In this document: piece by piece, positions 1-64,000 of the stretch
Layout of the letters: every line of letters begins with the position of its first letter
Position numbering within the stretch: position 1 is the stretch's first letter
NCBI RefSeq assembly: GCF_002843315.1
Contig: NZ_MVDD01000006.1
Location: 148,001-212,000, forward strand
Length of the DNA: 64,000 nucleotides
Reading direction: 5' to 3'
Origin: Labilibaculum filiforme
GTDB taxonomy: Bacteria > Bacteroidota > Bacteroidia > Bacteroidales > Marinifilaceae
Translations under genes and position numbers: made by a program
Notes under the pieces: model-generated
What the model saw: only the letters and a program-made list of their open reading frames with translations
The model's database searches: none
Told to the model about the DNA's origin: nothing

Positions 1-394
1 CATGAACTGGTAAAATTGCAGTTGTTTCGGGAGTTATAGCTGCCTCGATAAGTTTAGGATCCAAATTACAATAATCGGGTTCGATATCAACAAAAACAGG
101 TTTGATACCATTCCACCACAGAGAATGTGTAGTAGCTACAAAGCTGAATGGTGTAGTAATTACTTCTCCTTTAATTTTTAGACATTGCAGAGCTGCCATT
201 AAGGCAAGTGTTCCGTTAGAAAATAACGATACGTAAGGAACTCCCAGAAAAGTTGCGAGTTGTGTTTCAAATTCCTGATGGTACTTCCCATTATTGGTGA
301 GCCACCTGCTATCCCAAATATCTTCCAACAAAGGGATAAATTCGTTTAATGGTGGCAACTGTGGCCGAGTGACTAATATTTTATTTTTTTCCAT
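1..394 (-). CDS. DegT/DnrJ/EryC1/StrS-family sugar aminotransferase (partial, 3' end outside window)
   Basis: Only the first 131 residues are in the window; the gene reads leftward off position 1. It starts at the ATG at 394-392. Visible family blocks are a WLTNNGKYHQEFE segment near residue 31, an SNGTLALMAAL segment (the cofactor-phosphate region) and TTPFSFVATTHSL followed by DIEPDYCNLDP. The family consists of PLP enzymes that aminate nucleotide-linked 4-keto or 3-keto sugars for O-antigen and capsule synthesis. The catalytic lysine lies beyond the edge, so activity cannot be judged. Its start overlaps the end of the upstream flippase by 22 nt, which suggests translational coupling in one polysaccharide operon. 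Substrate unknown. Confidence 0.85.
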   Translation of the reverse strand, partial: MEKNKILVTRPQLPPLNEFIPLLEDIWDSRWLTNNGKYHQEFETQLATFLGVPYVSLFSNGTLALMAALQCLKIKGEVITTPFSFVATTHSLWWNGIKPVFVDIEPDYCNLDPKLIEAAITPETTAILPVH

Positions 395-1833
395 CTTCGT
401 AAGGGTATTACTTCTTTTAAAATCAGTAATCCATCGGTCAAAGCTTCTAGTTTCATTGCTATTGCCAACAGTAAATAAGATCCGATACCTATTAGTATCT
501 GGAAGGAGAGTGCAAGAATTTGATTCTCGAACAAGTAACCTATCATCATAAAAGCAACCATTATCAAACTGATAACGAAAGCTTTACTTATATCTTTTAA
601 TTGATTTGGGATGGTGTAGGAAATTAATTTCCCGGTATAAAATGCATTGATAAAAAAGCTGATAAAAGAGGTGAAGATTTGACCTACCACCAAACCCATT
701 ATTCCCCAGTTTAATCCAATTACAATAGCAACCACCACAATCGATTTTTTAATAATTTCGAGGTAGAGGAATAAATCCGATCTGCCTTTTACCTTTAAAA
801 TATTTAAATTAGAAGCATGTAAGGTGTAAATCATACCAGCGATACACAACAACTGAAAATAAGGAACGGATGGCAACCATTTCTCTCCTAAAATTAGTAC
901 CAACAATGGCTCTGCCACTACCGCTAAACCAAGCATTAACGGAAAATTTATAAAAACCAAAAGCTTAATTAACTTTCGGAATCCTTGTTTTAATTTTTCT
1001 GTTTCATCCTGTATTTTTGAAAAAGCAGGAAAAGTTACATTTCCCACCACCTGCGCTAACGTAGTAACGGGAACCTGCTGTAATTTTTTTGCTTGTGAAT
1101 AAAATCCAAGTGCCGAAGCTGAAAACATTCGCCCAATTACCATTAGGTAAATATTTTCGAAAGTCTGACTGATCATTCCAGATAACAACAACTTAGAACC
1201 AAATTGAAATAAGCTTTTAAACGAAACTATGGAAAATACAAAGGATGGTCGCCACGAACTTTTTATCCAAAACAAAACCGTTCTAAAAAAATAGATGCCA
1301 ATTATTTGCCCCGCAAGTGCCCACACTCCATAATCGAGTATAGCCATTCCAATGCCCACAATAGCCGATAAAAAATTTGCAATTACTACAATTTGAGCAA
1401 TCGCTTTAAAATTCATTTCAATTTTAAACTTCACCAAATGAATTAGTCCAAAAGAGTTTATTGTTAATATCACGCAAACAACCCGTGTTAAATAGACCAA
1501 CAAAGGCTGATGAAAAAAATCGGCGATATAAGGAGCCGCTACAAATAATATCAAGTAGAGAACAAAACCTATTGCGATATTAAAATAAAAGACCGTTGAA
1601 TAATCCGTCTGATTAACGTCTTTTTTTTGAATTAGTGCGTTATCAAATCCACTATCGATAAAAGCCTGCGATACTCCAATAAAAATGGCAAGCATCCCAA
1701 TCAAACCAAAATCTTCTGGTTCTAACAATCGGGCCAATACAATTTGTGAAATAAGGAGTATTAACTGACTTCCAAATTTTTCGAGGAAGCTCCAAAACAC
1801 ACCTTTAATGGTTTGACTCTTTAATTCTGACAT
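373..1833 (-). CDS. Wzx-type polysaccharide flippase (lipopolysaccharide biosynthesis protein)
   Basis: A 486-residue, very hydrophobic protein with about 12-14 predicted membrane segments, starting MSELKSQTIKGVFWSFLEKF. The opening (TIKGVFWSFLEKFGSQ followed by QIVLARLLEPEDFGLIGM) is typical of the WzxC/AmsL branch of the MOP exporter superfamily, which moves undecaprenyl-linked repeat units across the inner membrane. Length fits the family. It sits between the UDP-GlcNAc epimerase, 10 bp upstream, and the DegT aminotransferase that overlaps its end, all in one direction, so it most likely serves the same surface glycan. The family call is secure; the exported glycan is unknown. Confidence 0.9.
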   Translation of the reverse strand: MSELKSQTIKGVFWSFLEKFGSQLILLISQIVLARLLEPEDFGLIGMLAIFIGVSQAFIDSGFDNALIQKKDVNQTDYSTVFYFNIAIGFVLYLILFVAAPYIADFFHQPLLVYLTRVVCVILTINSFGLIHLVKFKIEMNFKAIAQIVVIANFLSAIVGIGMAILDYGVWALAGQIIGIYFFRTVLFWIKSSWRPSFVFSIVSFKSLFQFGSKLLLSGMISQTFENIYLMVIGRMFSASALGFYSQAKKLQQVPVTTLAQVVGNVTFPAFSKIQDETEKLKQGFRKLIKLLVFINFPLMLGLAVVAEPLLVLILGEKWLPSVPYFQLLCIAGMIYTLHASNLNILKVKGRSDLFLYLEIIKKSIVVVAIVIGLNWGIMGLVVGQIFTSFISFFINAFYTGKLISYTIPNQLKDISKAFVISLIMVAFMMIGYLFENQILALSFQILIGIGSYLLLAIAMKLEALTDGLLILKEVIPLRRWKKIKY

Positions 1834-1843
1834 TTATAATTTA

Positions 1844-3067
1844 TTAAGCAACAATTCTTTCTCGAACTGCAATCGCTTTTTTCAATTCTTGTACAATTCG
1901 AATACAAGCATTTCCATCCCCATAAGGATTATTGGCGTTTGACATTTTACGATAAACAGATTCTTCTTGAAAAAGCATTTCTACGGCTTCAATAATTCGA
2001 GTAGAATCTGTCCCCACTAATTTTACGGTTCCCGCCGACAATGCTTCCGGACGTTCGGTTGTATCTCTCATTACCAAAACTGGTTTGCCTAAAAATGGTG
2101 CTTCTTCCTGTATTCCTCCCGAATCGGTCAAAATTAAGTAGGAAAGATCCATCATGTAAACAAATGGCAAATAATCAATTGGATCAATTAGGAAAATATT
2201 TTTAGCACCTAATTCTCCCGTAGCTGGATTTTTTCCTAGAATCTCGTAAACAGGTTGCTGCACATTCGGATTCAGATGAACGGGATACACAAAATCAACA
2301 TCAGGATATTTGACAGCTAAAAATTTAATGGATTCGCAGATATTCAAAAATCCTTTCCCAAAATTTTCTCTGCGATGACCGGTTATCAACACCATTTTTC
2401 GGGTACGGTATACCCAATCGGCCACTAATCCGGTTGGAATTCCTTTTGACTGAAGTACATTAATAATATCCATTACTACCCGCGACGAGCGATGTATTTT
2501 AGTAAGCGTTAGCTGCAAAGCATCAATTACCGTATTCCCCGTAACAACAATTCTATTTTTGCTGATTCCTTCATCCATCAAGTTTTTTTGAGCCATAATG
2601 GTAGGAGCAAAATGCCATTTCGCCAAACGCCCAGTAATTTGGCGATTTCCTTCTTCGGGCCATGGGGAATACAAATTATTGGTTCGTAAACCAGCCTCGA
2701 TATGTGCAACAGCTATTTGCTGATAGTAAGCGGCCAAAGCGGTGGTAGAAGAAGTAGAGGTATCTCCGTGAACTAATACCAAATCGGGTTTAGCATTGGT
2801 TAATACATCCCGCATTCCAATCAAAACCCTACTGGTAATATCATATAAATCCTGCCCAGCCTTCATAATCTCAAGATCGTAATCGGGTTGAATATCGAAT
2901 AAATCAAGCACCTGATCGAGCATTTCGCGATGTTGACCGGTTACACAAACAATCGTTTCAAAATCCTCGGGATACTTCTGAAACTCCTTTACTAAAGGAG
3001 CCATTTTTATAGCTTCGGGGCGGGTTCCAAAAACCAATAACACCCGATATTTTAAATTCTCACTCAT
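1844..3067 (-). CDS. wecB: UDP-N-acetylglucosamine 2-epimerase, non-hydrolysing
   Basis: This enzyme interconverts UDP-GlcNAc and UDP-ManNAc in the cytoplasm. The 407-residue product carries the family signatures: FGTRPEAIKMAPL near residue 13, an HGDTSTS block (His100, Asp102), HIEAGLRT (Glu124) with SPWPEEGNR shortly after, GHRRENFG near residue 231, and the nucleotide-binding SGGIQEEAPFLGKPVLVMRD near 317. All expected acidic and histidine residues are present. The region around 185-225 looks slightly longer than in the E. coli enzyme. It lies in the UpxY-led operon directly downstream of the UDP-ManNAc dehydrogenase, so the pair supplies UDP-ManNAcA for the glycan. The 128-bp gap upstream holds no recognisable signal. 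Confidence 0.95.
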   Translation of the reverse strand: MSENLKYRVLLVFGTRPEAIKMAPLVKEFQKYPEDFETIVCVTGQHREMLDQVLDLFDIQPDYDLEIMKAGQDLYDITSRVLIGMRDVLTNAKPDLVLVHGDTSTSSTTALAAYYQQIAVAHIEAGLRTNNLYSPWPEEGNRQITGRLAKWHFAPTIMAQKNLMDEGISKNRIVVTGNTVIDALQLTLTKIHRSSRVVMDIINVLQSKGIPTGLVADWVYRTRKMVLITGHRRENFGKGFLNICESIKFLAVKYPDVDFVYPVHLNPNVQQPVYEILGKNPATGELGAKNIFLIDPIDYLPFVYMMDLSYLILTDSGGIQEEAPFLGKPVLVMRDTTERPEALSAGTVKLVGTDSTRIIEAVEMLFQEESVYRKMSNANNPYGDGNACIRIVQELKKAIAVRERIVA

Positions 3068-3195
3068 AATTCTTTTGGTTTTAAAGTGGATAACATACTA
3101 TCGCTCCTAAAATGTGGTTGTTATTGAGCGATACAATTAGATACTGGAATCACCCAGTTTGGCAGTAAATCGCAGTACGATCCATTGCACAATTC

Positions 3196-4470
3196 CTATC
3201 TATTAATCGACCGCTTCAAATTCGCTTCAACATTCACAAATTCAAGATCTTCGATCTGTTTATTCGTAACTCCGCAAAAATCTAAAATCAGCTTATTCTT
3301 CGATTTTGGTAAGGAATAAAATTCACTATGCGCAACTAAATAAACCACCATATCGGCAGCCTCGAATGCGTTTTTATAATCAGAGATTTCGTAATCGGGA
3401 TAAGAATCAATATTGGGCTCCACTAAGAGAATACCATTTTGTTCGCCTCCAATTACTTTTTGTGCGATGTATTTAGCTGGAGATTCACGCAAATCATCAA
3501 TATTTGGCTTAAAAGCCATTCCCATTAATGCAATTTTTGGTTCATACCCATGTTTCACTTGAAATTGCAGGCTCGCATTTTTAATTTTCTCGACGCACCA
3601 AAAAGCTTTGTAGTTGTTTATTTCTCGAGCCTTCCCAATGATCTGACTTTCCAAAGGATACTCCGAAACAATAAAGTAGGGATCAACTGCAATACAATGC
3701 CCACCTACGCCGCAACCTGGTGTTAAAATATTTACTCGTGGATGCCTGTTTGCCAATTCAATTAGCTCCCAAACATTTATACCTGCCTTATCGCAAATAA
3801 TCGAAAGCTCATTCGCAAAAGCAATTTGCACATCACGAGACGAATTTTCTACCAACTTGCACATTTCAGCAGTTCTTGAATTGGTACGATGCAATTCTCC
3901 CTTTACAAATTGTTGAAAGAAGTTGCAGGCTCGTTCTGTCGACTCTTCATCAACTCCACCAATTACTCGATCATTATGCTCCAATTCATAAATGATATTA
4001 CCGGGCAATACGCGTTCTGGACAATAAGCTATGAAAAGTTTTCCTTCCAAATCGGGACGTTTTGAATGAATCAAATTTCTTACCTTTTCGGTAGTCCCAA
4101 CCGGAGAAGTCGACTCAATAATAAACAAATCCCCTTCCTTTAGTAAGGGAATGATAGCATTACCAGCTGCCAAAACATAGGAAATATCTGGCTCGTGATT
4201 TCCTTTAAAAGGAGTAGGAACTGCAATTGTATAAACATCAGCCTCTACTGTTTGTAAATGAGCGCTTAAGTACCCATCTTCCACCACCTTTTTCACCAAC
4301 AAATCAAGATCGGGCTCCACAATAATAATCCGACCTTCGTTTACAGCTTCAACTACCTTTGGGTTGATATCTACTCCATGAACTCTCCTACCGCTATTGG
4401 CAATAAGAGCCGCCGTAGGCAGGCCAATATACCCCATACCTACTGTGGTAACTATTTCAATTTTTTTCAT
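3196..4470 (-). CDS. wecC: UDP-N-acetyl-D-mannosamine dehydrogenase
   Basis: Oxidises UDP-ManNAc to UDP-ManNAcA with NAD. The 424-residue protein has the three-part UDP-sugar dehydrogenase layout: an N-terminal Rossmann fold with VGMGYIGLPTA at residues 10-20, a central domain with the lysine in AEMCKLVENS (about Lys205), and the catalytic cysteine in PGCGVGGHCIAVDP (about Cys259), then a C-terminal nucleotide-binding domain with GMAFKPNIDDLRESPA. No key residue is missing. It is 15 bp downstream of the UpxY gene and upstream of wecB; the order regulator-wecC-wecB is common in Bacteroidota polysaccharide loci. Confidence 0.95.
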   Translation of the reverse strand: MKKIEIVTTVGMGYIGLPTAALIANSGRRVHGVDINPKVVEAVNEGRIIIVEPDLDLLVKKVVEDGYLSAHLQTVEADVYTIAVPTPFKGNHEPDISYVLAAGNAIIPLLKEGDLFIIESTSPVGTTEKVRNLIHSKRPDLEGKLFIAYCPERVLPGNIIYELEHNDRVIGGVDEESTERACNFFQQFVKGELHRTNSRTAEMCKLVENSSRDVQIAFANELSIICDKAGINVWELIELANRHPRVNILTPGCGVGGHCIAVDPYFIVSEYPLESQIIGKAREINNYKAFWCVEKIKNASLQFQVKHGYEPKIALMGMAFKPNIDDLRESPAKYIAQKVIGGEQNGILLVEPNIDSYPDYEISDYKNAFEAADMVVYLVAHSEFYSLPKSKNKLILDFCGVTNKQIEDLEFVNVEANLKRSINR

Positions 4471-4485
4471 AAGATGGTTCGGAAT

Positions 4486-5013
4486 TTAGTGCATGACAAT
4501 TTGAACTTGTTTAATGGAATCCAGACTAATGTCTGTATAAACACAAGTTCCCAAAGAATCGAAGCGGATAACAATTCGACTCTTCCCTTTTATTTGCGTG
4601 ATTTCGCCTTGGATGCCTTTTAATGGTCCCGAAATAACTTCCACTACTTCTCCTGTTTCCAGATAATCAGTACAAAGATCTACTTTGCGATTTTCATCAT
4701 CTAAAAAAAGTCGAAGTGCTTCAATTTGTTTCTCGGGTATAGACACAGCTTTGCCACCGAAAGTTACATACCGAACTGCAAAATTTGAGTTAATTACATC
4801 GTAGTATTCTCTTTCGCTGACTTTCACAAATAAATACGACCGTAACAAGGGTTCTTCTACCCATTTGGAACGATCACTCCATTGTCGAAGCTCTTTTTTT
4901 AAAGGAAGGTAGCACTCGATATTTTTCGAGCACAATTCTTGATAGAGCCTTTTTTCAGCTCGCGATCGAGTATAGATCGCATGCCAAAAATAAGGCCTTT
5001 TTAAGGCTTGCAT
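4486..5013 (-). CDS. UpxY-family transcription antiterminator (NusG paralogue)
   Basis: A 175-residue specialised NusG. The N-terminal NGN domain is visible as FWHAIYTRSRAEKRLYQEL followed by IECYLPLKKELRQWSDR and SYLFVKV, and a C-terminal KOW domain as GEVVEVISGPLKGIQGEI. In Bacteroides, UpxY proteins are encoded by the first gene of each capsule operon and let RNA polymerase read through the operon's own 5' leader. This gene has the same position: first of a five-gene polysaccharide run and preceded by about 800 bp without genes. It is therefore probably the dedicated antiterminator of this operon. No UpxZ-like inhibitor gene follows it; wecC does. Confidence 0.92.
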   Translation of the reverse strand: MQALKRPYFWHAIYTRSRAEKRLYQELCSKNIECYLPLKKELRQWSDRSKWVEEPLLRSYLFVKVSEREYYDVINSNFAVRYVTFGGKAVSIPEKQIEALRLFLDDENRKVDLCTDYLETGEVVEVISGPLKGIQGEITQIKGKSRIVIRFDSLGTCVYTDISLDSIKQVQIVMH

Positions 5014-5215
5014 GGTGGTTGAGTTAAGGTTGTTACAAGTGAATATAAGGACTACAGGAAAATAGATTTCAGCTGGTTGAAGGCAAAATGCAATCTACTC
5101 TCAAGGAGGAACGTTTACTTTTGTACACTAGCAGATACAGCTTCGCTTCCTCGGTCACAGGAAAGTGTTGTACCGTTATTTTTTATAATCTGAAATTAAC
5201 TTTTAGTAAACAATA

Positions 5216-5256
5216 CAATTGTTCTATTTTCACCAGAACAATTGGCTGTTTTTTTT
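5216..5256 (+). repeat. 10-bp perfect inverted repeat followed by T8 (terminator-like, plus orientation)
   Basis: CAATTGTTCT at 5216-5225 pairs exactly with AGAACAATTG at 5235-5244 around a 9-nt loop, and a run of eight T follows at 5249-5256. In the plus direction it resembles an intrinsic terminator, but no plus-strand gene precedes it. In the minus-strand leader RNA it would be a hairpin preceded by an A-run. Confidence 0.55.
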
Positions 5257-5427
5257 CTTTAATCCCCTTCGGATATCTTACTATTTGTACTTAATAATTT
5301 AGAAAATTTCGTGAGTTTTTTGTTAAGGAACAAATTAAATTGCCTTTTGCTTAGAAAGAATCTAAACAATTTTGGCGAGGGGATGTTATTAACTGACTAA
5401 AGTGTCTTTTTACTTGACAACCAATGT

Positions 5428-5470
5428 TTAAGATAACTTAAACTGCCTGCTTTTGTTTAGATTATCTTAA
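5428..5470 (-). repeat. Imperfect inverted repeat in the UpxY operon leader
   Basis: TTAAGATAA (5428-5436) pairs with TTATCTTAA (5462-5470), and TAAAC (5439-5443) pairs with GTTTA (5455-5459), separated by a 2x2 mismatch and an 11-nt loop. It would form a 14-bp interrupted hairpin in the leader RNA. No T-run follows it in the minus direction, so it is more likely a pause, regulatory or binding element than a terminator. Confidence 0.5.
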
Positions 5471-5820
5471 TATGTAAATTCAAGAAACCTACACATCAAT
5501 TCGCTATTTTTCCAAAAAAAGGCTATTTCAGGCACTTTTACAGTACTTCCTATTAAAGAAAAAAAGAGGTATTTAATGAGCCGACCACTATAGAATTAAC
5601 TTATTGATAAAAACAAAGCTTCCATGAAAAGTTTCAAATGTTTCCTCGAAAGCTTTTTTATAGTACTCAACATTCCCAAATTTCTGCAAATAACCCACAA
5701 CTAATTTAGCATCACTATTTTGCAATATATCTTTTTTTACTATTCCTCTTCAATTGATCAATTATAAATTTTTACTGATAACTATTTATAAATGACTGTT
5801 TACCAATAATTATTTACTTA

Positions 5821-8079
5821 TTATTGTGCATCCACAACCGCAATGGTAACCAAATTTACCAACTCCCGAACCGAACTTTCGAGAGGAACGATATGAATTG
5901 ATTTATTCATTCCTAATAAAATAGGACCTATTGCTTCGGCACCAACTAGCTCCTGCATCATTTTATATGCAATATTACCACTGCTTAAATTTGGAAAAAT
6001 AATGGTGTTCACTTTTCGGTTTTCCAACTTCGAGAAGGGAAACATTCTTGCTCTAAGCTCAGTATTCAAGGCAAAATTCATTTGAATATCACCATCTACA
6101 ATTAAATTGGGATGATCGCGATGTAGTATTTTAACGGCCTCCTGCACTTGCACCGGACTACCCGTGCGAATAGATCCAAAATTAGAATACGAAACCAAAG
6201 CAATAACTGGTTCGATATTGAATTTACGAACCGCTTTAGCCGTAAGTAACGTGGTATCAACCAAAGTACGAGCTTCGGGCATTGGATTTACGGTAGTGTC
6301 GGAGAAAAAGATCGGCCCCTTATTGGTCATCATTAAATACATTCCTGCAATATGATTCGTGTCGGGTTTAATTCCAACCGTCTGTATCGCTGGACGAATA
6401 ATATCCGCATATTTCGAAGTGGCACCGCTAATAAAAGCATCTGCAGCTCCCACCTCCACCATCATGGCACCAAAATAGTTGCGATCATTCATTTTATCGA
6501 TAGCCTCGCTATAGGTCAGGCCTTTTCGACTTCGCTTCTTAAACAATATTTTGGCATACTCTTCTCTTCGGATTTGCTCTTCAAATCCTCTCCAATTAAT
6601 AATTGGCACCGTCTGTAAATCGAGCTCGTGCTGCACTATTAATTTTTTGATAATCTCCGGATTACCTAACAATATTGGCTGTGCAATTCCTTCGCGCAAG
6701 ACCGTTTCTGCTGCTTTTAAAATCTTAAAAGTATCTCCCTCGGCAAAAACTACTCGCTTCGGATTCCGTTTGGCTTTATCGGTTAAAGCTCTCATTAATT
6801 TATTATCCCGTCCCAAGCGTTCCTCTAATTGTAGTTTGTAAGCCTCCCAATTAGTAATTGGTTCCTGTGCAATACCCGAATCCATTGCCGCTTTAGCCAC
6901 TGCTGGCGCAACAATGGTCAACAACCTTGGGTCGAGTGGTTTGGGAATAATATACTCACTTCCAAAATTAAAATTCATTTCGCCATAAGCAATATTTACG
7001 ATATCGGGAACATCCTCCTTTGCCAAAGATGCAATCGCCTTAACGGCTGCAATCTTCATTGCTTCATTAATTGCAGTCGCCTTTACGTCCAAAGCCCCTC
7101 GAAAAATAAAAGGGAACCCCAACACATTATTTACCTGATTGGGATGATCGGACCGACCAGTAGCCATAATTAAATCCTTACGCGTTTGCATGGCTACATC
7201 GTAATCTATTTCCGGATCGGGATTTGCCATGGCGAAAACAATTGGCTTTGCGGCCATCGAATTAATCATTTCTGGAGTGAGCACATTGGCTACCGATAAG
7301 CCCAAAAACATATCGGCACCCACCATTGCTTCCTTTAGCGTATGAACATTTTTACTACTTACAAATTCTTTTTTTATCCGATTAAGATCGGTACGCGATT
7401 CGTGAATTACGCCCTTACTATCGACCATTACAATATTCTCTTTTTTAACGCCCAAGGAGATATACAAACGCGTGCATGCAACTGCCGATGCTCCCGCACC
7501 ATTTACTACCAATTGCAGATCGCACAGTTTTTTCTTCTGAATTTCGGTCGCATTAAGTAGTCCAGCTGCCGATATAATAGCAGTTCCGTGCTGATCGTCG
7601 TGCATTACCGGAATTTTAAGCTCCTTTTTTAGCCGATCTTCAATTTCGAAACACTCTGGGGCTTTGATATCCTCTAAGTTAATACCTCCAAAAGTGGGTG
7701 CAATTCCTTTTACAATCTGCACAAACTCGTCCACATTTTTAGTATCGACCTCAATATCGAACACATCGATATCTGCAAAAATTTTAAATAACAATCCTTT
7801 TCCTTCCATCACCGGTTTGCCTGCCTCGGCACCAATGTCGCCCAACCCCAAAACAGCAGTACCATTAGAAATTACCGCCACCAAATTTCCTTTCGCAGTA
7901 TATTTGTACACGTCTTTGGGATTTTTTTCTATTGCTAAACATGGCACAGCAACGCCTGGCGAATAGGCCAAGGACAAATCTAATTGTGTGGAGTGTGGTT
8001 TGGTAGGAACTACTTCAATTTTTCCGGGACGCGCACCTTCGTGGTAGTTTAGCGCATCTTCTTTGGTGAATTTAGCCAT
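5821..8079 (-). CDS. maeB: NADP-dependent malic enzyme fused to a phosphotransacetylase-like domain (MaeB type)
   Basis: Oxidatively decarboxylates malate to pyruvate in the cytoplasm. The 752 residues divide into a malic-enzyme half (about 1-425) with the catalytic-tyrosine segment [13 protein letters not shown], the metal-binding [12 protein letters not shown] and the Rossmann [15 protein letters not shown], and a C-terminal half (about 430-752) resembling phosphate acetyltransferases ([31 protein letters not shown]). In MaeB-type enzymes the second half usually senses acetyl-CoA-like metabolites and does not catalyse; that is family knowledge. Length is normal for the class. It appears monocistronic. 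Confidence 0.95.
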
Positions 8080-8264
8080 GGCGAATTAATTTATGGAAAC
8101 TACTTGCTTGCTGATCGGATAGATTTCGAAGAGTGCTAAAAGGCAGAAGCCCTGAGGTGAATAGCGAAATAATATCAACTTTACTGAATTGCAGCACTTT
8201 ACTACTGCCATATTAATTTCCGCATAAAATAACTTAGAAGAAATCTAAATTGGAGGCATAAAAA

Positions 8265-8288
8265 AAATCTCCTTATAGCAGGAGATTT
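8265..8288 (-). terminator. Intrinsic terminator of the PiT transporter gene
   Basis: AAATCTCC (8265-8272) and GGAGATTT (8281-8288) form an 8-bp stem with an 8-nt loop. Read on the minus strand it ends in a run of T (plus-strand A-run 8260-8267), about 40 bp past the transporter stop codon. Confidence 0.8.
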
Positions 8289-8326
8289 CTGAGTGTAAAA
8301 AGTAGAAAGGAAATAGCCGTTTTCTT

Positions 8327-9367
8327 TTATAAAAAACCATATTTATCGGCGATTAAAATTAACAAAAGCGTTAACAGAAATGCAAATATTGGGGCTATTA
8401 CCCACATCACAAAGAACCTTCGCACTTGGGTCTTTTTAAAAATATTTTTGGGTCCTAATTTAGCCACTCCAATTCCTAAAATAGCAGCTACATTTAATTG
8501 CACCAAAGAGGTAGGTATCCCTTTGGTTAAGGATGCAGTTAGTAGTAAACTCGCCGAAACAAAAGCAATAATTACCGCTTCGAATTTTCCGAACAGCACG
8601 ATTTCTTTTCCCGTATTTTTCACAATCTTATCCCCAAATATAGAGCTTCCAATTCCGAAACTAGGAGCCACAATTAAGGTCGATAATATCATGATAAAAG
8701 TAAAGTTAGCATCCATAGATATGTTTAACTCATTGGCAGTCATCGCCGCTATGGGACCAGCCGCATTCGCAACATTATTGGCTCCAATCGAAAAAGCAAC
8801 GTATAAGGACATAAATACCAATAATGCATTCCATACCGGTTTAAGATTTTCGTTTTGAGCTCTTGGCATGGTGTATCCCTTCTTCCGCATTGGACGGTAA
8901 ATATATCTTCCTATAAACAAACTAATAAAAAAAGACAGAATTGGCAGAATAAACCAGGTAGGAACTATTTCGAATAGTAATTTATCGGTATTTAAATTAT
9001 TATAATACAGGGCAACTGCACTTACCGACAGCACTGTTGATTGACTTGTTGACTGTGGTATTCCCGCTAAGTTGGCAATTAATAAGGACATCGCAACGGA
9101 AAAAAGAATAATAGACACCACACTTAAGGACATCATTTCGGGAGGAAATAAGTCTTTACCCATAGTTGTGCCAGTTCCTTTACCTGCAAGTATGGCTCCC
9201 AAAAAAACCATTATTCCAAACAATCCAGGAATTAAACTTTTTCGAATAACATTAGCTCCATAAGCAGCAGAAAATGCCGGAGCGGTTCCACTTCCCCCCA
9301 TATTTATCGCCAAAAACATTGCAATAATAAAAGGGATTAACAAGTGGCTGAACAGTGGTGAAATCAT
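8327..9367 (-). CDS. PiT-family inorganic anion (phosphate or sulfate) transporter
   Basis: A 346-residue inner-membrane protein with about ten hydrophobic segments in the two-repeat PHO4/PiT arrangement. The second repeat has the signature GANNVANAAGPIAAM near residue 197; the first repeat carries a divergent copy, NMGGSGTAPAFSAAYGANVI near residue 22. Short PiT members of this size include both phosphate permeases and the CysP sulfate permease, and the sequence alone does not decide between them. No PhoU-like DUF47 gene accompanies it, so a link to phosphate control is not supported by context. It has its own terminator. Confidence 0.85.
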   Translation of the reverse strand: MISPLFSHLLIPFIIAMFLAINMGGSGTAPAFSAAYGANVIRKSLIPGLFGIMVFLGAILAGKGTGTTMGKDLFPPEMMSLSVVSIILFSVAMSLLIANLAGIPQSTSQSTVLSVSAVALYYNNLNTDKLLFEIVPTWFILPILSFFISLFIGRYIYRPMRKKGYTMPRAQNENLKPVWNALLVFMSLYVAFSIGANNVANAAGPIAAMTANELNISMDANFTFIMILSTLIVAPSFGIGSSIFGDKIVKNTGKEIVLFGKFEAVIIAFVSASLLLTASLTKGIPTSLVQLNVAAILGIGVAKLGPKNIFKKTQVRRFFVMWVIAPIFAFLLTLLLILIADKYGFL

Positions 9368-9849
9368 ATTTATAATTTATTACGGTGATCAGATTTAATT
9401 ATATTACACTCGCCAGAATGCCTGAAAGCCCAAGCATTTTTACCTAGCTAAATTAATCATATTACCATAAGAAGCATAGGCTTCCTACCATTTTTTTTCG
9501 CAAGCTAACAATTTGACGGGCAAGTTGTAGTTCATTTTAAATTGTCGATTCCCCCTAAGCTATGCCCTTAATAATGAACAACAAGAATCTATCTAAATAC
9601 TAGAAATTTTCCATTAAACTCCTTCCATCATAGCATTGCAGCTATTTTACAAATTTATATTCAACAAGTCTGTTTTTCCTTTATTTACTGAAGATGCCAC
9701 AACTGTTGCATTTTTAGAATCATAATAATTAAAGTTTTCTCAACGAAAGTGTTTTTGGCTTAAATTATATACTTTAAACACTGTTTTGTTACAAATATTT
9801 TCCCTTTCCAAACCGACCTCCCTTGCCGTTTTGCAAAACCTTACCCTTG

Positions 9850-9869
9850 CCCTCTCCTGAAGGAGAGGG
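9850..9869. repeat. GC-rich interspersed palindrome
   Basis: CCCTCTCC, a TGAA loop and GGAGAGGG make an 8-bp perfect stem that is much richer in G+C than its surroundings. Similar CCCTCTCC-loop-GGAGAGGG palindromes are familiar as dispersed extragenic elements in many bacterial genomes; membership here is inferred from appearance only. Confidence 0.55.
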
Positions 9870-9886
9870 AACTGCGAAAGCAAAAA

Positions 9887-9912
9887 AAAGAGCCCCATTG
9901 CTGGAGCTCTTT
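9887..9912 (-). terminator. Intrinsic terminator of yidC
   Basis: AAAGAGCCCC (9887-9896) pairs with GGAGCTCTTT (9903-9912), ten pairs including one G-U, with a 6-nt loop. On the minus strand it ends in eight T (plus-strand A-run 9882-9889), 26 bp after the yidC stop. Confidence 0.88.
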
Positions 9913-9937
9913 CTGTATGTAAATCCCCGAAAGGGTT

Positions 9938-11794
9938 TTATTTTTTGCTTCTTTGTTTAGCTGCGTCTTCCAAACGTTGTTGGAATTTCGATTTCTTCAC
10001 AGGCTTTTTCTTATTTGCTTCGAGCATTGCCAAAACTTTATCGTCGTCGACCATAAATTTACGGATAGCAACGGTTTGAATAATGGTAAATAAGGTTGCA
10101 ATAAAGTAGTAGTAAGAAAGTCCTGATGCATATTGGTTAAACCATACCAAGAACATTACTGGCATTAAATACATCATGGTTTGCATGCCTGGCATTTGCT
10201 GCGACGATTGTGTCATTTGACCATTCATACGAGTATACACCAAGTTGGTAATTGCCATTAACAAACAGAACAAACTAACGTGATCGCCATAGAATGGAAT
10301 ATCCCAAGGTAATGATAGAATTGAATCGTATGAGGATAAATCGGTTGCCCAAAGGAAACTTTGCTGACGCAATTCGAAGGATGCCGGAAAGAAACGGAAC
10401 AGTGCAATTAGGAATGGAAACTGCACTAACATTGGTAAACATCCACCCATTGGGTTTACTCCTGCTTTTTTATACAGTGCCATGGTTGCCTGTTGGCGTT
10501 CCATTGCTTTATCTTTCGGTATTTTCTCGTTAATTGCATCAATCTGAGGTTTTAACACCTTCATTTTTGCTGTTGACATGTACGACTTGTAGGTCAATGG
10601 TGCCAAAATCAACTTAATAATGATGGTTAAAATCAGGATAATAATCCCGTAATTTGAAATAAAACCTTCTAAGAAGTTAAAGATAGGAATCACGAAATAT
10701 CTGTTTACCCATCCAAATATAGCCCAACCTAAATCAACTAATTTGTGCAATTCTATATCCTGTCCATCCAGATCTTTACCATACTTACGTAAAGTATTGA
10801 ATTTATTGGGTCCAAAATAGAATTTCATTGGATGACTTTCCAACTGAGTTCCTTGATATGGTAATGATATTTCGGCGGAAAAATTCTTTAAAATCGGTGA
10901 ACTTTCCTCCATTTCAACAGACTTCAATTTTACTCCTTTAAATGCATCACCAGCAATTAAAACCGAAGAGAAAAACTGTTGCTTAAATCCAATCCACTTC
11001 ACTTTGGTAGCCAACTCTTCCTCATCGTCGCCAGAAGCTTTCAGGTAATCAACAGCATCTTCGAAGAATTTATAGTGCAAAGCAGTGTATTGGTTTTCGA
11101 ACTTACGTCCTTTTTCCTGACTGGGAATATCAGCTTCCCAATTGAAAGTTACAAAATTCGAGTTGCGAGAAATTACGTCCTGCATTCCTACCAAATTCAC
11201 CGTAAAATCGACCATGTAAGAATCGGGAGCCAAAGTATATTTGTATTCCACATACTGATCGTCACCAACCATTAATCGCATGCTCACTCCTTTTTCGGAA
11301 GTAGTTGCATCAACAGCGTCAGCTCCATTTGCTTCCACAAAAAACAAGTCCTGAGTATTCATTGGCTTGTTTTCGGCATAAAACGATAATCCAAACTTAG
11401 AATTTTTCTCGGCCCATAATAATAGAGGTAAAGAATCGTGTGTCTGGAATTTCTTTAACTGAACATTTTGAATTCGTCCTCCTCGGGTATTCAGAGTTAG
11501 CTTTACTAATTTGTTCTCAAGAGTAATTAATTCTTCCTTCTGATTTACAGCTCCGGCAAAAGCGCCATAGGTATCTTTTATTGCTACCGAATCTTTTTCT
11601 ACTTCAGCATATTTAGCCTTCAAGCCTTCCAATCGAGCCGCTTCAAACTCTTCATTACGCAATTTATCTACGCGCGCAATTGAATCTCGGGTATTCATGG
11701 CTTTGATTTCCTCTTCGGATGGTTTTGTTAAGTACGTATACCCAATCAAAATCGCTCCAATAAGTAACAAACCAAAAATCGAATTTCTATCCAT
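9938..11794 (-). CDS. yidC: Membrane protein insertase YidC
   Basis: Inserts and folds inner-membrane proteins, alone or with SecYEG. The 618-residue protein starts with a membrane anchor (FGLLLIGAILIGYTYL), then a large periplasmic beta domain (about 60-350), then the conserved five-helix insertase core beginning near residue 365 (YGIIILILTIIIKLILAPL) with MAIT-type and YYFIATLFTIIQ helices, and ends in a basic tail (KKKPVKKSKF) expected to contact ribosomes. Length is typical for Bacteroidota. It lies 100 bp downstream of pyrG in the same direction and may share its transcript; it has its own strong terminator. Confidence 0.97.
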   Translation of the reverse strand: MDRNSIFGLLLIGAILIGYTYLTKPSEEEIKAMNTRDSIARVDKLRNEEFEAARLEGLKAKYAEVEKDSVAIKDTYGAFAGAVNQKEELITLENKLVKLTLNTRGGRIQNVQLKKFQTHDSLPLLLWAEKNSKFGLSFYAENKPMNTQDLFFVEANGADAVDATTSEKGVSMRLMVGDDQYVEYKYTLAPDSYMVDFTVNLVGMQDVISRNSNFVTFNWEADIPSQEKGRKFENQYTALHYKFFEDAVDYLKASGDDEEELATKVKWIGFKQQFFSSVLIAGDAFKGVKLKSVEMEESSPILKNFSAEISLPYQGTQLESHPMKFYFGPNKFNTLRKYGKDLDGQDIELHKLVDLGWAIFGWVNRYFVIPIFNFLEGFISNYGIIILILTIIIKLILAPLTYKSYMSTAKMKVLKPQIDAINEKIPKDKAMERQQATMALYKKAGVNPMGGCLPMLVQFPFLIALFRFFPASFELRQQSFLWATDLSSYDSILSLPWDIPFYGDHVSLFCLLMAITNLVYTRMNGQMTQSSQQMPGMQTMMYLMPVMFLVWFNQYASGLSYYYFIATLFTIIQTVAIRKFMVDDDKVLAMLEANKKKPVKKSKFQQRLEDAAKQRSKK

Positions 11795-11829
11795 TTTATG
11801 TCTTTTAATCTTATTTTCTTAAACTAATA

Positions 11830-11885
11830 AGTACTTATGCTTTTGAAAAGAAATTCGCTAAAGAACCTTTAAATACATAAGTACT
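11830..11885. repeat. 10-bp inverted repeat between pyrG and yidC
   Basis: AGTACTTATG (11830-11839) and CATAAGTACT (11876-11885) are exact complements separated by 36 nt. No T-run follows, so it does not look like an intrinsic terminator; it may be an RNA-processing hairpin or an operator. Confidence 0.4.
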
Positions 11886-11894
11886 CGGGGGCTT

Positions 11895-13511
<1,617 letters not shown>

Positions 13512-13530
13512 TTATGGATTATTAAAGGTG

Positions 13531-13538
13531 CAAAAGTA
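13531..13538 (-). promoter_or_regulatory. Probable pyrG promoter (-7 box)
   Basis: Plus-strand CAAAAGTA reads TACTTTTG on the minus strand, an exact TAnnTTTG box, 31 bp before the GTG start of pyrG. The -33 position reads TTCC and does not match TTTG, so confidence is moderate. Confidence 0.45.
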
Positions 13539-13730
13539 GTTAATTTATGCATTTTAAGGAAACTATTTCCCTATTTCACTAGATCAAATTTAGTAAATTC
13601 GGCTTTTTAGATTTCTTCCTAATTGCAAATCTAGCAAACACAAGTGTTTTTCTTTCGTAAAGAACCAACTAAATATCTAATAGCAATCAGAGATTTGAGT
13701 GGTTTCGGACGAAAGCTAATTCAAGCAAAA

Positions 13731-13756
13731 ATCCTCCATTAAAAAAAATGGAGGAT
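13731..13756 (-). terminator. Intrinsic terminator of the DUF349 gene
   Basis: ATCCTCCATT (13731-13740) and AATGGAGGAT (13747-13756) form a perfect 10-bp stem with a 6-nt loop, followed on the minus strand by TTTT. It lies 25 bp past the DUF349 stop codon. Confidence 0.85.
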
Positions 13757-13780
13757 GCTATTTTGGATGATGGATTAATT

Positions 13781-15814
13781 CTAAGGAACCAATCCATCAA
13801 TTACATTTAACTTTTCCTGAAGAAGTTTTAAACTCTCCTTTCCTTTGTTAATTTTCTCTTCGATTTCGTGAACAATAGAGTCGGAAGTTTTTGAGGAAGA
13901 AAAGAAGCCTACATTGTTTTCCCATAGTCCTATATCGGTCTCCAATTGCTTGATTTTACCAACAATCTTATTCCTTTCAATAATAATTTTATCTTCGGAA
14001 TGATTCATTGTCAATAAATTATCAATTTTCGATTGAAACTTCTGAACTTCTTTATCTCCTGTTTCCAAATCCATTTTGTCGTAAATAGCATTCAAGACTC
14101 TTCTAAAATCTTCCTGAATTTTATCTTTCTTCTTAAAAGGAACGTGACCAATTTGCGCCCATTCCTTCTGAAATCCACGAAGAACCGACAAATCCTCTTC
14201 TTCATTTCCACTTAATTGGAACGCTTGCACCTTGGCAATTACCTCCTCTTTCCGTTTTAAATTATCGGCATGATCCGTATCAACATGATCGAAATGTCCC
14301 GATTTATTGCTGAAAAATTTATCGCAGGCGGCTCGAAAACGAACCCATAATTCCTCGGAAACTTTACGAGGCACAGGTCCAATCTGTTTCCATTCTTTTT
14401 GAATTGCGATTAGCTTGTCTGTTGTTTCTTTCCAATCGGTACTATCCTGCAAACCCTCTGCTAGATTACACAATTCCATTTTTTTCTCCAGATTCTCGCC
14501 TAGCTTATCCTTTAGCTTCAAATAAAACTTACGTTTTTTATCAAAATATAAATCGCAGGCTGCTCTAAATCGCTGATAAATTTTATTATTATCCTTTTTA
14601 GGTGCAAAACCAATGGTGCGCCATTCTTTTTGTAAATCCAAAATCTCTTTAGAACTAGCGTTCCAATCTTTATGAGATTCCACATTCGAGTTCGCAATTA
14701 ATTCTACTTTTCCGCAAAGAACTTCCTTTTTTTCAAGGTTCGTTTTTTGCTCCGATTTCAAACCTTCATAAAATTCCTGATGATTTCGGTTGATTGTTGT
14801 GGTAGCCTCCTTAAATCGCTCCCATATTTCCTCTTTTTGCTCGCGTGGAACTGGCCCAATTTCTCGCCATTGTTCGTGATATTTTTGCAACGTATTAAAG
14901 GCTTTCACTACCGAAGGATCCTCTAATAATTTTTCGGTTTCAACACACAGTCGAACTTTAGCTGCCAAATTCTTTTTTAAATCAAGATCGCGAAGCTCTT
15001 TATTAATTTTTATATAATCGTAAAAATTCTCTACATGATGATGGTAATTGTCCCACAAATCTTTGAGTGCTGATTGTGGCACCATTCCTGTATCGTGCCA
15101 TTTTTTCTGTAAATCTCTAAACTCTTGAAAGGTTTTATCAAAAGCTTCCTTCCGATTTACCAGATCCTTAATATCCTCAATTATTTGATACTTAATTTTT
15201 AAATTTGCATCCTTTTCCTCTTCCAAGTTTCGAGTGCGAACAATCCTGCTTTCCCTATAAGTACGCAACAAGTCTTTCATTTTTTGCTCCAACTCGTCTT
15301 TTCCCAAGTCAAAGTCCTCCTCTTTTCCCTCAGCTGCTAAAAATTTCTTTTTAGCTTCGGCAATTTCTTCGTTATGCTTTTTATAGAAATTGAGTTTAAT
15401 TGCATCCAATCGGTGCTTAAATCCTTTAGGAGGTTTATGCTCCAACAAGAGAGTTAATCGATCCACCAATTCACTTTTTTCCATTATCGTATAGTCAGGC
15501 TCTGTCTGTAGTTCTACGACTTCGGTTTCGTCTTCAGAAATCGCATCAGGAGATTCCTGCACAATACTTGCCGCAGAAACATCTTTACTTTCATCTACTT
15601 CTGCTTCAGGAAGTACCTCCTCCTGCTTCGCGTCCTCCTTAACTATTTCGGAAGTTTCACTTTTAATTTCAGAAGTCTCCATTACTGGCTGAATAGTTGC
15701 GACTTTCTTTTCCGCAACATCATTCTCATGAGAATTACCTGATACTTTAGGTGTTTCTAAATCTTCATTCAATTCATTCTCACGGGAGAGGTTCGACAGA
15801 TCTTTTTCTTTCAT
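13781..15814 (-). CDS. DUF349 repeat protein
   Basis: A 677-residue soluble, highly charged protein. After an acidic, low-complexity N-terminus (about 1-110, rich in Glu, Ser and Val) come five DUF349 units with the recurring pattern W-x-x-x-G-x-x-P followed by a helix ending in F-x-x-A, for example EWRTIGFAPKKDNNKIYQRF and EWKQIGPVPRKVSEELWVRF. The C-terminus is coiled-coil-like. DUF349 proteins are widespread in Bacteroidota and their biochemical role is not established; no enzyme motif is visible. It is flanked by pyrG downstream and hsp20 upstream, and has a strong terminator. Confidence 0.88.
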   Translation of the reverse strand: MKEKDLSNLSRENELNEDLETPKVSGNSHENDVAEKKVATIQPVMETSEIKSETSEIVKEDAKQEEVLPEAEVDESKDVSAASIVQESPDAISEDETEVVELQTEPDYTIMEKSELVDRLTLLLEHKPPKGFKHRLDAIKLNFYKKHNEEIAEAKKKFLAAEGKEEDFDLGKDELEQKMKDLLRTYRESRIVRTRNLEEEKDANLKIKYQIIEDIKDLVNRKEAFDKTFQEFRDLQKKWHDTGMVPQSALKDLWDNYHHHVENFYDYIKINKELRDLDLKKNLAAKVRLCVETEKLLEDPSVVKAFNTLQKYHEQWREIGPVPREQKEEIWERFKEATTTINRNHQEFYEGLKSEQKTNLEKKEVLCGKVELIANSNVESHKDWNASSKEILDLQKEWRTIGFAPKKDNNKIYQRFRAACDLYFDKKRKFYLKLKDKLGENLEKKMELCNLAEGLQDSTDWKETTDKLIAIQKEWKQIGPVPRKVSEELWVRFRAACDKFFSNKSGHFDHVDTDHADNLKRKEEVIAKVQAFQLSGNEEEDLSVLRGFQKEWAQIGHVPFKKKDKIQEDFRRVLNAIYDKMDLETGDKEVQKFQSKIDNLLTMNHSEDKIIIERNKIVGKIKQLETDIGLWENNVGFFSSSKTSDSIVHEIEEKINKGKESLKLLQEKLNVIDGLVP

Positions 15815-16129
15815 GTAGTTTGCATTAAATTAGCAACTCAATAACTATAGTGCCATGTTTACAATACTATTTCTAAAGGAATTCAAGGCTCATTCCTTAC
15901 GAATTTAACTAATTATGCGCTAATCCTCAAAGATTTTCAATATTTTTCTTTCACTTCAAAAACAAAGAGGTTCATGCAATACATGAACCTCTCCAATAAA
16001 ACCAACAAATTAAGTCATCTAACATTTTTATTTTATTTGTAAAATAAACCTTGCACATAAACTACAATGCTATTTACAATCCTTTTTTCCGGCAATCAAA
16101 ATGCGTCTTTTTTCAATAATTACCCTAAA
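15815..16129. other. Gap between hsp20 and the DUF349 gene
   Basis: 315 bp with the hsp20 terminator at 15966-15992 and otherwise AT-rich sequence. No promoter box matching TAnnTTTG on the minus strand and no small gene were seen. Confidence 0.6.
15966..15992 (-). terminator. Intrinsic terminator of hsp20
   Basis: AGAGGTTCATG (15966-15976) and CATGAACCTCT (15982-15992) form an 11-bp perfect stem with a 5-nt loop; on the minus strand TTGTTTTTG follows. It lies about 140 bp past the hsp20 stop, so the transcript would have a longer 3' end. Confidence 0.75.
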
Positions 16130-16564
16130 CTATAAAATGGTAATTTCTTTCACTTTCGGCTCTACTACCTTCACCTTAGCAAGTTTCACCAACAAGATTC
16201 CATCGCGCACTTCTGCAACAATATTCTCCTGATCTATTTCATCGGAAAGCTTAAAGCTTCTTTCTAAACTTATAGACTCAAACTCTTTTCTTAGGTACTT
16301 TCGATCTGCTTGCGCTTCTTTATTTCCTGTAATTTTTAATAAGCCATCCTCTACCTTAACAGCCACATCACTTTTTGCAAATCCTGGAATAAGCATCTCA
16401 ATCACAAAGCTCTCCTTTTCATCAACCACATTCGCTTTCGGATAAAAAGAAGCTCCATTTTGCTCTGAATTTTGCAAATTCCCTTTTGTTTCTCTATATA
16501 ATTGATTCATTAATTGACTTGCAAAAAAATCATTTACTCCTTTTGAATATTTTAAAATTGTCAT
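16130..16564 (-). CDS. Hsp20/alpha-crystallin small heat-shock protein
   Basis: A 144-residue ATP-independent holdase chaperone that keeps unfolding proteins soluble. The alpha-crystallin domain covers about residues 45-135: it starts at NVVDEKESFVIEMLIPGFAK, contains VKVEDGLLKITG and ends in VRDGILLVKLAK, close to the usual A-x-x-x-G-x-L motif. The C-terminal I-x-I/V anchor used for oligomerisation appears as ITIL. It stands alone with its own terminator. The upstream gap, shared with divergent trmD, carries a duplicated motif (16704-16760) that could be regulatory. Confidence 0.92.
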   Translation of the reverse strand: MTILKYSKGVNDFFASQLMNQLYRETKGNLQNSEQNGASFYPKANVVDEKESFVIEMLIPGFAKSDVAVKVEDGLLKITGNKEAQADRKYLRKEFESISLERSFKLSDEIDQENIVAEVRDGILLVKLAKVKVVEPKVKEITIL

Positions 16565-16703
16565 AACGTTTATATCTAAATTATTACTACTAATTTTTTT
16601 TGGGGGTTCCGGAACCCAAAATTCATTTTCATTTACACCAGCTTATTTCCAAAGTTTATACCAATGCTTTTTTCTCCAACAAATGACAGCAAAAGAGAAT
16701 AGT

Positions 16704-16760
16704 AATAATGACAACTTGGCCGAATGAGCATTGTGAATAATGACAACGTGTCGCATTGTG
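16704..16760. repeat. Duplicated motif in the hsp20-trmD divergent region
   Basis: AATAATGACAAC occurs at 16704-16715 and 16736-16747, each followed by GCATTGTG (16728-16735 and 16753-16760). The 12-mers are 32 bp apart, three helical turns. It may be a small tandem duplication or a pair of binding sites. Confidence 0.5.
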
Positions 16761-16790
16761 CGAATTAGCTTACTCGTATTTTAAATTCTC

Positions 16791-16821
16791 TTGCAAGCCA
16801 CGCTTTGGTTACATACTTTTA
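16791..16821 (+). promoter_or_regulatory. Probable trmD promoter
   Basis: TTGC (16791-16794), a 19-bp spacer and TACTTTTA (16814-16821) approximate TTTG-N19-TAnnTTTG with one mismatch in the -7 box. It lies 15 bp upstream of the chosen ATG and inside the alternative longer reading frame, so it argues for the shorter protein. Confidence 0.4.
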
Positions 16822-16836
16822 CACAAAATTTTAAAA

Positions 16837-17514
16837 ATGAGAATCGATATACTTACTGTTGTTCCAGAACTACTGGAAAGTCCGCTCAACCACTCTATTA
16901 TTCAGAGGGCTAAGGATAATAACATTGCCGAAATCCATATTCACAATATTCGTGATTATTCGGAGGACAAACACAAAAAGGTTGACGATTATGCATTTAG
17001 CGGTGGAGCTGGAATGGTAATGAGATTGGAGCCAATTGTGAAGGTAATTGAATTTTTAACATCTGAGAGAACCTACGACGAAATCATATTTACTACTCCC
17101 GATGGAGATCAATACGATCAGAAAACAGCAAATACCTTATCGATAAAAGAAAACATCATGATTCTTTGCGGGCACTACAAAGGAATAGACCAACGAATTC
17201 GTGATCATTTTATTACGAAAGAAATTTCGATTGGTGATTTTGTTTTAACGGGAGGAGAATTGGCCGCTGCTATTATTGCAGATAGCGTTATTCGACTAAT
17301 TCCTGGCGCGATGGGCGACGAAACTTCTGCTCTTACCGATTCCTTTCAGGATGATCTTCTCTCACCACCTCTTTATACTCGTCCGGCGGAATTCAGAGGC
17401 TGGAGGGTTCCAGACATTCTACTTTCGGGGGATCATAAAAAAATTGAAAAATGGCAGGAAGAGCAAGCCTACGAAAGAACAAAACGCTTACGTCCCGATT
17501 TATTGAAAGAATAA
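16837..17514 (+). CDS. trmD: tRNA (guanine37-N1)-methyltransferase
   Basis: Methylates G37 next to the anticodon, preventing frameshifts; SPOUT-fold SAM enzyme. The 225-residue protein from the ATG at 16837 begins [17 protein letters not shown], the usual TrmD start, and has the trefoil-knot signatures [13 protein letters not shown] and [15 protein letters not shown], then [15 protein letters not shown] and a C-terminal helical domain. An in-frame extension upstream to 16756 exists but lacks family similarity and spans the promoter. The gene is monocistronic, divergent from hsp20, and ends at a bidirectional terminator. Confidence 0.96.
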
Positions 17515-17520
17515 ATTTAA

Positions 17521-17551
17521 AAAAGAGCTTCGGAAAGGAAGCTCTTTTTTT
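17521..17551. terminator. Bidirectional intrinsic terminator (trmD / rubrerythrin)
   Basis: AAAAGAGCTTC (17521-17531) and GAAGCTCTTTT (17538-17548) form an 11-bp stem with a 6-nt loop, flanked by A and T runs, between two convergent genes. Confidence 0.9.
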
Positions 17552-17565
17552 GTACCAACTACTTA

Positions 17566-18144
17566 TTAATAGTTAGTTGATTTCTTTTCGAAATATGCTT
17601 GAGGATGTTCGCAAGCTGGACACATATTTGGAGCCTTTGTTCCTTCATGAACATAACCACAATTTCTGCAATACCATTCTTCTTTCTCTTCAGAAACAAA
17701 CACTTTTTCTTCTTCTAAATTACTTAGCAACTTCAAATATCTTTGCTCATGTAGTTTCTCTACCTTAGCAATTAATTTAAATGCACTTGCTACTTTCTTA
17801 AAACCTTCCTCTTCAGCAATGCGAGCAAATTCAGGATACAATTCAGTATACTCCTCATTTTCACCACTTGCAGCAGCTTTTAAATTTTCAATTGTAGTTC
17901 CGATTTTTCCAGCAGGAAAAGCAGCTGTAATCTCAACATCACCACCCTCTAAAAATTTAAAAAATCTCTTTGCATGTTGCATCTCCTGCTCTGCAGTCTC
18001 AATAAATATACCTGCAATTTGCTCATACCCTTCTTTCTTAGCCTGTTTTGCAAAGTAAGTATATCTTGCTCTTGCTTGAGACTCACCTGCGAATGACTTC
18101 AATAGATTCTTTTCCGTTTCAGTTCCTTTAATCGATTTTTCCAT
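17566..18144 (-). CDS. rbr: Rubrerythrin
   Basis: A cytoplasmic non-haem iron peroxidase that detoxifies hydrogen peroxide in anaerobes and microaerophiles. The 192-residue protein has a ferritin-like four-helix domain (about 1-145) with the iron ligands in LKSFAGESQARARY, the E-x-x-H of ETAEQEMQHAK, and a second pair in KVEKLHEQRY, then a C-terminal rubredoxin-like centre with two CxxC knuckles, CRNCGY and CPACEH. All ligands are present. It stands alone. Its presence suggests a strict or facultative anaerobic lifestyle. Confidence 0.96.
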   Translation of the reverse strand: MEKSIKGTETEKNLLKSFAGESQARARYTYFAKQAKKEGYEQIAGIFIETAEQEMQHAKRFFKFLEGGDVEITAAFPAGKIGTTIENLKAAASGENEEYTELYPEFARIAEEEGFKKVASAFKLIAKVEKLHEQRYLKLLSNLEEEKVFVSEEKEEWYCRNCGYVHEGTKAPNMCPACEHPQAYFEKKSTNY

Positions 18145-18386
18145 TGTTTCTATTTATTGAATGTAATTTACCGTACGAATATCCTGATTTTTACGAAAAC
18201 ACAATGAAAAATATCCGGTAATCATTATAATTTATACTGAGTAAAGATTACTAACACTCTCCAACAAGTTCATTTATAAAGGACTTTTTCACTAAAAAAA
18301 CAAGAAAAAAAAAAATACACCCCCCTCATTTAAAACCTTTGCATCGAAAAAAATCACTTTTTTAAGCATCCACCCCCATAATTTTA

Positions 18387-18417
18387 ATTGCTTTTATCAT
18401 TTTTTTTAATACTTTTG
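18387..18417 (+). promoter_or_regulatory. Probable promoter of the TorF-like porin
   Basis: ATTG (18387-18390), a 19-bp spacer and an exact TACTTTTG box (18410-18417) match the Bacteroidota TTTG-N19-TAnnTTTG promoter with one mismatch. The predicted start near 18424 gives a leader of about 160 nt. Confidence 0.6.
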
Positions 18418-18475
18418 ATGTCAGACCCCGTTTCAATTAGGGTTAGGATAGAAATTAGTTGATTCATGCAAACAT

Positions 18476-18498
18476 CACCCCCTTAAAAAAAGGGGGTG
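18476..18498 (+). repeat. CACCCCCTT hairpin in the porin leader
   Basis: CACCCCCTT (18476-18484) and AAGGGGGTG (18490-18498) form a 9-bp perfect stem with an A5 loop, unusual in such AT-rich DNA. No T-run follows, so it is not a standard terminator. Confidence 0.5.
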
Positions 18499-18583
18499 TG
18501 TTCGCAAAATCTACAAAAAGAAAAAAACCACATTTTATACCTATTAACTATTTACCACATTTATTAATCTAAAATCGATTACT

Positions 18584-19336
18584 ATGCTGAAAGCAAGAAA
18601 AATTTTCGCGTTACTTATCTGCACTCTCGCTGTAACAGGTAGCCTGTTTGCACAAGAGGATTCAAGCAAAGGAGAAATTTCGTTTGGTGCCGACCTTATG
18701 AACAGATATGTTTGGAGAGGAACTCAATTTTCTACGGGACCGGTAATACAACCAGGTGTTGAATACAGCAATGGTGGATTTGCCATTGGAGCATGGGGAT
18801 CGTATGCGCAAGATGGTTCTGATGGTGCCGAAGCAGATTTATATGCATCCTACACTTTCGCAGATGATTTATTTACTGCTACTGTTACTGATTATTTTTT
18901 CCCTACTGATGGAATTGCTGTAAACAACAGCTATTTTGATTACAAAAAAGCATCCACCGGACATATCATGGAAGCCACTTTGGCTTTTAATGGGAGTGAC
19001 GGATTTCCAATAAGTATTTTGGCTGCCATGAATTTCTGGGGTGCTGATCAGGATGCAGATGGAGATCAACAAAATTCACTTTATATTGAATTAGGATATG
19101 GTTTCACCTACAACAATGTAGCTATTGACTTATTTGCTGGCTTTACCCCAATTGATGCCGATGAAGACAAAGGCGAATCGGGCTTTTACGGCGATACTGC
19201 TGGATTTGTAAATATGGGATTTACCGCCTCAAAAGAAATTGCCATTACCGAAAAATTCTCTTTACCAGTTTCAGCTTCTGTTATTGCTAACCCCATGGCA
19301 GAAAACTTATTCCTGGTATTTGGAGTAAGCTTCTAA
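18584..19336 (+). CDS. TorF-family putative outer-membrane porin
   Basis: A 250-residue exported protein. Residues 1-23 are a signal peptide ending SLFAQE. The mature part alternates short polar and aromatic beta strands, opening GEISFGADLMNRYVWRGTQF and ending in a C-terminal Phe (VFGVSF), as expected for an outer-membrane barrel. The NRYVWRG plus GVEYSNGGFAIGAWGS pattern is typical of the TIGR02001/TorF group, whose substrate is unknown. It has a good promoter, a long structured leader and its own terminator, so it is likely a separately regulated single gene. Confidence 0.75.
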   Translation: MLKARKIFALLICTLAVTGSLFAQEDSSKGEISFGADLMNRYVWRGTQFSTGPVIQPGVEYSNGGFAIGAWGSYAQDGSDGAEADLYASYTFADDLFTATVTDYFFPTDGIAVNNSYFDYKKASTGHIMEATLAFNGSDGFPISILAAMNFWGADQDADGDQQNSLYIELGYGFTYNNVAIDLFAGFTPIDADEDKGESGFYGDTAGFVNMGFTASKEIAITEKFSLPVSASVIANPMAENLFLVFGVSF

Positions 19337-19378
19337 CCCAATCACTAACCTAATTTGCTTTTTAAGGAGCAAAAATGA

Positions 19379-19410
19379 GGCATTCAGAATTTTCTGAGTG
19401 TCTTTTTTTT
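19379..19410 (+). terminator. Intrinsic terminator of the porin gene
   Basis: GGCATTCAG (19379-19387) pairs with CTGAGTGTC (19394-19402), nine pairs with two G-T, and eight T follow at 19403-19410. Confidence 0.85.
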
Positions 19411-19418
19411 ATTCTAAA

Positions 19419-19449
19419 AAAAGCTGAATCTGTAAAAGATTCAGCTTTT
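19419..19449 (-). terminator. Intrinsic terminator of queE
   Basis: AAAAGCTGAATC (19419-19430) and GATTCAGCTTTT (19438-19449) form a 12-bp perfect stem with a 7-nt loop; on the minus strand a T-run follows. It lies 20 bp past the queE stop and could also act as a second plus-strand stop for the porin. Confidence 0.85.
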
Positions 19450-19469
19450 GTATTTTATATCATTTTCCG

Positions 19470-20123
19470 TTATGGAATTCGCATGAACTTATGTGCCTGT
19501 AAAGAGATGTTCCATTTTGGATTGTTCTTTACATACTCAACAACCGGTTTTATGTTGTGAACATAGCGACTCCATTCCGATTGAAGGTACAACAAACAAT
19601 CATCACCTACATTTTTCGACAACTCCTCGGCCCATTCTAAATCTTTTTCTAGATCGTAGATAATCACCTTTAACTCGTTTGCTTTCTGATACGATGAAGG
19701 TACTGGCAATTTATTACGCTTTGGCGATAAACAAATCCAATCCCACTCTCCAGTTATTTCGTAAGCTCCCGAGGTTTCCAGAAAGTTCTCGATATTGTGC
19801 TTCTTTAATTCAGTACACAATGGTTCTAGATTATACAAAGAAGGCTCTCCTCCTGTAACAACAACGGCTTTAGCTGGCGATTCAACAGCTTTTCGAACCA
19901 CTTCCTCCACCGAAATTAAGCGATGCTCTGCTGGATTCCATGAAATTTTACTATCGCACCATTGGCAACCTATATCACAACCACCAATACGTATGAAGTA
20001 CGCTGGCTTACCCGTGTGGTAGCCTTCGCCCTGTATGGTATAGAAATCCTCAACTAGAGGTAAATCTGTTCCTTTATCGAATATTTCTTTGTACTTGTCT
20101 TTCAAATCGTTCTTCTTAACCAA
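19470..20123 (-). CDS. queE: 7-carboxy-7-deazaguanine synthase (radical SAM)
   Basis: Converts carboxytetrahydropterin to 7-carboxy-7-deazaguanine in the queuosine/7-deazapurine pathway. The 217-residue protein has the cluster-binding CDIGCQWC (CX3CX2C), the YTIQGEGYHTGKPAYFIR N-terminal block, the VVTGGEPSLY loop and a KPVVEYVKNN-type C-terminal part. There is no upstream ATG: a stop codon directly precedes the TTG at 20123-20121, which is taken as start. A promoter (20163-20192) lies 40 bp upstream. No other queuosine gene is adjacent. Confidence 0.93.
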   Translation of the reverse strand: MVKKNDLKDKYKEIFDKGTDLPLVEDFYTIQGEGYHTGKPAYFIRIGGCDIGCQWCDSKISWNPAEHRLISVEEVVRKAVESPAKAVVVTGGEPSLYNLEPLCTELKKHNIENFLETSGAYEITGEWDWICLSPKRNKLPVPSSYQKANELKVIIYDLEKDLEWAEELSKNVGDDCLLYLQSEWSRYVHNIKPVVEYVKNNPKWNISLQAHKFMRIP

Positions 20124-20436
20124 TTAAAAACCTAAATTTTGGCTGTTCAGCAAACTGGCTTGCAAAATTACACGCTTTTTAAGGATTTCAAAATCAAATG
20201 GAAAGATTATTTAAAATGATTCTTGTTTAGAATAACTTAATACACTTTTCTCATTAAAGAAAAACAGCTTTGAGTATAAAAATTTAGTACAGCTCAACTT
20301 ATTCTTAAATGAAAATTCAACTATCCTATTTTTTTTTAGTTTGTACAATCTATTATTCAGAATTGAGACAAATTACATTTCATCCATTAAGTCTTAGGTA
20401 ATAATTCATATCTTATTCCCCGAAAACACTAGAAAT
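20124..20436. other. Divergent gap between queE and the haem sensor kinase
   Basis: 313 bp of AT-rich sequence. It contains the queE promoter on the minus strand. For the plus-strand kinase I found only a weak TATCTTAT match near 20410. Confidence 0.55.
20163..20192 (-). promoter_or_regulatory. Probable queE promoter
   Basis: Plus-strand CAAAATTA (20163-20170) reads TAATTTTG on the minus strand, an exact -7 box, and CAAA at 20189-20192 gives TTTG as the -33 box with an 18-bp spacer. Confidence 0.6.
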
Positions 20437-21867
20437 ATGAAAAGAAAACACCTTATCTCTTTACTTCTCGTATGGTCATTTCTGATTGGTGCATCCTTTT
20501 CTTGGAATTATTATCTTGTTGACTCCAACAATGAAATGGTTGTTTTAAATAAATCAAGATCTTTTTTCGATCAAATATTAATTACTCGATCATGGAATTC
20601 GGAACACAATGGAATTTACGTTCCCATTACCGATAAAACTCAACCAAATCCGCACTTAAAAGATTCTTTAAAAAACATTACAAGTACGAATGGAATTCGC
20701 TTAACAAAGATAAATCCATCCTACATGACTCGACAAATTGCCGAACTAAACAAAAATAACTATAACCTACAATTTCATATTACTAGCTTAAAACCAATTC
20801 GTCCAGAAAATAAAGCAAGTGAAATAGAACAAGAAGCTCTTCGTGAATTTGAATATGGATTAAAAGAAACTCTTCAGCTTTATAAAAATGGCTCCTCGAG
20901 TAAGTACATGTATATGGCACCATTAAGTACTCAAAAATCCTGTTTAGAATGCCATAAACATCAAGGTTATAAAGAAGGTGATATTCGTGGAGGAATCAGT
21001 ATTTCATTTCCAGCCGATTTGTATACAAATGGTGTTAACAAACAAAAATTATCATTGGGAATTATACATTTTCTTATCCTATTATTAGGATATACTGGTA
21101 TTATATTTTACCACCGAACTTCTAGAAAATATTTTTCCATTATCAATTCAAAAAATACTGAATTAAATAGAATCATTTATACTAAAGATAAATTCTTTTC
21201 TATAATTGCTCACGACTTAAGAAGCCCTTTATCAACCATACTAGGTTATCTGGATTTACTTAAGACTGATTATAATAACTTTACAAAAGAGGAACAAATT
21301 GATTTCATAAATGAAATGGATATGTCAGCGAATAACTCCTTTAAACTATTAAATAACTTATTACTTTGGGCAAAATCTCAGCAAAATAGAATAACAGTTA
21401 ATATTCAGAAATACAATTTACTCCAAATAACTACCGAAGCAATAGAAGCTTATTTAGCTGGTGCAACATTAAAAAAAATTAATGTCGACCTAAAGATTTC
21501 AATAGACATTTTCGTTTATTCAGATTCGTTTACCTTACAATGTGTGATTTCGAACTTATTTAATAATGCAATTAAATTTACCCCCGAGAATGGCACCATT
21601 GGCATCAAGGCAAAACTAATTAATAATTTTGCAGAAATCCAAATTATCGATAGCGGAATTGGAATTCCTGAATCTAGAATTGAGAAGCTTTTCAAGATTG
21701 ATGAAAGCATTTCGACAAAGGGAACTAATAACGAAAAAGGTACTGGATTAGGATTACTACTTTGTAAAGAATTCATTGAGAAAAACCACGGTGAACTTCG
21801 AGTAGAGAGTGAAATAAACAAGGGAACAAAAGCAATCTTTAGAATTCCAACTACACCATTATTGTAG
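20437..21867 (+). CDS. Membrane sensor histidine kinase with a haem-binding (Tll0287-like, DUF3365) domain
   Basis: A 476-residue kinase. A membrane helix (7-26) is followed by a periplasmic domain (about 30-200) of DUF3365/Tll0287 type carrying a CxxCH c-type haem motif at Cys169-His173, then a second helix (205-226), a HisKA domain with the phosphoacceptor in IIAHDLRSPLSTILGY (His259) and an ATPase domain with NNAIKFTP, DSGIGIPE and GTGLGLLLCKEF. The haem motif suggests redox or gas sensing, by family analogy. No receiver or partner regulator is adjacent, so it is an orphan kinase. It runs convergently to within 7 bp of the next gene. Confidence 0.9.
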   Translation: MKRKHLISLLLVWSFLIGASFSWNYYLVDSNNEMVVLNKSRSFFDQILITRSWNSEHNGIYVPITDKTQPNPHLKDSLKNITSTNGIRLTKINPSYMTRQIAELNKNNYNLQFHITSLKPIRPENKASEIEQEALREFEYGLKETLQLYKNGSSSKYMYMAPLSTQKSCLECHKHQGYKEGDIRGGISISFPADLYTNGVNKQKLSLGIIHFLILLLGYTGIIFYHRTSRKYFSIINSKNTELNRIIYTKDKFFSIIAHDLRSPLSTILGYLDLLKTDYNNFTKEEQIDFINEMDMSANNSFKLLNNLLLWAKSQQNRITVNIQKYNLLQITTEAIEAYLAGATLKKINVDLKISIDIFVYSDSFTLQCVISNLFNNAIKFTPENGTIGIKAKLINNFAEIQIIDSGIGIPESRIEKLFKIDESISTKGTNNEKGTGLGLLLCKEFIEKNHGELRVESEINKGTKAIFRIPTTPLL

Positions 21868-21874
21868 AGCTACC

Positions 21875-22786
21875 TTACTTTTTGATCCATTTCTCCCATT
21901 CTATCTTAAAAATAGATTGTGGCAATTTACTTTCTTCTGTCGATATATATAGCGAGTCGTTTTCAGCAAATACAATACCTTCGGTTTGTGCTGCTCCTAA
22001 AGGACTCAGGTCGATTCGAAGACTTTTTCCTTCGAAAAAATTCGTTCCTTCGAAATCATAAAATAGTACCAAATAGGTAAGATAATTTTTATAACCAACC
22101 AATGCTAACACTTTTCCATCGGAGCTAATAGCAGCTCCAGTTACTAGCATATCCACATCAAATTCGGATTTCGAACTTAATATTTGATATTCTGTTTTTT
22201 TAGATGATGAATACATTCTGGTTTGATAGTTCGCCCAATTTTTAGTGAAAAAATATAGAGAATCGCCATAAGACAAAAAAGCTTCGCAGTCGAAATCTTG
22301 TTTTTGCAAGCGCATGGTAAAATCCTTTTGATCGGCCCATTCTAAACCAATTACATCTACATTCACTTTCGACAGGTTCGAATTCCCCACCTCCTTTTTT
22401 TCAAGTTTTAGTACTCTCAAATCTTTACGAGAACCAAAATTATTTCCAAAATCACCAATATAAATGTACTCTTGATCTGAAGCCAAATCCTCCCAATCTA
22501 TATTTTTAGCATTCGTAATTTCAATTTCCTTTTCAATTCGTCCACTTCTATTGTAGCCATAAAGAATTGGCTCACAATCGCTATCGTTATTCACCCAAAA
22601 TAAATTCTTGTACCACATTAATCCCGATTGCTCATTCACCTTAACAGATAATGAGTCTTGCACGAGAATAGGCTGATAAACGATTGAAATTGAATCAACT
22701 AAAGCTTTATTCCGCCCAAATTTATTTGAAGAACATGCTCCTAAAAATAGAAGTATCCATAATGAGTAAAAAGAGAAATATTTCAC
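21875..22786 (-). CDS. Lipoprotein of unknown function, probable beta-propeller
   Basis: A 303-residue protein starting at a GTG codon. Residues 1-18 form a lipoprotein signal with lipobox LGAC, so it should be anchored in the outer or inner membrane. The rest has repeated short strand blocks such as EQSGLMWYKNLFW, DWEDLASDQEYIYIGDFGNN and LGAAQTEGIVFAENDSLYIS, which look like the blades of a propeller of the SdiA-regulated or phytase-like kind. No catalytic set is recognisable. It stands between two sensor kinases, but nothing ties it to signalling. Confidence 0.75.
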   Translation of the reverse strand: MKYFSFYSLWILLFLGACSSNKFGRNKALVDSISIVYQPILVQDSLSVKVNEQSGLMWYKNLFWVNNDSDCEPILYGYNRSGRIEKEIEITNAKNIDWEDLASDQEYIYIGDFGNNFGSRKDLRVLKLEKKEVGNSNLSKVNVDVIGLEWADQKDFTMRLQKQDFDCEAFLSYGDSLYFFTKNWANYQTRMYSSSKKTEYQILSSKSEFDVDMLVTGAAISSDGKVLALVGYKNYLTYLVLFYDFEGTNFFEGKSLRIDLSPLGAAQTEGIVFAENDSLYISTEESKLPQSIFKIEWEKWIKK

Positions 22787-22982
22787 AACAAAAATTAAAT
22801 TTAATACAAAACAAATCTGTCTAAAATTAATGAAAACTCAAAATTTGATTATTAATTACTATACAAATTTCTGCTATTTGGCAAATCGTTGCCTCCTAAA
22901 ACACAGCTTGTCATTTATCAAAAATCAGATTTATTGCAAAGTAGTTTCAATCGCATGAGCAAAGTTTTTTACTATTATCTCA

Positions 22983-25900
22983 TTAATCTTTTGGCATTAA
23001 ATTGGGTTGTAGAAATTTCCAAAGTAACTTATACAAAGCCTCTTTATCGATTGGTTTTGAAATATACCCTTTAAACCCAAGTTCTGTTACTTTCTTCTGA
23101 TCTTGCTTTAATGCATATGCCGTTTGTGCAATAATTGGGATATTAGGATTTAGTTTTAATATTTGCACCGAAGCTTTATAGCCATCCAAAACTGGCATTT
23201 TCACGTCCATTAATATTAAATCAATATCCATTTTGTTCGCCACCATTTGCAAAGCTTCCCTTCCATTTTTCGCCCAAATAACTTTTGCCGAAGTAGGAGC
23301 CAAAATTTCATTTATCAGCAAATAATTAAATTCGATATCCTCCACGACCAAAATGGTTTCATTTTTTAAGGAAGGAGCAGATATTTCTGTAGTTACAGCC
23401 TCGCCGTTTTTTGATTTTGAATGAACCACATTTTTTAAACAGAAATAAAAATCGGTGCCTTTATCTTTTTCCGAGGTAAGCCATAATTCACCATTCAATA
23501 AATTCGAAATCTCCTTACATATTGCCAATCCTAAACCAACACCCGACTGCATTCCTAAACTAGGCTCTTCAATCTGTCTAAAAATGTCAAAAATAACTTT
23601 CCTATGCTCTGGCAAAATACCAATTCCAGTATCGGATACGTAAAAAGTAATATCCGCACCTTCTACCCGGTAACCATACGTAATATTTCCCGACTGCGTA
23701 TATTTTATTGCATTATTTAAAAGATTAGTAAGTAGTTGTATCAGTTTTGTTTTATCCGAGTTTAAGTAGAAATCTTTATCTGGAGTACACTTTAAGTGAG
23801 TAGTTAATTTTGATTTCTTACTTTTCACGAGTTCCGATTTCACATATTGCTGCAAGGTTAAAAATAGTTCGGATAAAGAAAACTCCTCTTTTCGAACTTT
23901 TGCTTCCTTAGCCTGCAGAAGCGAAACGTCAAATATCGCTTCAATTATCTCCAATAAATGCTTTCCACTCGATCTAATAATTTCATTCCATTTCACAATT
24001 TTATCTATCGAAGCATCGGAATTTACCAAACCACTAAATCCAATAATTGCATTTAATGGGGTTCTTAATTCGTGCGACATCGATGCTAGAAAGGTTGATT
24101 TTAATTGATCACTTTCTTCGGCCTTTTCTTTTGCAAATATTAACTTCTGCTCAAAATTTTTCCGGTGAAGTACTCCTGCCAAAACATTGGCAAACGCATA
24201 AAGTAAACCTATGTCTTCGGCATCCCATTCATTCTCTACCAAAATAGAATCGAAACCAACAAAACCAACTAAAAACTCATGAGACACAATCGGAAGAACC
24301 AATAGTGATTTTAGGTCGGAATGCAGATTTGCAAACGTTTTCTGAACAGCTTTTGATAAAAGTTCAGAGGAAGATAAATAAACATGTTCTCGTTGTTTAA
24401 ACTTCTCGATCCACCAATAAAAATCCTGAACAGGTAAATTCTGCGAGACCTCTTTCTTAGAAACAATACCTTCTCGACACCATTCGTGTGTATTATTCAA
24501 GAACACACGCTTTTCATCAAGCAAAAACACGTAACTTCTGTCTGTATTTGTAAATTCACTAATATTCTTTAATGCTTTATATATTAGCTGATCAACTTCA
24601 CTTAATGAGGAGCCTATAAAGTCGCCTGAAATATCTATCAGCAATTTTTCCATTTCGGTTTTATGCTTCAATCTAGCTTCTGATAGTTTCCGATAGCTAA
24701 CATCACGAACAATGGACTGTATGAATTTAGCACCATTTAACTCAATTAAATTAGCACTAATTACAACGGGAATTACTTTACCCGACTTCGTTCTTTGCTT
24801 GGTTTCAAAAGAAACCTGTCCTTTTTCCCGAAGTGTTTCTCGAATGGTATTTTGCTCCTTTACATGAAATTTATTACTCCAACTTAAATCTGCGGGTTTT
24901 AACTTAACAAATTCTTCACGAGTATATCCATATCGCTGTATAGCAGCATCATTCACCTCAACAAATTTCTGAAAACCAGACTCATCCCAAGGATGTACAA
25001 AAACCGCATCATTTAAAGAATTAAAAAGAATACGAAACTTATTCTCACTCTGTTTTAAATTATTCTCAACAATCTTACTTTCGGTAACATCAGTAATATA
25101 TCCTTCTATAAATAACGGTCTGTTTTTCTGATCTTTAATGGTAATTCCTTGTTCAAAAACCCATTTAAGCTTTCCATCCTTACTATTAATTCGATACTCG
25201 ATAGTAAATCGTTCATTCCTTTCACTGCCTTCTTTTACCACCTCATCTACATAGCTTCTGTCATCGGGATGTATCAAATCATTATAGGCAATAGTGGAAT
25301 TATAATTTAATTCTTCGGGTGTATGACCTGTTAAACTCAAAACACCCTGACTAACATACAGCATAGTCCAGGATTCATCAGCTAAACAACGATATACCAT
25401 GCCGGTAAGGTTTCCCATTAATGTAGATAATCTCCTAGTTGCCTCTATGGATTTACGATGCAATCTTTTTTGCGCCGTTACATTCCTAACAATAGCAGTA
25501 GTTTCACTTTCACCACTATTACTAATTCTGAATTCGAAATAACAAACTCCTCGATTCTCTATTCGTTGTCGATAATCAAAAACCTGTACTCTTCTAGATT
25601 CTGAAGCTTCTGTCATAGCTCGAACGAACTCTTGCGTTAAACTCGCTTCAAATACTTTACGGATATCCAAACCAACTACTGATTCTTCCAATAAAAACAG
25701 GCCTTCCTCCTCCCCGTGAAGATCAATCACCTTACCACTTTTTGATATTCTTAAAATTAAATCGGGAATGGTTTCCAGTAAGGCATTTGCTTTTGCTTCG
25801 CTCTCTTTTAAGCGTTTTTCGGCTACTAACCTTTCGGTGATTTCCTCGAATATTGTGAAAACCTGTTCTATTCCTCCTGTATTTTTATTCAAAAGAGGTG

Positions 25901-26354
25901 TAGAGGTGATAGAAACCCAAACAACAGCCTGTTTTTCGGGGTTATATATACCAATAATAGCGTTAGTTACTTCTTTTCCCGTTGTTAGTGCAATATGTGC
26001 TGGATGAAATTCTTTGGTCATCAAAGTGCCATCTGGCAAGATATTTTTTAGCTGTGGTTCAAAACTTTCTGTATGCAATAAAAATTCTTTGTCGACACCT
26101 AAAATTCTAGAAGCAGACGGATTCACATAAACTATTTTCCCAATCTTATTTCGAATAATAATTCCTTGATTGGTAGTATTAAAAAGGACATCCGCTCTGT
26201 CAATACCATCTTTGCGTTCCTGATTTTGCGTAAGTTTATCTCTCTCTTCCTTTACTTTCTCAAGCAAATTTTCTAACTCAACAATTCGCTCCTTATATTC
26301 AGAAAGTTTCCTTTCGAATTTATCAAATGACATATATTGATTGTTATTAGACAT
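22983..26354 (-). CDS. Hybrid sensor histidine kinase with four PAS domains, GAF and receiver
   Basis: A 1123-residue soluble hybrid kinase; no membrane segment is evident. Order: an N-terminal coiled coil (about 10-48), four PAS units with attached PAC segments (about 50-175, 185-295, 305-420, 430-555), a GAF-like domain (about 575-725), a HisKA domain with the phosphoacceptor in [16 protein letters not shown], an ATPase domain with [14 protein letters not shown] and [12 protein letters not shown], and a receiver domain (about 1000-1118) with the phospho-Asp in [12 protein letters not shown] and the conserved Lys in GYISKPID. No output regulator is adjacent. The ligands of the PAS and GAF domains are unknown. 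Confidence 0.93.
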
Positions 26355-26461
26355 AAACTTGAGATGTTACAACACCATTTAAAAATAACCTATTACAAGT
26401 TACAAAACCCTTGCAAGATTTTAAGTAGAAACAGAAATAAATTATTTCATCACAAAAATAC

Positions 26462-26926
26462 TTATCGTATGTAATACTCAGATGTTTGCTTAATTTCTTT
26501 TATCACAAAAGTACTGTTCAGCACTCCAATATTTTTAATTTTCGACAGCTTATACCGAACAAATTCATGATATTCTTCCAGACTTTGAACGTGAATTTTA
26601 AGAATAAAATCAACTTGACCAGCCACATGATAACATTCCTGTACTTCTTGCAAATTCTGTATCTGCTCTTCAAATTCATCAATAAATGCCTCGTTGTGAT
26701 ATCGCATGGAAACCTGACACATGGCGGTGACAGATCTTCCAATTCTAGTTTTATCTAGAATAGCAACATACTTTTTAATAAATCCTTGGTTCTCCAACCT
26801 TCTAATTCTTTCGTAAACGGGCGAAACCGTAAGGCTCAACATGCTCGCAATCTCCTTCGCAGTCTTCTTTGAGTCGTTCTGAAGTATCCTCAAAATTGTT
26901 TTATCTGTTTGATCTATATTCTCCAT
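26462..26926 (-). CDS. Lrp/AsnC-family transcriptional regulator
   Basis: A 154-residue regulator with an N-terminal winged helix (DKTILRILQNDSKKTAKEI, then VSPVYERIRRLENQGFIKKY) and a C-terminal RAM/AsnC ligand domain (YHVAGQVDFILKIHV). It is divergent from threonine dehydrogenase, 187 bp away. Family members sense amino acids and commonly control a neighbouring amino-acid gene as well as themselves. Three copies of an AATACGG-containing motif in the shared gap are candidate operators. Control of the threonine gene is therefore likely but inferred. Confidence 0.93.
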   Translation of the reverse strand: MENIDQTDKTILRILQNDSKKTAKEIASMLSLTVSPVYERIRRLENQGFIKKYVAILDKTRIGRSVTAMCQVSMRYHNEAFIDEFEEQIQNLQEVQECYHVAGQVDFILKIHVQSLEEYHEFVRYKLSKIKNIGVLNSTFVIKEIKQTSEYYIR

Positions 26927-26974
26927 ATCAGAAAAAATTACTCCATTTATAACGTTTGCATAATCCTAACAAGT

Positions 26975-27079
26975 AAAAAATACGGTCATCCTTTAAAAAT
27001 GCAGGAATTATTACTTAAATATTTTAGAAATATATGAAATAATACGGAAAGCCATTTACTTTGCTAGAAAATAATACGG
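26975..27079. promoter_or_regulatory. Phased direct repeats in the lrp-tdh divergent region (candidate operators)
   Basis: AAATAATACGG occurs exactly at 27037-27047 and 27069-27079, and a one-mismatch copy AAAAAATACGG at 26975-26985. Spacings are 62 and 32 bp, close to whole helical turns. The position between an Lrp-type regulator and its likely target suggests binding sites. Confidence 0.5.
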
Positions 27080-27113
27080 TTGAACCTTAAAAAAACCAAT
27101 TCGAAAAGATCAA

Positions 27114-28088
27114 ATGAAAAAGGATGTAATTTTAATTATTGGAGCAAACGGACAAATTGGTTCTGTGCTTACAAAAACTCTTCAGGAAAAATTTGGAGTT
27201 AGTTTTGTAGTTGCCTCTGATTTGCGAAAAGATCCTAATTTTGAAGGTGTTTTTGAAGTAATTGATGCTACGGATTTTGAACAAATTCAATCTGTGGTAA
27301 GCAAATACGGAGTCAACCAAATTTATCATCTGGCAGCTATTTTATCTGCTAAAGGCGAACAAGCTCCATTGGCTACTTGGGATATCAATATGAAAACCCT
27401 TTTTAATGTATTGGAGGTAGCTCGTTTAAATAATCTGGATAAGGTATTTTACCCAAGTTCCATTGCTGTATTCGGCGACGCTGCAGCAATGAATAACACA
27501 CCACAAGATGCATTTTTGAATCCCGCTACGGTTTATGGAATTAGTAAATCATCTGGCGAAAACTGGGCACAATACTACTTTTTGCGTTACGGATTAGATG
27601 TTAGATCGCTTCGTTATCCTGGAATTATTGGTTACCAATCGTTACCAGGTGGTGGCACAACCGATTATGCTGTTGATATTTATCACAAAGCAGTGCTAAA
27701 TGAAGAATTTACCTGCTTTTTGAATGCGGATTGTGAACTACCTATGATATTTATGGAGGATGCCATTCGTGCCACTATTGAATTAATGGATGCTCCTAAA
27801 GAATCAATCAAGATTAGAACCTCCTACAATCTTGCTGGTGTTAGTTTTTCTCCGGCAGAGGTAGCTCGTTCCATTCAAAAAATATATCCTGATTTCAGTA
27901 TTAAATACGAAGCAGATTTCAGACAAGATATTGCTTCTAAATGGCCAAACTCTATTGATGACTCGAAGGCTAAAGCGGATTGGGCTTGGAAACCTGAATA
28001 TGATTTGGAAACAATGACTCGCACCATGATTGAAAAACTGAAACAGCAATACAAAAAAAAACAAGTAGAACTTGAAAATATAGGTTAA
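27114..28088 (+). CDS. tdh: L-threonine 3-dehydrogenase, short-chain (GalE-like) type
   Basis: Oxidises L-threonine to 2-amino-3-ketobutyrate with NAD. The 324-residue protein is of the extended-SDR type known from Flavobacterium and Trypanosoma, not the zinc type. It has the nucleotide loop IIGANGQIGSVL near residue 6, PSSIAVFG, the catalytic YGISKSSGE (Tyr-x3-Lys) and the family-typical YPGIIGYQSLPGGGTTDYA. Its usual partner, 2-amino-3-ketobutyrate CoA ligase (kbl), is not adjacent. The divergent Lrp-type regulator supports an amino-acid role. It ends at a good terminator. Confidence 0.92.
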   Translation: MKKDVILIIGANGQIGSVLTKTLQEKFGVSFVVASDLRKDPNFEGVFEVIDATDFEQIQSVVSKYGVNQIYHLAAILSAKGEQAPLATWDINMKTLFNVLEVARLNNLDKVFYPSSIAVFGDAAAMNNTPQDAFLNPATVYGISKSSGENWAQYYFLRYGLDVRSLRYPGIIGYQSLPGGGTTDYAVDIYHKAVLNEEFTCFLNADCELPMIFMEDAIRATIELMDAPKESIKIRTSYNLAGVSFSPAEVARSIQKIYPDFSIKYEADFRQDIASKWPNSIDDSKAKADWAWKPEYDLETMTRTMIEKLKQQYKKKQVELENIG

Positions 28089-28136
28089 TCACCGAAGTAA
28101 AAACAACAACAAACACACACAACACACTTACAAACA

Positions 28137-28349
28137 CTAATTCGAACGCCTCGTTTCCATCCGGAATCGAGGTGTTTTTTTTGAATATGACTCGAAATTG
28201 ATCAACAAAACTAATCCGATTATTAAAATCGAGCTAAGTTTAGCAAAATCTATAAAAGAAAAATGGATGTCTGCAAGAAGTATATTTAAATACAATTTAA
28301 TACCGTAAATATACAGAATCATTAAAACCATGAGGATACTTTCATCCAT
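28137..28349 (-). CDS. Doubtful small membrane protein
   Basis: A 70-codon reading frame with two hydrophobic stretches (ILMVLMILYIYGIKLYLNIL and LSSILIIGLVLLINF) and a basic tail. Against it: its last codons run through the tdh terminator hairpin, the start has no clear ribosome site, and I recognise no family. AT-rich intergenic DNA can give such hydrophobic frames by chance. It is listed only because it would otherwise leave 342 bp between tdh and the radical-SAM gene unexplained. Confidence 0.2.
   Translation of the reverse strand: MDESILMVLMILYIYGIKLYLNILLADIHFSFIDFAKLSSILIIGLVLLINFESYSKKTPRFRMETRRSN
28147..28182 (+). terminator. Intrinsic terminator of tdh
   Basis: CGCCTCG (28147-28153) pairs with CGAGGTG (28168-28174) and TTCC (28155-28158) with GGAA (28163-28166), interrupted by one T-T mismatch; eight T follow at 28175-28182. 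Confidence 0.85.
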
Positions 28350-28430
28350 TTCTCAGTATAAACAAACTCGTTAAGGGAACAAAATAGTTTCTAATAAAGC
28401 CAAATAATTTATCTTTTTTTAGGACAATTG

Positions 28431-29471
28431 CTACTCTTTAATCATTTCCGCTTCATTCATATGATATAACCTTCCATATTCTACTTGTATTCTAAACTTT
28501 GCATCCTTATCAATCAGTTTATGAAGCACATCACAAGTTTCTTTATTCGAAAAAAGCTTAAAGCATACATCACAAATAGCATCTTCAATATACCGATCGG
28601 GTAAAAGTCTCTCGTAACCATTATCTTTAAGTAATTTAACTAACACTTTAGGACCAAATGTGCGAATTGCATGAAGAATATAATTCATTTCGGCCCTATT
28701 GAAAATAGTAGCAATACTCTCCTTATTTAAATTTCCCAAATATAAAGGATTCGTTTCGGGCAAAGTTATAGGAGGTCCTATACAAGCAATAACATTTCCA
28801 TTAGGAAAAATAATTGGAAAACTTGCCATTGGGCATGCACTTACAGCAGGAGATGAAGAATAATTAAAAAGACTGGAATCAATTTGTTTCTCGGCTCTAC
28901 CAACCGGTAATATAATTGAAGTATTAATAAACTCCCTATCTACAAACTCTAATACATCATCAATTATATTCAAATACTCAGGAGAAGTTTCACTTTCGGT
29001 AGCTACAGCAACATTATATATTTTATTCAATTTTTTTGCTGCCCATATCGCATTTCGGACATATTCTATGGGAATAAATTGCTGATGAGATGAATCAGTA
29101 CTGATAGAAATCATCTGAATAGACTCACACAAACTCATTATTCGAAGAGCTTCCTGCTTGGATGTTGCCCAATATGCGTTACTCACCACAGTCGTAATAA
29201 AACCAAGTTTATGTGAGTAATCAGCTACTTTTATTAAATGCTGAAGATTGTAAAAAGGTTCTCCTCCCGTTAAAGAAATACCACAAACAAAACCATCTCG
29301 ATAAGCCTTTATTTGATCAAGCCAAGCATACGCAGACTCTAAAGTCATTTCTTCTTTTCTATTTGGCCCTGCTTTTACAATACAATGCTTACATGCGATT
29401 GTACACTTATAGGTAAGCATTATTCCCACGTTACTCAAAAAAGGAACTTCTTCCATTTGATTTTTAGTCAT
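28431..29471 (-). CDS. Radical SAM protein with SPASM-like C-terminal cysteines, function unknown
   Basis: A 346-residue protein with the radical-SAM cluster motif CTIACKHC (Cys23, Cys27, Cys30), the SAM-binding SLTGGEPFYNL, and a C-terminal cysteine-rich part with CPMASFPIIFPNGNVIACIG and CDVCFKLFSNKETC, suggesting one or two auxiliary iron-sulfur clusters as in SPASM/twitch peptide-modifying enzymes. It follows a 162-residue unassigned gene by 93 bp in the same direction; the two look like a pair. No ABC exporter, peptidase or PqqD-like carrier is adjacent. Possible roles are peptide or protein modification; the substrate cannot be inferred beyond the neighbour. Confidence 0.8.
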   Translation of the reverse strand: MTKNQMEEVPFLSNVGIMLTYKCTIACKHCIVKAGPNRKEEMTLESAYAWLDQIKAYRDGFVCGISLTGGEPFYNLQHLIKVADYSHKLGFITTVVSNAYWATSKQEALRIMSLCESIQMISISTDSSHQQFIPIEYVRNAIWAAKKLNKIYNVAVATESETSPEYLNIIDDVLEFVDREFINTSIILPVGRAEKQIDSSLFNYSSSPAVSACPMASFPIIFPNGNVIACIGPPITLPETNPLYLGNLNKESIATIFNRAEMNYILHAIRTFGPKVLVKLLKDNGYERLLPDRYIEDAICDVCFKLFSNKETCDVLHKLIDKDAKFRIQVEYGRLYHMNEAEMIKE

Positions 29472-29564
29472 TACTATACTTGGTTATAAGGTAAAAATAA
29501 GTTTGCTTATCGAATAGATGTATCAACAAGCAAACTTTCCTGTAAGTTTCAAACTAATAAAATA

Positions 29565-30053
29565 TCATACTTTCGGAGTAAGGATCATATCAAACTTTCT
29601 ATAATCAATCTTAGCATTTTTAAGCCATCTCCAAGGAATTAGTAGCCCACACAGAGGAATTCGACTAATAATACGTCCTTCGACAGAAACTAATCCTAAT
29701 TTTGAAAAATCCTTTTTAATCTTTACTCCTGAAGCACCAACAAGGTCTACATTTACAGATTCATTCCTTTTAACTCTAATTGATGAACCTCGCTCTTTTT
29801 TCAAAACAGATTTCTCCTGCAGAATTTTATCTTTATAAACAATCGCAACATCATACCTTTTCATAATGTCTTTATCTTTCATTAACTCAGGTATTCTTTC
29901 GCGTAACTCTTTAAGCTTGAGTATATCTACAGGCCACATCCCTGCCGGATGTAATCGATCTACGATTCTTATCGAACCTTTAAACAAACTAAGAATCTCT
30001 TTTGAAATCACGATATCTTTTACTCTAATCATGTCTTTAACATCAGTATTCAT
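29565..30053 (-). CDS. Unassigned 162-residue protein paired with the radical SAM gene
   Basis: I do not recognise a family. The protein is basic, has no signal peptide and contains a single cysteine (in RIPLCGLLIPW). Notable segments are IRIVDRLHPAGMWPVDILKL near residue 28, a charged helix (KELRERIPELMKDKDIMKRY) and a C-terminal strand-rich part (KLGLVSVEGRIISRIPL then PWRWLKNAKIDYRKFDMIL). The first half has the look of a small folded alpha/beta domain. It is upstream of the radical-SAM gene in what seems a two-gene operon preceded by 763 bp without genes. It could be the substrate, a recognition partner or an unrelated passenger. Confidence 0.65.
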   Translation of the reverse strand: MNTDVKDMIRVKDIVISKEILSLFKGSIRIVDRLHPAGMWPVDILKLKELRERIPELMKDKDIMKRYDVAIVYKDKILQEKSVLKKERGSSIRVKRNESVNVDLVGASGVKIKKDFSKLGLVSVEGRIISRIPLCGLLIPWRWLKNAKIDYRKFDMILTPKV

Positions 30054-30816
30054 AAACTTGTTTTTTTGATTACCCTACTCGTATGGCTTTTCAGTGCCGC
30101 CCTGTTTTTAAAGTGTTTCAAGACTCCACTTGTAATTCAACACCATTATATTATTAACTATTATAACAATATTCATTACGCACTATCTAATTTAACATGA
30201 TATATCCTAAAAGTCAATAGCTAATTTAATTATTTCTAATAAATCGATAAATAAACCTTTGCGCACCAACATTAACCAACTAAACTATAAGCCTGTAAGA
30301 ATATTAACGACACATACAAACTTCAACTAACTTGATGTGCGAAGCTACTATTTAGATAACTAAATCACTTTAAAACAAACAATAATTATAAACATAACAT
30401 AGATTGAAATAGCTCGAATTTAATTAGCCAGAAATACCCATTAATTAATGCAATACCAATTTCATTTGAAAATAGACTTTCATTAAAAATGAATTAATTT
30501 TTAGCTGTAACGAGGCAAAAAAGTAAAGCATAGCCAAGTTACGGTGCATCTTTTTTAACAAAGATATAGCTGACAAGAAACATTTTATAGAACTTATTTT
30601 GATGTTAATTTACCAATCAACACCTAAAAACCGCACATCATAACAAGTATTTTTTCAAGCCAATTTCTCTTTTTTATCTTTCCTTATTTCAGTTAATAAA
30701 AAATAAGATGCTCACTTAACTTGTTATAATACTGACAGAATATTTTAAACAGCCTCTTATAACAAAAAAAAATGCGCTCTTTTCAGAACGCATTTTAAAA
30801 TAAAGTATTTGATTAT
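30054..30816. other. Long AT-rich region without recognisable genes
   Basis: 763 bp upstream of the 162-residue gene. I find no supported small reading frame, no exact TAnnTTTG promoter in either useful direction, and no RNA gene. It contains a 9-bp inverted repeat (TTGTTATAA at 30721-30729 and TTATAACAA at 30757-30765) next to the S9 peptidase terminator. Confidence 0.55.
30769..30796 (-). terminator. Intrinsic terminator of the S9 peptidase gene
   Basis: AAAATGCG (30769-30776) pairs with CGCATTTT (30789-30796) around a 12-nt loop, and on the minus strand nine T follow. It lies 20 bp past the stop codon. Confidence 0.82.
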
Positions 30817-33630
30817 CTATTTCTTAAGATCGTAACCATCAACAATTCCTTTTTTAACAGCAGGAATCCCATCAATCATCCATTCTGGAGCAGGTTTTCC
30901 CTTTAAATAAAAATCAAAAAACTGCATGGTTCGGATGGATAAATCCATTCTGTTAGGTCGCTTTTTTAAATTATGATCTTCGTTGTTGTAAGAAAGCATC
31001 CAACAAGGCTTTTGCAAACGACGCATTGCCACAAACAATTCAATTCCCTGATACCAAGGCACCGCTCCATCCTGATCGTTGTGCATCATCAGTAAAGGAG
31101 TTTCGATTTTTGGCGCATAGAATATTGGTGAATTTTCAATGTACTGCAAAGTACTGTTCCAAAGAGTTCCTCCTATTCTGCTTTGAGTATGTTCGTACTG
31201 AAACATTCTACTCATTCCTGTTCCCCAACGAATTCCACCATAAGCCGATGTCATATTCGAAACTGGAGCTCCAGCCATTGCACATTTAAATAAATTGGTT
31301 CTCGTTACCAAATAAGCAATCTGATATCCACCCCAACTTTGTCCTTGTAATCCAATATTCTCCTTATCGATGAACGAATAACGATCGATCATACTTAATG
31401 TTCCGGTAACAATAGAACTGTAAGCACTTTCGCCCGGATAGCCAACTTTATGGTAGGTAATATCCGGCATAAAAATAAGGTAATCATTACTCACGCAATA
31501 ACTTGGATTAATAATAGACCAATTGGGTTGTGGTACATGATGACGATGCAATTCATCTGAACTTCTCTCGTAAAAATAAACGAACATTGGATATTTCTTT
31601 TTTGGATCGAAATTTTCAGGTTTGTAAAGTAAACCCTGCAACTCTTCTCCATCACCCGAAATCCATTTTACCAGCTCAACATCTCCCCATAAGTATTTTT
31701 TTTGCTGTGGATTTGCATCCGAAACCTGTTTATAATCCTTCAATTTTAAATCACTAACCCACAAGTTTGGATATTCTTTAAAAGTAGATCGCGTCCAAAT
31801 TAATTGATTCGCTTTTTTTGCTTTTACTGGAGTACTAAAATTCGCATCCTCGAATATTATTTGGTTGGGTTCTTCATCTTGTTCTAATGTATAGAATCCT
31901 GATTTTTTATTGAACTCGTGAAATGCACTTAGTATAATTGGCTTTCTCAAATCAATAAATAATTCTTCCTCATCCAGCTTCACGTAATCAAATCGAATTT
32001 TATTTCTTCGACCAAAACTATTGGTTAAATTTTCAGCCCCTCTTATTCCTGCTGGATCTAATTTCCAAAAGTCATATCGATCACTAATAATTACTTCCTT
32101 GTCTCCATTTGTCCATCCAACAATTCCGTATGGACTTGGATCGCTTGGTGTGTCGTGAATTTCATCGTAAAAATTCGCTTTAATTTTTTTGGTTAAGGCT
32201 ACTGTTTCACGACTTTCAATTTGGAAAGAATACCAAATACTATCCTGAGTTTCGAACCAAACCAGGTATTTTTGAGCAGGTGAAATAGTTACTCGTGAAT
32301 TTTTCTTCTCCAATAATAAATCCTTCTTTCCCGACTTGGTGTTCACTACATAATAGTCTGAATACCAATCATCCCAAGAGATTAACTGCTGATATGGCAA
32401 ACTCGAGGAACCAAGTGCCAATGTTGAATTTCCATTGTCGTAAAGTTTTACTTCGGGTAAATTCTCATCGCCCAACTGCAAAAGCATATCGTTTCCCGAA
32501 TTATAAACAGCCAACCAAGTTCTTTTCTTCTCTTTTTCGGCCTGTACTTTTTGTTGTGGCTGCAACAAAGGATCTTTCCAGTTCCAGACATCCACATGGT
32601 ATTTTTCATCCTCCAACAAAGTATCCTTTGGCTCATTAACTGGTCGCGGAGCAAGTCCGAAAAACAATTTTTCACCATTCTTCGAAAAATAAATTTCCCC
32701 ATTTTCACTCACTGTCCACGCTTTTTGAATCTCCTTACTTAGCGTATCAACAATAATTTTAGGCTGTTCTAATTTTTCATTTTGATAGTACAGAGCAAAA
32801 GTTTTATTCTTAAGTGTGTCGGCAGAAAACAAAAATGAAAGTTGATCGCCATTGGGTGCAATTGATGCTTTCTTAGCTTCTCCCACTTTTTCAAAAACAG
32901 TTTTTACCTGCTCGTTTTTAGCAGTAAACCAATTCACTTTCGAGGTTTTAATGCTATCGCCTTCCATTTGAATAAAGGAAACTGCATTTCCATTTTCTGC
33001 TAAAGCATAATCAGAAACATCTTTATATCGATATTCTTTTCCAGTTAAAAAATCGAAAATAACAAGTTCTCCAGTTTCAATTTTATCCTTCTTGCCTTTT
33101 TTCTTTTTCGATTTTTCTTTCGATAATTCGAGAGAATCTACTATCAAAGTATCTTTTATCTCCTTTGGCATTTTCAATAAAAAAGCCATCCAATCGCCTT
33201 TCTCTTTTGGCAATTTAAACGACTCCAATTCCGCAAACTTACGAATACTGTTCTCCTGTAAATTCCATATTCCCAACGAATCTTTTGGTAAATCCTTTTT
33301 TTCAAGCTTTTTTACCTTTGCTTTACGAATCGTATCGAACTGCGCTTTAATGTTAAAACTTAACACATCACTACCTGGCGAGAATACGGCTTTGTAGGCT
33401 CTGGAAACAGAATCCAACTTCCCTGAACTAACCTGATATAAATAAAGGTAACCATCCCCTTTTTGTGGATTTACTTCATACGAAATCCATTTTCCATTAT
33501 CGGAAATTTGTTGGTTTTTAAGATTTTTCCAACTATCATAATCGGTATGACTCAATGGAATTTTATTGGTTTGTGCCATTAAGCTGCCAATAAACAGACA
33601 AAGCAATATGGCAAATATTGATTTTTTCAT
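30817..33630 (-). CDS. Secreted S9-family prolyl oligopeptidase-like peptidase
   Basis: A 937-residue exported serine peptidase. Residues 1-19 are a signal peptide ending SLMAQ. A long beta-propeller part (about 20-640) precedes an alpha/beta-hydrolase domain with the nucleophile in GQSWGGYQIAY, the Asp in MHNDQDGAVPW and the His in NEDHNLKKR, the order expected for dipeptidyl-peptidase/acylaminoacyl-peptidase enzymes. It is longer than classical prolyl oligopeptidase because of an extended N-terminal part with a Lys-rich insert (EKSKKKKGKKDK near residue 173). Likely periplasmic oligopeptide degradation. It ends its own transcript and lies 33 bp downstream of cysQ. Confidence 0.9.
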   Translation of the reverse strand: MKKSIFAILLCLFIGSLMAQTNKIPLSHTDYDSWKNLKNQQISDNGKWISYEVNPQKGDGYLYLYQVSSGKLDSVSRAYKAVFSPGSDVLSFNIKAQFDTIRKAKVKKLEKKDLPKDSLGIWNLQENSIRKFAELESFKLPKEKGDWMAFLLKMPKEIKDTLIVDSLELSKEKSKKKKGKKDKIETGELVIFDFLTGKEYRYKDVSDYALAENGNAVSFIQMEGDSIKTSKVNWFTAKNEQVKTVFEKVGEAKKASIAPNGDQLSFLFSADTLKNKTFALYYQNEKLEQPKIIVDTLSKEIQKAWTVSENGEIYFSKNGEKLFFGLAPRPVNEPKDTLLEDEKYHVDVWNWKDPLLQPQQKVQAEKEKKRTWLAVYNSGNDMLLQLGDENLPEVKLYDNGNSTLALGSSSLPYQQLISWDDWYSDYYVVNTKSGKKDLLLEKKNSRVTISPAQKYLVWFETQDSIWYSFQIESRETVALTKKIKANFYDEIHDTPSDPSPYGIVGWTNGDKEVIISDRYDFWKLDPAGIRGAENLTNSFGRRNKIRFDYVKLDEEELFIDLRKPIILSAFHEFNKKSGFYTLEQDEEPNQIIFEDANFSTPVKAKKANQLIWTRSTFKEYPNLWVSDLKLKDYKQVSDANPQQKKYLWGDVELVKWISGDGEELQGLLYKPENFDPKKKYPMFVYFYERSSDELHRHHVPQPNWSIINPSYCVSNDYLIFMPDITYHKVGYPGESAYSSIVTGTLSMIDRYSFIDKENIGLQGQSWGGYQIAYLVTRTNLFKCAMAGAPVSNMTSAYGGIRWGTGMSRMFQYEHTQSRIGGTLWNSTLQYIENSPIFYAPKIETPLLMMHNDQDGAVPWYQGIELFVAMRRLQKPCWMLSYNNEDHNLKKRPNRMDLSIRTMQFFDFYLKGKPAPEWMIDGIPAVKKGIVDGYDLKK

Positions 33631-33663
33631 TCCCTATATTTTATTGCGTTTATATCTATCGTT

Positions 33664-34479
33664 TTAGTATTGTCTTTTACAAATAAACCAAGGATTTAAA
33701 AGATCTGGTTTATTGTATGAAATTTCAAGATCAGATTCTAAATGTAAAACCTTTCCGCCCGAAGCTGTTACAATTGCATGACCTGCAGCAATATCCCATT
33801 CCATGGTGGGAGCATATCGGGGATACACCTCTGCTTCCCCTTCCGCAATCATACATAATTTTAAAGAGCTTCCCTTTGATATTAGCTCCACATCATCATG
33901 CTTCTCTTGTAGTTTCGAAATAAAATCTTTCGTTTCCTGATTCATATGAGAACGAGATCCTACCACACGAATCGCTTTTCTATCTTGAGCAATTGGAAGT
34001 GTTTTTGATAGTTCTATTAATTGATCCAAATCACCAGTCCAATCTTCGATAGCATCCATTCTGAATGCTCCCAATTCCTTATCTGAAAAATACAATTGCT
34101 TATAAACCGGCACATAAATTACACCAGCAATGGATATTCCATTTTCTATTAAAGCAATATTAACTGTAAATTCATCATTCCTCTTTATGAATTCTTTTGT
34201 ACCATCTAAAGGATCAACAATCCAACAATATTCCCAACTTTTTCTGATTTCGTAATCTAAATGCTCTCCTTCCTCGCTAAGTACTGGCAGACCTAGATCA
34301 TCTAATATTGCCACTATAGCTTGATGTGCTCTTTGATCAGCAATTGTTAATGGGCTATTATCCGACTTTGTCTGAATTTCAAAATCTTTAGAATTATATA
34401 CTTCCATTATCTCTTTGCCAGCATTTAAAGATGCTGTTATAGCCGCAAAAAGAAGTTCTTTTCTTTTACTAAAATTCAT
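33664..34479 (-). CDS. cysQ: 3'(2'),5'-bisphosphate nucleotidase
   Basis: Hydrolyses phosphoadenosine phosphate (PAP) produced during sulfate assimilation; a Mg-dependent, lithium-sensitive member of the inositol monophosphatase fold. The 271-residue protein shows the metal site in WIVDPLDGTKEFIKR, the second motif MEWDIAAGHAIV, an SEEGEH glutamate block upstream and VVGSRSHMN. All motif residues are present. It lies 44 bp downstream of an SLC13/TrkA-C transporter, an arrangement seen in sulfur-assimilation loci, so the two may work together in sulfate uptake and PAP removal. Confidence 0.93.
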   Translation of the reverse strand: MNFSKRKELLFAAITASLNAGKEIMEVYNSKDFEIQTKSDNSPLTIADQRAHQAIVAILDDLGLPVLSEEGEHLDYEIRKSWEYCWIVDPLDGTKEFIKRNDEFTVNIALIENGISIAGVIYVPVYKQLYFSDKELGAFRMDAIEDWTGDLDQLIELSKTLPIAQDRKAIRVVGSRSHMNQETKDFISKLQEKHDDVELISKGSSLKLCMIAEGEAEVYPRYAPTMEWDIAAGHAIVTASGGKVLHLESDLEISYNKPDLLNPWFICKRQY

Positions 34480-34523
34480 TTATATATAAGCTTAACAATC
34501 GCAATGGATTGTGAAATTATCGA

Positions 34524-36305
34524 TTAATAAAAATAGATATACGATAGTATTAAAACAGTTACCAGCATATAAATAATGGTGAGAGGAAATCCAATTTTAA
34601 AGAAATCCTTAAAGGTATACCCTCCTGGACCATAGACCATTAAATTGGTTTGATAACCAATTGGAGTCATGAAATTTGCTGCTGCCGCAAAAGCAACCAC
34701 TAACACGAATGGCTCCGGATTTAAATGAAGATTTAATGCAATTGTAAGAGAAATAGGAAATACAATTGCAACAGCTGCCTTATTCGTTATGTAAGCTGCA
34801 AGGACCGATGTAATCAAATAAATTCCAAACAAAACTCCAACTCTTCCCATTGGAATAAAAACCGATATCAATAAATCGGCAATGATCTCAGCTAAGCCCG
34901 ATTTAATCATAGCTGTTCCAAAAGCTAAAGCCAGAGAAATAATTAAAGCCAAATTAAAATCGACTCTCGAAGCAATATCTTTAGGGTTGGAAATTTTTAA
35001 GGCCAGAATAACGATAATCATTACAATTAAAGTCATGAATAAAGGCACAATCTTAAATGCTGAAAAAACAACAGCTAACACAGTTCCTCCAAGTAATAAC
35101 CATATTTTATAGCCTTCCTGCTTTCTGAACTCTTTTACTTTTGATATAAAGTAAAAATCCTGCACTAAATGAGAACGATCTACAAAATCGTCTCCTCCTA
35201 AAAGTAATAATACATCACCAGCACGAAGTTTTACTTCTCCGATTTTACCATTCACACGACCGCCATTTCTATGTATTCCGATTACTGCAGCATCAAAATG
35301 TCCTCTGAAGTTAGCCTCTTTAACTGTTTTTGAAATTAAAGTTGAATTGTGCGAAATAACAATCTCGACAACCTCGATATGCTTTTTATGAGTAAGCATT
35401 CCAACGGTTGGAAGTGTTAATCCAGAACTAGGAAGTACTAAATCGGCAATGGTTTCTGTATCGCCTGCAAATAACAATCGATCGCCTTCTTTCAATCTAT
35501 AATCGTGCGAAACTGCAGCTATTCTAACATTCCCCCTATTGATCTGAAAAAGGTAAAGACCTTTTAGATTCCTTAAATCTGCCTCTTCGATAGATTTTCC
35601 GATTAAATCGGAATTTGGTTTCACGTGCGCTTCAACAATATACTTTCGTGAATTTTCGGAAAATTCACCCAAAACATCCTCTTTTTCCGGCAACCATTTC
35701 TTACTTACCAATAAAAGATAAGCCGAACCAACAAACATCATGGGTATTCCAACATATGCAAAACTAAACATATCAAGAGATCCCATTGCAGGTATAATCT
35801 TCTGATCAATCACCATTCCATTAACAATCAAGTTAGTAGATGTTCCAATTAAGGTAATACATCCTCCTAATATAGCTGCATACGATAAGGGAATTAGTAA
35901 TTTTGAAGGTGAAATATTGTTTCGTTTGCTCCAATTATGCACATACGGCATCATTACTGCAACAAGAGGTGTATTATTTAAAAATGCCGAAAATCCTCCA
36001 ACCAAAAATATCATGCGAGCCATAAATTGCCGATAGGTTGTGGCCTTTTGAAATACCTTGTCAAAAAGAGTTTCTACAATCCCCAAATCCCTGATAATAT
36101 CACCAATAAGCAGGAGCATTAAAATTACAAAGACCTGATCATTAGCAAATCCAGCTAGTATTTCGGAGGGAGTTAAAATTCCAAAAATACCTAACACTAC
36201 AACTCCAATTAGGAATGTAAAAGCAGGTCCAACCCATTCTTTATAGAATGATATCAGAATAAAAACCAATACGATTAATACAACGATCGCATCAAATGAG
36301 AGCAT
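34524..36305 (-). CDS. SLC13/DASS-family anion permease with two TrkA-C domains
   Basis: A 593-residue inner-membrane transporter. About 11 hydrophobic segments are split by two cytoplasmic TrkA-C (RCK_C) domains (about residues 190-360; NLKGLYLFQINRGNVRIAAV and GHFDAAVIGIHRNGGRV). Membrane signatures include NNTPLVAVMMPYVHNW and the C-terminal TPIGYQTNLMVYGPGGY, typical of the sulfate/di-acid SLC13 group. The ATG at 36305 is preferred over an in-frame one at 36377 because an exact TAnnTTTG box (36344-36351) lies between them and the extra 24 residues are polar and unconserved-looking. With cysQ downstream, sulfate is a reasonable substrate guess. Confidence 0.88.
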   Translation of the reverse strand: MLSFDAIVVLIVLVFILISFYKEWVGPAFTFLIGVVVLGIFGILTPSEILAGFANDQVFVILMLLLIGDIIRDLGIVETLFDKVFQKATTYRQFMARMIFLVGGFSAFLNNTPLVAVMMPYVHNWSKRNNISPSKLLIPLSYAAILGGCITLIGTSTNLIVNGMVIDQKIIPAMGSLDMFSFAYVGIPMMFVGSAYLLLVSKKWLPEKEDVLGEFSENSRKYIVEAHVKPNSDLIGKSIEEADLRNLKGLYLFQINRGNVRIAAVSHDYRLKEGDRLLFAGDTETIADLVLPSSGLTLPTVGMLTHKKHIEVVEIVISHNSTLISKTVKEANFRGHFDAAVIGIHRNGGRVNGKIGEVKLRAGDVLLLLGGDDFVDRSHLVQDFYFISKVKEFRKQEGYKIWLLLGGTVLAVVFSAFKIVPLFMTLIVMIIVILALKISNPKDIASRVDFNLALIISLALAFGTAMIKSGLAEIIADLLISVFIPMGRVGVLFGIYLITSVLAAYITNKAAVAIVFPISLTIALNLHLNPEPFVLVVAFAAAANFMTPIGYQTNLMVYGPGGYTFKDFFKIGFPLTIIYMLVTVLILSYIYFY

Positions 36306-36343
36306 AGAGTGGGTTTTGGATTGAGTTTTAAGATACGAAGATA

Positions 36344-36351
36344 CAAAAATA
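36344..36351 (-). promoter_or_regulatory. Probable promoter of the SLC13 permease-cysQ pair
   Basis: Plus-strand CAAAAATA reads TATTTTTG on the minus strand, followed by TATCTTCG, a very common Bacteroidota promoter appearance. The -33 region is not a clear TTTG at 19 bp (one sits at 23 bp). It decides the shorter start at 36305. Confidence 0.5.
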
Positions 36352-36492
36352 CTATCAGTAGAAAACTCATTTTTCAAACCTTTGCAATCAAACGGTGTTA
36401 AATAGATTAAAATTATGTCCTTTAACCTATAAAGGAGACAGATGCAAAGTGTTTAAAATAACTAAATTTACGATTCCGAAAATACTGTGAAA

Positions 36493-37065
36493 ATGATAAA
36501 TTACCAAACAGGCTCCTTGCTAAAAAAATACCATAACATTCCCATAACTATTCATTTTAAGCAAGTTAAACTTAAAATAAAGGAATTAAAACCTTACCTA
36601 AACCCAAAAAAATTTAATACCTATTGCGAAGCCTGCCCGAATCATTCTCAGAAATGGACTTGTCCTCCAAACTGCCCACCTTTTGATGATTATGCCAAAG
36701 ACTACTCCCATATAACCCTCTACCTATTTTACACTTCGCCAAATCAATTTGAAAAAGCAAAAAATAAAGATAAAGCCTTAGATGCCTACAACTTTATAAA
36801 AGAAGAACTGCAAAACTACCTTCGGGAAGTAGAACCCAGCACTGGGAAAATGATTGCTGCAAATAGTTGCGAACTTTGTAAAACCTGCGGGCTTGTTGAT
36901 GAGAAAGAATGTTATATGCCAAACAAAATGCGTTACAATTTGGTTGCCTTTGGTTTTAATGTGAACCAACTAATGACCGATTTGTTTCAACATGAACTGC
37001 AATGGGCAACAAAAAACCAAACACCTAATTTTGTAAGTAGTGTTGGAGCTATTCTAAAAAAATAG
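36493..37065 (+). CDS. DUF2284 predicted metal-binding protein
   Basis: A 190-residue soluble protein with cysteine clusters expected to bind metal: CEACPNHSQKWTCPPNCPPF near residue 44 and CELCKTCGLVDEKECYMP near residue 123. This arrangement is the DUF2284 signature. The biochemical function of the family is unknown. The ATG at 36493 is chosen; a GTG six bases earlier is an alternative. It stands alone, divergent from the SLC13 permease, and a weak hairpin (AGTCCG...CGGACT, 37064-37088) overlaps its stop codon. Confidence 0.85.
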   Translation: MINYQTGSLLKKYHNIPITIHFKQVKLKIKELKPYLNPKKFNTYCEACPNHSQKWTCPPNCPPFDDYAKDYSHITLYLFYTSPNQFEKAKNKDKALDAYNFIKEELQNYLREVEPSTGKMIAANSCELCKTCGLVDEKECYMPNKMRYNLVAFGFNVNQLMTDLFQHELQWATKNQTPNFVSSVGAILKK

Positions 37066-37114
37066 TCCGATAAATTACTTAACGGACTTTACTTGTATGC
37101 GATTAAGTGTAAAA

Positions 37115-37672
37115 CTATACTTTCAACCTTTCTTTAAAAGGAAGAAAAGTCATAAAATCGGCATGATGTACAATGTAAGCTTCGGTGCTTCTTTTCACCA
37201 TATTTCCTTCGCCAGCATGCGTTGCAATAATATGACAAATCTCTGGAGGAATACCACACTCCTGGGCAAGCGAAACACCTGAAAATGGATGACGAATATA
37301 TTTTCCATAGGTCCCCTGCACAAGTTTATTCTCCTCATCAAGAACATACTCTAATAATTTACCTACATCACAAAGAATAGCTCCCGAAAGCAATACATTC
37401 ATATTCACAGGTAGTTCCTCTTTAAAAAAGGAATTCATTTTTTCGCCACATTCCCTGGCAATGTGCACTACACACTTCTTGTGATCCATGAAACTCACCT
37501 TAAGATTAGGACCAGCTAGAAGCGTAAAAGGAATTCGTTGCAGATCTTGGGCAGACAGCTCACTTCTTTCCAAAGCAATTTCCCACACTTTAGCTGTTTT
37601 TTCTCTTAGCACCTCCTCTTTAATCCAATCGAGTTCGGGCCACAATTCCTTAACTATTTTTCTCGTATTCAT
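37115..37672 (-). CDS. HD-domain protein with an altered HD motif
   Basis: A 185-residue protein resembling small HD-superfamily phosphohydrolases: a first histidine in CVVHIAREC, the metal pair position in SGAILCDVGKLLEY, then IRHPFSGVSLAQECGIPPEI, ATHAGEG and YIVHHADFM. The pair that gives the superfamily its name reads Cys-Asp instead of His-Asp, although the later histidines are kept, so metal binding may differ or be lost. The start overlaps the end of the upstream dehydrogenase gene by 23 bp, indicating translational coupling. Function unknown; nucleotide or phosphate-ester hydrolysis is the family default. Confidence 0.8.
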   Translation of the reverse strand: MNTRKIVKELWPELDWIKEEVLREKTAKVWEIALERSELSAQDLQRIPFTLLAGPNLKVSFMDHKKCVVHIARECGEKMNSFFKEELPVNMNVLLSGAILCDVGKLLEYVLDEENKLVQGTYGKYIRHPFSGVSLAQECGIPPEICHIIATHAGEGNMVKRSTEAYIVHHADFMTFLPFKERLKV

Positions 37673-38891
37673 AATCAGGATTGTTGAAGTGTTTTGCTTT
37701 TAACTTTTCGATGATACCATCAGCCATTTGCCGAGTGGATGCTGCTCCTTTTGATATAACATCCGCATTTCCATTCATCCTCATCATATCATAAGTTTGA
37801 ATCTTTCCTTCTTTAATTACTTCAGCAACTGCTTTTCTAATTCTTATTGCAATTTCCTTTTCTTCCAAATAGTCCAACATCATGCAAGCCGATTCTACCA
37901 TCGCAATAGGGTTTACAATAGAAATAGCATAATCAGCATATTTAGGAGCAGAACCATGAGTTGGCTCGAACACGGCAATTCCATCCTCTGACATTTGGGC
38001 ACTGCACGCAAATCCCAGACCACCAATAAGCCCGGCAAATCCATCAGAAACAATATCTCCGAACATGTTCCCTGCTACAATTACACCATAATTTTCAGGA
38101 TTTTTAGTCAACCACATCATTTGAGCATCAATATTCGTGTTCCAAAGTTCAATTTCAGGAAATTTTTTCCTTTGAATCTCTTTTGCCAACCGAAACATCA
38201 TTCCGGAAGTTTCACGAATAACATTTGGTTTTTCGCAAAGTGTTACTGATTTATATCCTTTCTTTTTAGCGTAATTAAAAGCTGCCATTACTATTCTTGT
38301 AGTACCTGTTTTTGTGAAAATTCTTGTTGAAATGGCTAAATCCTCTCTTGGCACATTAGCAAAATTCTTCACAAACTTTGGATGTGAAGTGAGCGCTGCA
38401 TATACTATATTATCCGGATTAGACCATTCTACACCACTATATAAACCCTCTGTATTCTGTCTGAAAATCACCACATCAACTTTTGGCTCTTCAATACCAC
38501 CATCTTTTCCTCTGCGGATAAAATTTAATGGATTTCCTTGATAGCTTTTACAAGGACGAATACAAATATCAAGCTTAAAATATTGTCGTAAACCAACAAT
38601 TGGACTTGAGTATACCAATCCTTTATTTTGTAGAACTGCAGCCAATTCTTTAGTCGCATCCTCCTTTGGTTTAGAGGTAATAGCACCAAACAATCCTATT
38701 TTATATTTTTCGAGTAATGCAATCGTCCGTTTAGGAAGCGGGTTTCCTTCTTTACACCAGAACTCCCAGCCGATATCACCCGTCACGTAATCCGCATCAA
38801 ATCCTGCAACCTTTAAAATTCGAATCGTTTCATTAAGTACAAGTCGGCCAATTCCATCCCCTGGCATAACAACAATAGTTCTTCTGCTCAT
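37650..38891 (-). CDS. Isocitrate/isopropylmalate dehydrogenase-family enzyme
   Basis: A 413-residue NAD(P)-dependent beta-decarboxylating dehydrogenase from the ATG at 38891 (a TTG nine bases upstream is in frame). It shows the N-terminal VVMPGDGIGRLV, the substrate block SSPIVGLRQYFKLDICIRP, RQNTEGLYSGVEW, NMFGDIVSDGFAGLIGGLGF and EPTHGSAPKYAD. The substrate-block serine and arginine pattern favours isocitrate over isopropylmalate, and no leucine genes are nearby, but tartrate/malate-type members cannot be excluded. It is cotranscribed with the downstream HD protein, whose start overlaps its end. No other TCA-cycle gene is adjacent. Confidence 0.85.
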   Translation of the reverse strand: MSRRTIVVMPGDGIGRLVLNETIRILKVAGFDADYVTGDIGWEFWCKEGNPLPKRTIALLEKYKIGLFGAITSKPKEDATKELAAVLQNKGLVYSSPIVGLRQYFKLDICIRPCKSYQGNPLNFIRRGKDGGIEEPKVDVVIFRQNTEGLYSGVEWSNPDNIVYAALTSHPKFVKNFANVPREDLAISTRIFTKTGTTRIVMAAFNYAKKKGYKSVTLCEKPNVIRETSGMMFRLAKEIQRKKFPEIELWNTNIDAQMMWLTKNPENYGVIVAGNMFGDIVSDGFAGLIGGLGFACSAQMSEDGIAVFEPTHGSAPKYADYAISIVNPIAMVESACMMLDYLEEKEIAIRIRKAVAEVIKEGKIQTYDMMRMNGNADVISKGAASTRQMADGIIEKLKAKHFNNPDYEYEKNS

Positions 38892-38990
38892 AAGTTTCAA
38901 TTTTGCAAGTTAGGTACGATATATCTATCTTAAATATATCAAATTAGAACCATTTATCATATGAGTAAAATCAGTATTTAGACCAAAAAA

Positions 38991-39010
38991 AAAGCTCCAA
39001 AAGGAGCTTT
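38991..39010 (-). terminator. Intrinsic terminator of the MORN-repeat lipoprotein gene
   Basis: AAAGCTCC (38991-38998), an A4 loop and GGAGCTTT (39003-39010) form an 8-bp stem; on the minus strand a long T-run follows (plus-strand A-run from 38985). Confidence 0.85.
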
Positions 39011-39032
39011 ATATCGATATTATAATTAAGTT

Positions 39033-39815
39033 TTAGTTTGAATTTCGAAAACTAACAGGAACCTTGATGCTCAAGATCCTATCATTTTGATAGCTTGTTT
39101 TCTCGACTGCAACAATATGAATATCTTTTTCGATAGTAAACCCCTTCGGCACACTAATTCTCAATTCACCAACACCGGCTACTGTTTGCATTGCCTGAAA
39201 ACCTCTTCCATCGGCAGGAAAAAATTGTCCATCGATTAATTTTCCCTGATAAAACTGAACTTTCTTGCGTGCATTACTCAATCGGAACTTTAGAACGTAC
39301 TCCTTTTGAGACTTTATTAAATCTATTTTTTCCACTTTAATAAAAGGAGTGCTTTTTTCTTTTCCTTGATTATTAATTTCTTTTAAGCCGATAGCAGGCA
39401 AATCATTTTTGTATAAAAGTTCCGATTTTAGTGTTCCCTTGTCCCAGAATTTTTTTTGATATCCGTTCTTTTTTCCTTTTGCATAACTAGTTTCGCGATA
39501 AACCTTTCCATTTTTATAGTACCAGTTTACAAGACCATGCTTCATTCCATCTACATAGGGAATATCGTACTGCTTTTCACCAGATTTGTAGTAAGTAGTA
39601 CTAACGCCTACTTTTTTGTTATCCTTATATTCAACAATGGATTTTAATTCCCCGGTATCAAAATAATACTTCTTAATTCCATTTTTCAGTTTTGAAACTG
39701 CAGGTTTTTCAGCTACAACCACCTCATTACTATTCACTTTTTCCGATTTCCCTTTTAGAAAATCACAAGAGTTAAACACCAGAAGGACGCTTATCAGTAC
39801 AATAAAATTTCTCAT
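39033..39815 (-). CDS. MORN-repeat lipoprotein (YwqK-like)
   Basis: A 260-residue lipoprotein: residues 1-17 end in the lipobox FNSC. Residues about 45-145 hold four MORN_2-type repeats of roughly 23 residues built on G-x-x-x-x-Y-Y-x-x-G-x-x-K, for example GVSTTYYKSGEKQYDIPY and GLVNWYYKNGKVYRETSY. The C-terminal 110 residues form a strand-rich domain I do not recognise. The repeats are the type annotated as YwqK antitoxin-like, but nothing here indicates a toxin-antitoxin pair. Probably a surface or periplasmic structural protein of unknown role. Confidence 0.8.
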   Translation of the reverse strand: MRNFIVLISVLLVFNSCDFLKGKSEKVNSNEVVVAEKPAVSKLKNGIKKYYFDTGELKSIVEYKDNKKVGVSTTYYKSGEKQYDIPYVDGMKHGLVNWYYKNGKVYRETSYAKGKKNGYQKKFWDKGTLKSELLYKNDLPAIGLKEINNQGKEKSTPFIKVEKIDLIKSQKEYVLKFRLSNARKKVQFYQGKLIDGQFFPADGRGFQAMQTVAGVGELRISVPKGFTIEKDIHIVAVEKTSYQNDRILSIKVPVSFRNSN

Positions 39816-39873
39816 TTAGTTCGTTTTTTGAACCCGTTAAGGTAATAGGAATTCAATTTGGATACAATAAGAA

Positions 39874-42800
39874 TTATACCTCTTCAATTTCGGAAAGCTT
39901 GCCATAAAGAACAAAGGCTTTTACCTCCTCGAAACCAAGCTGTTGAATTAGTTTCTTATAAGACAACACCTGCTTCTTGTGACTATTCTCTTTTTTCTTT
40001 CCAAACTTAAAATCGATTACAATAGCCTCTTTTCCTTTGTAAATTACTCGGTCTGGTCGTTGCACTTCGCCTTTCCCCATTAAAATGTCGCGTTCATTAA
40101 CCACCGTCCATTCTTTCGAAAACCATTGGGAAACCGTTGCGTCATTCAATAATTCGGCAGCAAAAATAGTAAGCTCATCGGCCTGAATTTGATCCAATTT
40201 CCCTTCAAATTGTAATTGGCTCACCGCTTTTTCAACATCCTCTTTATACTCTATCAATTGAAATAACTGATGCAAAATATTCCCTCTACTCACTGGCGAA
40301 AAGGTCTCCACGGATTCTGCTTCTGAGAAATCGAAATAATCTGCAGAATGCGCCCGCAACTTTAAGCGATCATCGAGTAAAGAAGCGGGATATTCCTTTC
40401 GCTTCTCTTTCGGTTTTTGAATTACTTCCACAGTCCTGGCTTTTAGTTCGCCCATTTCAAAAAAGTGACCTTCCTTGTTCCAATGTTGCGCTAAAGACAC
40501 AATTTTATTCCCATTAAAATCCGAAGAATAATTATCCGAGTTTTCGAAGGCAATTAGAAGCAGATCCGATATATTTTTCAGATCTCTTTTGGCAGAAAGT
40601 GGCGAATAGCTAATAAAAACCTCTTCGGCTCTGGTTTGAGCAACATATAAAAGATTCAAATTATCGATATAAGACTGCAACTTTTCCGTAAAATATTCCT
40701 GATAATATATGGTCTCCTTTAAACTACTACTATAGCGAACTGGAAGAATATCCAACGCATTAAAACCTTCCACCTTTGGCTGACACCATAATATATTTGT
40801 ATGCCTTGTATTGTCCAAATCCCAATTACAAAATGGTAGTATCACCACTTTAAACTCCAATCCTTTCGATTTGTGAATCGTCATAATTCGAATGGCATCC
40901 TGTTGATCGGAAACAGAAATTACCTCTTTATCTTTTCGTTCGGCCCAATAAGTCACGAATGAATTTAAATCGGGAGCATCTGTTTTTGTAAATCCTAATA
41001 CTAAATCCTGAAAAGCTTCTAAAAATGGAAAATCCTGAGCATGCTTATTCAAATTAAAAATCTGGATCAATTTCTCAACCAAATCATACAAAGCCTGTCT
41101 TTTCAATTCTGGAATATTAGCAATAAATTCGTCAGGAAAAACCGATTCAAAGGTACTCTCCTCTAAAGAAATTGTATATAATAAATCCTTATCCGCTGGC
41201 ACTTGCTCTTGAATATAAACCAGGTATTCCTGTTTTAAAAAGCCCAAATTAATTTTATCATTAGGATATACAAAATAGTGCAATAAATGCGTCAGAAAAC
41301 TAATCACCGAAGAATTCTTTAGGTAAAGAGAATCATTCGATATTACATCGTAATTAATACCTTCTTTTGCATTTTCGCTAGCCCGATATGCCATTAAAGT
41401 ATCTGCTATTAGGCCTCCTTCTTTCCCATTTCGCACTAAAATAGAGATATCTCTGGCCTGATAACCCATTTCCTGAAATTGTTCGATTTTCAATGGCAAA
41501 TCTTCCAATACTTTTTCCATCCAATCGGAATCACTTTCCTTCTCAATAAAAAGTGCCTTTATGTATCCAGAAAACTTACCTTGACTATCGGGAAAGTACT
41601 GATAAACATCCTGATAAGCATCTATAATTTTTTCCCGTTCCTCTAATAATCCATCCGAAATTTCGGCAGGAATTGAGGCATTGTATTCGTTTTGTAATAA
41701 CTGTGCTCCTAGCGCAAACACAGCATTATTATAATTAATTACATTTTTAGAACTTCGCCAATTGTAATTTAAAGTCATGCCATTCACTCCAAAACCATCA
41801 AAATCCTTATCTAATTGTTCCGATAAAATTTTCCAGTCGCCGTTTCTCCATCTATAAATGGATTGTTTTACATCTCCAACCACCAAAGAATGATTCCCTT
41901 CGGCCAAAGAATTTGTTACCAATGGTCTAAAACTCTCCCACTGCATAGATGAAGTATCCTGAAACTCATCGATCATGAAATGCTTATAAACATTCCCAAT
42001 TTTCTCATAAATAAAAGGCGTTTCATTATCTCCAATAATACTTCGAAGTAAACGACTAGCATCCGAAAGAAGAAAAATATTTTCACTTTCTGAATACTCC
42101 CGAATCTTTTTAGACAAATCAGTAAGAACACCTAATGTGTAGATATAACTCAAAGTCTTATCTGTTGATTTATACAACATTGCCTGCTCATCGTAATGAT
42201 TTATTGCTTTCTTCAACAAGTCATTCAAACCCGAACTATAAACCGCTCCTACTGCTTGTTTAGTAGCCGCACTAGCCTTGCCTGTAGTCCATTTTTCAGG
42301 AGTATCTACTGCCGATCTAGCTCTAATTCCGGGCTCCATTTTTCCTCCCTCTCCTAATCCATACAAATAACCAGCAACACCTGATTTCCCATAGGCAAAC
42401 TCCGTTATTTCTAAGGCATGTTGCTCCAAAATACGTATGGTTTCTGCACCAATTTTATGAAAAAAGCTTTCGAAATCATCCTTTATTTCCTTCAATATTT
42501 TGCGATAGGAACTCAGAAATTTTTTATCGGAAAGTTTCTCAATTAATTTATCGGAGAAATTTTTAAAATCTTCTTTAAAGACTTCATTTCCCACCTCTAA
42601 AATTTCCTGTTTAAAATTCCAGTTTTTTCCTTCTCGGATTTTTGATTCTGCAAAATCGGTAAGCCATGACCTTAAGTGTGGATCCTTATCTACATCAGCA
42701 AATAGTAAATCGGCTACCTCGTTCAGCACTCTACGTTGATCCAATTCAATATTATACCCCATCTGCAAACCAATTTCCCGGGTAAAGGATCGAACTACTT

Positions 42801-43137
42801 TCTGGAAAAAACTATCAATTGTTGTAACCGAAAACCGGGAATAATCATGAAGCATCCTGTTCAAAATTTCCTTTGCTCTGGAAATCAATTCCTCTGAATT
42901 TAAGTGATGCTTCTCTTTCAATTCGTTAGCATAAGGAGAAACATCCGATTGAGAAAGTAGATAAATCTCCTTCACAATCCGGGATTTCATTTCGTCGGTA
43001 GCTTTATTTGTAAAAGTTACAGCAAGAATACTTTTATAATTTAATGGATTTTCAAAAACCAAATTCAAATACTCTTTGGTTAGCGTGTAGGTCTTACCAG
43101 ACCCTGCGGATGCTCTATATATGGAAAGTTCGGACAT
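39874..43137 (-). CDS. UvrD-like helicase-nuclease (AddA/RecB type)
   Basis: A 1087-residue double-strand-break repair enzyme. Starting at MSELSIYRASAGSGKTYTL, it has the Walker A motif at residues 9-16, VTFTNKATDEMKSR (motif Ia), FMIDEFQDTSSMQWESF (Walker B), VGDVKQSIYRWRNGD, TIHKSKGLEFKVVILPF and LLYVAQTRAEE, then a C-terminal PD-(D/E)XK nuclease with PDRVIYKGKEAIVIDFKFGK and the QVLSYKKL helix. An in-frame ATG 63 bases upstream adds a hydrophobic, unlikely extension. The usual partner (AddB-like nuclease) is not adjacent in this window. Confidence 0.9.
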   Translation of the reverse strand: MSELSIYRASAGSGKTYTLTKEYLNLVFENPLNYKSILAVTFTNKATDEMKSRIVKEIYLLSQSDVSPYANELKEKHHLNSEELISRAKEILNRMLHDYSRFSVTTIDSFFQKVVRSFTREIGLQMGYNIELDQRRVLNEVADLLFADVDKDPHLRSWLTDFAESKIREGKNWNFKQEILEVGNEVFKEDFKNFSDKLIEKLSDKKFLSSYRKILKEIKDDFESFFHKIGAETIRILEQHALEITEFAYGKSGVAGYLYGLGEGGKMEPGIRARSAVDTPEKWTTGKASAATKQAVGAVYSSGLNDLLKKAINHYDEQAMLYKSTDKTLSYIYTLGVLTDLSKKIREYSESENIFLLSDASRLLRSIIGDNETPFIYEKIGNVYKHFMIDEFQDTSSMQWESFRPLVTNSLAEGNHSLVVGDVKQSIYRWRNGDWKILSEQLDKDFDGFGVNGMTLNYNWRSSKNVINYNNAVFALGAQLLQNEYNASIPAEISDGLLEEREKIIDAYQDVYQYFPDSQGKFSGYIKALFIEKESDSDWMEKVLEDLPLKIEQFQEMGYQARDISILVRNGKEGGLIADTLMAYRASENAKEGINYDVISNDSLYLKNSSVISFLTHLLHYFVYPNDKINLGFLKQEYLVYIQEQVPADKDLLYTISLEESTFESVFPDEFIANIPELKRQALYDLVEKLIQIFNLNKHAQDFPFLEAFQDLVLGFTKTDAPDLNSFVTYWAERKDKEVISVSDQQDAIRIMTIHKSKGLEFKVVILPFCNWDLDNTRHTNILWCQPKVEGFNALDILPVRYSSSLKETIYYQEYFTEKLQSYIDNLNLLYVAQTRAEEVFISYSPLSAKRDLKNISDLLLIAFENSDNYSSDFNGNKIVSLAQHWNKEGHFFEMGELKARTVEVIQKPKEKRKEYPASLLDDRLKLRAHSADYFDFSEAESVETFSPVSRGNILHQLFQLIEYKEDVEKAVSQLQFEGKLDQIQADELTIFAAELLNDATVSQWFSKEWTVVNERDILMGKGEVQRPDRVIYKGKEAIVIDFKFGKKKENSHKKQVLSYKKLIQQLGFEEVKAFVLYGKLSEIEEV

Positions 43138-43271
43138 GTTTGAATCTATATTTAATCCGAAAATAGTAATAATAATTAGGAGGCAAGGAGCAATATTCAA
43201 ATAAAATATTCATTTAACTACATTACTTCTATAATTTCTAAATAAGCACCATATGTAATAAATTTCACACT

Positions 43272-43297
43272 AAACTTAATTATCAAATTAAGTTTAA
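43272..43297. repeat. 11-bp perfect inverted repeat, possible operator
   Basis: TAAACTTAATT (43272-43282), a 4-nt spacer ATCA and AATTAAGTTTA (43287-43297). No T-run follows on either strand. It lies mid-way between two divergent genes. Confidence 0.45.
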
Positions 43298-43449
43298 TTA
43301 AAAATAACCTGATTTTCATCAATATTAAATAAATACATCCCTATTTATTTACAATAATACAAGAATGTAACTATTTTTCACTAATGAAACATAACTATTT
43401 TTTATTTGTTGAATGCAACAATAATTGAACCCATCATAACAAATTACTA

Positions 43450-43481
43450 TTGACATAGTCTGTATTTATACCTAACTTTTG
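43450..43481 (+). promoter_or_regulatory. Possible promoter of the subtilase gene
   Basis: TTGACA (43450-43455), 17 bp, then TAACTTTTG (43473-43481). It resembles a sigma-70 promoter and is one base off the TAnnTTTG box. It lies 36 bp upstream of the chosen ATG and covers the alternative start at 43479. Confidence 0.35.
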
Positions 43482-43517
43482 TTTTGTTATCAAAATATTC
43501 ACTATAAACCATTAGTT

Positions 43518-46500
43518 ATGAAAAAAATCTTTACTCTTCTTATTTGTTGTATTTTTATTATCTCATCGGGATACTCCCAAAAACGGGAAGTCGATTCGGA
43601 TGGAAAATACCAAGGAATTATTCGTATAAAATTTACATCCAAATCGGATAAAAAGGTAGCCGATCTGCACCAGCTTCTTATAGATAGAAGTAAATTACAA
43701 ACCAAAAGTGCCGAAGAATTTGTTCGTACCAACATTCCGAATCTCGACAAGGTAAACCAACTGTTTAAGGCAAACAAAATGCGTCGTGTTTTTCGTGATG
43801 CTGGTAAATTTGAAGCTAAACACAAAGAATTTGGTTTACACCTTTGGTACGAAGTGGAATTTAATTCATCTACACCTGTATCTCAGCTAATTCAATCGTA
43901 CCAAGGAGTAGCTGAAATTGCAATGGCTGAAGGAATTAATGCAACAAAACAAATAGAAGGTGTTCAATTTCTGGAAGGTAATAATAATCCTGTTTCAACA
44001 GCTCTTCCGGTAGGTACTAATGATCCACGTTTTGGAGATCAGTGGCATTACGAAAATACCGGACAAAATAATGGAACTCCAGGTGCTGACATTAGTTTAC
44101 TGGATGCATGGAAGATTGAAACTGGTAATTCCAGCGTAATTGTTGCAATTGAAGATGGTGGTGTTGATTTTGACCACGTTGACTTAGCTGCAAATATGTG
44201 GATAAATCCTGGTGAAATAGTTGGCAATGGTATCGATGATGATAATAATGGATATGTTGATGATATTTATGGTTATAATTTTGCTGATGATACTGGAGAA
44301 ATTTATGTAGGCGATCATGGAACCCATGTTGCAGGAACAGTAGCGGCAGTATCAAACAATGGTATTGGCGTTAGTGGTATAGCAGGAGGTAGTGGAAATA
44401 ATGATGGTGTTAAATTAATGTCCTGTAATGTGTTTTCGGCCGGCAGTGGTGGTTTTGCAGAAGCTTACACCTACGCCGCTGATAATGGTGCAGTTATCTC
44501 TCAAAACAGTTGGAGTTATTCCTATCCATACCAATTCGATCAGGCTGTTTTGGATGGTATTGACTACTTTATTGCAAATGCAGGTGGTGCCAATGCACCA
44601 ATGAATGGTGGTATTGTAATTTTTGCAGCTGGTAATGATAATTCTCAAAGTAGATATTATCCTGCTTATTACGATAATGTACTTGCAGTTGCTGCCACCA
44701 ATAAGAACGATGTGAAATCTTACTATTCCAATTATGGAACATGGGTAGATATAGCGGCTCCAGGTGGTGAATTAGAAACAACCAATGAAGATCCTACTGC
44801 CGTGCTAAGTACTTTTCCAAATGATAATTATGGCGTTTTTCAGGGAACATCCATGGCTTGTCCTCACGTATCCGGGGTTGCTGCTCTTATTATCTCCAAG
44901 TATGCAGGAAATATTACTCCGACAGAATTATGGACGAAATTAGTTGACAATACCGATCCTATCGATGCCTTGAATAATTCTCGTTATGCAGGGAAACTTG
45001 GTAGTGGAAGATTGAATGCTTACCGTGCACTTACTGATGATAATTTACCTTCTGTACCTTCTGGCTTAACTGCTACAAATGTAACTCAAACCAGCTTTAC
45101 CATTGGATGGAATGCTGTTAGTGGTGCGCAAAGTTACGACCTTCAAATAAGAGAACAAGGAGGTGCCTGGCAAAACATCAACACAGCAGAAATTACCTAT
45201 AACTACTCTGGTGCAACTGCTGAAACAACTTATGAATTTCAGGTTAGAGCGAATAATGATGCAGGATCTAGTAGTTATTCTGCAATTGCATCCGTTATAA
45301 CCGAAGCTGCTCCAACTGTTCCTGTAGCTCCATCGAACCTTACAGCCTCGAATATTACTTATAATTCACTCTCTGTAAATTGGGATTCTGTAACAGATGC
45401 GACAGATTACGATCTTGATTCACGGCCATTAGGGGGAACTTGGACTACGGTAAATTTAACTAGTACAAATTTCGATTTCACGGATCTAATTTCTGAAACT
45501 ACTTACGAATTTCAGGTTAGAGCAAATAATGCCATTGGCACTAGTGCTAACTCGAACTTAATAGCTGCAACTACCCTTATTGCTCCAACCGCACCTAATG
45601 TACCAACAAATTTAATTGCTTCGAACATCACTTACGACTCCTTTACCATTACTTGGGATGTTACTACCGATGCCACCGAATACGATTTAAACGTACGACC
45701 AGTGGGGGGAACTTGGACAAGTATAACCCAAACTACTACTAGTTACGAATACTCTGATTTAACTGCTGAAACAAGCTACGAATTTCAGGTAAGAGCAACT
45801 AACAGTATTGGTTCAAGTGAATATTCAGCAATTGAAACTGCTACTACCTTAATTGCTCCTGCAGCACCAACTACACCAGTTAATTTATTGGCATCGAATA
45901 TCACCTACAACGCCTTTACCATTACTTGGGATGCAAGTACTGATGCTACTGATTACGATTTAAACCTACGACCAGTTGGTGGAACTTGGACAAGCATAAA
46001 TCAAACTGCAACTAGTTACGAATACACTGATTTAACTGCTGAAACAAGCTACGAATTTCAGGTAAGAGCAACTAACAGTATTGGTTCAAGTGAATATTCA
46101 GCAATTGAAACTGCTACTACCTTAATTGCTCCTGCAGCACCAGCCACACCAGTTAATTTATTAGCATCGAATATCACCTACAACGCCTTTACCATTGCTT
46201 GGGATGCAAGTACTGATGCTACTGATTACGATTTAAACGTACGACCAGTTGGTGGAACTTGGACAAGCATAAATCAAACTGCAACTAGTTACGAATACAC
46301 TGATTTAACTGCTGAAACAAGCTACGAATTTCAGGTTAGAGCAAACAATGCTAATGGTTCCAGTGCTTACTCGGGTATTGTGAGTGCAACTACTTTAGTA
46401 GGTCCTACAGCTCCTGTAGCACCTTCGAATTTACTAGCAACAAACATCACCTACAATTCATTTACAATTAGCTGGGACGTTGTTACAGATGCAAGCGATT

Positions 46501-47690
46501 ACGATTTAGATATTCGAGAAGCAGGAGGAACTTGGTCAACTATGAATACTAGTACCACCACTTACAATTACACCTCAGCAATAGCTTCTACTATCTACGA
46601 ATTTAGAGTTCGATCAAATAATGAGATTGGTTCTGGAGAATACTCAGCTATTGAATCATTAACAACAGATCCTATCCCTGTACCTGAAGTACCAACAGCA
46701 CTATCGGCAAGCAATATTACCTCAAGTTCGTTCAGCTTAAGCTGGGATAATATGGAATTTGCAGCTACTTACGAGCTTCAGATTAGAGCACAAGGTGAAA
46801 GTTGGGAACTTTTCACTACATCGGCTACAAGTTTCGACTACTCTGGTGCAATGGCCGAAACGAGTTATGAATTTCAAGTTCTAGCGAGTAATAGCACTGG
46901 TTCAAGTGCATATACTTCAATTCAATCCGTAACCACCTTGCCTGAAGCTGCAACTCCAGATTATTGTGAATGCTACGGTAAAGATACTCGATATGAGTAT
47001 ATTGATTTAGTGGAATTAGCAAATATGAGTAATCCATCAGGTGACGATGGCGGATATGGCGATTATACCAATATGATCGCAAATGTTCAACCAGGCAACA
47101 ATTATACTCTAAATTTCTCATTAGCATACAAAAGCAGAACTTACACTGCTAACTGGAGTGTATACATTGACTTTAACCGAGATGGAAATTTTACAGCTAA
47201 TGAATTAGTTGTTTCAGGTTATACTGCAAGTGCAGCTATTTCAACATCTAATATTTCTATTCCAGCAAGTGCAGCAATTGGACATACTAGAATGAGAGTA
47301 ATTCTTAAACACAGAAGAGCTGCCAAATCTGGATGTGAAATATTTAGTCAGGGCGAAGTGGAGGACTATACTCTAGACATTAGTAATACCGCTCCAGCAA
47401 TAGCTGCTAGGTCATCAGCAATCAATTTTGGCGCACCACTTAGTCAAACCCCTCCTATCGAGGAATTAAAATTATTCCCAAATCCAGCTAAAGATTATGT
47501 AACCCTTTACATACAAGGAAACATTCAATCTAAAGTGAAAATTAGCTCTATAACAGGGAAAACAATTAAAATGCTAACACTTGATCAGGAAAATAATACC
47601 ATAGATGTCTCCAATTTACCTTCGGGAATTTATTTTATCTCGATTGAAGATGGTGATGAAATTATTTCTAAAAAATTGATAAAATTATAA
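43518..47690 (+). CDS. Secreted S8 subtilase with seven fibronectin III domains, GEVED domain and type IX sorting signal
   Basis: A 1390-residue exported protease from the ATG at 43518; the first 20 residues are a signal peptide ending SSGYSQ. A pro-region (about 21-150) precedes the peptidase domain with the triad in VAIEDGGVDFDHVD (Asp), GDHGTHVAGTVAA (His) and GTSMACPHVSGVAAL (Ser). Seven fibronectin III units follow (from about 45050 to 46945), then a GEVED domain with YIDFNRDGNFTANE and GEVEDYTLDI, and a C-terminal type A sorting domain (LKLFPNPAKDYVTLYI, GIYFISIEDGD, ending KKLIKL). It should be exported by the type IX system and attached to the cell surface or released. FnIII units 3-5 are nearly identical at DNA level. 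Confidence 0.93.
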   Translation: MKKIFTLLICCIFIISSGYSQKREVDSDGKYQGIIRIKFTSKSDKKVADLHQLLIDRSKLQTKSAEEFVRTNIPNLDKVNQLFKANKMRRVFRDAGKFEAKHKEFGLHLWYEVEFNSSTPVSQLIQSYQGVAEIAMAEGINATKQIEGVQFLEGNNNPVSTALPVGTNDPRFGDQWHYENTGQNNGTPGADISLLDAWKIETGNSSVIVAIEDGGVDFDHVDLAANMWINPGEIVGNGIDDDNNGYVDDIYGYNFADDTGEIYVGDHGTHVAGTVAAVSNNGIGVSGIAGGSGNNDGVKLMSCNVFSAGSGGFAEAYTYAADNGAVISQNSWSYSYPYQFDQAVLDGIDYFIANAGGANAPMNGGIVIFAAGNDNSQSRYYPAYYDNVLAVAATNKNDVKSYYSNYGTWVDIAAPGGELETTNEDPTAVLSTFPNDNYGVFQGTSMACPHVSGVAALIISKYAGNITPTELWTKLVDNTDPIDALNNSRYAGKLGSGRLNAYRALTDDNLPSVPSGLTATNVTQTSFTIGWNAVSGAQSYDLQIREQGGAWQNINTAEITYNYSGATAETTYEFQVRANNDAGSSSYSAIASVITEAAPTVPVAPSNLTASNITYNSLSVNWDSVTDATDYDLDSRPLGGTWTTVNLTSTNFDFTDLISETTYEFQVRANNAIGTSANSNLIAATTLIAPTAPNVPTNLIASNITYDSFTITWDVTTDATEYDLNVRPVGGTWTSITQTTTSYEYSDLTAETSYEFQVRATNSIGSSEYSAIETATTLIAPAAPTTPVNLLASNITYNAFTITWDASTDATDYDLNLRPVGGTWTSINQTATSYEYTDLTAETSYEFQVRATNSIGSSEYSAIETATTLIAPAAPATPVNLLASNITYNAFTIAWDASTDATDYDLNVRPVGGTWTSINQTATSYEYTDLTAETSYEFQVRANNANGSSAYSGIVSATTLVGPTAPVAPSNLLATNITYNSFTISWDVVTDASDYDLDIREAGGTWSTMNTSTTTYNYTSAIASTIYEFRVRSNNEIGSGEYSAIESLTTDPIPVPEVPTALSASNITSSSFSLSWDNMEFAATYELQIRAQGESWELFTTSATSFDYSGAMAETSYEFQVLASNSTGSSAYTSIQSVTTLPEAATPDYCECYGKDTRYEYIDLVELANMSNPSGDDGGYGDYTNMIANVQPGNNYTLNFSLAYKSRTYTANWSVYIDFNRDGNFTANELVVSGYTASAAISTSNISIPASAAIGHTRMRVILKHRRAAKSGCEIFSQGEVEDYTLDISNTAPAIAARSSAINFGAPLSQTPPIEELKLFPNPAKDYVTLYIQGNIQSKVKISSITGKTIKMLTLDQENNTIDVSNLPSGIYFISIEDGDEIISKKLIKL
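45588..46406 (+). repeat. Tandem 273-bp repeats encoding FnIII units
   Basis: Three consecutive 273-bp (91-codon) units start at about 45588, 45861 and 46134. The second and third differ at only a few positions over most of their length, including long identical stretches around GAATATCACCTACAACGCC, so they are recent duplicates within the coding sequence. Confidence 0.85.
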
Positions 47691-47714
47691 CTCAACCTGC
47701 TATTACTAGTTTCG

Positions 47715-47745
47715 AGGACAGGATTAATCTCCTGTCCTTTTTTTT
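47715..47745 (+). terminator. Intrinsic terminator of the subtilase gene
   Basis: AGGACAGGA (47715-47723) and TCCTGTCCT (47730-47738) form a 9-bp stem with a 6-nt loop; a run of eight T (47738-47745) completes it. Confidence 0.9.
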
Positions 47746-47859
47746 ACCTCCCAAATCAAAAAATATCATGCTAACGTTTCAACTATCAAACTCGTATAAT
47801 TAAAAACAGCTTCGAAATTACGAACTATTCCTTTTACGATACCTTTTCTATTGGATCAC

Positions 47860-47867
47860 TAAATTTG
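47860..47867 (+). promoter_or_regulatory. Possible promoter of the DUF6146-like gene
   Basis: TAAATTTG is an exact TAnnTTTG box ending only 7 bp before the ATG at 47875, so transcription would start at or just before the start codon and the mRNA would be nearly leaderless. No clear -33 box. Confidence 0.35.
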
Positions 47868-47874
47868 TATTGTC

Positions 47875-48270
47875 ATGAAAAAAGTCACTTATCTAATTGC
47901 GATTTTAGCCATTACATATGGATGCTCCAGTTTTTCCTCATTCAAAACTCACCCGGTACAGAAGAAAGAAAATATATTACTTACAAAAGATAGTGTTGAA
48001 TATGAATTGCTAATTATTGATTCTGGATTTGAATCGTGGTTTGCTGCCAGAAATACAATTGCCACAGTACATTCTGATATTTACTACCAAAACTGGAATC
48101 GAATTTACGTAGTGGAATGGAATCAACTATATATGCAAGGAAGACCTTTCATTGAAAATTATATAGAATATGATCCGGCGGAAAATTATGGTTTGGAAAT
48201 AAACTACAAGCTATACTATTACTTTCAGTTTGTTGAAGAAAAAAATCGCATTTCAATCATTAACAGATAA
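47875..48270 (+). CDS. Small lipoprotein, DUF6146-like
   Basis: A 131-residue protein with a lipoprotein signal (lipobox TYGC, Cys17). The body matches my memory of the DUF6146 family of Bacteroidota: EYELLIIDSGFESWFAAR near residue 43, YYQNWNRIYVVEWNQLY, then an IEYDPAENYGLEINYKLYYY block and a final basic residue. Function is unknown. It is monocistronic, lies between the subtilase and a convergent DUF3078 gene, and is closed by a very strong hairpin. Confidence 0.7.
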   Translation: MKKVTYLIAILAITYGCSSFSSFKTHPVQKKENILLTKDSVEYELLIIDSGFESWFAARNTIATVHSDIYYQNWNRIYVVEWNQLYMQGRPFIENYIEYDPAENYGLEINYKLYYYFQFVEEKNRISIINR

Positions 48271-48271
48271 G

Positions 48272-48311
48272 AAAAGCGGAAGAACCTTAACTGATGGTTC
48301 TTCCGCTTTTT
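48272..48311. terminator. Strong bidirectional terminator
   Basis: AAAAGCGGAAGAACC (48272-48286) and GGTTCTTCCGCTTTT (48296-48310) form a 15-bp perfect stem with a 9-nt loop between two convergent genes. Confidence 0.92.
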
Positions 48312-48351
48312 ATTTATTTAAAGGAGTAAACTTCTACTAAACTTACTGCAT

Positions 48352-49221
48352 TTAAAATTTGTAAGCCAATCCAATCCCTACAATTTCTTTAAACTGAATT
48401 TTTGGACCTTTTCCTTCGTAATCAATATCATCATCATATACTAAGGTTGTATTAACGGTAGCAGTTAAGTAATCATTAACTTTCATATTAATCATCACAT
48501 CCCACAATACATCAATATTTCCAAAACTATCCGAGTAATTGGTAAATAAATCTAAAGTACTCTTCAAACTTACATTTTTCATGATATCCTTTTTCAAGGT
48601 CATTTTTGAAAAGGCACCAAACTCTCCTCTAAATTTATCACCTGGATCAACTCCATAAGCACCAGCATCCGATAAATCATCATCGTTAACAACAGTCATT
48701 TTTGAAGTTAAGGGAGACAGGTAAGCTGAAAACACATCGTTTGGTTTGTAATCCATACCTAATGATAATGTAAGATACGCTAGCGCCAAAAAATTTGATA
48801 CTTTCACATCATCCACACCATCGGTATTCGAATATTTATATCCTTTCGCAAATTGTGTTTTAAAATCTAATAATGCACTATAATACCAATGTCCTCCGTT
48901 CTTATGTCCAAATTTGGTAGTAAAATCAATTTTATCGATACTTTTACGAACGCCTTGATCGCCTTGTTTAATCATACCATACTCTAAATTTAGAGTGTTT
49001 TCCCAACTATTCTTTCCTTTGTTATAATTAGAAAATAAATTTAATAATGCATTGGTAGATATTGCATTATCACCACCACCCGACCAATTGGTAAGAGAGG
49101 TTTGAGAAAAAGTAATTGAAGCAAGTCCTCCTTTTTTCCAGTAAGAGGTATCTTGTTTTTCCTGTGCGGAAACGAATATAGCCATGCAAACAAATAACAG
49201 GGCAAAAGTAATTTTTTTCAT
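48352..49221 (-). CDS. DUF3078 outer-membrane protein
   Basis: A 289-residue exported protein with a signal peptide (1-19, ending FVSAQ). The mature part begins YWKKGGLASITFSQTSLTNW and continues GGGDNAISTNALLNLFSNY, the DUF3078 signature, followed by amphipathic strands and a C-terminal aromatic end (LAYKF) as in outer-membrane barrels. The family is widespread in Bacteroidota with no assigned function. It stands alone. Confidence 0.88.
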   Translation of the reverse strand: MKKITFALLFVCMAIFVSAQEKQDTSYWKKGGLASITFSQTSLTNWSGGGDNAISTNALLNLFSNYNKGKNSWENTLNLEYGMIKQGDQGVRKSIDKIDFTTKFGHKNGGHWYYSALLDFKTQFAKGYKYSNTDGVDDVKVSNFLALAYLTLSLGMDYKPNDVFSAYLSPLTSKMTVVNDDDLSDAGAYGVDPGDKFRGEFGAFSKMTLKKDIMKNVSLKSTLDLFTNYSDSFGNIDVLWDVMINMKVNDYLTATVNTTLVYDDDIDYEGKGPKIQFKEIVGIGLAYKF

Positions 49222-49365
49222 CTTTCAAAAATTTTAGGTTCTTACATAATAGATCTCATAAATAAGATCATTACTTATATTCAATCTAAGTTAGTTATTT
49301 TTTTATCCCAAAAAAATACATAACTAAATTTAGGTGTTAAATTATTTGCAATTCATCAGGTACAA

Positions 49366-49396
49366 TTGGCACTAAGCCAAAAATTGAATACTTTTG
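49366..49396 (+). promoter_or_regulatory. Probable mnmA promoter
   Basis: TTGG (49366-49369), 19 bp, then an exact TACTTTTG box (49389-49396). The predicted transcription start near 49403 excludes the upstream TTG codon at 49401 as translation start. Confidence 0.6.
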
Positions 49397-49424
49397 CATC
49401 TTGAAAAACAAGGATTTATTAGTG

Positions 49425-50597
49425 ATGAAGAAAAAAGTTGTAATCGGATTATCGGGTGGAGTGGATTCTAGTGTTGCTGCACATTTATTGATTGAGCAGG
49501 GATACGAGGTGGAAGCACTTTTTATGCAGAACTGGAACGATACCGTTGGGTTAAAATCAGAAGAATGCCCATTTGAAGAAGATGTTCTATTTGCTCAGAT
49601 GGTAGCTAAAAAGTTAGGAATACCATTTCATTTTGTAGATTTAAGCGTAGAATACCGCGCGAAAGTAATTGATTACATGTTTGCCGAATATGAAAAAGGA
49701 CGTACTCCTAATCCGGACGTACTATGTAATCGTGAAATTAAATTTGATGTATTCCTGAAAAAAGCTCTTGAGCTTGGAGCAGATTATGTGGCTACAGGTC
49801 ACTATTGTCAAAAGGAAACTATTATAAAAGATGGCAAAGAAATTCACCGATTAATTGCCGGAGAGGACAACAATAAAGATCAAAGTTATTTCCTGTGCCA
49901 GTTATCGCAGGAACAACTGTCAAAAGCAATGTTTCCTATCGGACACATTATAAAACCTGAGGTTCGGGAAATTGCCCGTCGCGAAAAAATGGCTTCTGCC
50001 GAGAAAAAAGATTCACAAGGCATCTGCTTTGTAGGTAAGGTTGATTTACCTGTATTCTTGCAGCAAAAGCTAAAAGCGATGAAAGGCAATATTATTGAAA
50101 TTATGGCCGATAAGGCGGATGAAATCATCCCAAAATCTGAAGCTTTAGCGGATATTTCAGCACCATATCATTTTAAACCAGAACACGGAACAGTAGTAGG
50201 AGAACACAATGGTGCCCATTTCTTTACTGTTGGTCAGAGAAAAGGTTTAAATGTTGGAGGAAAAAAAGAACCTTTGTTCGTGATTGGAACCGATGTGGTG
50301 AAAAACATTGTTTACGTAGGCATGGGACATGGCCATCCTCTATTGGCAAGAAAAGCGCTGTTCATTCCAAAAAGTGAAGTGCACTGGATTCGCGAAGATT
50401 TAATGCCAACCGAAGAATGTGAAAGAAGATACGATATCAGAATAAGATATAGACAGCCTTTGCAAAAGGGAACTATCTATTTTAAAGAAGAAGGCATTTA
50501 TATTCTGTTCGATGAAGCACAACGTGCGGTGGTTTCGGGACAATTTGCTGCCTGGTACGAAAAAGAAGAACTACTTGGTTCGGGAGTGATTGACTAA
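49425..50597 (+). CDS. mnmA: tRNA 2-thiouridine(34) synthase
   Basis: Thiolates U34 of Lys, Glu and Gln tRNAs. The 390-residue protein from the ATG at 49425 has the PP-loop [17 protein letters not shown], the first catalytic cysteine in [21 protein letters not shown], the second cysteine in [10 protein letters not shown] and the C-terminal RIRYRQPL barrel region ending near [10 protein letters not shown]. Both cysteines are present. The shorter start is supported by the promoter box just upstream. It is a single gene with a bidirectional terminator. Confidence 0.96.
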
Positions 50598-50621
50598 AGA
50601 ATTGAATTTAACTAGATACAG

Positions 50622-50657
50622 AAAAGGCTGTTCATTTCATTTTGAACAGCCTTTTTT
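50622..50657. terminator. Bidirectional terminator after mnmA
   Basis: AAAAGGCTGTTCA (50622-50634) and TGAACAGCCTTTT (50643-50655) form a 13-bp perfect stem with an 8-nt loop and flanking A and T runs, between convergent genes. Confidence 0.92.
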
Positions 50658-50676
50658 ATTTTCTCTTAAAAATACT

Positions 50677-51306
50677 TTACTTCTTCCGCTTTTGGTATAC
50701 GTACACAAAAAACTCTACAGCAGCTATGAACAACAACGTGTAGCCGAACAGCTCACATCCCTCTTCTACCGCATTTTTGACCCATCTTTGCACAGGTTCA
50801 AGTGTTTCCACATCAAATAATGCTCTCCAAACATTCTTTGTTCCAAATAATCGAGAAAAAACAAATACGCACAAAAAACCTGCAGTAAATACACCAAATG
50901 CAGGAGTAGAGAAAAACTCTTCCAGATTTTCCCAAATTTGCTTTTTCTGACGATAAACCAAAAATACTGAAACTAACAAAACTACCATGGCAAAAGGGAA
51001 CCACGCACCATGATAAATCTGATCGAAATACACATCCAATTCTCTTATTAAAGCAACCATAGCACCTCCTCCAAAAAGGTAGGATATCGCCTTATGTGAA
51101 TTGGAACGAATACCGGCCAAAATAAAAATTAAACTTGTTAACAACAAAAATAATTCTTGCATCCATTCGGTTTGAGAATTTTCTCCAAACTTAAGACCAT
51201 CGATAATAATTGCAGCATCACTTTTTATTATTAATGCAGCAGCTACAACTGGAATAGCATACAATACTACTCGAAAAGCAGCGTAAATAATTGGCTTTAG
51301 ATTCAT
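50677..51306 (-). CDS. Integral membrane protein of unknown function
   Basis: A 209-residue protein with about six membrane helices, for example VVLYAIPVVAAALIIK, LFLLLTSLIFILAGI and FGYTLLFIAAVEFFVYVY. Conserved-looking polar residues sit in GGGAMVALIRELDVYFDQ and NAVEEGCELFGY. I do not recognise a family. It is the last of three genes in one direction after a diacylglycerol-kinase-like and a PAP2 gene, which hints at a membrane-lipid setting, but the 71-bp gap leaves cotranscription open. Confidence 0.75.
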   Translation of the reverse strand: MNLKPIIYAAFRVVLYAIPVVAAALIIKSDAAIIIDGLKFGENSQTEWMQELFLLLTSLIFILAGIRSNSHKAISYLFGGGAMVALIRELDVYFDQIYHGAWFPFAMVVLLVSVFLVYRQKKQIWENLEEFFSTPAFGVFTAGFLCVFVFSRLFGTKNVWRALFDVETLEPVQRWVKNAVEEGCELFGYTLLFIAAVEFFVYVYQKRKK

Positions 51307-51377
51307 CGTTATTAGATATTTATGATAATTTTTAAACTATTTTATTTCATTAAAGACTCTTCTCTTCCCTACATTTT

Positions 51378-52055
51378 TCAACGATTAAAACAAAAATATA
51401 CAGAAAAGGCCATCATTACGAATTGCAAAGTTCCGATTAAAGAAATTTGATATATTCTAGCAATGGGATATGTTTCTTCTACTGGTTTTTTAATTAAACT
51501 AGTTTGAAAGTACCTTTTCAACAAAAAATATCCTAAATAAGCCATTACAATTCCAATTAAAGCTCCTCCAATAATATCACCTGGGTAATGTACTCCCAAA
51601 TAAATACGGGAATAGGATATAATTACTGCCCAAAATACAAGAAAGTAAGTTGTAAGCCTATCCTTTACAATTAAACTTACCAAAACAGCCAAACCAAAAG
51701 CATTCGCTGCATGAGATGAAACAAAACCATATTTTCCTCCTGTGTAACCTTGTACTAAATTTACTAAATGACTAAACTCAGGATCTCTGGATGGTCTAAA
51801 TCGTTTAAATATTGGCTTAAATATGCCTGAGGCTATTTGATCACTTACAACAACTACAAAAATTAAACTTAAAAGAATTATTCCACCCTTTTTCCATCCA
51901 AATATATTCACAATACAAGAGGCAAGTACTATATAGAACACATACCACATTTCTTTTTCAGAAATTAGTCGCATTAAATAATCCCAAAAATAATTTTGCT
52001 GGCCATTTAACAATAATAGCAACTCCCTATCTAAATTTAGTAACCAATCTAACAT
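51378..52055 (-). CDS. PAP2-family phosphatase
   Basis: A 225-residue membrane phosphatase with about five or six helices. The three-part phosphatidic acid phosphatase site is complete: KPIFKRFRP (KX6RP), GFVSSHAANAFG (variant of PSGH, with His) and SRIYLGVHYPGD (SRX5HX3D). Such enzymes act on phosphatidate, undecaprenyl diphosphate or lipid A phosphates. It lies 22 bp downstream of a diacylglycerol-kinase-like gene, so a joint role in phosphatidate/diacylglycerol turnover or undecaprenyl phosphate recycling is plausible. Confidence 0.9.
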   Translation of the reverse strand: MLDWLLNLDRELLLLLNGQQNYFWDYLMRLISEKEMWYVFYIVLASCIVNIFGWKKGGIILLSLIFVVVVSDQIASGIFKPIFKRFRPSRDPEFSHLVNLVQGYTGGKYGFVSSHAANAFGLAVLVSLIVKDRLTTYFLVFWAVIISYSRIYLGVHYPGDIIGGALIGIVMAYLGYFLLKRYFQTSLIKKPVEETYPIARIYQISLIGTLQFVMMAFSVYFCFNR

Positions 52056-52077
52056 ATTTTCTATTTTTATACTTTTA

Positions 52078-52947
52078 CTACTTCATTTGTACTACTTCAA
52101 TCTGTTTCAGAATTTCAACATTCAAAGTCTCTGCTAGAGCTTTAGGCTCCCCATCCACATGATATGTTTCCGAATTAGAATCGATTACCAAATTGTTTAC
52201 TTTTACAAACTGGACATATTTAGAATTCTTCAATTTTCCTAAAAACAAACGAATTACAAAACCCGGTACTACATAAAAGGGAATTTTTTTTATCAAAACC
52301 AAATCGAGCAAACCATCGTTGTAGATTGCCCCTGGTGCAATTAAAGCATTGTTTCCAAATTGTCGTGTATTTGCGATGTTAATCATGTGGTACTTTCCTT
52401 CAATAACAGAACCATCAAAAGTAACTTTCGCTTGTATCGGTTTGTATTTTATTAGTGCCTGAATGGTACAATAAACATAGGTCTTTAGTCCGCGAGTAGG
52501 CATTTTATCGAACTCATTAGCCACATAACTATCAAAACCCAAACCAAGCATATTACAGCTCAACTCATTATTTACTTTTAGAAGGTCGACCATTTCGGTT
52601 TCCCCTTTCAAAATTTTATTCAATAGTTTTTTGATATCCCCGGTAAAACCAAGTTCGCGAGCAAAACCATTGCCCGACCCATTGGGCAAAACTGCCAATT
52701 TAAGATTTGGATAACGTACCAAATATTTAAGCGTGGTATTGATTGTTCCGTCTCCTCCACAAATAATTAGCACCTTATATTTTTCACATTTAGTGGTAAG
52801 AAACACATCAAATTCTTCGAGAGAATTACTAATGAAATAATCAACTTCGGGAGCAATTTGAATAAACTTACGAAGAATTTTACTTGATTTTGTACCTGAA
52901 TGAGGGTTGATAACAAAAATGATATCCTGTAAGGTAATTTTTTTCAT
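52078..52947 (-). CDS. Diacylglycerol kinase-family lipid kinase
   Basis: A 289-residue enzyme of the DgkB/YegS type. It has the start DIIFVINPHSGTKSS, the nucleotide loop ICGGDGTINTTL, the glycine-rich VLPNGSGNGFARELG and the C-terminal NDGLLDLVLIKK with the VDGEPKAL motif. These enzymes phosphorylate diacylglycerol or other lipid hydroxyls at the membrane surface. The PAP2 phosphatase directly downstream catalyses the reverse kind of reaction. It lies 88 bp after the nucleotidyltransferase gene. Confidence 0.92.
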   Translation of the reverse strand: MKKITLQDIIFVINPHSGTKSSKILRKFIQIAPEVDYFISNSLEEFDVFLTTKCEKYKVLIICGGDGTINTTLKYLVRYPNLKLAVLPNGSGNGFARELGFTGDIKKLLNKILKGETEMVDLLKVNNELSCNMLGLGFDSYVANEFDKMPTRGLKTYVYCTIQALIKYKPIQAKVTFDGSVIEGKYHMINIANTRQFGNNALIAPGAIYNDGLLDLVLIKKIPFYVVPGFVIRLFLGKLKNSKYVQFVKVNNLVIDSNSETYHVDGEPKALAETLNVEILKQIEVVQMK

Positions 52948-53035
52948 ATTTACTATTGGCCTTTGCCTCTATATCTTTTTTTCATGAGAAATAACACCAT
53001 CCTCATTTAATAATTCCCAGCCAAAAGTAGATAAT

Positions 53036-53758
53036 TTATTTTAGATGTTCCTCTGCCCAAGCCAAATCATCTGGTTTTCCAAGGTCTGACCATATTTTAG
53101 AATTATCTTTAAAAGCCAATATTTTTTCATTTTTAGCTAGGCGTAAATACAAATCGATAACGGAAAACTTACCTTCCTCAGTAATCAATGAAAACAGTTT
53201 ATAATCTAATAAATGAATTCCACTAAAAGCCAGATGTTCCGATTTAGTCATCTCTTTCCTGGCCACCTTTATTTCTCCGGTTTTACAATTTTCCCATCCG
53301 GTTAATTGATTATCCTTGTTAAAATATAAATAGCGACTACTAGATCGTTCTCGCATCACCATACTTACCAATGCTCCGGTAAGCTTGTGAAAATTAATCA
53401 GCTCTGTTAAATCCAAGGATGAATAAACATCAACATTATAGATTAAAACTGGTGCTCCAGGAATAAATAAACCTGCTGCCTTCTTCAATCCTCCTCCTGT
53501 ATCCAACAATTCTTCCCTTTCATCTGAAATGCGGATATCTGCACCAAAATTGTTATTTGCATGAAGAAATTCCTCAATTAGATCGGCATAATGGTGCACA
53601 TTAATAACAATACGATCCACTTTTAATTCTATTAGCTTCCGAATTGCTCTTTCTAAAAGTGGCTTTCCTCCTAGTTCAACCAAAGCTTTGGGTTTTGAAT
53701 CGGTATAAGGTTTTAAACGAGTGCCTAAACCCGCCGCAAAAATCATAGCATTTAACAT
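53036..53758 (-). CDS. Sugar-1-phosphate nucleotidyltransferase (MurU-like)
   Basis: A 240-residue single-domain NTP-transferase: FAAGLGTRLKPYTDSKPKAL at the start (nucleotide binding), VELGGKPLLERAI, the metal Asp in LIYNVDVYSSLDL and a C-terminal KIWSDLGKPDDL. The short length and absence of an acyltransferase tail match MurU (MurNAc-1-phosphate uridylyltransferase), the partner of the kinase AmgK in Pseudomonas cell-wall recycling. Here it is downstream of an AmgK-like kinase fusion with only a small Cys-rich gene between them, which makes this role the best guess; GDP-heptose or GlcNAc-1-P use is not excluded. Confidence 0.82.
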   Translation of the reverse strand: MLNAMIFAAGLGTRLKPYTDSKPKALVELGGKPLLERAIRKLIELKVDRIVINVHHYADLIEEFLHANNNFGADIRISDEREELLDTGGGLKKAAGLFIPGAPVLIYNVDVYSSLDLTELINFHKLTGALVSMVMRERSSSRYLYFNKDNQLTGWENCKTGEIKVARKEMTKSEHLAFSGIHLLDYKLFSLITEEGKFSVIDLYLRLAKNEKILAFKDNSKIWSDLGKPDDLAWAEEHLK

Positions 53759-53818
53759 CCTATTTAATTAAGAATTATAAATTAATAATGGAGAATTATT
53801 ATTCTCAAAAAGTTACAT

Positions 53819-53959
53819 TCAGCTAAGCTTCTTTATTGGTTTGCATAGTTTTTTTGCCATTTTGGCAATCCTGTTGCATTTTTTGCAAACAAAATTCTCC
53901 GAATCGCATACTTTTTCTGCATATTCCTTCGGTGATAATTTACAACGTTTCTTGCCCAT
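53819..53959 (-). CDS. 46-residue Cys- and Lys-rich small protein
   Basis: A 47-codon frame (with stop) starting at the ATG at 53959, one base after the stop of the kinase-RapZ gene and upstream of the MurU-like gene. The product starts MGKKRCKLSPKEYAEKVCD and has five cysteines (6, 18, 25, 28, 39), including a CKKC knuckle in FVCKKCNRIAKMAKKLCKP, and 12 lysines. Tight spacing, a sensible metal-ligand pattern (CX2C with flanking Cys) and strong basic bias speak for a real gene. I recognise no family; a zinc-ribbon-like, perhaps nucleic-acid-binding, protein is a guess. Confidence 0.65.
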   Translation of the reverse strand: MGKKRCKLSPKEYAEKVCDSENFVCKKCNRIAKMAKKLCKPIKKLS

Positions 53960-53960
53960 A

Positions 53961-55400
53961 CTAGCTTCCTTCTATTTCTCTCTCGATGTGACGTAAACTG
54001 ATATTTACATCAAACTTTTCACGCAAATGTTTTGCCAAACTCTCTGCCGAAAAAACGGAACGATGCCTCCCACCTGTACAACCAAAATTCACTTGTAAAT
54101 TGGCAAAGTTGCGACTAATATATTTATCAACACTCATATCTACAATACTATAAACGGAGCTTAAAAATTCCTCCATTTCACTGTGCTCTTTAAAAAATTC
54201 AATTACCGGCTGGTCTTTTCCTGTCATTTCTACATATTCCTGATATCTTCCAGGATTATGAATGGCTCGACAATCGAAAACAAAACCTCCACCGTTAGTC
54301 GTTTTATCTAAAGGAATTCCTCGGCGATACGAAAAACTATTTATTTCGACATGCAATTTTGGCTTTTCTTCTTTGCCTACACTTTTCAGAAAATCAGAAG
54401 AAATTACAGCTTTAAGAGCATTCAGCAATTCAGGTAATTCAACGGGAATATCCATTCTTTGCAAAATAGTTTCCAAATTTTTCAATGCGAAGGGAATTGA
54501 TTTTAAGAAGTGATCTTTTCTTTCGTAAAAACCTCTAAAACCATAGGCTCCCATTGCCTGCATGATACGAATTAAAACATAACCCTCGAAAAATGAAGTA
54601 AAAGCTTTTGAATCAACTTCCTGTACTTTTTGAATTTCCTCCAGATAAAATGCCAATAATTCATCTCTAACATCCTGTGGCAGATCGGCTTTGGCATCGT
54701 ACAACAAGGAAGCCAAATCGTATTGCAATGCTCCTTTTCTTCCTCCCTGATAATCGATAAACCAAGGCTCACCATTTACCAACATGATGTTTCTGGATTG
54801 AAAATCCCGATACAAAAAGTAATCGCGGGGAGCATCTAATAAATAATCCGAGAATTGCTGAAAATCATTCTCGAGTAATTGTTCATCGAATGGAATTTTT
54901 GCCAATTTCAGAAAATAGTATTTGAAATAATGTAAATCCCAAATCATCGATTGCTTATCGAAACTATCTCTGGGATAGCAAACCGAATAATCCAATCCAT
55001 TCTCTCCTTCTAGCTGAAAACGAACCAATTGAGAGATAATCTTTTTGTAAATTACGATTAGATCGGTGGCGAAACCTTCACCTATTCTCAAATGAAGTAT
55101 GTAATCGAATAAAGTTGTATTGCCTAAATCCTGTATAAGATAAATATCATGATCAAGATTCTCGCAGTATATTTCAGGAACAGATAAGCCTTTAGATTCA
55201 AAATGTTTACTAAAACTGATAAAAGCAATATTCTCCTTTTTATCAGCATTATAAACTCCAATAACCGTTCTCTTTTCTCCAACTAAGCGGATGTATTCAC
55301 GATAAGAACCTGATTGAGGTAAAATTTCTGTTTCAATTACTCTATCGTCAGCCCATTCTTCAAATAAATGAATTAGAGCAAGTTTAATTTCTTCTTTCAA
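53961..55400 (-). CDS. AmgK-like amino-sugar kinase fused to a RapZ C-terminal domain
   Basis: A 479-residue fusion. Residues about 1-320 are an aminoglycoside-phosphotransferase-fold kinase resembling AmgK: the catalytic loop YRDFQSRNIMLV (Tyr where most relatives have His) and the metal Asp in WFIDYQGGRKGALQYDLASL. Residues about 345-479 match the RapZ C-terminal domain, with FVFDCRAIHNPGRY and VNFGCTGGRHRSVFSAESLA; the N-terminal P-loop half of RapZ is absent. In E. coli that C-terminal domain binds glucosamine-6-phosphate. The start is TTG at 55400 because no ATG precedes the conserved part; a TAGATTTG box lies 44 bp upstream. A MurU-like gene follows. Confidence 0.88.
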   Translation of the reverse strand: MKEEIKLALIHLFEEWADDRVIETEILPQSGSYREYIRLVGEKRTVIGVYNADKKENIAFISFSKHFESKGLSVPEIYCENLDHDIYLIQDLGNTTLFDYILHLRIGEGFATDLIVIYKKIISQLVRFQLEGENGLDYSVCYPRDSFDKQSMIWDLHYFKYYFLKLAKIPFDEQLLENDFQQFSDYLLDAPRDYFLYRDFQSRNIMLVNGEPWFIDYQGGRKGALQYDLASLLYDAKADLPQDVRDELLAFYLEEIQKVQEVDSKAFTSFFEGYVLIRIMQAMGAYGFRGFYERKDHFLKSIPFALKNLETILQRMDIPVELPELLNALKAVISSDFLKSVGKEEKPKLHVEINSFSYRRGIPLDKTTNGGGFVFDCRAIHNPGRYQEYVEMTGKDQPVIEFFKEHSEMEEFLSSVYSIVDMSVDKYISRNFANLQVNFGCTGGRHRSVFSAESLAKHLREKFDVNISLRHIEREIEGS

Positions 55401-55443
55401 ATCGTATGTATTTTGATTGCCTAAAAGCGTTTTCTTATGAATA

Positions 55444-55451
55444 CAAATCTA
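55444..55451 (-). promoter_or_regulatory. Possible promoter of the kinase-RapZ operon
   Basis: Plus-strand CAAATCTA reads TAGATTTG on the minus strand, an exact TAnnTTTG box, 44 bp before the TTG start. No -33 TTTG at the expected distance. Confidence 0.35.
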
Positions 55452-55530
55452 CAAAAAGATCTTCTACCTACTGGTATGTGTTGGCTTACTAATCTTTCAA
55501 AAATTGATCCGTACCACTATCCAACTTATT

Positions 55531-56211
55531 CTAAGTTAAAAAGAGGTAACATAACAATACTTCTACCAACAAAGCGGGCAGCATATTTAAAATTTTTATT
55601 TTTTTTATTTCTAAGATACTAATTCCTAATCCTATAATAAGGACTCCACCAACTCCGGCCATTTCGGTGATAATGGTCTCGGGAATTACTTCGCCAAAAA
55701 CTGCTGCCAATAAGGTTAATCCTCCTTGATATATCAGTAAAGGAATTACCGAGAACAAAACTCCAATACCCATTACTGCCGCCAATGCAACTGCCGAAAA
55801 TCCATCCATCATCGATTTGGTAAGTAGCAAGGTTGGTTCTTTGCCCATTCCTTCCTCCATACTTCCTAAAATGGTCATCGCACCTAGACAGAACAACATG
55901 AATGAGGTAACAAAACCTGTAGAAAATTTATCATCCTTACTTCCTATTTTCCTCTTTAATAAGTCACTGAATTTTTCAACTCGCTCCTCTAAGCGTAAAA
56001 ATTCACCGATTAACGCCCCAACCACCAAACTAAATACCATCAGCAATAGTTCGTTGGCCTTTAGAGCCATACTTACCCCAAGGTATAAGGTGAAAATCCC
56101 AATGGCTTGGAAAACAATTTTAAACATTCGCTCAGGAATTCTGGTCCTAAATAAAAGGCCTAAACTTCCACCTATTAAAATGGCAACAACATTTACCAGG
56201 GTTCCGATCAT
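55531..56211 (-). CDS. DUF554 membrane protein
   Basis: A 226-residue protein with about six or seven hydrophobic segments, starting MIGTLVNVVAILIGGSLGLL as is usual for DUF554 (YdfK-like). Other family blocks are ALIGEFLRLEERVEKF, the FVTSFMLFCLGAMTILGSM stretch and KSMMDGFSAVALAA. It is probably a small transporter or channel; the function of the family is not established. It reads in the same direction as the kinase-RapZ gene but is 130 bp upstream of it, so cotranscription is uncertain. Confidence 0.9.
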   Translation of the reverse strand: MIGTLVNVVAILIGGSLGLLFRTRIPERMFKIVFQAIGIFTLYLGVSMALKANELLLMVFSLVVGALIGEFLRLEERVEKFSDLLKRKIGSKDDKFSTGFVTSFMLFCLGAMTILGSMEEGMGKEPTLLLTKSMMDGFSAVALAAVMGIGVLFSVIPLLIYQGGLTLLAAVFGEVIPETIITEMAGVGGVLIIGLGISILEIKKIKILNMLPALLVEVLLCYLFLT

Positions 56212-56282
56212 AAAATGATTTTATTTTTGAAAAACTAAATTTAATAGAAAATCAGCAAAAGAGGCGATTTAGACAAAAAAAA

Positions 56283-56309
56283 ACCGAAACCTAATAAATA
56301 GGTTCCGGT
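56283..56309 (-). terminator. Intrinsic terminator of the RhaT-like permease gene
   Basis: ACCGAAACCTA (56283-56293) pairs with TAGGTTCCGGT (56299-56309) with one mismatch and a 5-nt loop; on the minus strand a T-run of nine follows. It lies about 40 bp past the stop codon. Confidence 0.85.
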
Positions 56310-56346
56310 CTACTAGCGATAATATATACTAAATCAAAAAAATATA

Positions 56347-57360
56347 CTATAATACACCCTGACTATTACCCAAGGCAATAATTACAACACCAATAATCAT
56401 ACAAGCAAGTCCGATGTACAAATACAATCTTGCTTTTCCTGATGCTTTTACCCACTCTCTGGTTAGTAAACCACCAACAATTGCAACAGCAACGCAAATG
56501 GTATTAAATATTGCATATCCAACCGTATTGCCAGCTTTTCCAAGCTTGAATGCTGCGTAAGCAAAAGTTGCCGATGCTGCAAAATTTAAAATAGCCATAA
56601 CAAGAATAAGCAAAGTATTTTTTCCTAAATGTGGAGTTTTAAAATTTTTCCACAAGCCTTGTTGGGTTAATTTAACGATAAAATAAGGTGTTACAACCAA
56701 ACCTCCACATACATAAATTACAAACATCACTGCTACCGAAGTTACCCATTCTGGATTTCCTGTAGCTTGACAAGCTTCATGCAAATAAGGTCTTCCTACT
56801 GCGTTTGCAAAACTAAATCCTGTAGCTAATAAACCTCCAACTACAGCGATAACAATTCCTTTAGTCATGGATACCTTCTCTGTTGTACTATCTGACTTTT
56901 CATCAGACTCTCTAACCATACCGGCTTTTCCATTCACAATAACACCAACAAGAACAATGGCAATACCTACCAAAATATAAACAAGCACATTACTTGGAGG
57001 CAATCCATCCACCAAAAAAGGTAAAAGGGAACCAACTAATATTACGGTTCCAATAAAAATTGAAAAACCCAATGAAAGACCAATATAATTAATTGCCTTT
57101 CCCCACATCATAGCTCCTATTCCCCACATAACACTGGCGATAGCCATTTTCAATAAAATATCGGTTGGTATTCCACTAAGAACGCCTCCAAAACCTTTTA
57201 TTAGTAGCGCTGCAGAAATAATTGGGATTAAAAACATGTTTAACGTAAACATAAGTCCCCAGGTATTTTCAAAGGCAAAATCTTTCGTAAATTTCTCTGG
57301 TAAAGCATAGGTTCCCAGCATTATGCCGGCTATAATTGCCCATATAATTCCTTCAATCAT
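56347..57360 (-). CDS. RhaT-family sugar:proton symporter
   Basis: A 337-residue inner-membrane protein with ten predicted helices in the drug/metabolite transporter fold of RhaT (L-rhamnose:H+ symport). Typical segments are MIEGIIWAIIAGIMLGTYAL at the start, ENTWGLMFTLNM, MWGIGAMMWGKAINYIGLSL and FAYAAFKLGKAGNTVGYAIF. It is the last gene of the sugar cluster, 42 bp downstream of galM. The transported sugar need not be rhamnose; the cluster suggests a deoxy-hexose, hexose or acid sugar. It ends at a strong terminator. Confidence 0.88.
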   Translation of the reverse strand: MIEGIIWAIIAGIMLGTYALPEKFTKDFAFENTWGLMFTLNMFLIPIISAALLIKGFGGVLSGIPTDILLKMAIASVMWGIGAMMWGKAINYIGLSLGFSIFIGTVILVGSLLPFLVDGLPPSNVLVYILVGIAIVLVGVIVNGKAGMVRESDEKSDSTTEKVSMTKGIVIAVVGGLLATGFSFANAVGRPYLHEACQATGNPEWVTSVAVMFVIYVCGGLVVTPYFIVKLTQQGLWKNFKTPHLGKNTLLILVMAILNFAASATFAYAAFKLGKAGNTVGYAIFNTICVAVAIVGGLLTREWVKASGKARLYLYIGLACMIIGVVIIALGNSQGVL

Positions 57361-57402
57361 GATATTACTATTTTAGGTGATTAGCACTTGTTTATTATTG
57401 GA

Positions 57403-58452
57403 TTAAAATGTCAATCGAAAAATGGTTTGACTTTCGAATATCTCATTTGGTTTGGTAAATGTTTTTGGAGAATTTGGAATGTTTGGACCATTTTGATAAC
57501 GGTGGGTTTCGCAACAAAAACCTCGATATTTTCCAAATTGATTACCAGTTTCGCGTTTCAGTTCATTAGAAGTATACATTCCTGTATAAAAAAGCATACA
57601 AGGTTCTGTAGTTTCTACCTCCAATTTACGACCACTTTCTGGCTCAACAACTTCGGCAACTTTCTGTAATTTGAATTTTGCATCATCGAATATAAAAAAG
57701 TGTTCGAAACCGGTTCCCATTGCCTTATGAACATCTGCAACTGTTTTCCCAGCTCTTAAGTCATCTACCGCATTATCCAAGTTCAATACAAGACCTGTTG
57801 CAGCTCCAGTTTCATCTAATTCTAAGCGTTTTCCTGTTAATACAGATACTTTATGACCTGTAATATCCTTTTGAAAACCAGATAAGTTGAAGTAAGTATG
57901 ATTGGTTAACGAAAGTGGTGTTAATTTATCTGTTGTTGCTTTATAGCTAATGATTATCTCATTCTTATTCGTTAATTGGAACGTAACGGCAGCCACAACA
58001 TTTCCAGGAAAGCCTTCCTCCATGTCTGGACTTTTTACTGTCATTTCCACACCTACGGTATTGTCACTATTTATTGATTTTGCCTGCCATACTTTCTTAT
58101 CAAAACCAAGTTTTCCACCATGCAAATTATTTTCGCCAGCATTCTTTGCCAATTGATACTCTTTCCCTTCCAAATTGAATTTCGCATTCTTTATTTGCGA
58201 ACAATACCTCCCAACAGTACATCCAAAATAAGGTGAGTTATTCACATATTCTTTTGAAAAGTAGCTGTCGAAATTTTCGAAACCACAAACCAAGTCTGTT
58301 CTTTCGGAACTGTTGGCAACTGGAATAGACACAGAGGTTATACATGCACCATAATTCATGATTTTCACAATCATTCCATTATCATTTTCCAATGCAAATA
58401 AATCTATTTTACTTTCCTGATAATCTCCAAAGTGTGATTTCTGAATTTTCAT
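57403..58452 (-). CDS. galM: Aldose 1-epimerase (galactose mutarotase)
   Basis: Interconverts alpha and beta anomers of hexoses. The 349-residue cytoplasmic-type protein (no signal peptide) has DNGMIVKIMNYGACITSVSI, the NNLHGGKLGFDKKVW block with the first catalytic His, LTNHTYFNLSG with the second His, and the catalytic Glu near GFCCETHRYQNGPN. A perfect LacI-type palindrome lies 40 bp upstream of the start codon, so the galM-permease pair is probably under repressor control. It links sugar uptake to the anomer-specific dehydrogenation expected in this cluster. Confidence 0.93.
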   Translation of the reverse strand: MKIQKSHFGDYQESKIDLFALENDNGMIVKIMNYGACITSVSIPVANSSERTDLVCGFENFDSYFSKEYVNNSPYFGCTVGRYCSQIKNAKFNLEGKEYQLAKNAGENNLHGGKLGFDKKVWQAKSINSDNTVGVEMTVKSPDMEEGFPGNVVAAVTFQLTNKNEIIISYKATTDKLTPLSLTNHTYFNLSGFQKDITGHKVSVLTGKRLELDETGAATGLVLNLDNAVDDLRAGKTVADVHKAMGTGFEHFFIFDDAKFKLQKVAEVVEPESGRKLEVETTEPCMLFYTGMYTSNELKRETGNQFGKYRGFCCETHRYQNGPNIPNSPKTFTKPNEIFESQTIFRLTF

Positions 58453-58491
58453 ATTTTTTGAGCTAAGGATTAATATAACTTATTTTTTTAT

Positions 58492-58503
58492 TCAAACGTT
58501 TGA
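58492..58503. promoter_or_regulatory. LacI/GalR-type operator palindrome
   Basis: TCAAACGTTTGA is a perfect 12-bp palindrome with the central CG typical of LacI-family operators. It is centred about 46 bp upstream of the galM start codon. No LacI-family gene lies in this window. Confidence 0.6.
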
Positions 58504-58542
58504 GGGAGGTCCAACTTCTCAACAATCCGACAAGAAATGCAA

Positions 58543-58590
58543 TTTGCTTATTTACCAGGTTCGCAAAAGAGAAGATCGTAAATAAGCAAA
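58543..58590 (-). terminator. Hairpin after the enolase-superfamily dehydratase gene
   Basis: TTTGCTTATTTAC (58543-58555) and GTAAATAAGCAAA (58578-58590) form a 13-bp perfect stem with a 22-nt loop, directly after the dehydratase stop. The T-tract is short, so it may be a 3'-stabilising or attenuating hairpin. Confidence 0.6.
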
Positions 58591-58596
58591 TGAATA

Positions 58597-59688
58597 TTAA
58601 ATTTGATAAGGAGCTAACTTTTCCCAGTTAAACGTAACACCGACACCTGGAGCATCTGAAGCAATGGCTCTATGGTTTTCGACCACTAAAGGACGAGTTG
58701 TGTATTCATCTATTGGAAAGCTATGAACTTCGAGCCAACCCGAATTCACCTGCGATGAAACGAGGCTTACATGCAATTCCTGCATTCCGTGGGAACAAAC
58801 AGGTAGATTGTATTTCTGAGATAATTTTGCCGCTTTCAGCCAACCTGTTACCCCTCCACAATTCGATGCATCGGGCTGAATATAGGACAATTTAGCTTGC
58901 TCGAAAGCATATTCGAATTCGTGAATGGTATGAAGATTCTCTCCCATTGCCAAAGGCATACCAGTAGCTTCGGCAATTTTCGCAAAACCTAAATAATCAT
59001 CAGGAATGGTAGGCTCTTCGAACCAAAGAATATCATATTTTTTAAAGGCGTTTGCAGCTTCAATGGCTTTCTCAACACTCATAGAGTAATTCGCATCCAC
59101 CATAAAAGTAACATCAGGTCCGATTAGTTCCCGAACCGCCTTGATTCTTTGAATATCTTCCTCTAAATTGTCACGTCCGATTTTTATTTTAACAGCATTA
59201 AATCCTGAGGCAAGATATCCTTTTATATTCCCTAACAATTTTTCAAGCGGAAATAACAAATCGATACCTCCACAATACGCCTTACAACTGTTTGAATAAC
59301 CACCAGCCATTTTCCACAACGGTTGATTTGCTTTTTTACACTTAATATCCCAAAGAGCAATATCAACAGCCGATATGGCAAAAGAAGCAATTCCTCCTCT
59401 TCCTACATAATGAATATGCCATTCCATGAAATCATAGATCTCATCAATTTTAGATGCATCTTTTCCAATAATAGCTGGAGCAAGATCATGTTCAATCATT
59501 GCTTTTATTGCATAACCACCTTTTCCTCCGGTGTAAGTGTACCCTGTACCTTCGCTACCATCTTCCAACACGACAGTTGCTGTAACCAGCTCAAAATGAT
59601 AATGATCACCATGCTTAGCATCAGAAAGAACCTCAGGTAAAGGTACTTTAAACAACTGTACTTTGATATTTGAAATACTACTGCTCAT
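58597..59688 (-). CDS. Enolase-superfamily acid-sugar dehydratase (mandelate racemase group)
   Basis: A 363-residue enzyme with the capping domain and a (beta/alpha)7-beta barrel. The barrel shows the Lys-x-Lys base in [16 protein letters not shown], the metal ligands in FMVDANYSM (Asp), [10 protein letters not shown] (Glu) and MAMGEN-like LAMGENLHT (Glu), and the His base in [13 protein letters not shown]. This set places it in the mandelate racemase subgroup and looks closest to galactarate/L-talarate or fuconate-type dehydratases. It would form a 2-keto-3-deoxy acid. Neighbouring aldehyde dehydrogenase and SDR genes fit such a pathway. The exact substrate is open. Confidence 0.85.
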
Positions 59689-59725
59689 TCGAAATTAATT
59701 ATGAATGTAAATCTTCTGAATAAAA

Positions 59726-59762
59726 TTTTCGTCATCCCTTTCCTTCGCAGAAATGACGAAAA
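59726..59762 (-). repeat. Inverted repeat between aldA and the dehydratase gene
   Basis: TTTTCGTCAT (59726-59735) and ATGACGAAAA (59753-59762) are exact complements around 17 nt. The loop and arm resemble the dispersed GTCATTGCGA elements at the right end of the window. It could also act as a weak terminator of aldA. Confidence 0.5.
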
Positions 59763-59791
59763 GATCATCTTTAAACAACACTTAAGTTTAA

Positions 59792-61240
59792 CTACCCTTT
59801 AAATCTTACGTAGAATGTTTTCTTCTCGAGATATTGCTCGAATCCATATTTTCCATCTTCCCCGCCAGTTCCACTCTTTTTATATCCATTATGGAAACCT
59901 TGATGCAATTCACCATGACCACGATTCACATAAATTTCTCCAAAATCCAACTGACTATTACAGCTCATGATTTTATTCATATCGTTGGTATAAATCATTG
60001 CAGCTAAGCCAAATTCACAGTCATTTGCATATTCAATTACCTGATCGAAAGATGAAAATTTGATTACCGGAAGAATAGGACCAAAAGCCTCTTCGTGAAC
60101 AATTGTCATGTTTTGTTTTACATCAGTAAGGATGGTAGGCATGAACCAATTTCCTTTTTCGAAGGCTGCACCTTCTGGAGCTTTTCCTCCATATGCCAAA
60201 GTCGCACCTTCTTTAAGGCTAATTTCAACCAGCTCGTGCATGTGTTTTAACTCCGATTTATTTACTTTAGCTCCCATATCGGAAGTGGCATCGAATGGAT
60301 CACCAACTTTAATTTCTTTTACTTTCGCCATAAATTTCTTCATGAACTCTTCGTAGATATCTTCGTGCACATACATTCTTTCATTGCAAGTACAAACCTG
60401 TCCGCAATTATCGAAACGAGAATGCAAGGCACCTGCAACAGTTGCATCAATATCACAATCTTCAAAAGCAATAAATGGAGCTTTTCCACCTAATTCAAGT
60501 TGCACATGAGCTAAATTCTCTGATGCAGCTTTAAAAATAGCTTGTCCGGCAGGTGTACTACCTGTCATACTTACCATTTTGGTGATTTCGTGCTTGCATA
60601 AAGCTGTTCCCATGGTACGGCCTGGACCAGTAATGATATTTAAAACGCCATCAGGAATACCTGCTTTTTTTGCTAATTCGCCTAACATTAAAGTAGACAT
60701 TGGTGTTTCGGTAGTTGGTTTTACAACAATCGAATTTCCAGCAACCAATGCAGGACCTATTTTTCGACCCGCCAATGCTAAAGGAAAATTCCAAGCTGTA
60801 ATAGCCACAACTACTCCACGAGGAATTTTCTGAATCCAAATTTGCTCGTTCTCATTGTCTGAAGGAATAATATCCCCTTCGATACGACGAGCCCATTCAC
60901 AAGCATATTCAATAAATGAACAACAAACATCTACTTCGAACTGAGCTACTTTAAATAGTTTACCTTGTTCTTTGGTTAACACCGTTGCAAGCTCTTCCCG
61001 ATTTGCTTTTATCTCTGCAACAAAAGCATACATTAACTCAGCTCTTTTACGTGCTGGTATTTTCGCCCAGACTTTTTGGGCTTTTTCTGCCACTTTTAAT
61101 GCGATAACTGCATCCTCTTCGTTTCCGTTAGCTACGGTTCCAACCACTTCGTCGTTAGAAGGATTAAAAACATTAGCAGTTTCTCCATTAGTTGGTTCTA
61201 CCCAAGCTCCGTTGATATATTGTTTGAAATTTAAATCCAT
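59792..61240 (-). CDS. aldA: Lactaldehyde dehydrogenase-type aldehyde dehydrogenase
   Basis: A 482-residue NAD-dependent aldehyde dehydrogenase. It has ITAWNFPLALAGRKIGPAL, the cofactor loop MTGSTPAGQ, the catalytic Glu in LELGGKAPF, the nucleophile Cys in FDNCGQVCTCNERM, and EAFGPILPV. The C-terminal RGHGELHQGFHNGYKKSG segment resembles AldA, which oxidises L-lactaldehyde from fucose and rhamnose breakdown and also glycolaldehyde. This supports a deoxy-sugar or related substrate for the cluster. The hairpin upstream separates it from the kduD remnant. Confidence 0.88.
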   Translation of the reverse strand: MDLNFKQYINGAWVEPTNGETANVFNPSNDEVVGTVANGNEEDAVIALKVAEKAQKVWAKIPARKRAELMYAFVAEIKANREELATVLTKEQGKLFKVAQFEVDVCCSFIEYACEWARRIEGDIIPSDNENEQIWIQKIPRGVVVAITAWNFPLALAGRKIGPALVAGNSIVVKPTTETPMSTLMLGELAKKAGIPDGVLNIITGPGRTMGTALCKHEITKMVSMTGSTPAGQAIFKAASENLAHVQLELGGKAPFIAFEDCDIDATVAGALHSRFDNCGQVCTCNERMYVHEDIYEEFMKKFMAKVKEIKVGDPFDATSDMGAKVNKSELKHMHELVEISLKEGATLAYGGKAPEGAAFEKGNWFMPTILTDVKQNMTIVHEEAFGPILPVIKFSSFDQVIEYANDCEFGLAAMIYTNDMNKIMSCNSQLDFGEIYVNRGHGELHQGFHNGYKKSGTGGEDGKYGFEQYLEKKTFYVRFKG

Positions 61241-61314
61241 ATTATTTCCGCTGTTTTATTTAAGTATCCTGATTAAAGTAATAGGTAAACAAGTATGAAA
61301 TACCAAGTGAAATA

Positions 61315-61362
61315 GGAACAAGTAACAGGAATGTAAATAAAAAACATCCTGGTACTTGTTCC
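61315..61362 (-). terminator. Large hairpin between the kduD remnant and aldA
   Basis: GGAACAAGTA (61315-61324) pairs with TACTTGTTCC (61353-61362), extended inside by CAGG/CCTG and ATGT/ACAT with one mismatch and one bulge. It lies 24 bp past the kduD stop. The weak T-tract leaves open whether it terminates or stabilises RNA. Confidence 0.65.
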
Positions 61363-61385
61363 TTATATTTTTGAAACGATTCAAT

Positions 61386-61868
61386 TTATCGTCCCATCCA
61401 ACCACCATCAACCAATACTATGCTTCCTTGCATATACGATCCGGCCTCTGAACAAAGAAATACGATCGGTCCACCAAAATCTTCTGGTTTTCCCCATCTT
61501 CCTGCAGGAATACGTGATAAGATTTGCTCTGAACGAACTGGATCGTTACGCAAAGCTTCTGTATTATCGGTATCGATATAACCTGGTGCTATTGCATTCA
61601 CATTTACTCCTTTAGATGCCCACTCATTTGCAAAAGCCATAGTCATTTGACCAATAGCACCTTTACTGGCAGCATAACCAGGAACAGTGATACCTCCTTG
61701 AAAAGTTAATAAGGAAGCTGTAAACACAATTTTACCAGCACCCCGAGCAACCATTTCTTTTCCAATTTCACGAGTCAAAATAAACTGAGCATTTTGATTT
61801 ACCTCAATTACCTTATCCCACATTTCATCTGGATGCTCCACTGCAGGTGCTCTTAAAATAGTACCCAT
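61386..61868 (-). pseudogene. kduD: 5'-truncated KduD-type short-chain dehydrogenase
   Basis: The 160-residue readable part matches the last two thirds of 2-deoxy-D-gluconate 3-dehydrogenase: GTILRAPAVEHPDEMWDKVI at its start, the catalytic VPGYAASKGAIGQ (Tyr-x3-Lys), NAIAPGYIDTDNTEAL and the end SIVLVDGGWMGR. Full-length relatives are about 250 residues, with the Rossmann TGxxxGxG loop and NNAG block before this point. Here similarity stops exactly within NNAG|GTILR, and the upstream DNA is unrelated and repeat-rich; the apparent ATG comes from the junction. Without the cofactor-binding part it should be inactive. Confidence 0.85.
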
Positions 61869-62088
61869 TTAAAACAATACGAGTGGAATATAAAGTAATA
61901 AATATGGAGATCAACATTTTCCCATAAAGGAAACCAGTGCTTAAAACGACTCTTTTTGCTGCTTGCATTATTATTTTTTAACTTGCTTCCTCTTTTTTCA
62001 GGTAGAAAACAATTGTAATATGTAAGGTTTTGAATAGTTATAGTGAATTCCTCTTAGGCACTAAAAAGCCTCACCCCCGCAGCTTTTT

Positions 62089-62235
62089 GCTTCGGTTTGG
62101 TACTTCGGAGGTGCTCCCCCCTACTTAAAAGCTTCGGTTTGGTACTTATTTGCTTCGGTGTCGAAGCTTTTTGCTCCGGTTTGGTACTTATGAGCATCGG
62201 CTTGGTACTTATTTGCTCCGGTTTGGTACTTCTGA
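62089..62235. repeat. Seven-unit 21-bp tandem repeat array
   Basis: Units begin every 21 bp at 62089, 62110, 62131, 62152, 62173, 62194 and 62215 (147 bp in all). The core is GCTTCGGTTTGGTACTT followed by four variable bases, mostly ATTT. Units 1, 3, 5, 6 and 7 keep the core with one to three changes; units 2 and 4 are degenerate but stay in phase. Adjacent spacing without unique spacers excludes a CRISPR. Confidence 0.9.
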
Positions 62236-62279
62236 AGTACCCCCTAGGGTGTTAAATAGAAAAGGCGCTCTTTTTATTT

Positions 62280-62338
62280 GCCTCGGTTTGTATTCGAGGC
62301 GATTGCAGCAGTCGTTTAGGCTTCTTCGCAATGACAAC
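62280..62338 (-). repeat. Dispersed GTCATTGCGA-type element
   Basis: On the minus strand it reads GTCATTGCGAAGAAGCC near 62338, then CAATCGCCTCG, and ends in a small hairpin GCCTCG/CGAGGC (62280-62285 and 62295-62300). Elements with GTCATTGCGAGG and a later CAATC are common extragenic repeats in bacterial genomes; assignment here is by appearance. Confidence 0.55.
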
Positions 62339-62450
62339 TATCCTTTTTTTTGCTCGTCTCGTCCCGATTAAATGGGATCGTCATTCGTAATTATTTCGCC
62401 TTTGGCGAAAAACCCAGACAGTGGGTAAATATTACTATATATCTATTTTC

Positions 62451-62912
62451 TTACTTTTTAGAGTTACCGGGGAATCTTTTACTTAGATCCTCGTAGATCA
62501 TATCTGTTCCAGGCACGCCAGCTTTTCCGGCTCCCTTCACGTAATTGTAAAATGCAAGTGCGCCAATATAAGCTTCACTTCCTGAAAGCAACATGGTATC
62601 GTCCAATAAATTGGCCAACTGCTGTATGGGTCCATACACTTGCTTTAAAGATTGTACCGCTTCCAAGTCTACTTGTAACTCATCGACTGCCACATAGGGT
62701 GGCACCAGATTGGGATTGGCTTGCATGTGCGCATAAGCTTTGCTCACAAAAGCAAAGGTTTTGTCTCCCATTTTAGGAATCACACGGCGGTCGTCGGCCG
62801 AAAGATTCTTTAAGTGAGGTAATAATTTATCATCCAATATTTGAATGGCATCCATAACAGCAACTAGGTCGGCCTCTGGAATTTCTACTGAAACTTGGTT
62901 TTTAGTTATCAT
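62451..62912 (-). CDS. Hypothetical 153-residue alpha-helical protein
   Basis: I do not recognise a family. The protein is soluble, without a signal peptide or cysteines, and appears to be all helical: EADLVAVMDAIQILDDKLLP, then DRRVIPKMGDKTFAFVSKA, VDLEAVQSLKQVYGPIQQL and a final AYIGALAFYNYVKGAGKAG segment. A clean start and even codon use suggest a real gene. It is isolated in the repeat-rich right end, with no gene closer than about 500 bp on either side apart from remnants, and is somewhat richer in G+C than its flanks. It may be a passenger of whatever remodelled this region. Confidence 0.7.
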   Translation of the reverse strand: MITKNQVSVEIPEADLVAVMDAIQILDDKLLPHLKNLSADDRRVIPKMGDKTFAFVSKAYAHMQANPNLVPPYVAVDELQVDLEAVQSLKQVYGPIQQLANLLDDTMLLSGSEAYIGALAFYNYVKGAGKAGVPGTDMIYEDLSKRFPGNSKK

Positions 62913-63242
62913 TTTGTTTTTTATTTTGAGTTAGAACCACTGTCTGAAGTTCATTCCTTGGTTTACATCGTTTCACAATAGTACAACGACATAATTTCCG
63001 AACTAATGTACAGTAATTTTTCAAATTAAAAACCATCTGCCTAAACAATATATTTATTACTACCGCTCAAAGCCTAGTAAACAAACGTAATTTTTATTTC
63101 CCGTGAGCATTATTAGATAATAAGTTAAGATGTATCCATAACGAATACCTACCTCTTGCATCTCTCACTTTATACTTATGTTGCTTTTTTTAATGTTAAC
63201 AGCCTAATTACCTTTTTAATCTCCTATTTTGTCGCTTACTAC

Positions 63243-63262
63243 TTAATTCCCCAGCGATCCTT
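63243..63262 (+). repeat. 20-bp direct repeat, copy 1 (copy 2 at 63939-63958)
   Basis: TTAATTCCCCAGCGATCCTT here and TTAATTCCCCAGAGATCCTT at 63939-63958 differ at one base. They are in the same orientation, 696 bp apart, and flank the ugd remnant. Confidence 0.75.
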
Positions 63263-63266
63263 CGTA

Positions 63267-63284
63267 TCCCGACAGCTTTCGGGA
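63267..63284. repeat. TCCCGA-TCGGGA hairpin element
   Basis: TCCCGA (63267-63272) and TCGGGA (63279-63284) with a 6-nt loop. Short hairpins of this kind (TCCCGATAGC-TATCGGGA) are frequent between Bacteroidota genes. Confidence 0.5.
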
Positions 63285-63320
63285 CGAGGTTCGTATAAAT
63301 TGGCATTGTAACGAACGCGA

Positions 63321-63360
63321 ACAGATTGCCACGGCATCGTTCCTCTGCCTCGCAATGACA
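63321..63360 (-). repeat. Dispersed GTCATTGCGAGG element
   Basis: On the minus strand it reads TGTCATTGCGAGGCAGAGG, then AACGATGCC and GGCAATCTG, the recognisable order of the GTCATTGCGAGG...GCAATCT repeat class. A related copy lies at 62280-62338. Confidence 0.65.
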
Positions 63361-63427
63361 ATTCAATGTTGCGGTATCTGCGTTTTAATTAATAATTGAT
63401 AATCCGTAATTAATAATTATCTCTTGT

Positions 63428-63598
63428 TTATTCTCCTTTACCAATATTATAAACTTTAAAACCAATCGCACTTAATTCCTCTTTGTCCACCACATTTACC
63501 TTAATGTGCGGGCATTTTTGGGCAAGAACTGCCATGCTTGGCCCACCTACGTATCCTGCTCCTATGCAACAAATGTTTGTTATTTTTTGTATTGTCAT
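63428..63598 (-). pseudogene. UDP-glucose 6-dehydrogenase remnant with a large internal deletion
   Basis: A 56-residue frame from the ATG at 63598. Its first 38 residues match the N-terminus of UDP-glucose 6-dehydrogenase ([20 protein letters not shown], then [11 protein letters not shown]). Directly after VVD it continues [18 protein letters not shown] and stops, which looks like the extreme C-terminus of the same enzyme. About 380 residues of the usual 430-450, including the catalytic Cys and Lys, are missing, with the reading frame kept across the junction. It cannot be an active enzyme. A longer upstream start at 63718 has no family support. Confidence 0.75.
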
Positions 63599-64000
63599 GT
63601 TTATATATGTCTTGAAGAGTCTTTTTCGTCGCACAGAATGCCTTCTTCTCCAAATAAGATTAGCTCGTGCGCCGATTTGTATGATTACCGCGTAAACCCA
63701 GGGTGACATTCGCTTCACTCATTTGCCCTGAGCTATCATCTATTTGCCCTTCAGGCAAAAGGAGAATTAAAAATTATAATTATTAATTTTTGGCTTGAGA
63801 TTAATAACACCCCCTTTCTCCCGCCTGAATGGGGGACTAGTGCTTCGGATGAGCTTTATCTTTCCAGCTTTGCTGGTCCCGGCACCTCGGGATTATCATC
63901 TTTAATCAAACTTTTCTGCGTAATCTGCGTCAGAATTCTTAATTCCCCAGAGATCCTTGGTCCTTAGGCTTCTCTTAGAGTGACGAGCAATGAGGAGCAT
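63599..64000. other. Decayed, repeat-rich right edge of the window
   Basis: 402 bp without a supported gene. It contains the second copy of the 20-bp direct repeat (63939-63958), a TTTGCCCTTCAGGCAAA hairpin near 63746-63762, a GCTTTATC-type tract and a TCTGCGTAATCTGCGTC stretch near 63915, all typical of repetitive extragenic DNA. Confidence 0.55.

Follow-up and report, generated by a model that had tools for sequence, protein, structure and literature searches.

An AmgK-like kinase joined to the RapZ C-terminal domain beside a MurU-like gene in Labilibaculum filiforme and other Bacteroidota

What the C-terminal domain of RapZ does on a sugar kinase is the question raised by a locus of Labilibaculum filiforme, which was analyzed in a window of 64,000 nucleotides (the whole stretch from position 148,001 to 212,000 of contig NZ_MVDD01000006.1). 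Here a single gene joins an AmgK-like kinase to the RapZ C-terminal domain (RapZ_C), with a MurU-like gene downstream (Table 1). The gene order proposed in a first-pass annotation (the fusion, a 46-residue gene and a MurU-like nucleotidyltransferase) was borne out, with one base between the fusion stop codon and the start of the 46-aa gene. Among aligned relatives the fusion starts with TTG in 11 of 13, with GTG and ATG in the remaining two.

Table 1. Features of the fusion locus (positions within the window).
Feature	Position	Strand	Basis or remark
MurU-like sugar-1-phosphate uridylyltransferase, 240 aa	53036..53758	minus	NF045697, NF045761, PF00483
46-aa gene, five cysteines, two as CxxC; possible metal-binding mini-protein	53819..53959	minus	similar frames in relatives
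Fusion gene, AmgK-like kinase + RapZ C-terminal domain	53961..55400	minus	479 aa, TTG start
RapZ C-terminal domain, residues 350-472	53985..54353	minus	PF22740
CTGGRHRS, CX5R(S) phosphate loop, residues 441-448	54057..54080	minus	aligns with E. coli RapZ C247-S254
Gly384, at the position of pocket residue His190 in E. coli RapZ	54249..54251	minus	residue comparison
AmgK-like (APH-fold) kinase domain, residues 20-317	54450..55343	minus	NF045759, PF01636, 3csv sequence and fold match
FIDYQ, putative metal-binding, residues 214-218	54747..54761	minus	109 fusions compared
Catalytic loop YRDFQSRN, residues 197-204	54789..54812	minus	109 fusions compared
TAGATTTG, putative -7 promoter element	55444..55451	minus	resembles Bacteroidota TAnnTTTG; function inferred

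Domains of the fusion were assigned by Pfam and NCBIfam profile scans, a PDB sequence search and an AlphaFold2 model followed by fold comparison, and the two halves named in the annotation were matched by separate profiles (PF01636 and NF045759 for the kinase, PF22740 for RapZ_C). Residues 36-260 matched the APH family PF01636 (E = 1.5e-7; 31.9 bits against a cut-off of 23.2). The best NCBIfam family of the N-terminal half, on whose likeness to AmgK the annotation had staked its case, was AmgK itself (NF045759, residues 20-317; E = 5.6e-17), with a score of 61.9 bits that missed the equivalog cut-off of 550 bits by a wide margin. The PDB sequence search returned the RapZ entries 5o5o, 5o5q and 5o5s together with the kinase 3csv, and the predicted structure agreed with the proposed architecture: a fold search with the model (pLDDT 90.5; pTM 0.69) placed 3csv first and had RapZ among its matches. 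The closest solved kinase, 3csv (sequence E = 4.6e-14; fold E = 9.3e-12), is an APH-fold kinase from Silicibacter sp. TM1040 that resembles the fusion in kinase sequence and fold but has no RapZ domain. The catalytic residues D199 and N204 were unchanged in 109 of 109 fusions, as was D216, which by analogy with APH kinases we take to be the metal-binding aspartate of FIDYQ. The tyrosine that the annotation had remarked on in place of the usual histidine of the kinase loop (Y197) was correctly read and is family-wide (Y in 76, F in 26, M in 6 and H in 1 of the 109).

Residues 350-472 are the RapZ C-terminal domain: PF22740 scored 116.3 bits there (cut-off 27; E = 1.2e-33), and the modeled domain superposed on 5o5s with a Z of 19.9 and an rmsd of 1.4 over 123 residues. 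This is the only RapZ_C copy in the genome. The P-loop half of RapZ (PF03668), whose absence had been proposed, was matched neither in the fusion protein nor elsewhere in its own genome, and a Pfam scan of the fusion that reached to E = 1 yielded no HAD family. Residues were compared across 109 fusions (including the window's copy and one duplicate, L048 = L087, leaving 108 distinct rows), 12 separate domains and seven canonical RapZ, six of them from species other than E. coli; the separate and non-coli canonical domains were chosen for carrying GCTGG.HRS, a selection that may bias the counts in these two groups, although it lost no row (12/12 and 6/6 loci). Within the phosphate loop, C441, G443, G444, H446, R447 and S448 were unchanged in 109/109 fusions, 12/12 separate domains and 7/7 canonical RapZ, and T442 (E. 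coli T248) was kept in 107 of the 109 fusions. The loop is where the invariant columns of RapZ_C are packed most densely, and it is retained in two Ancylomarina loci whose domain has otherwise strongly diverged. Four of the five E. coli pocket positions are retained in the fusion; the fifth, H190, is glycine here, in 107 of 109 fusions overall and in all 12 separate domains. The E. coli C-terminal domain binds glucosamine-6-phosphate (GlcN6P) on its own, according to the accessible text of PMC7073468, and by analogy the fused form may bind it too, although the ligand may differ because of the glycine at H190. F181 and D182, whose mutation abolishes the E. coli C-terminal dimer (accessible text of PMC5737377), are conserved in 109/109 fusions.

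MurU was the best of 47 NCBIfam families at E up to 1 for the downstream protein (NF045697, 119.2 bits; NF045761, 119.1 bits), with the cut-offs of 370 and 250 not reached, and Pfam identified a PF00483 nucleotidyltransferase domain (E = 5.9e-20). The partnership with MurU suggested by the annotation held across the survey, in which 98 of 110 loci (the window and one split locus, L100, being among the 110) had a MurU-like gene on the same strand no more than 900 nt downstream. Among the neighbors in 58 loci only scattered genes were found besides MurU, and no known recycling genes were recognized by eye.

Across 395 genomes of the phylum Bacteroidota, RapZ_C occurred in 49, fused in 37 and as a separate gene in 12. 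The fusion is thus widespread in Bacteroidota, usually beside a MurU-like gene; no report of a RapZ-AmgK fusion was found in the literature searched, which covered few subscription papers. Association was assessed in 80 genomes, the 49 with RapZ_C and 31 without, the latter taken from the list of sampled genomes and by its numbering, with no matching by family. The AmgK profile was matched in 49/49 genomes with RapZ_C and 5/31 without (Fisher P = 2e-16, kinship ignored), a count that is trivial for the 37 fusion genomes and informative for the 12 with separate genes. A MurU alignment score of at least 200 bits was reached in 49/49 and 1/31 genomes, respectively (Fisher P = 3e-21, kinship ignored), where the 200-bit line was set post hoc, in view of a drop in score from 205 to 136.5 bits, and the alignment included rows from some of the tested genomes, G009 among them; at an E limit of 1e-25 the counts were 49/49 and 8/31. 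All 12 separate-gene genomes hold both an AmgK-like kinase and a MurU-like protein, and in eight of them the kinase, RapZ_C and MurU are three consecutive genes, nearly abutting in locus L122. RapZ_C lay apart from the kinase in 4 of the 49 genomes and the MurU-like gene lay away from RapZ_C in 10. This distribution suggests that RapZ_C is tied to AmgK/MurU salvage. From a tree of the RapZ_C domain, which has few columns and long branches, only two points were used: canonical RapZ formed a single group (100/99) and the separate-gene forms fell among the fusions. Frames of both RapZ size and fusion size were present in 6 of 13 genomes reached through the searched loci.

From the observed architecture, three-part association, conserved phosphate loop and partial replacement of RNA-facing residues (see below), we tentatively favor, at somewhat under an even chance, a salvage module in which RapZ_C senses amino-sugar phosphate and adjusts the kinase; we infer its ligand, sugar specificity, freedom from RNA and direction of control. 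On homology and gene order, the locus would be an anabolic amino-sugar (MurNAc/GlcNAc) salvage module in which the kinase half, like AmgK, adds phosphate to C1 of the sugar and the downstream enzyme, like MurU, makes a UDP-sugar from the sugar-1-phosphate. RapZ_C would be a dedicated third component whose CX5R loop binds an amino-sugar phosphate and which tunes the kinase step to the supply of that phosphate, probably without a small RNA, with control exerted in one chain in the fusion or through a separate subunit where the genes are split. The direct gating of the kinase that the annotation had suggested cannot be a general rule if it acts only within one chain, because in eight genomes RapZ_C has a gene of its own, flanked by those for the kinase and MurU, and in four it stands apart; in those 4 of 49 genomes regulation must act in trans, since RapZ_C is not beside the kinase. 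The genome of L. filiforme has no AnmK and its MurQ-like gene adjoins a BadF-type kinase, which favors sensing over hydrolysis in this genome. MurQ is replaced by the anabolic route in Pseudomonas, and in our set MurQ over its cut-off was rarer with RapZ_C (19/49) than without (23/31; P = 0.003). Further observations run against sensing in a salvage module: the cysteine of the CX5R loop is not obviously needed in a mere sensor, the kinase and MurU scores lie far under the equivalog cut-offs of their families, and kinase-MurU pairs also occur without RapZ_C (in G009, with more distant pairs in G010, G015 and G020).

The most serious alternative, absent from the annotation and in our judgment nonetheless unlikely, is that RapZ_C is a cysteine (PTP-like) phosphatase that strips the 6-phosphate from MurNAc-6P, GlcNAc-6P or GlcN6P and passes the free sugar to the kinase, standing in for MupP, the HAD phosphatase that precedes AmgK and MurU in Pseudomonas. 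A CX5R(S/T) loop between a strand and a helix is the signature of such phosphatases. The fusion has the full CX5R(S) loop, its cysteine present in 109/109 fusions and 12/12 separate domains, and in the model the loop sits between strand 434-441 and helix 447-462; the separate-gene forms suit an enzyme well, and retention of the loop in the diverged Ancylomarina domains points the same way. The likeness of E. coli RapZ to a PTP loop and a possible hydrolysis of GlcN6P appear in the accessible text of PMC7199280, and that of PMC9841335 describes a likely transformed product in GlcN6P crystals of E. coli RapZ and a loss of activity in C247S and C247A. However, the latter text also has the tested C247 and pocket variants failing to hold RNA, so that a catalytic defect is not required to explain the loss of function, and no phosphatase activity is reported in the accessible portions of the literature consulted. 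A general acid was not identified in the fusion, and the fold matches of RapZ_C were RapZ and, weakly, PFK, with one PTP (3s4o, Z 5.7) only among the background rows; the PFK-like and PTP-like matches were too weak for use. AnmK is the usual source of MurNAc-6P. It was found in 31/49 genomes with RapZ_C (one partial hit at a contig edge, in G216, included) against 25/31 without (P = 0.13), the opposite direction to that expected of a phosphatase, and on these counts co-occurrence with AnmK does not favor a MupP-like role. Besides L. filiforme itself lacking AnmK, both AnmK and a full MurQ are missing from 13 of the 49 RapZ_C genomes, and a phosphatase feeding the kinase would in L. filiforme oppose a second route because the MurQ-like gene stands beside the BadF-type kinase. 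A linkage of AnmK and RapZ_C, which share a contig at a distance of about 10-16 kb in G306, G271 and G005, was also considered and dropped, the G005 stretch (L146) being no operon. It is fairly doubtful, too, that RapZ_C originated as a cysteine phosphatase or phosphoenzyme acting on hexosamine-6-phosphates and works as such here, with RNA binding in E. coli a later use of the same pocket. If it were so, the fusion and MurU would make up a compact line of dephosphorylation, rephosphorylation and uridylylation.

We consider it improbable that RapZ_C is mainly a dimerization or docking module that keeps kinase and MurU together for channeling, with ligand binding incidental. The invariant dimer residues and the tight linkage with MurU would fit such a role, but the densest invariant columns fall in the phosphate loop and the MurU-like gene is distant from RapZ_C in 10 of the 49 genomes. 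An equally poor prospect is that the sugar activated by the pair is not MurNAc or GlcNAc but another one, destined for surface glycans, AmgK and MurU being only the nearest names. The low AmgK and MurU scores and the 13 genomes without AnmK or full MurQ are in keeping with this; each of the two is, however, the best NCBIfam family of its protein, well ahead of the next, and their adjacency is that of the published amgK-murU pair (accessible text of PMC5371407).

The proposal that RapZ_C acts independently of RNA is likely to be right. PF03668 exceeded its cut-off in 0/395 genomes, and of the seven RNA-facing basic positions of E. coli RapZ (K170, R184, K194, R196, R211, R238 and K251), which are R, R, E, V, E, F and R in the window's copy, three are basic and four replaced; positions 170 and 184, in contrast, stay basic. 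Across the fusions these seven positions were basic in 106, 109, 18, 64, 33, 0 and 24 of 109, and in the six non-coli canonical RapZ in 6, 6, 0, 6, 2, 6 and 6; the loss of K194 and R211 says little because both are mostly non-basic in the latter as well. RapZ_C may thus do its job in sugar salvage without RNA, and that it still binds RNA, the fusion being a moonlighting regulator of mRNA or sRNA, is very improbable: it is homologous to an RNA-binding domain and keeps K170, R184 and often R196 basic, but R238 (0/109 against 6/6) and K251 (24/109 against 6/6) are largely lost, K194 and R211 are seldom basic, the phylum sample has no PF03668 over its cut-off and the sole Rfam hit above the gathering score in the window is unrelated.

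Compared with known systems, the locus is like the AmgK/MurU pathway of Pseudomonas in its best NCBIfam families and in the pairing of kinase and uridylyltransferase genes but differs in scoring below the equivalog cut-offs and in the RapZ C-terminal domain on its kinase. This pathway is also reported for a member of the Bacteroidia, Tannerella forsythia (accessible text of PMC13046382 and PMC7670621). With E. coli RapZ, an adaptor for RNase E, the fusion shares the C-terminal domain, its fold and the phosphate loop, whereas it has no P-loop half, has lost H190 and four of seven RNA-facing basic residues, and has its RapZ_C joined to a sugar kinase, which in split forms is a neighboring gene. 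MupP, the MurNAc-6-phosphate phosphatase of Pseudomonas, would hold the same place before AmgK if RapZ_C were catalytic, but is a HAD enzyme (accessible text of PMC5371407), whereas the putative activity of the fusion would lie in a CX5R-loop domain. The established role of RapZ is that of an RNA adaptor; the natural occurrence here of the same domain without the P-loop half bears on the evolution of RapZ. Its kinase and uridylyltransferase partners catalyze reactions open to assay, which makes sensing versus hydrolysis directly testable, and cell-wall sugar salvage may be controlled, or built differently, in many members of the Bacteroidota (230 of the 295 genomes sampled from the order Bacteroidales).

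The 46-aa gene matched no Pfam family and had no NCBIfam match of weight; in 34 of 98 loci a CxxC-based pattern picked out frames like it in the interval from the fusion to the MurU-like gene. The consensus of the Bacteroidota -7 promoter element is TAnnTTTG, and letters similar to the putative element of Table 1 recur near the same place in several close relatives.

The fusion is a single open frame of 479 residues with a TTG start codon, and TTG stands at the aligned start codon in 11 of the 13 relatives compared with it. Of 257 relatives, 80 loci were kept, and the best were from Labilibaculum (92%), which probably places the window in that genus or close to it. The joining of a kinase to the RapZ C-terminal domain, proposed by the first-pass annotation, was borne out by profile searches, in which residues 36-260 matched an APH-type kinase and residues 350-472 the RapZ C-terminal domain (RapZ_C; PF22740, E 1.2e-33). 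The nearest NCBIfam family was AmgK for the kinase half (61.9 bits across residues 20-317) and MurU for the downstream protein (119 bits); both scores lie far under the equivalog cut-offs (AmgK 550 bits; MurU 370 and 250 bits), and the proteins are therefore called AmgK-like and MurU-like. Structure prediction agreed, with 3csv the closest solved kinase and E. coli RapZ the closest match of the C-terminal domain, both by sequence and by the fold of AlphaFold2 models (domain model against 5o5s: Z 19.9, rmsd 1.4 over 123 residues). Small frames like the intervening 46-aa gene occupied the same position in 34 of 98 loci under a CxxC-based pattern, and more distant ones show a C, CxxC, C arrangement.

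Coordinates of the features in the window and in related loci
Feature	Location	Coordinates	Strand	Remarks
Kinase-RapZ_C fusion	window	53961-55400	-	
46-aa gene between fusion and MurU-like gene	window	53819-53959	-	five cysteines; no Pfam family
MurU-like gene	window	53036-53758	-	
DUF805 RNA (RF03081)	window	30068-30134	-	62.6 bits vs 51.1
Subtilisin-like protein, 1403 aa	window	43479-47690	+	by eye
MurQ-like gene, BadF-type kinase, 660-aa fusion	L129 (contig C20, own genome)	9676-13601		
Protein directly upstream of fusion	L146	16980-17528	-	162-182 aa in the two loci
Protein directly upstream of fusion	L148	12130-12618	-	
ROK-family sugar kinase, MFS transporter	L058	9270-11441		downstream of fusion and MurU

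RapZ_C was present in 49 of 395 genomes sampled across the phylum, in frames of 476-524 codons (37 genomes) or 134-169 codons (12 genomes, as a separate gene), and in 230 of 295 genomes of the order. The P-loop half of RapZ (PF03668) scored over the cut-off in none of the 395, and two matches under it both fell in genomes without RapZ_C. By contig scan, the 80 loci kept include records labelled Elusimicrobia, Marinimicrobia, Calditrichota, Deferribacteres and Ignavibacteria. A second RapZ_C (at least 150 bits, frame of 286-618 codons) was found in 6 of 13 genomes searched from such relatives, and a RapZ-typical P-loop opens this frame in five (that of locus L140 extends further upstream); some genomes therefore hold the fusion alongside canonical RapZ. 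Against its frequency in the order, RapZ_C is lacking, perhaps by local loss, from three genomes (G511, G610, G693) that belong to the family of the window but to another genus.

Association with the AmgK/MurU pathway was assessed in 80 genomes, of which 49 have RapZ_C and 31 lack it. The AmgK profile matched in 49/49 and 5/31, respectively; the weakest match of the 49 (G180, 27.9 bits) was the same gene that blastp with the window kinase retrieved (E 1.7e-47). A MurU-like alignment of at least 200 bits, a line chosen after a gap from 205 to 136.5 bits was seen, occurred in 49/49 against 1/31, and at a limit of E 1e-25 in 49/49 against 8/31. The kinase count is trivial for fusion genomes; the informative ones are the 12 with a separate domain, all of which hold both partners. 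Kinase, RapZ_C and MurU are consecutive genes in eight of these, domain and MurU lie together in one, and the domain stands apart from both in three, with the kinase elsewhere in the genome in these last four. In 98 of 110 loci (not de-replicated), a MurU-like gene of the same orientation lies within 900 nt downstream; a contig edge ends two of the other 12. The best MurU-like gene is distant from RapZ_C in 10 of the 49 genomes, and G009 has a kinase-MurU pair without RapZ_C, with more distant pairs in G010, G015 and G020. MurQ exceeded its cut-off in 19/49 genomes with RapZ_C and 23/31 without (p 0.003, ignoring relatedness), which fits an anabolic route replacing MurQ. Clusters of a ROK kinase and of an MFS transporter, annotated from L058 only, were each found in 4 of 58 loci and are possible sugar uptake partners.

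A C-x5-R-S motif lying between strand and helix is the signature of PTPs, and the loop of the RapZ domain is of this phosphatase type. Across 109 fusions, 108 of them distinct, together with 12 separate domains and seven canonical RapZ, C247, G249, G250, H252, R253 and S254 (E. coli numbering) are invariant and T248 is kept except in two fusions. The fifth pocket residue, H190, is Gly in 107/109 fusions and 12/12 separate domains; the six non-coli RapZ carry Tyr or Phe at this position. F181 and D182, required for the dimer of the E. coli C-terminal domain, are retained in 109/109 fusions. The likeness of RapZ to PTPs is already in print, with hydrolysis speculated (PMC7199280); new here is the strict conservation of the loop in a protein partnered with a sugar kinase and a uridylyltransferase.

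That the RapZ domain senses is the reading we tentatively place first. Hydrolysis of a sugar-6-phosphate, placed second and rather unlikely, would parallel the Pseudomonas pathway in which such partners act, which requires the sugar-6-phosphatase MupP (PMC5371407). According to PMC9841335, C247S and C247A abolish function of E. coli RapZ and crystals with GlcN6P held a likely transformed product; the variants tested were also unable to hold RNA, so the functional loss need not be catalytic. A phosphatase would be expected to have a sugar-6-phosphate source, yet AnmK occurs in 31/49 genomes with RapZ_C against 25/31 without, and is absent from the window's own genome; both AnmK and a full-length MurQ are lacking in 13 of the 49. 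In the own genome, a MurQ-like gene adjoins a BadF-type kinase, of the family of MurK, and a 660-aa glucosamine-6-phosphate deaminase/PIG-L-like fusion. This arrangement resembles the Tannerella MurK/MurQ route (PMC7670621). In the own genome, a phosphatase supplying the AmgK-like kinase would counteract these neighbouring genes. Sensing is therefore ranked above hydrolysis. A docking role for the domain is improbable, as is, to the same degree, action of the kinase-MurU pair on another substrate.

Least credible is RNA binding by the fusion's domain. Of the seven RNA-facing basic residues listed for E. coli RapZ in PMC9841335, the window fusion is basic at three (170, 184, 251); at 194, 196, 211 and 238 it reads E, V, E and F. 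At positions 170, 184, 194, 196, 211, 238 and 251, basic residues occur in 106, 109, 18, 64, 33, 0 and 24 of the 109 fusions and in 6, 6, 0, 6, 2, 6 and 6 of the six non-coli RapZ. Positions 194 and 211 are thus variable in RapZ anyway; what is particular to the fusion family is that 238, and in most members 251, is no longer basic, which suggests that its RapZ domain is likely free from RNA. Two Ancylomarina fusions (L042, L043) have a shortened, fast-diverging RapZ domain, 47% identical to that of the window (kinase 65-66%), which still keeps the CX5R loop as CVGGQHRS; these loci are a natural experiment on what is important in the domain.

Canonical RapZ formed one group (100/99) in a 73-row domain tree of low resolution with long branches flagged, and separate-gene RapZ_C fell in two places among the fusions, a nesting that would fit splitting of an older fusion. 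The protein upstream of the fusion in L146 and L148 (two genomes, one family) has zinc-ribbon-like cysteines and is NMD3-like at 27-31 bits. Elsewhere in the window, the subtilisin-like protein carries a run of fibronectin-III-like repeats, very similar to one another, and a sorting-like tail at its C-terminus.
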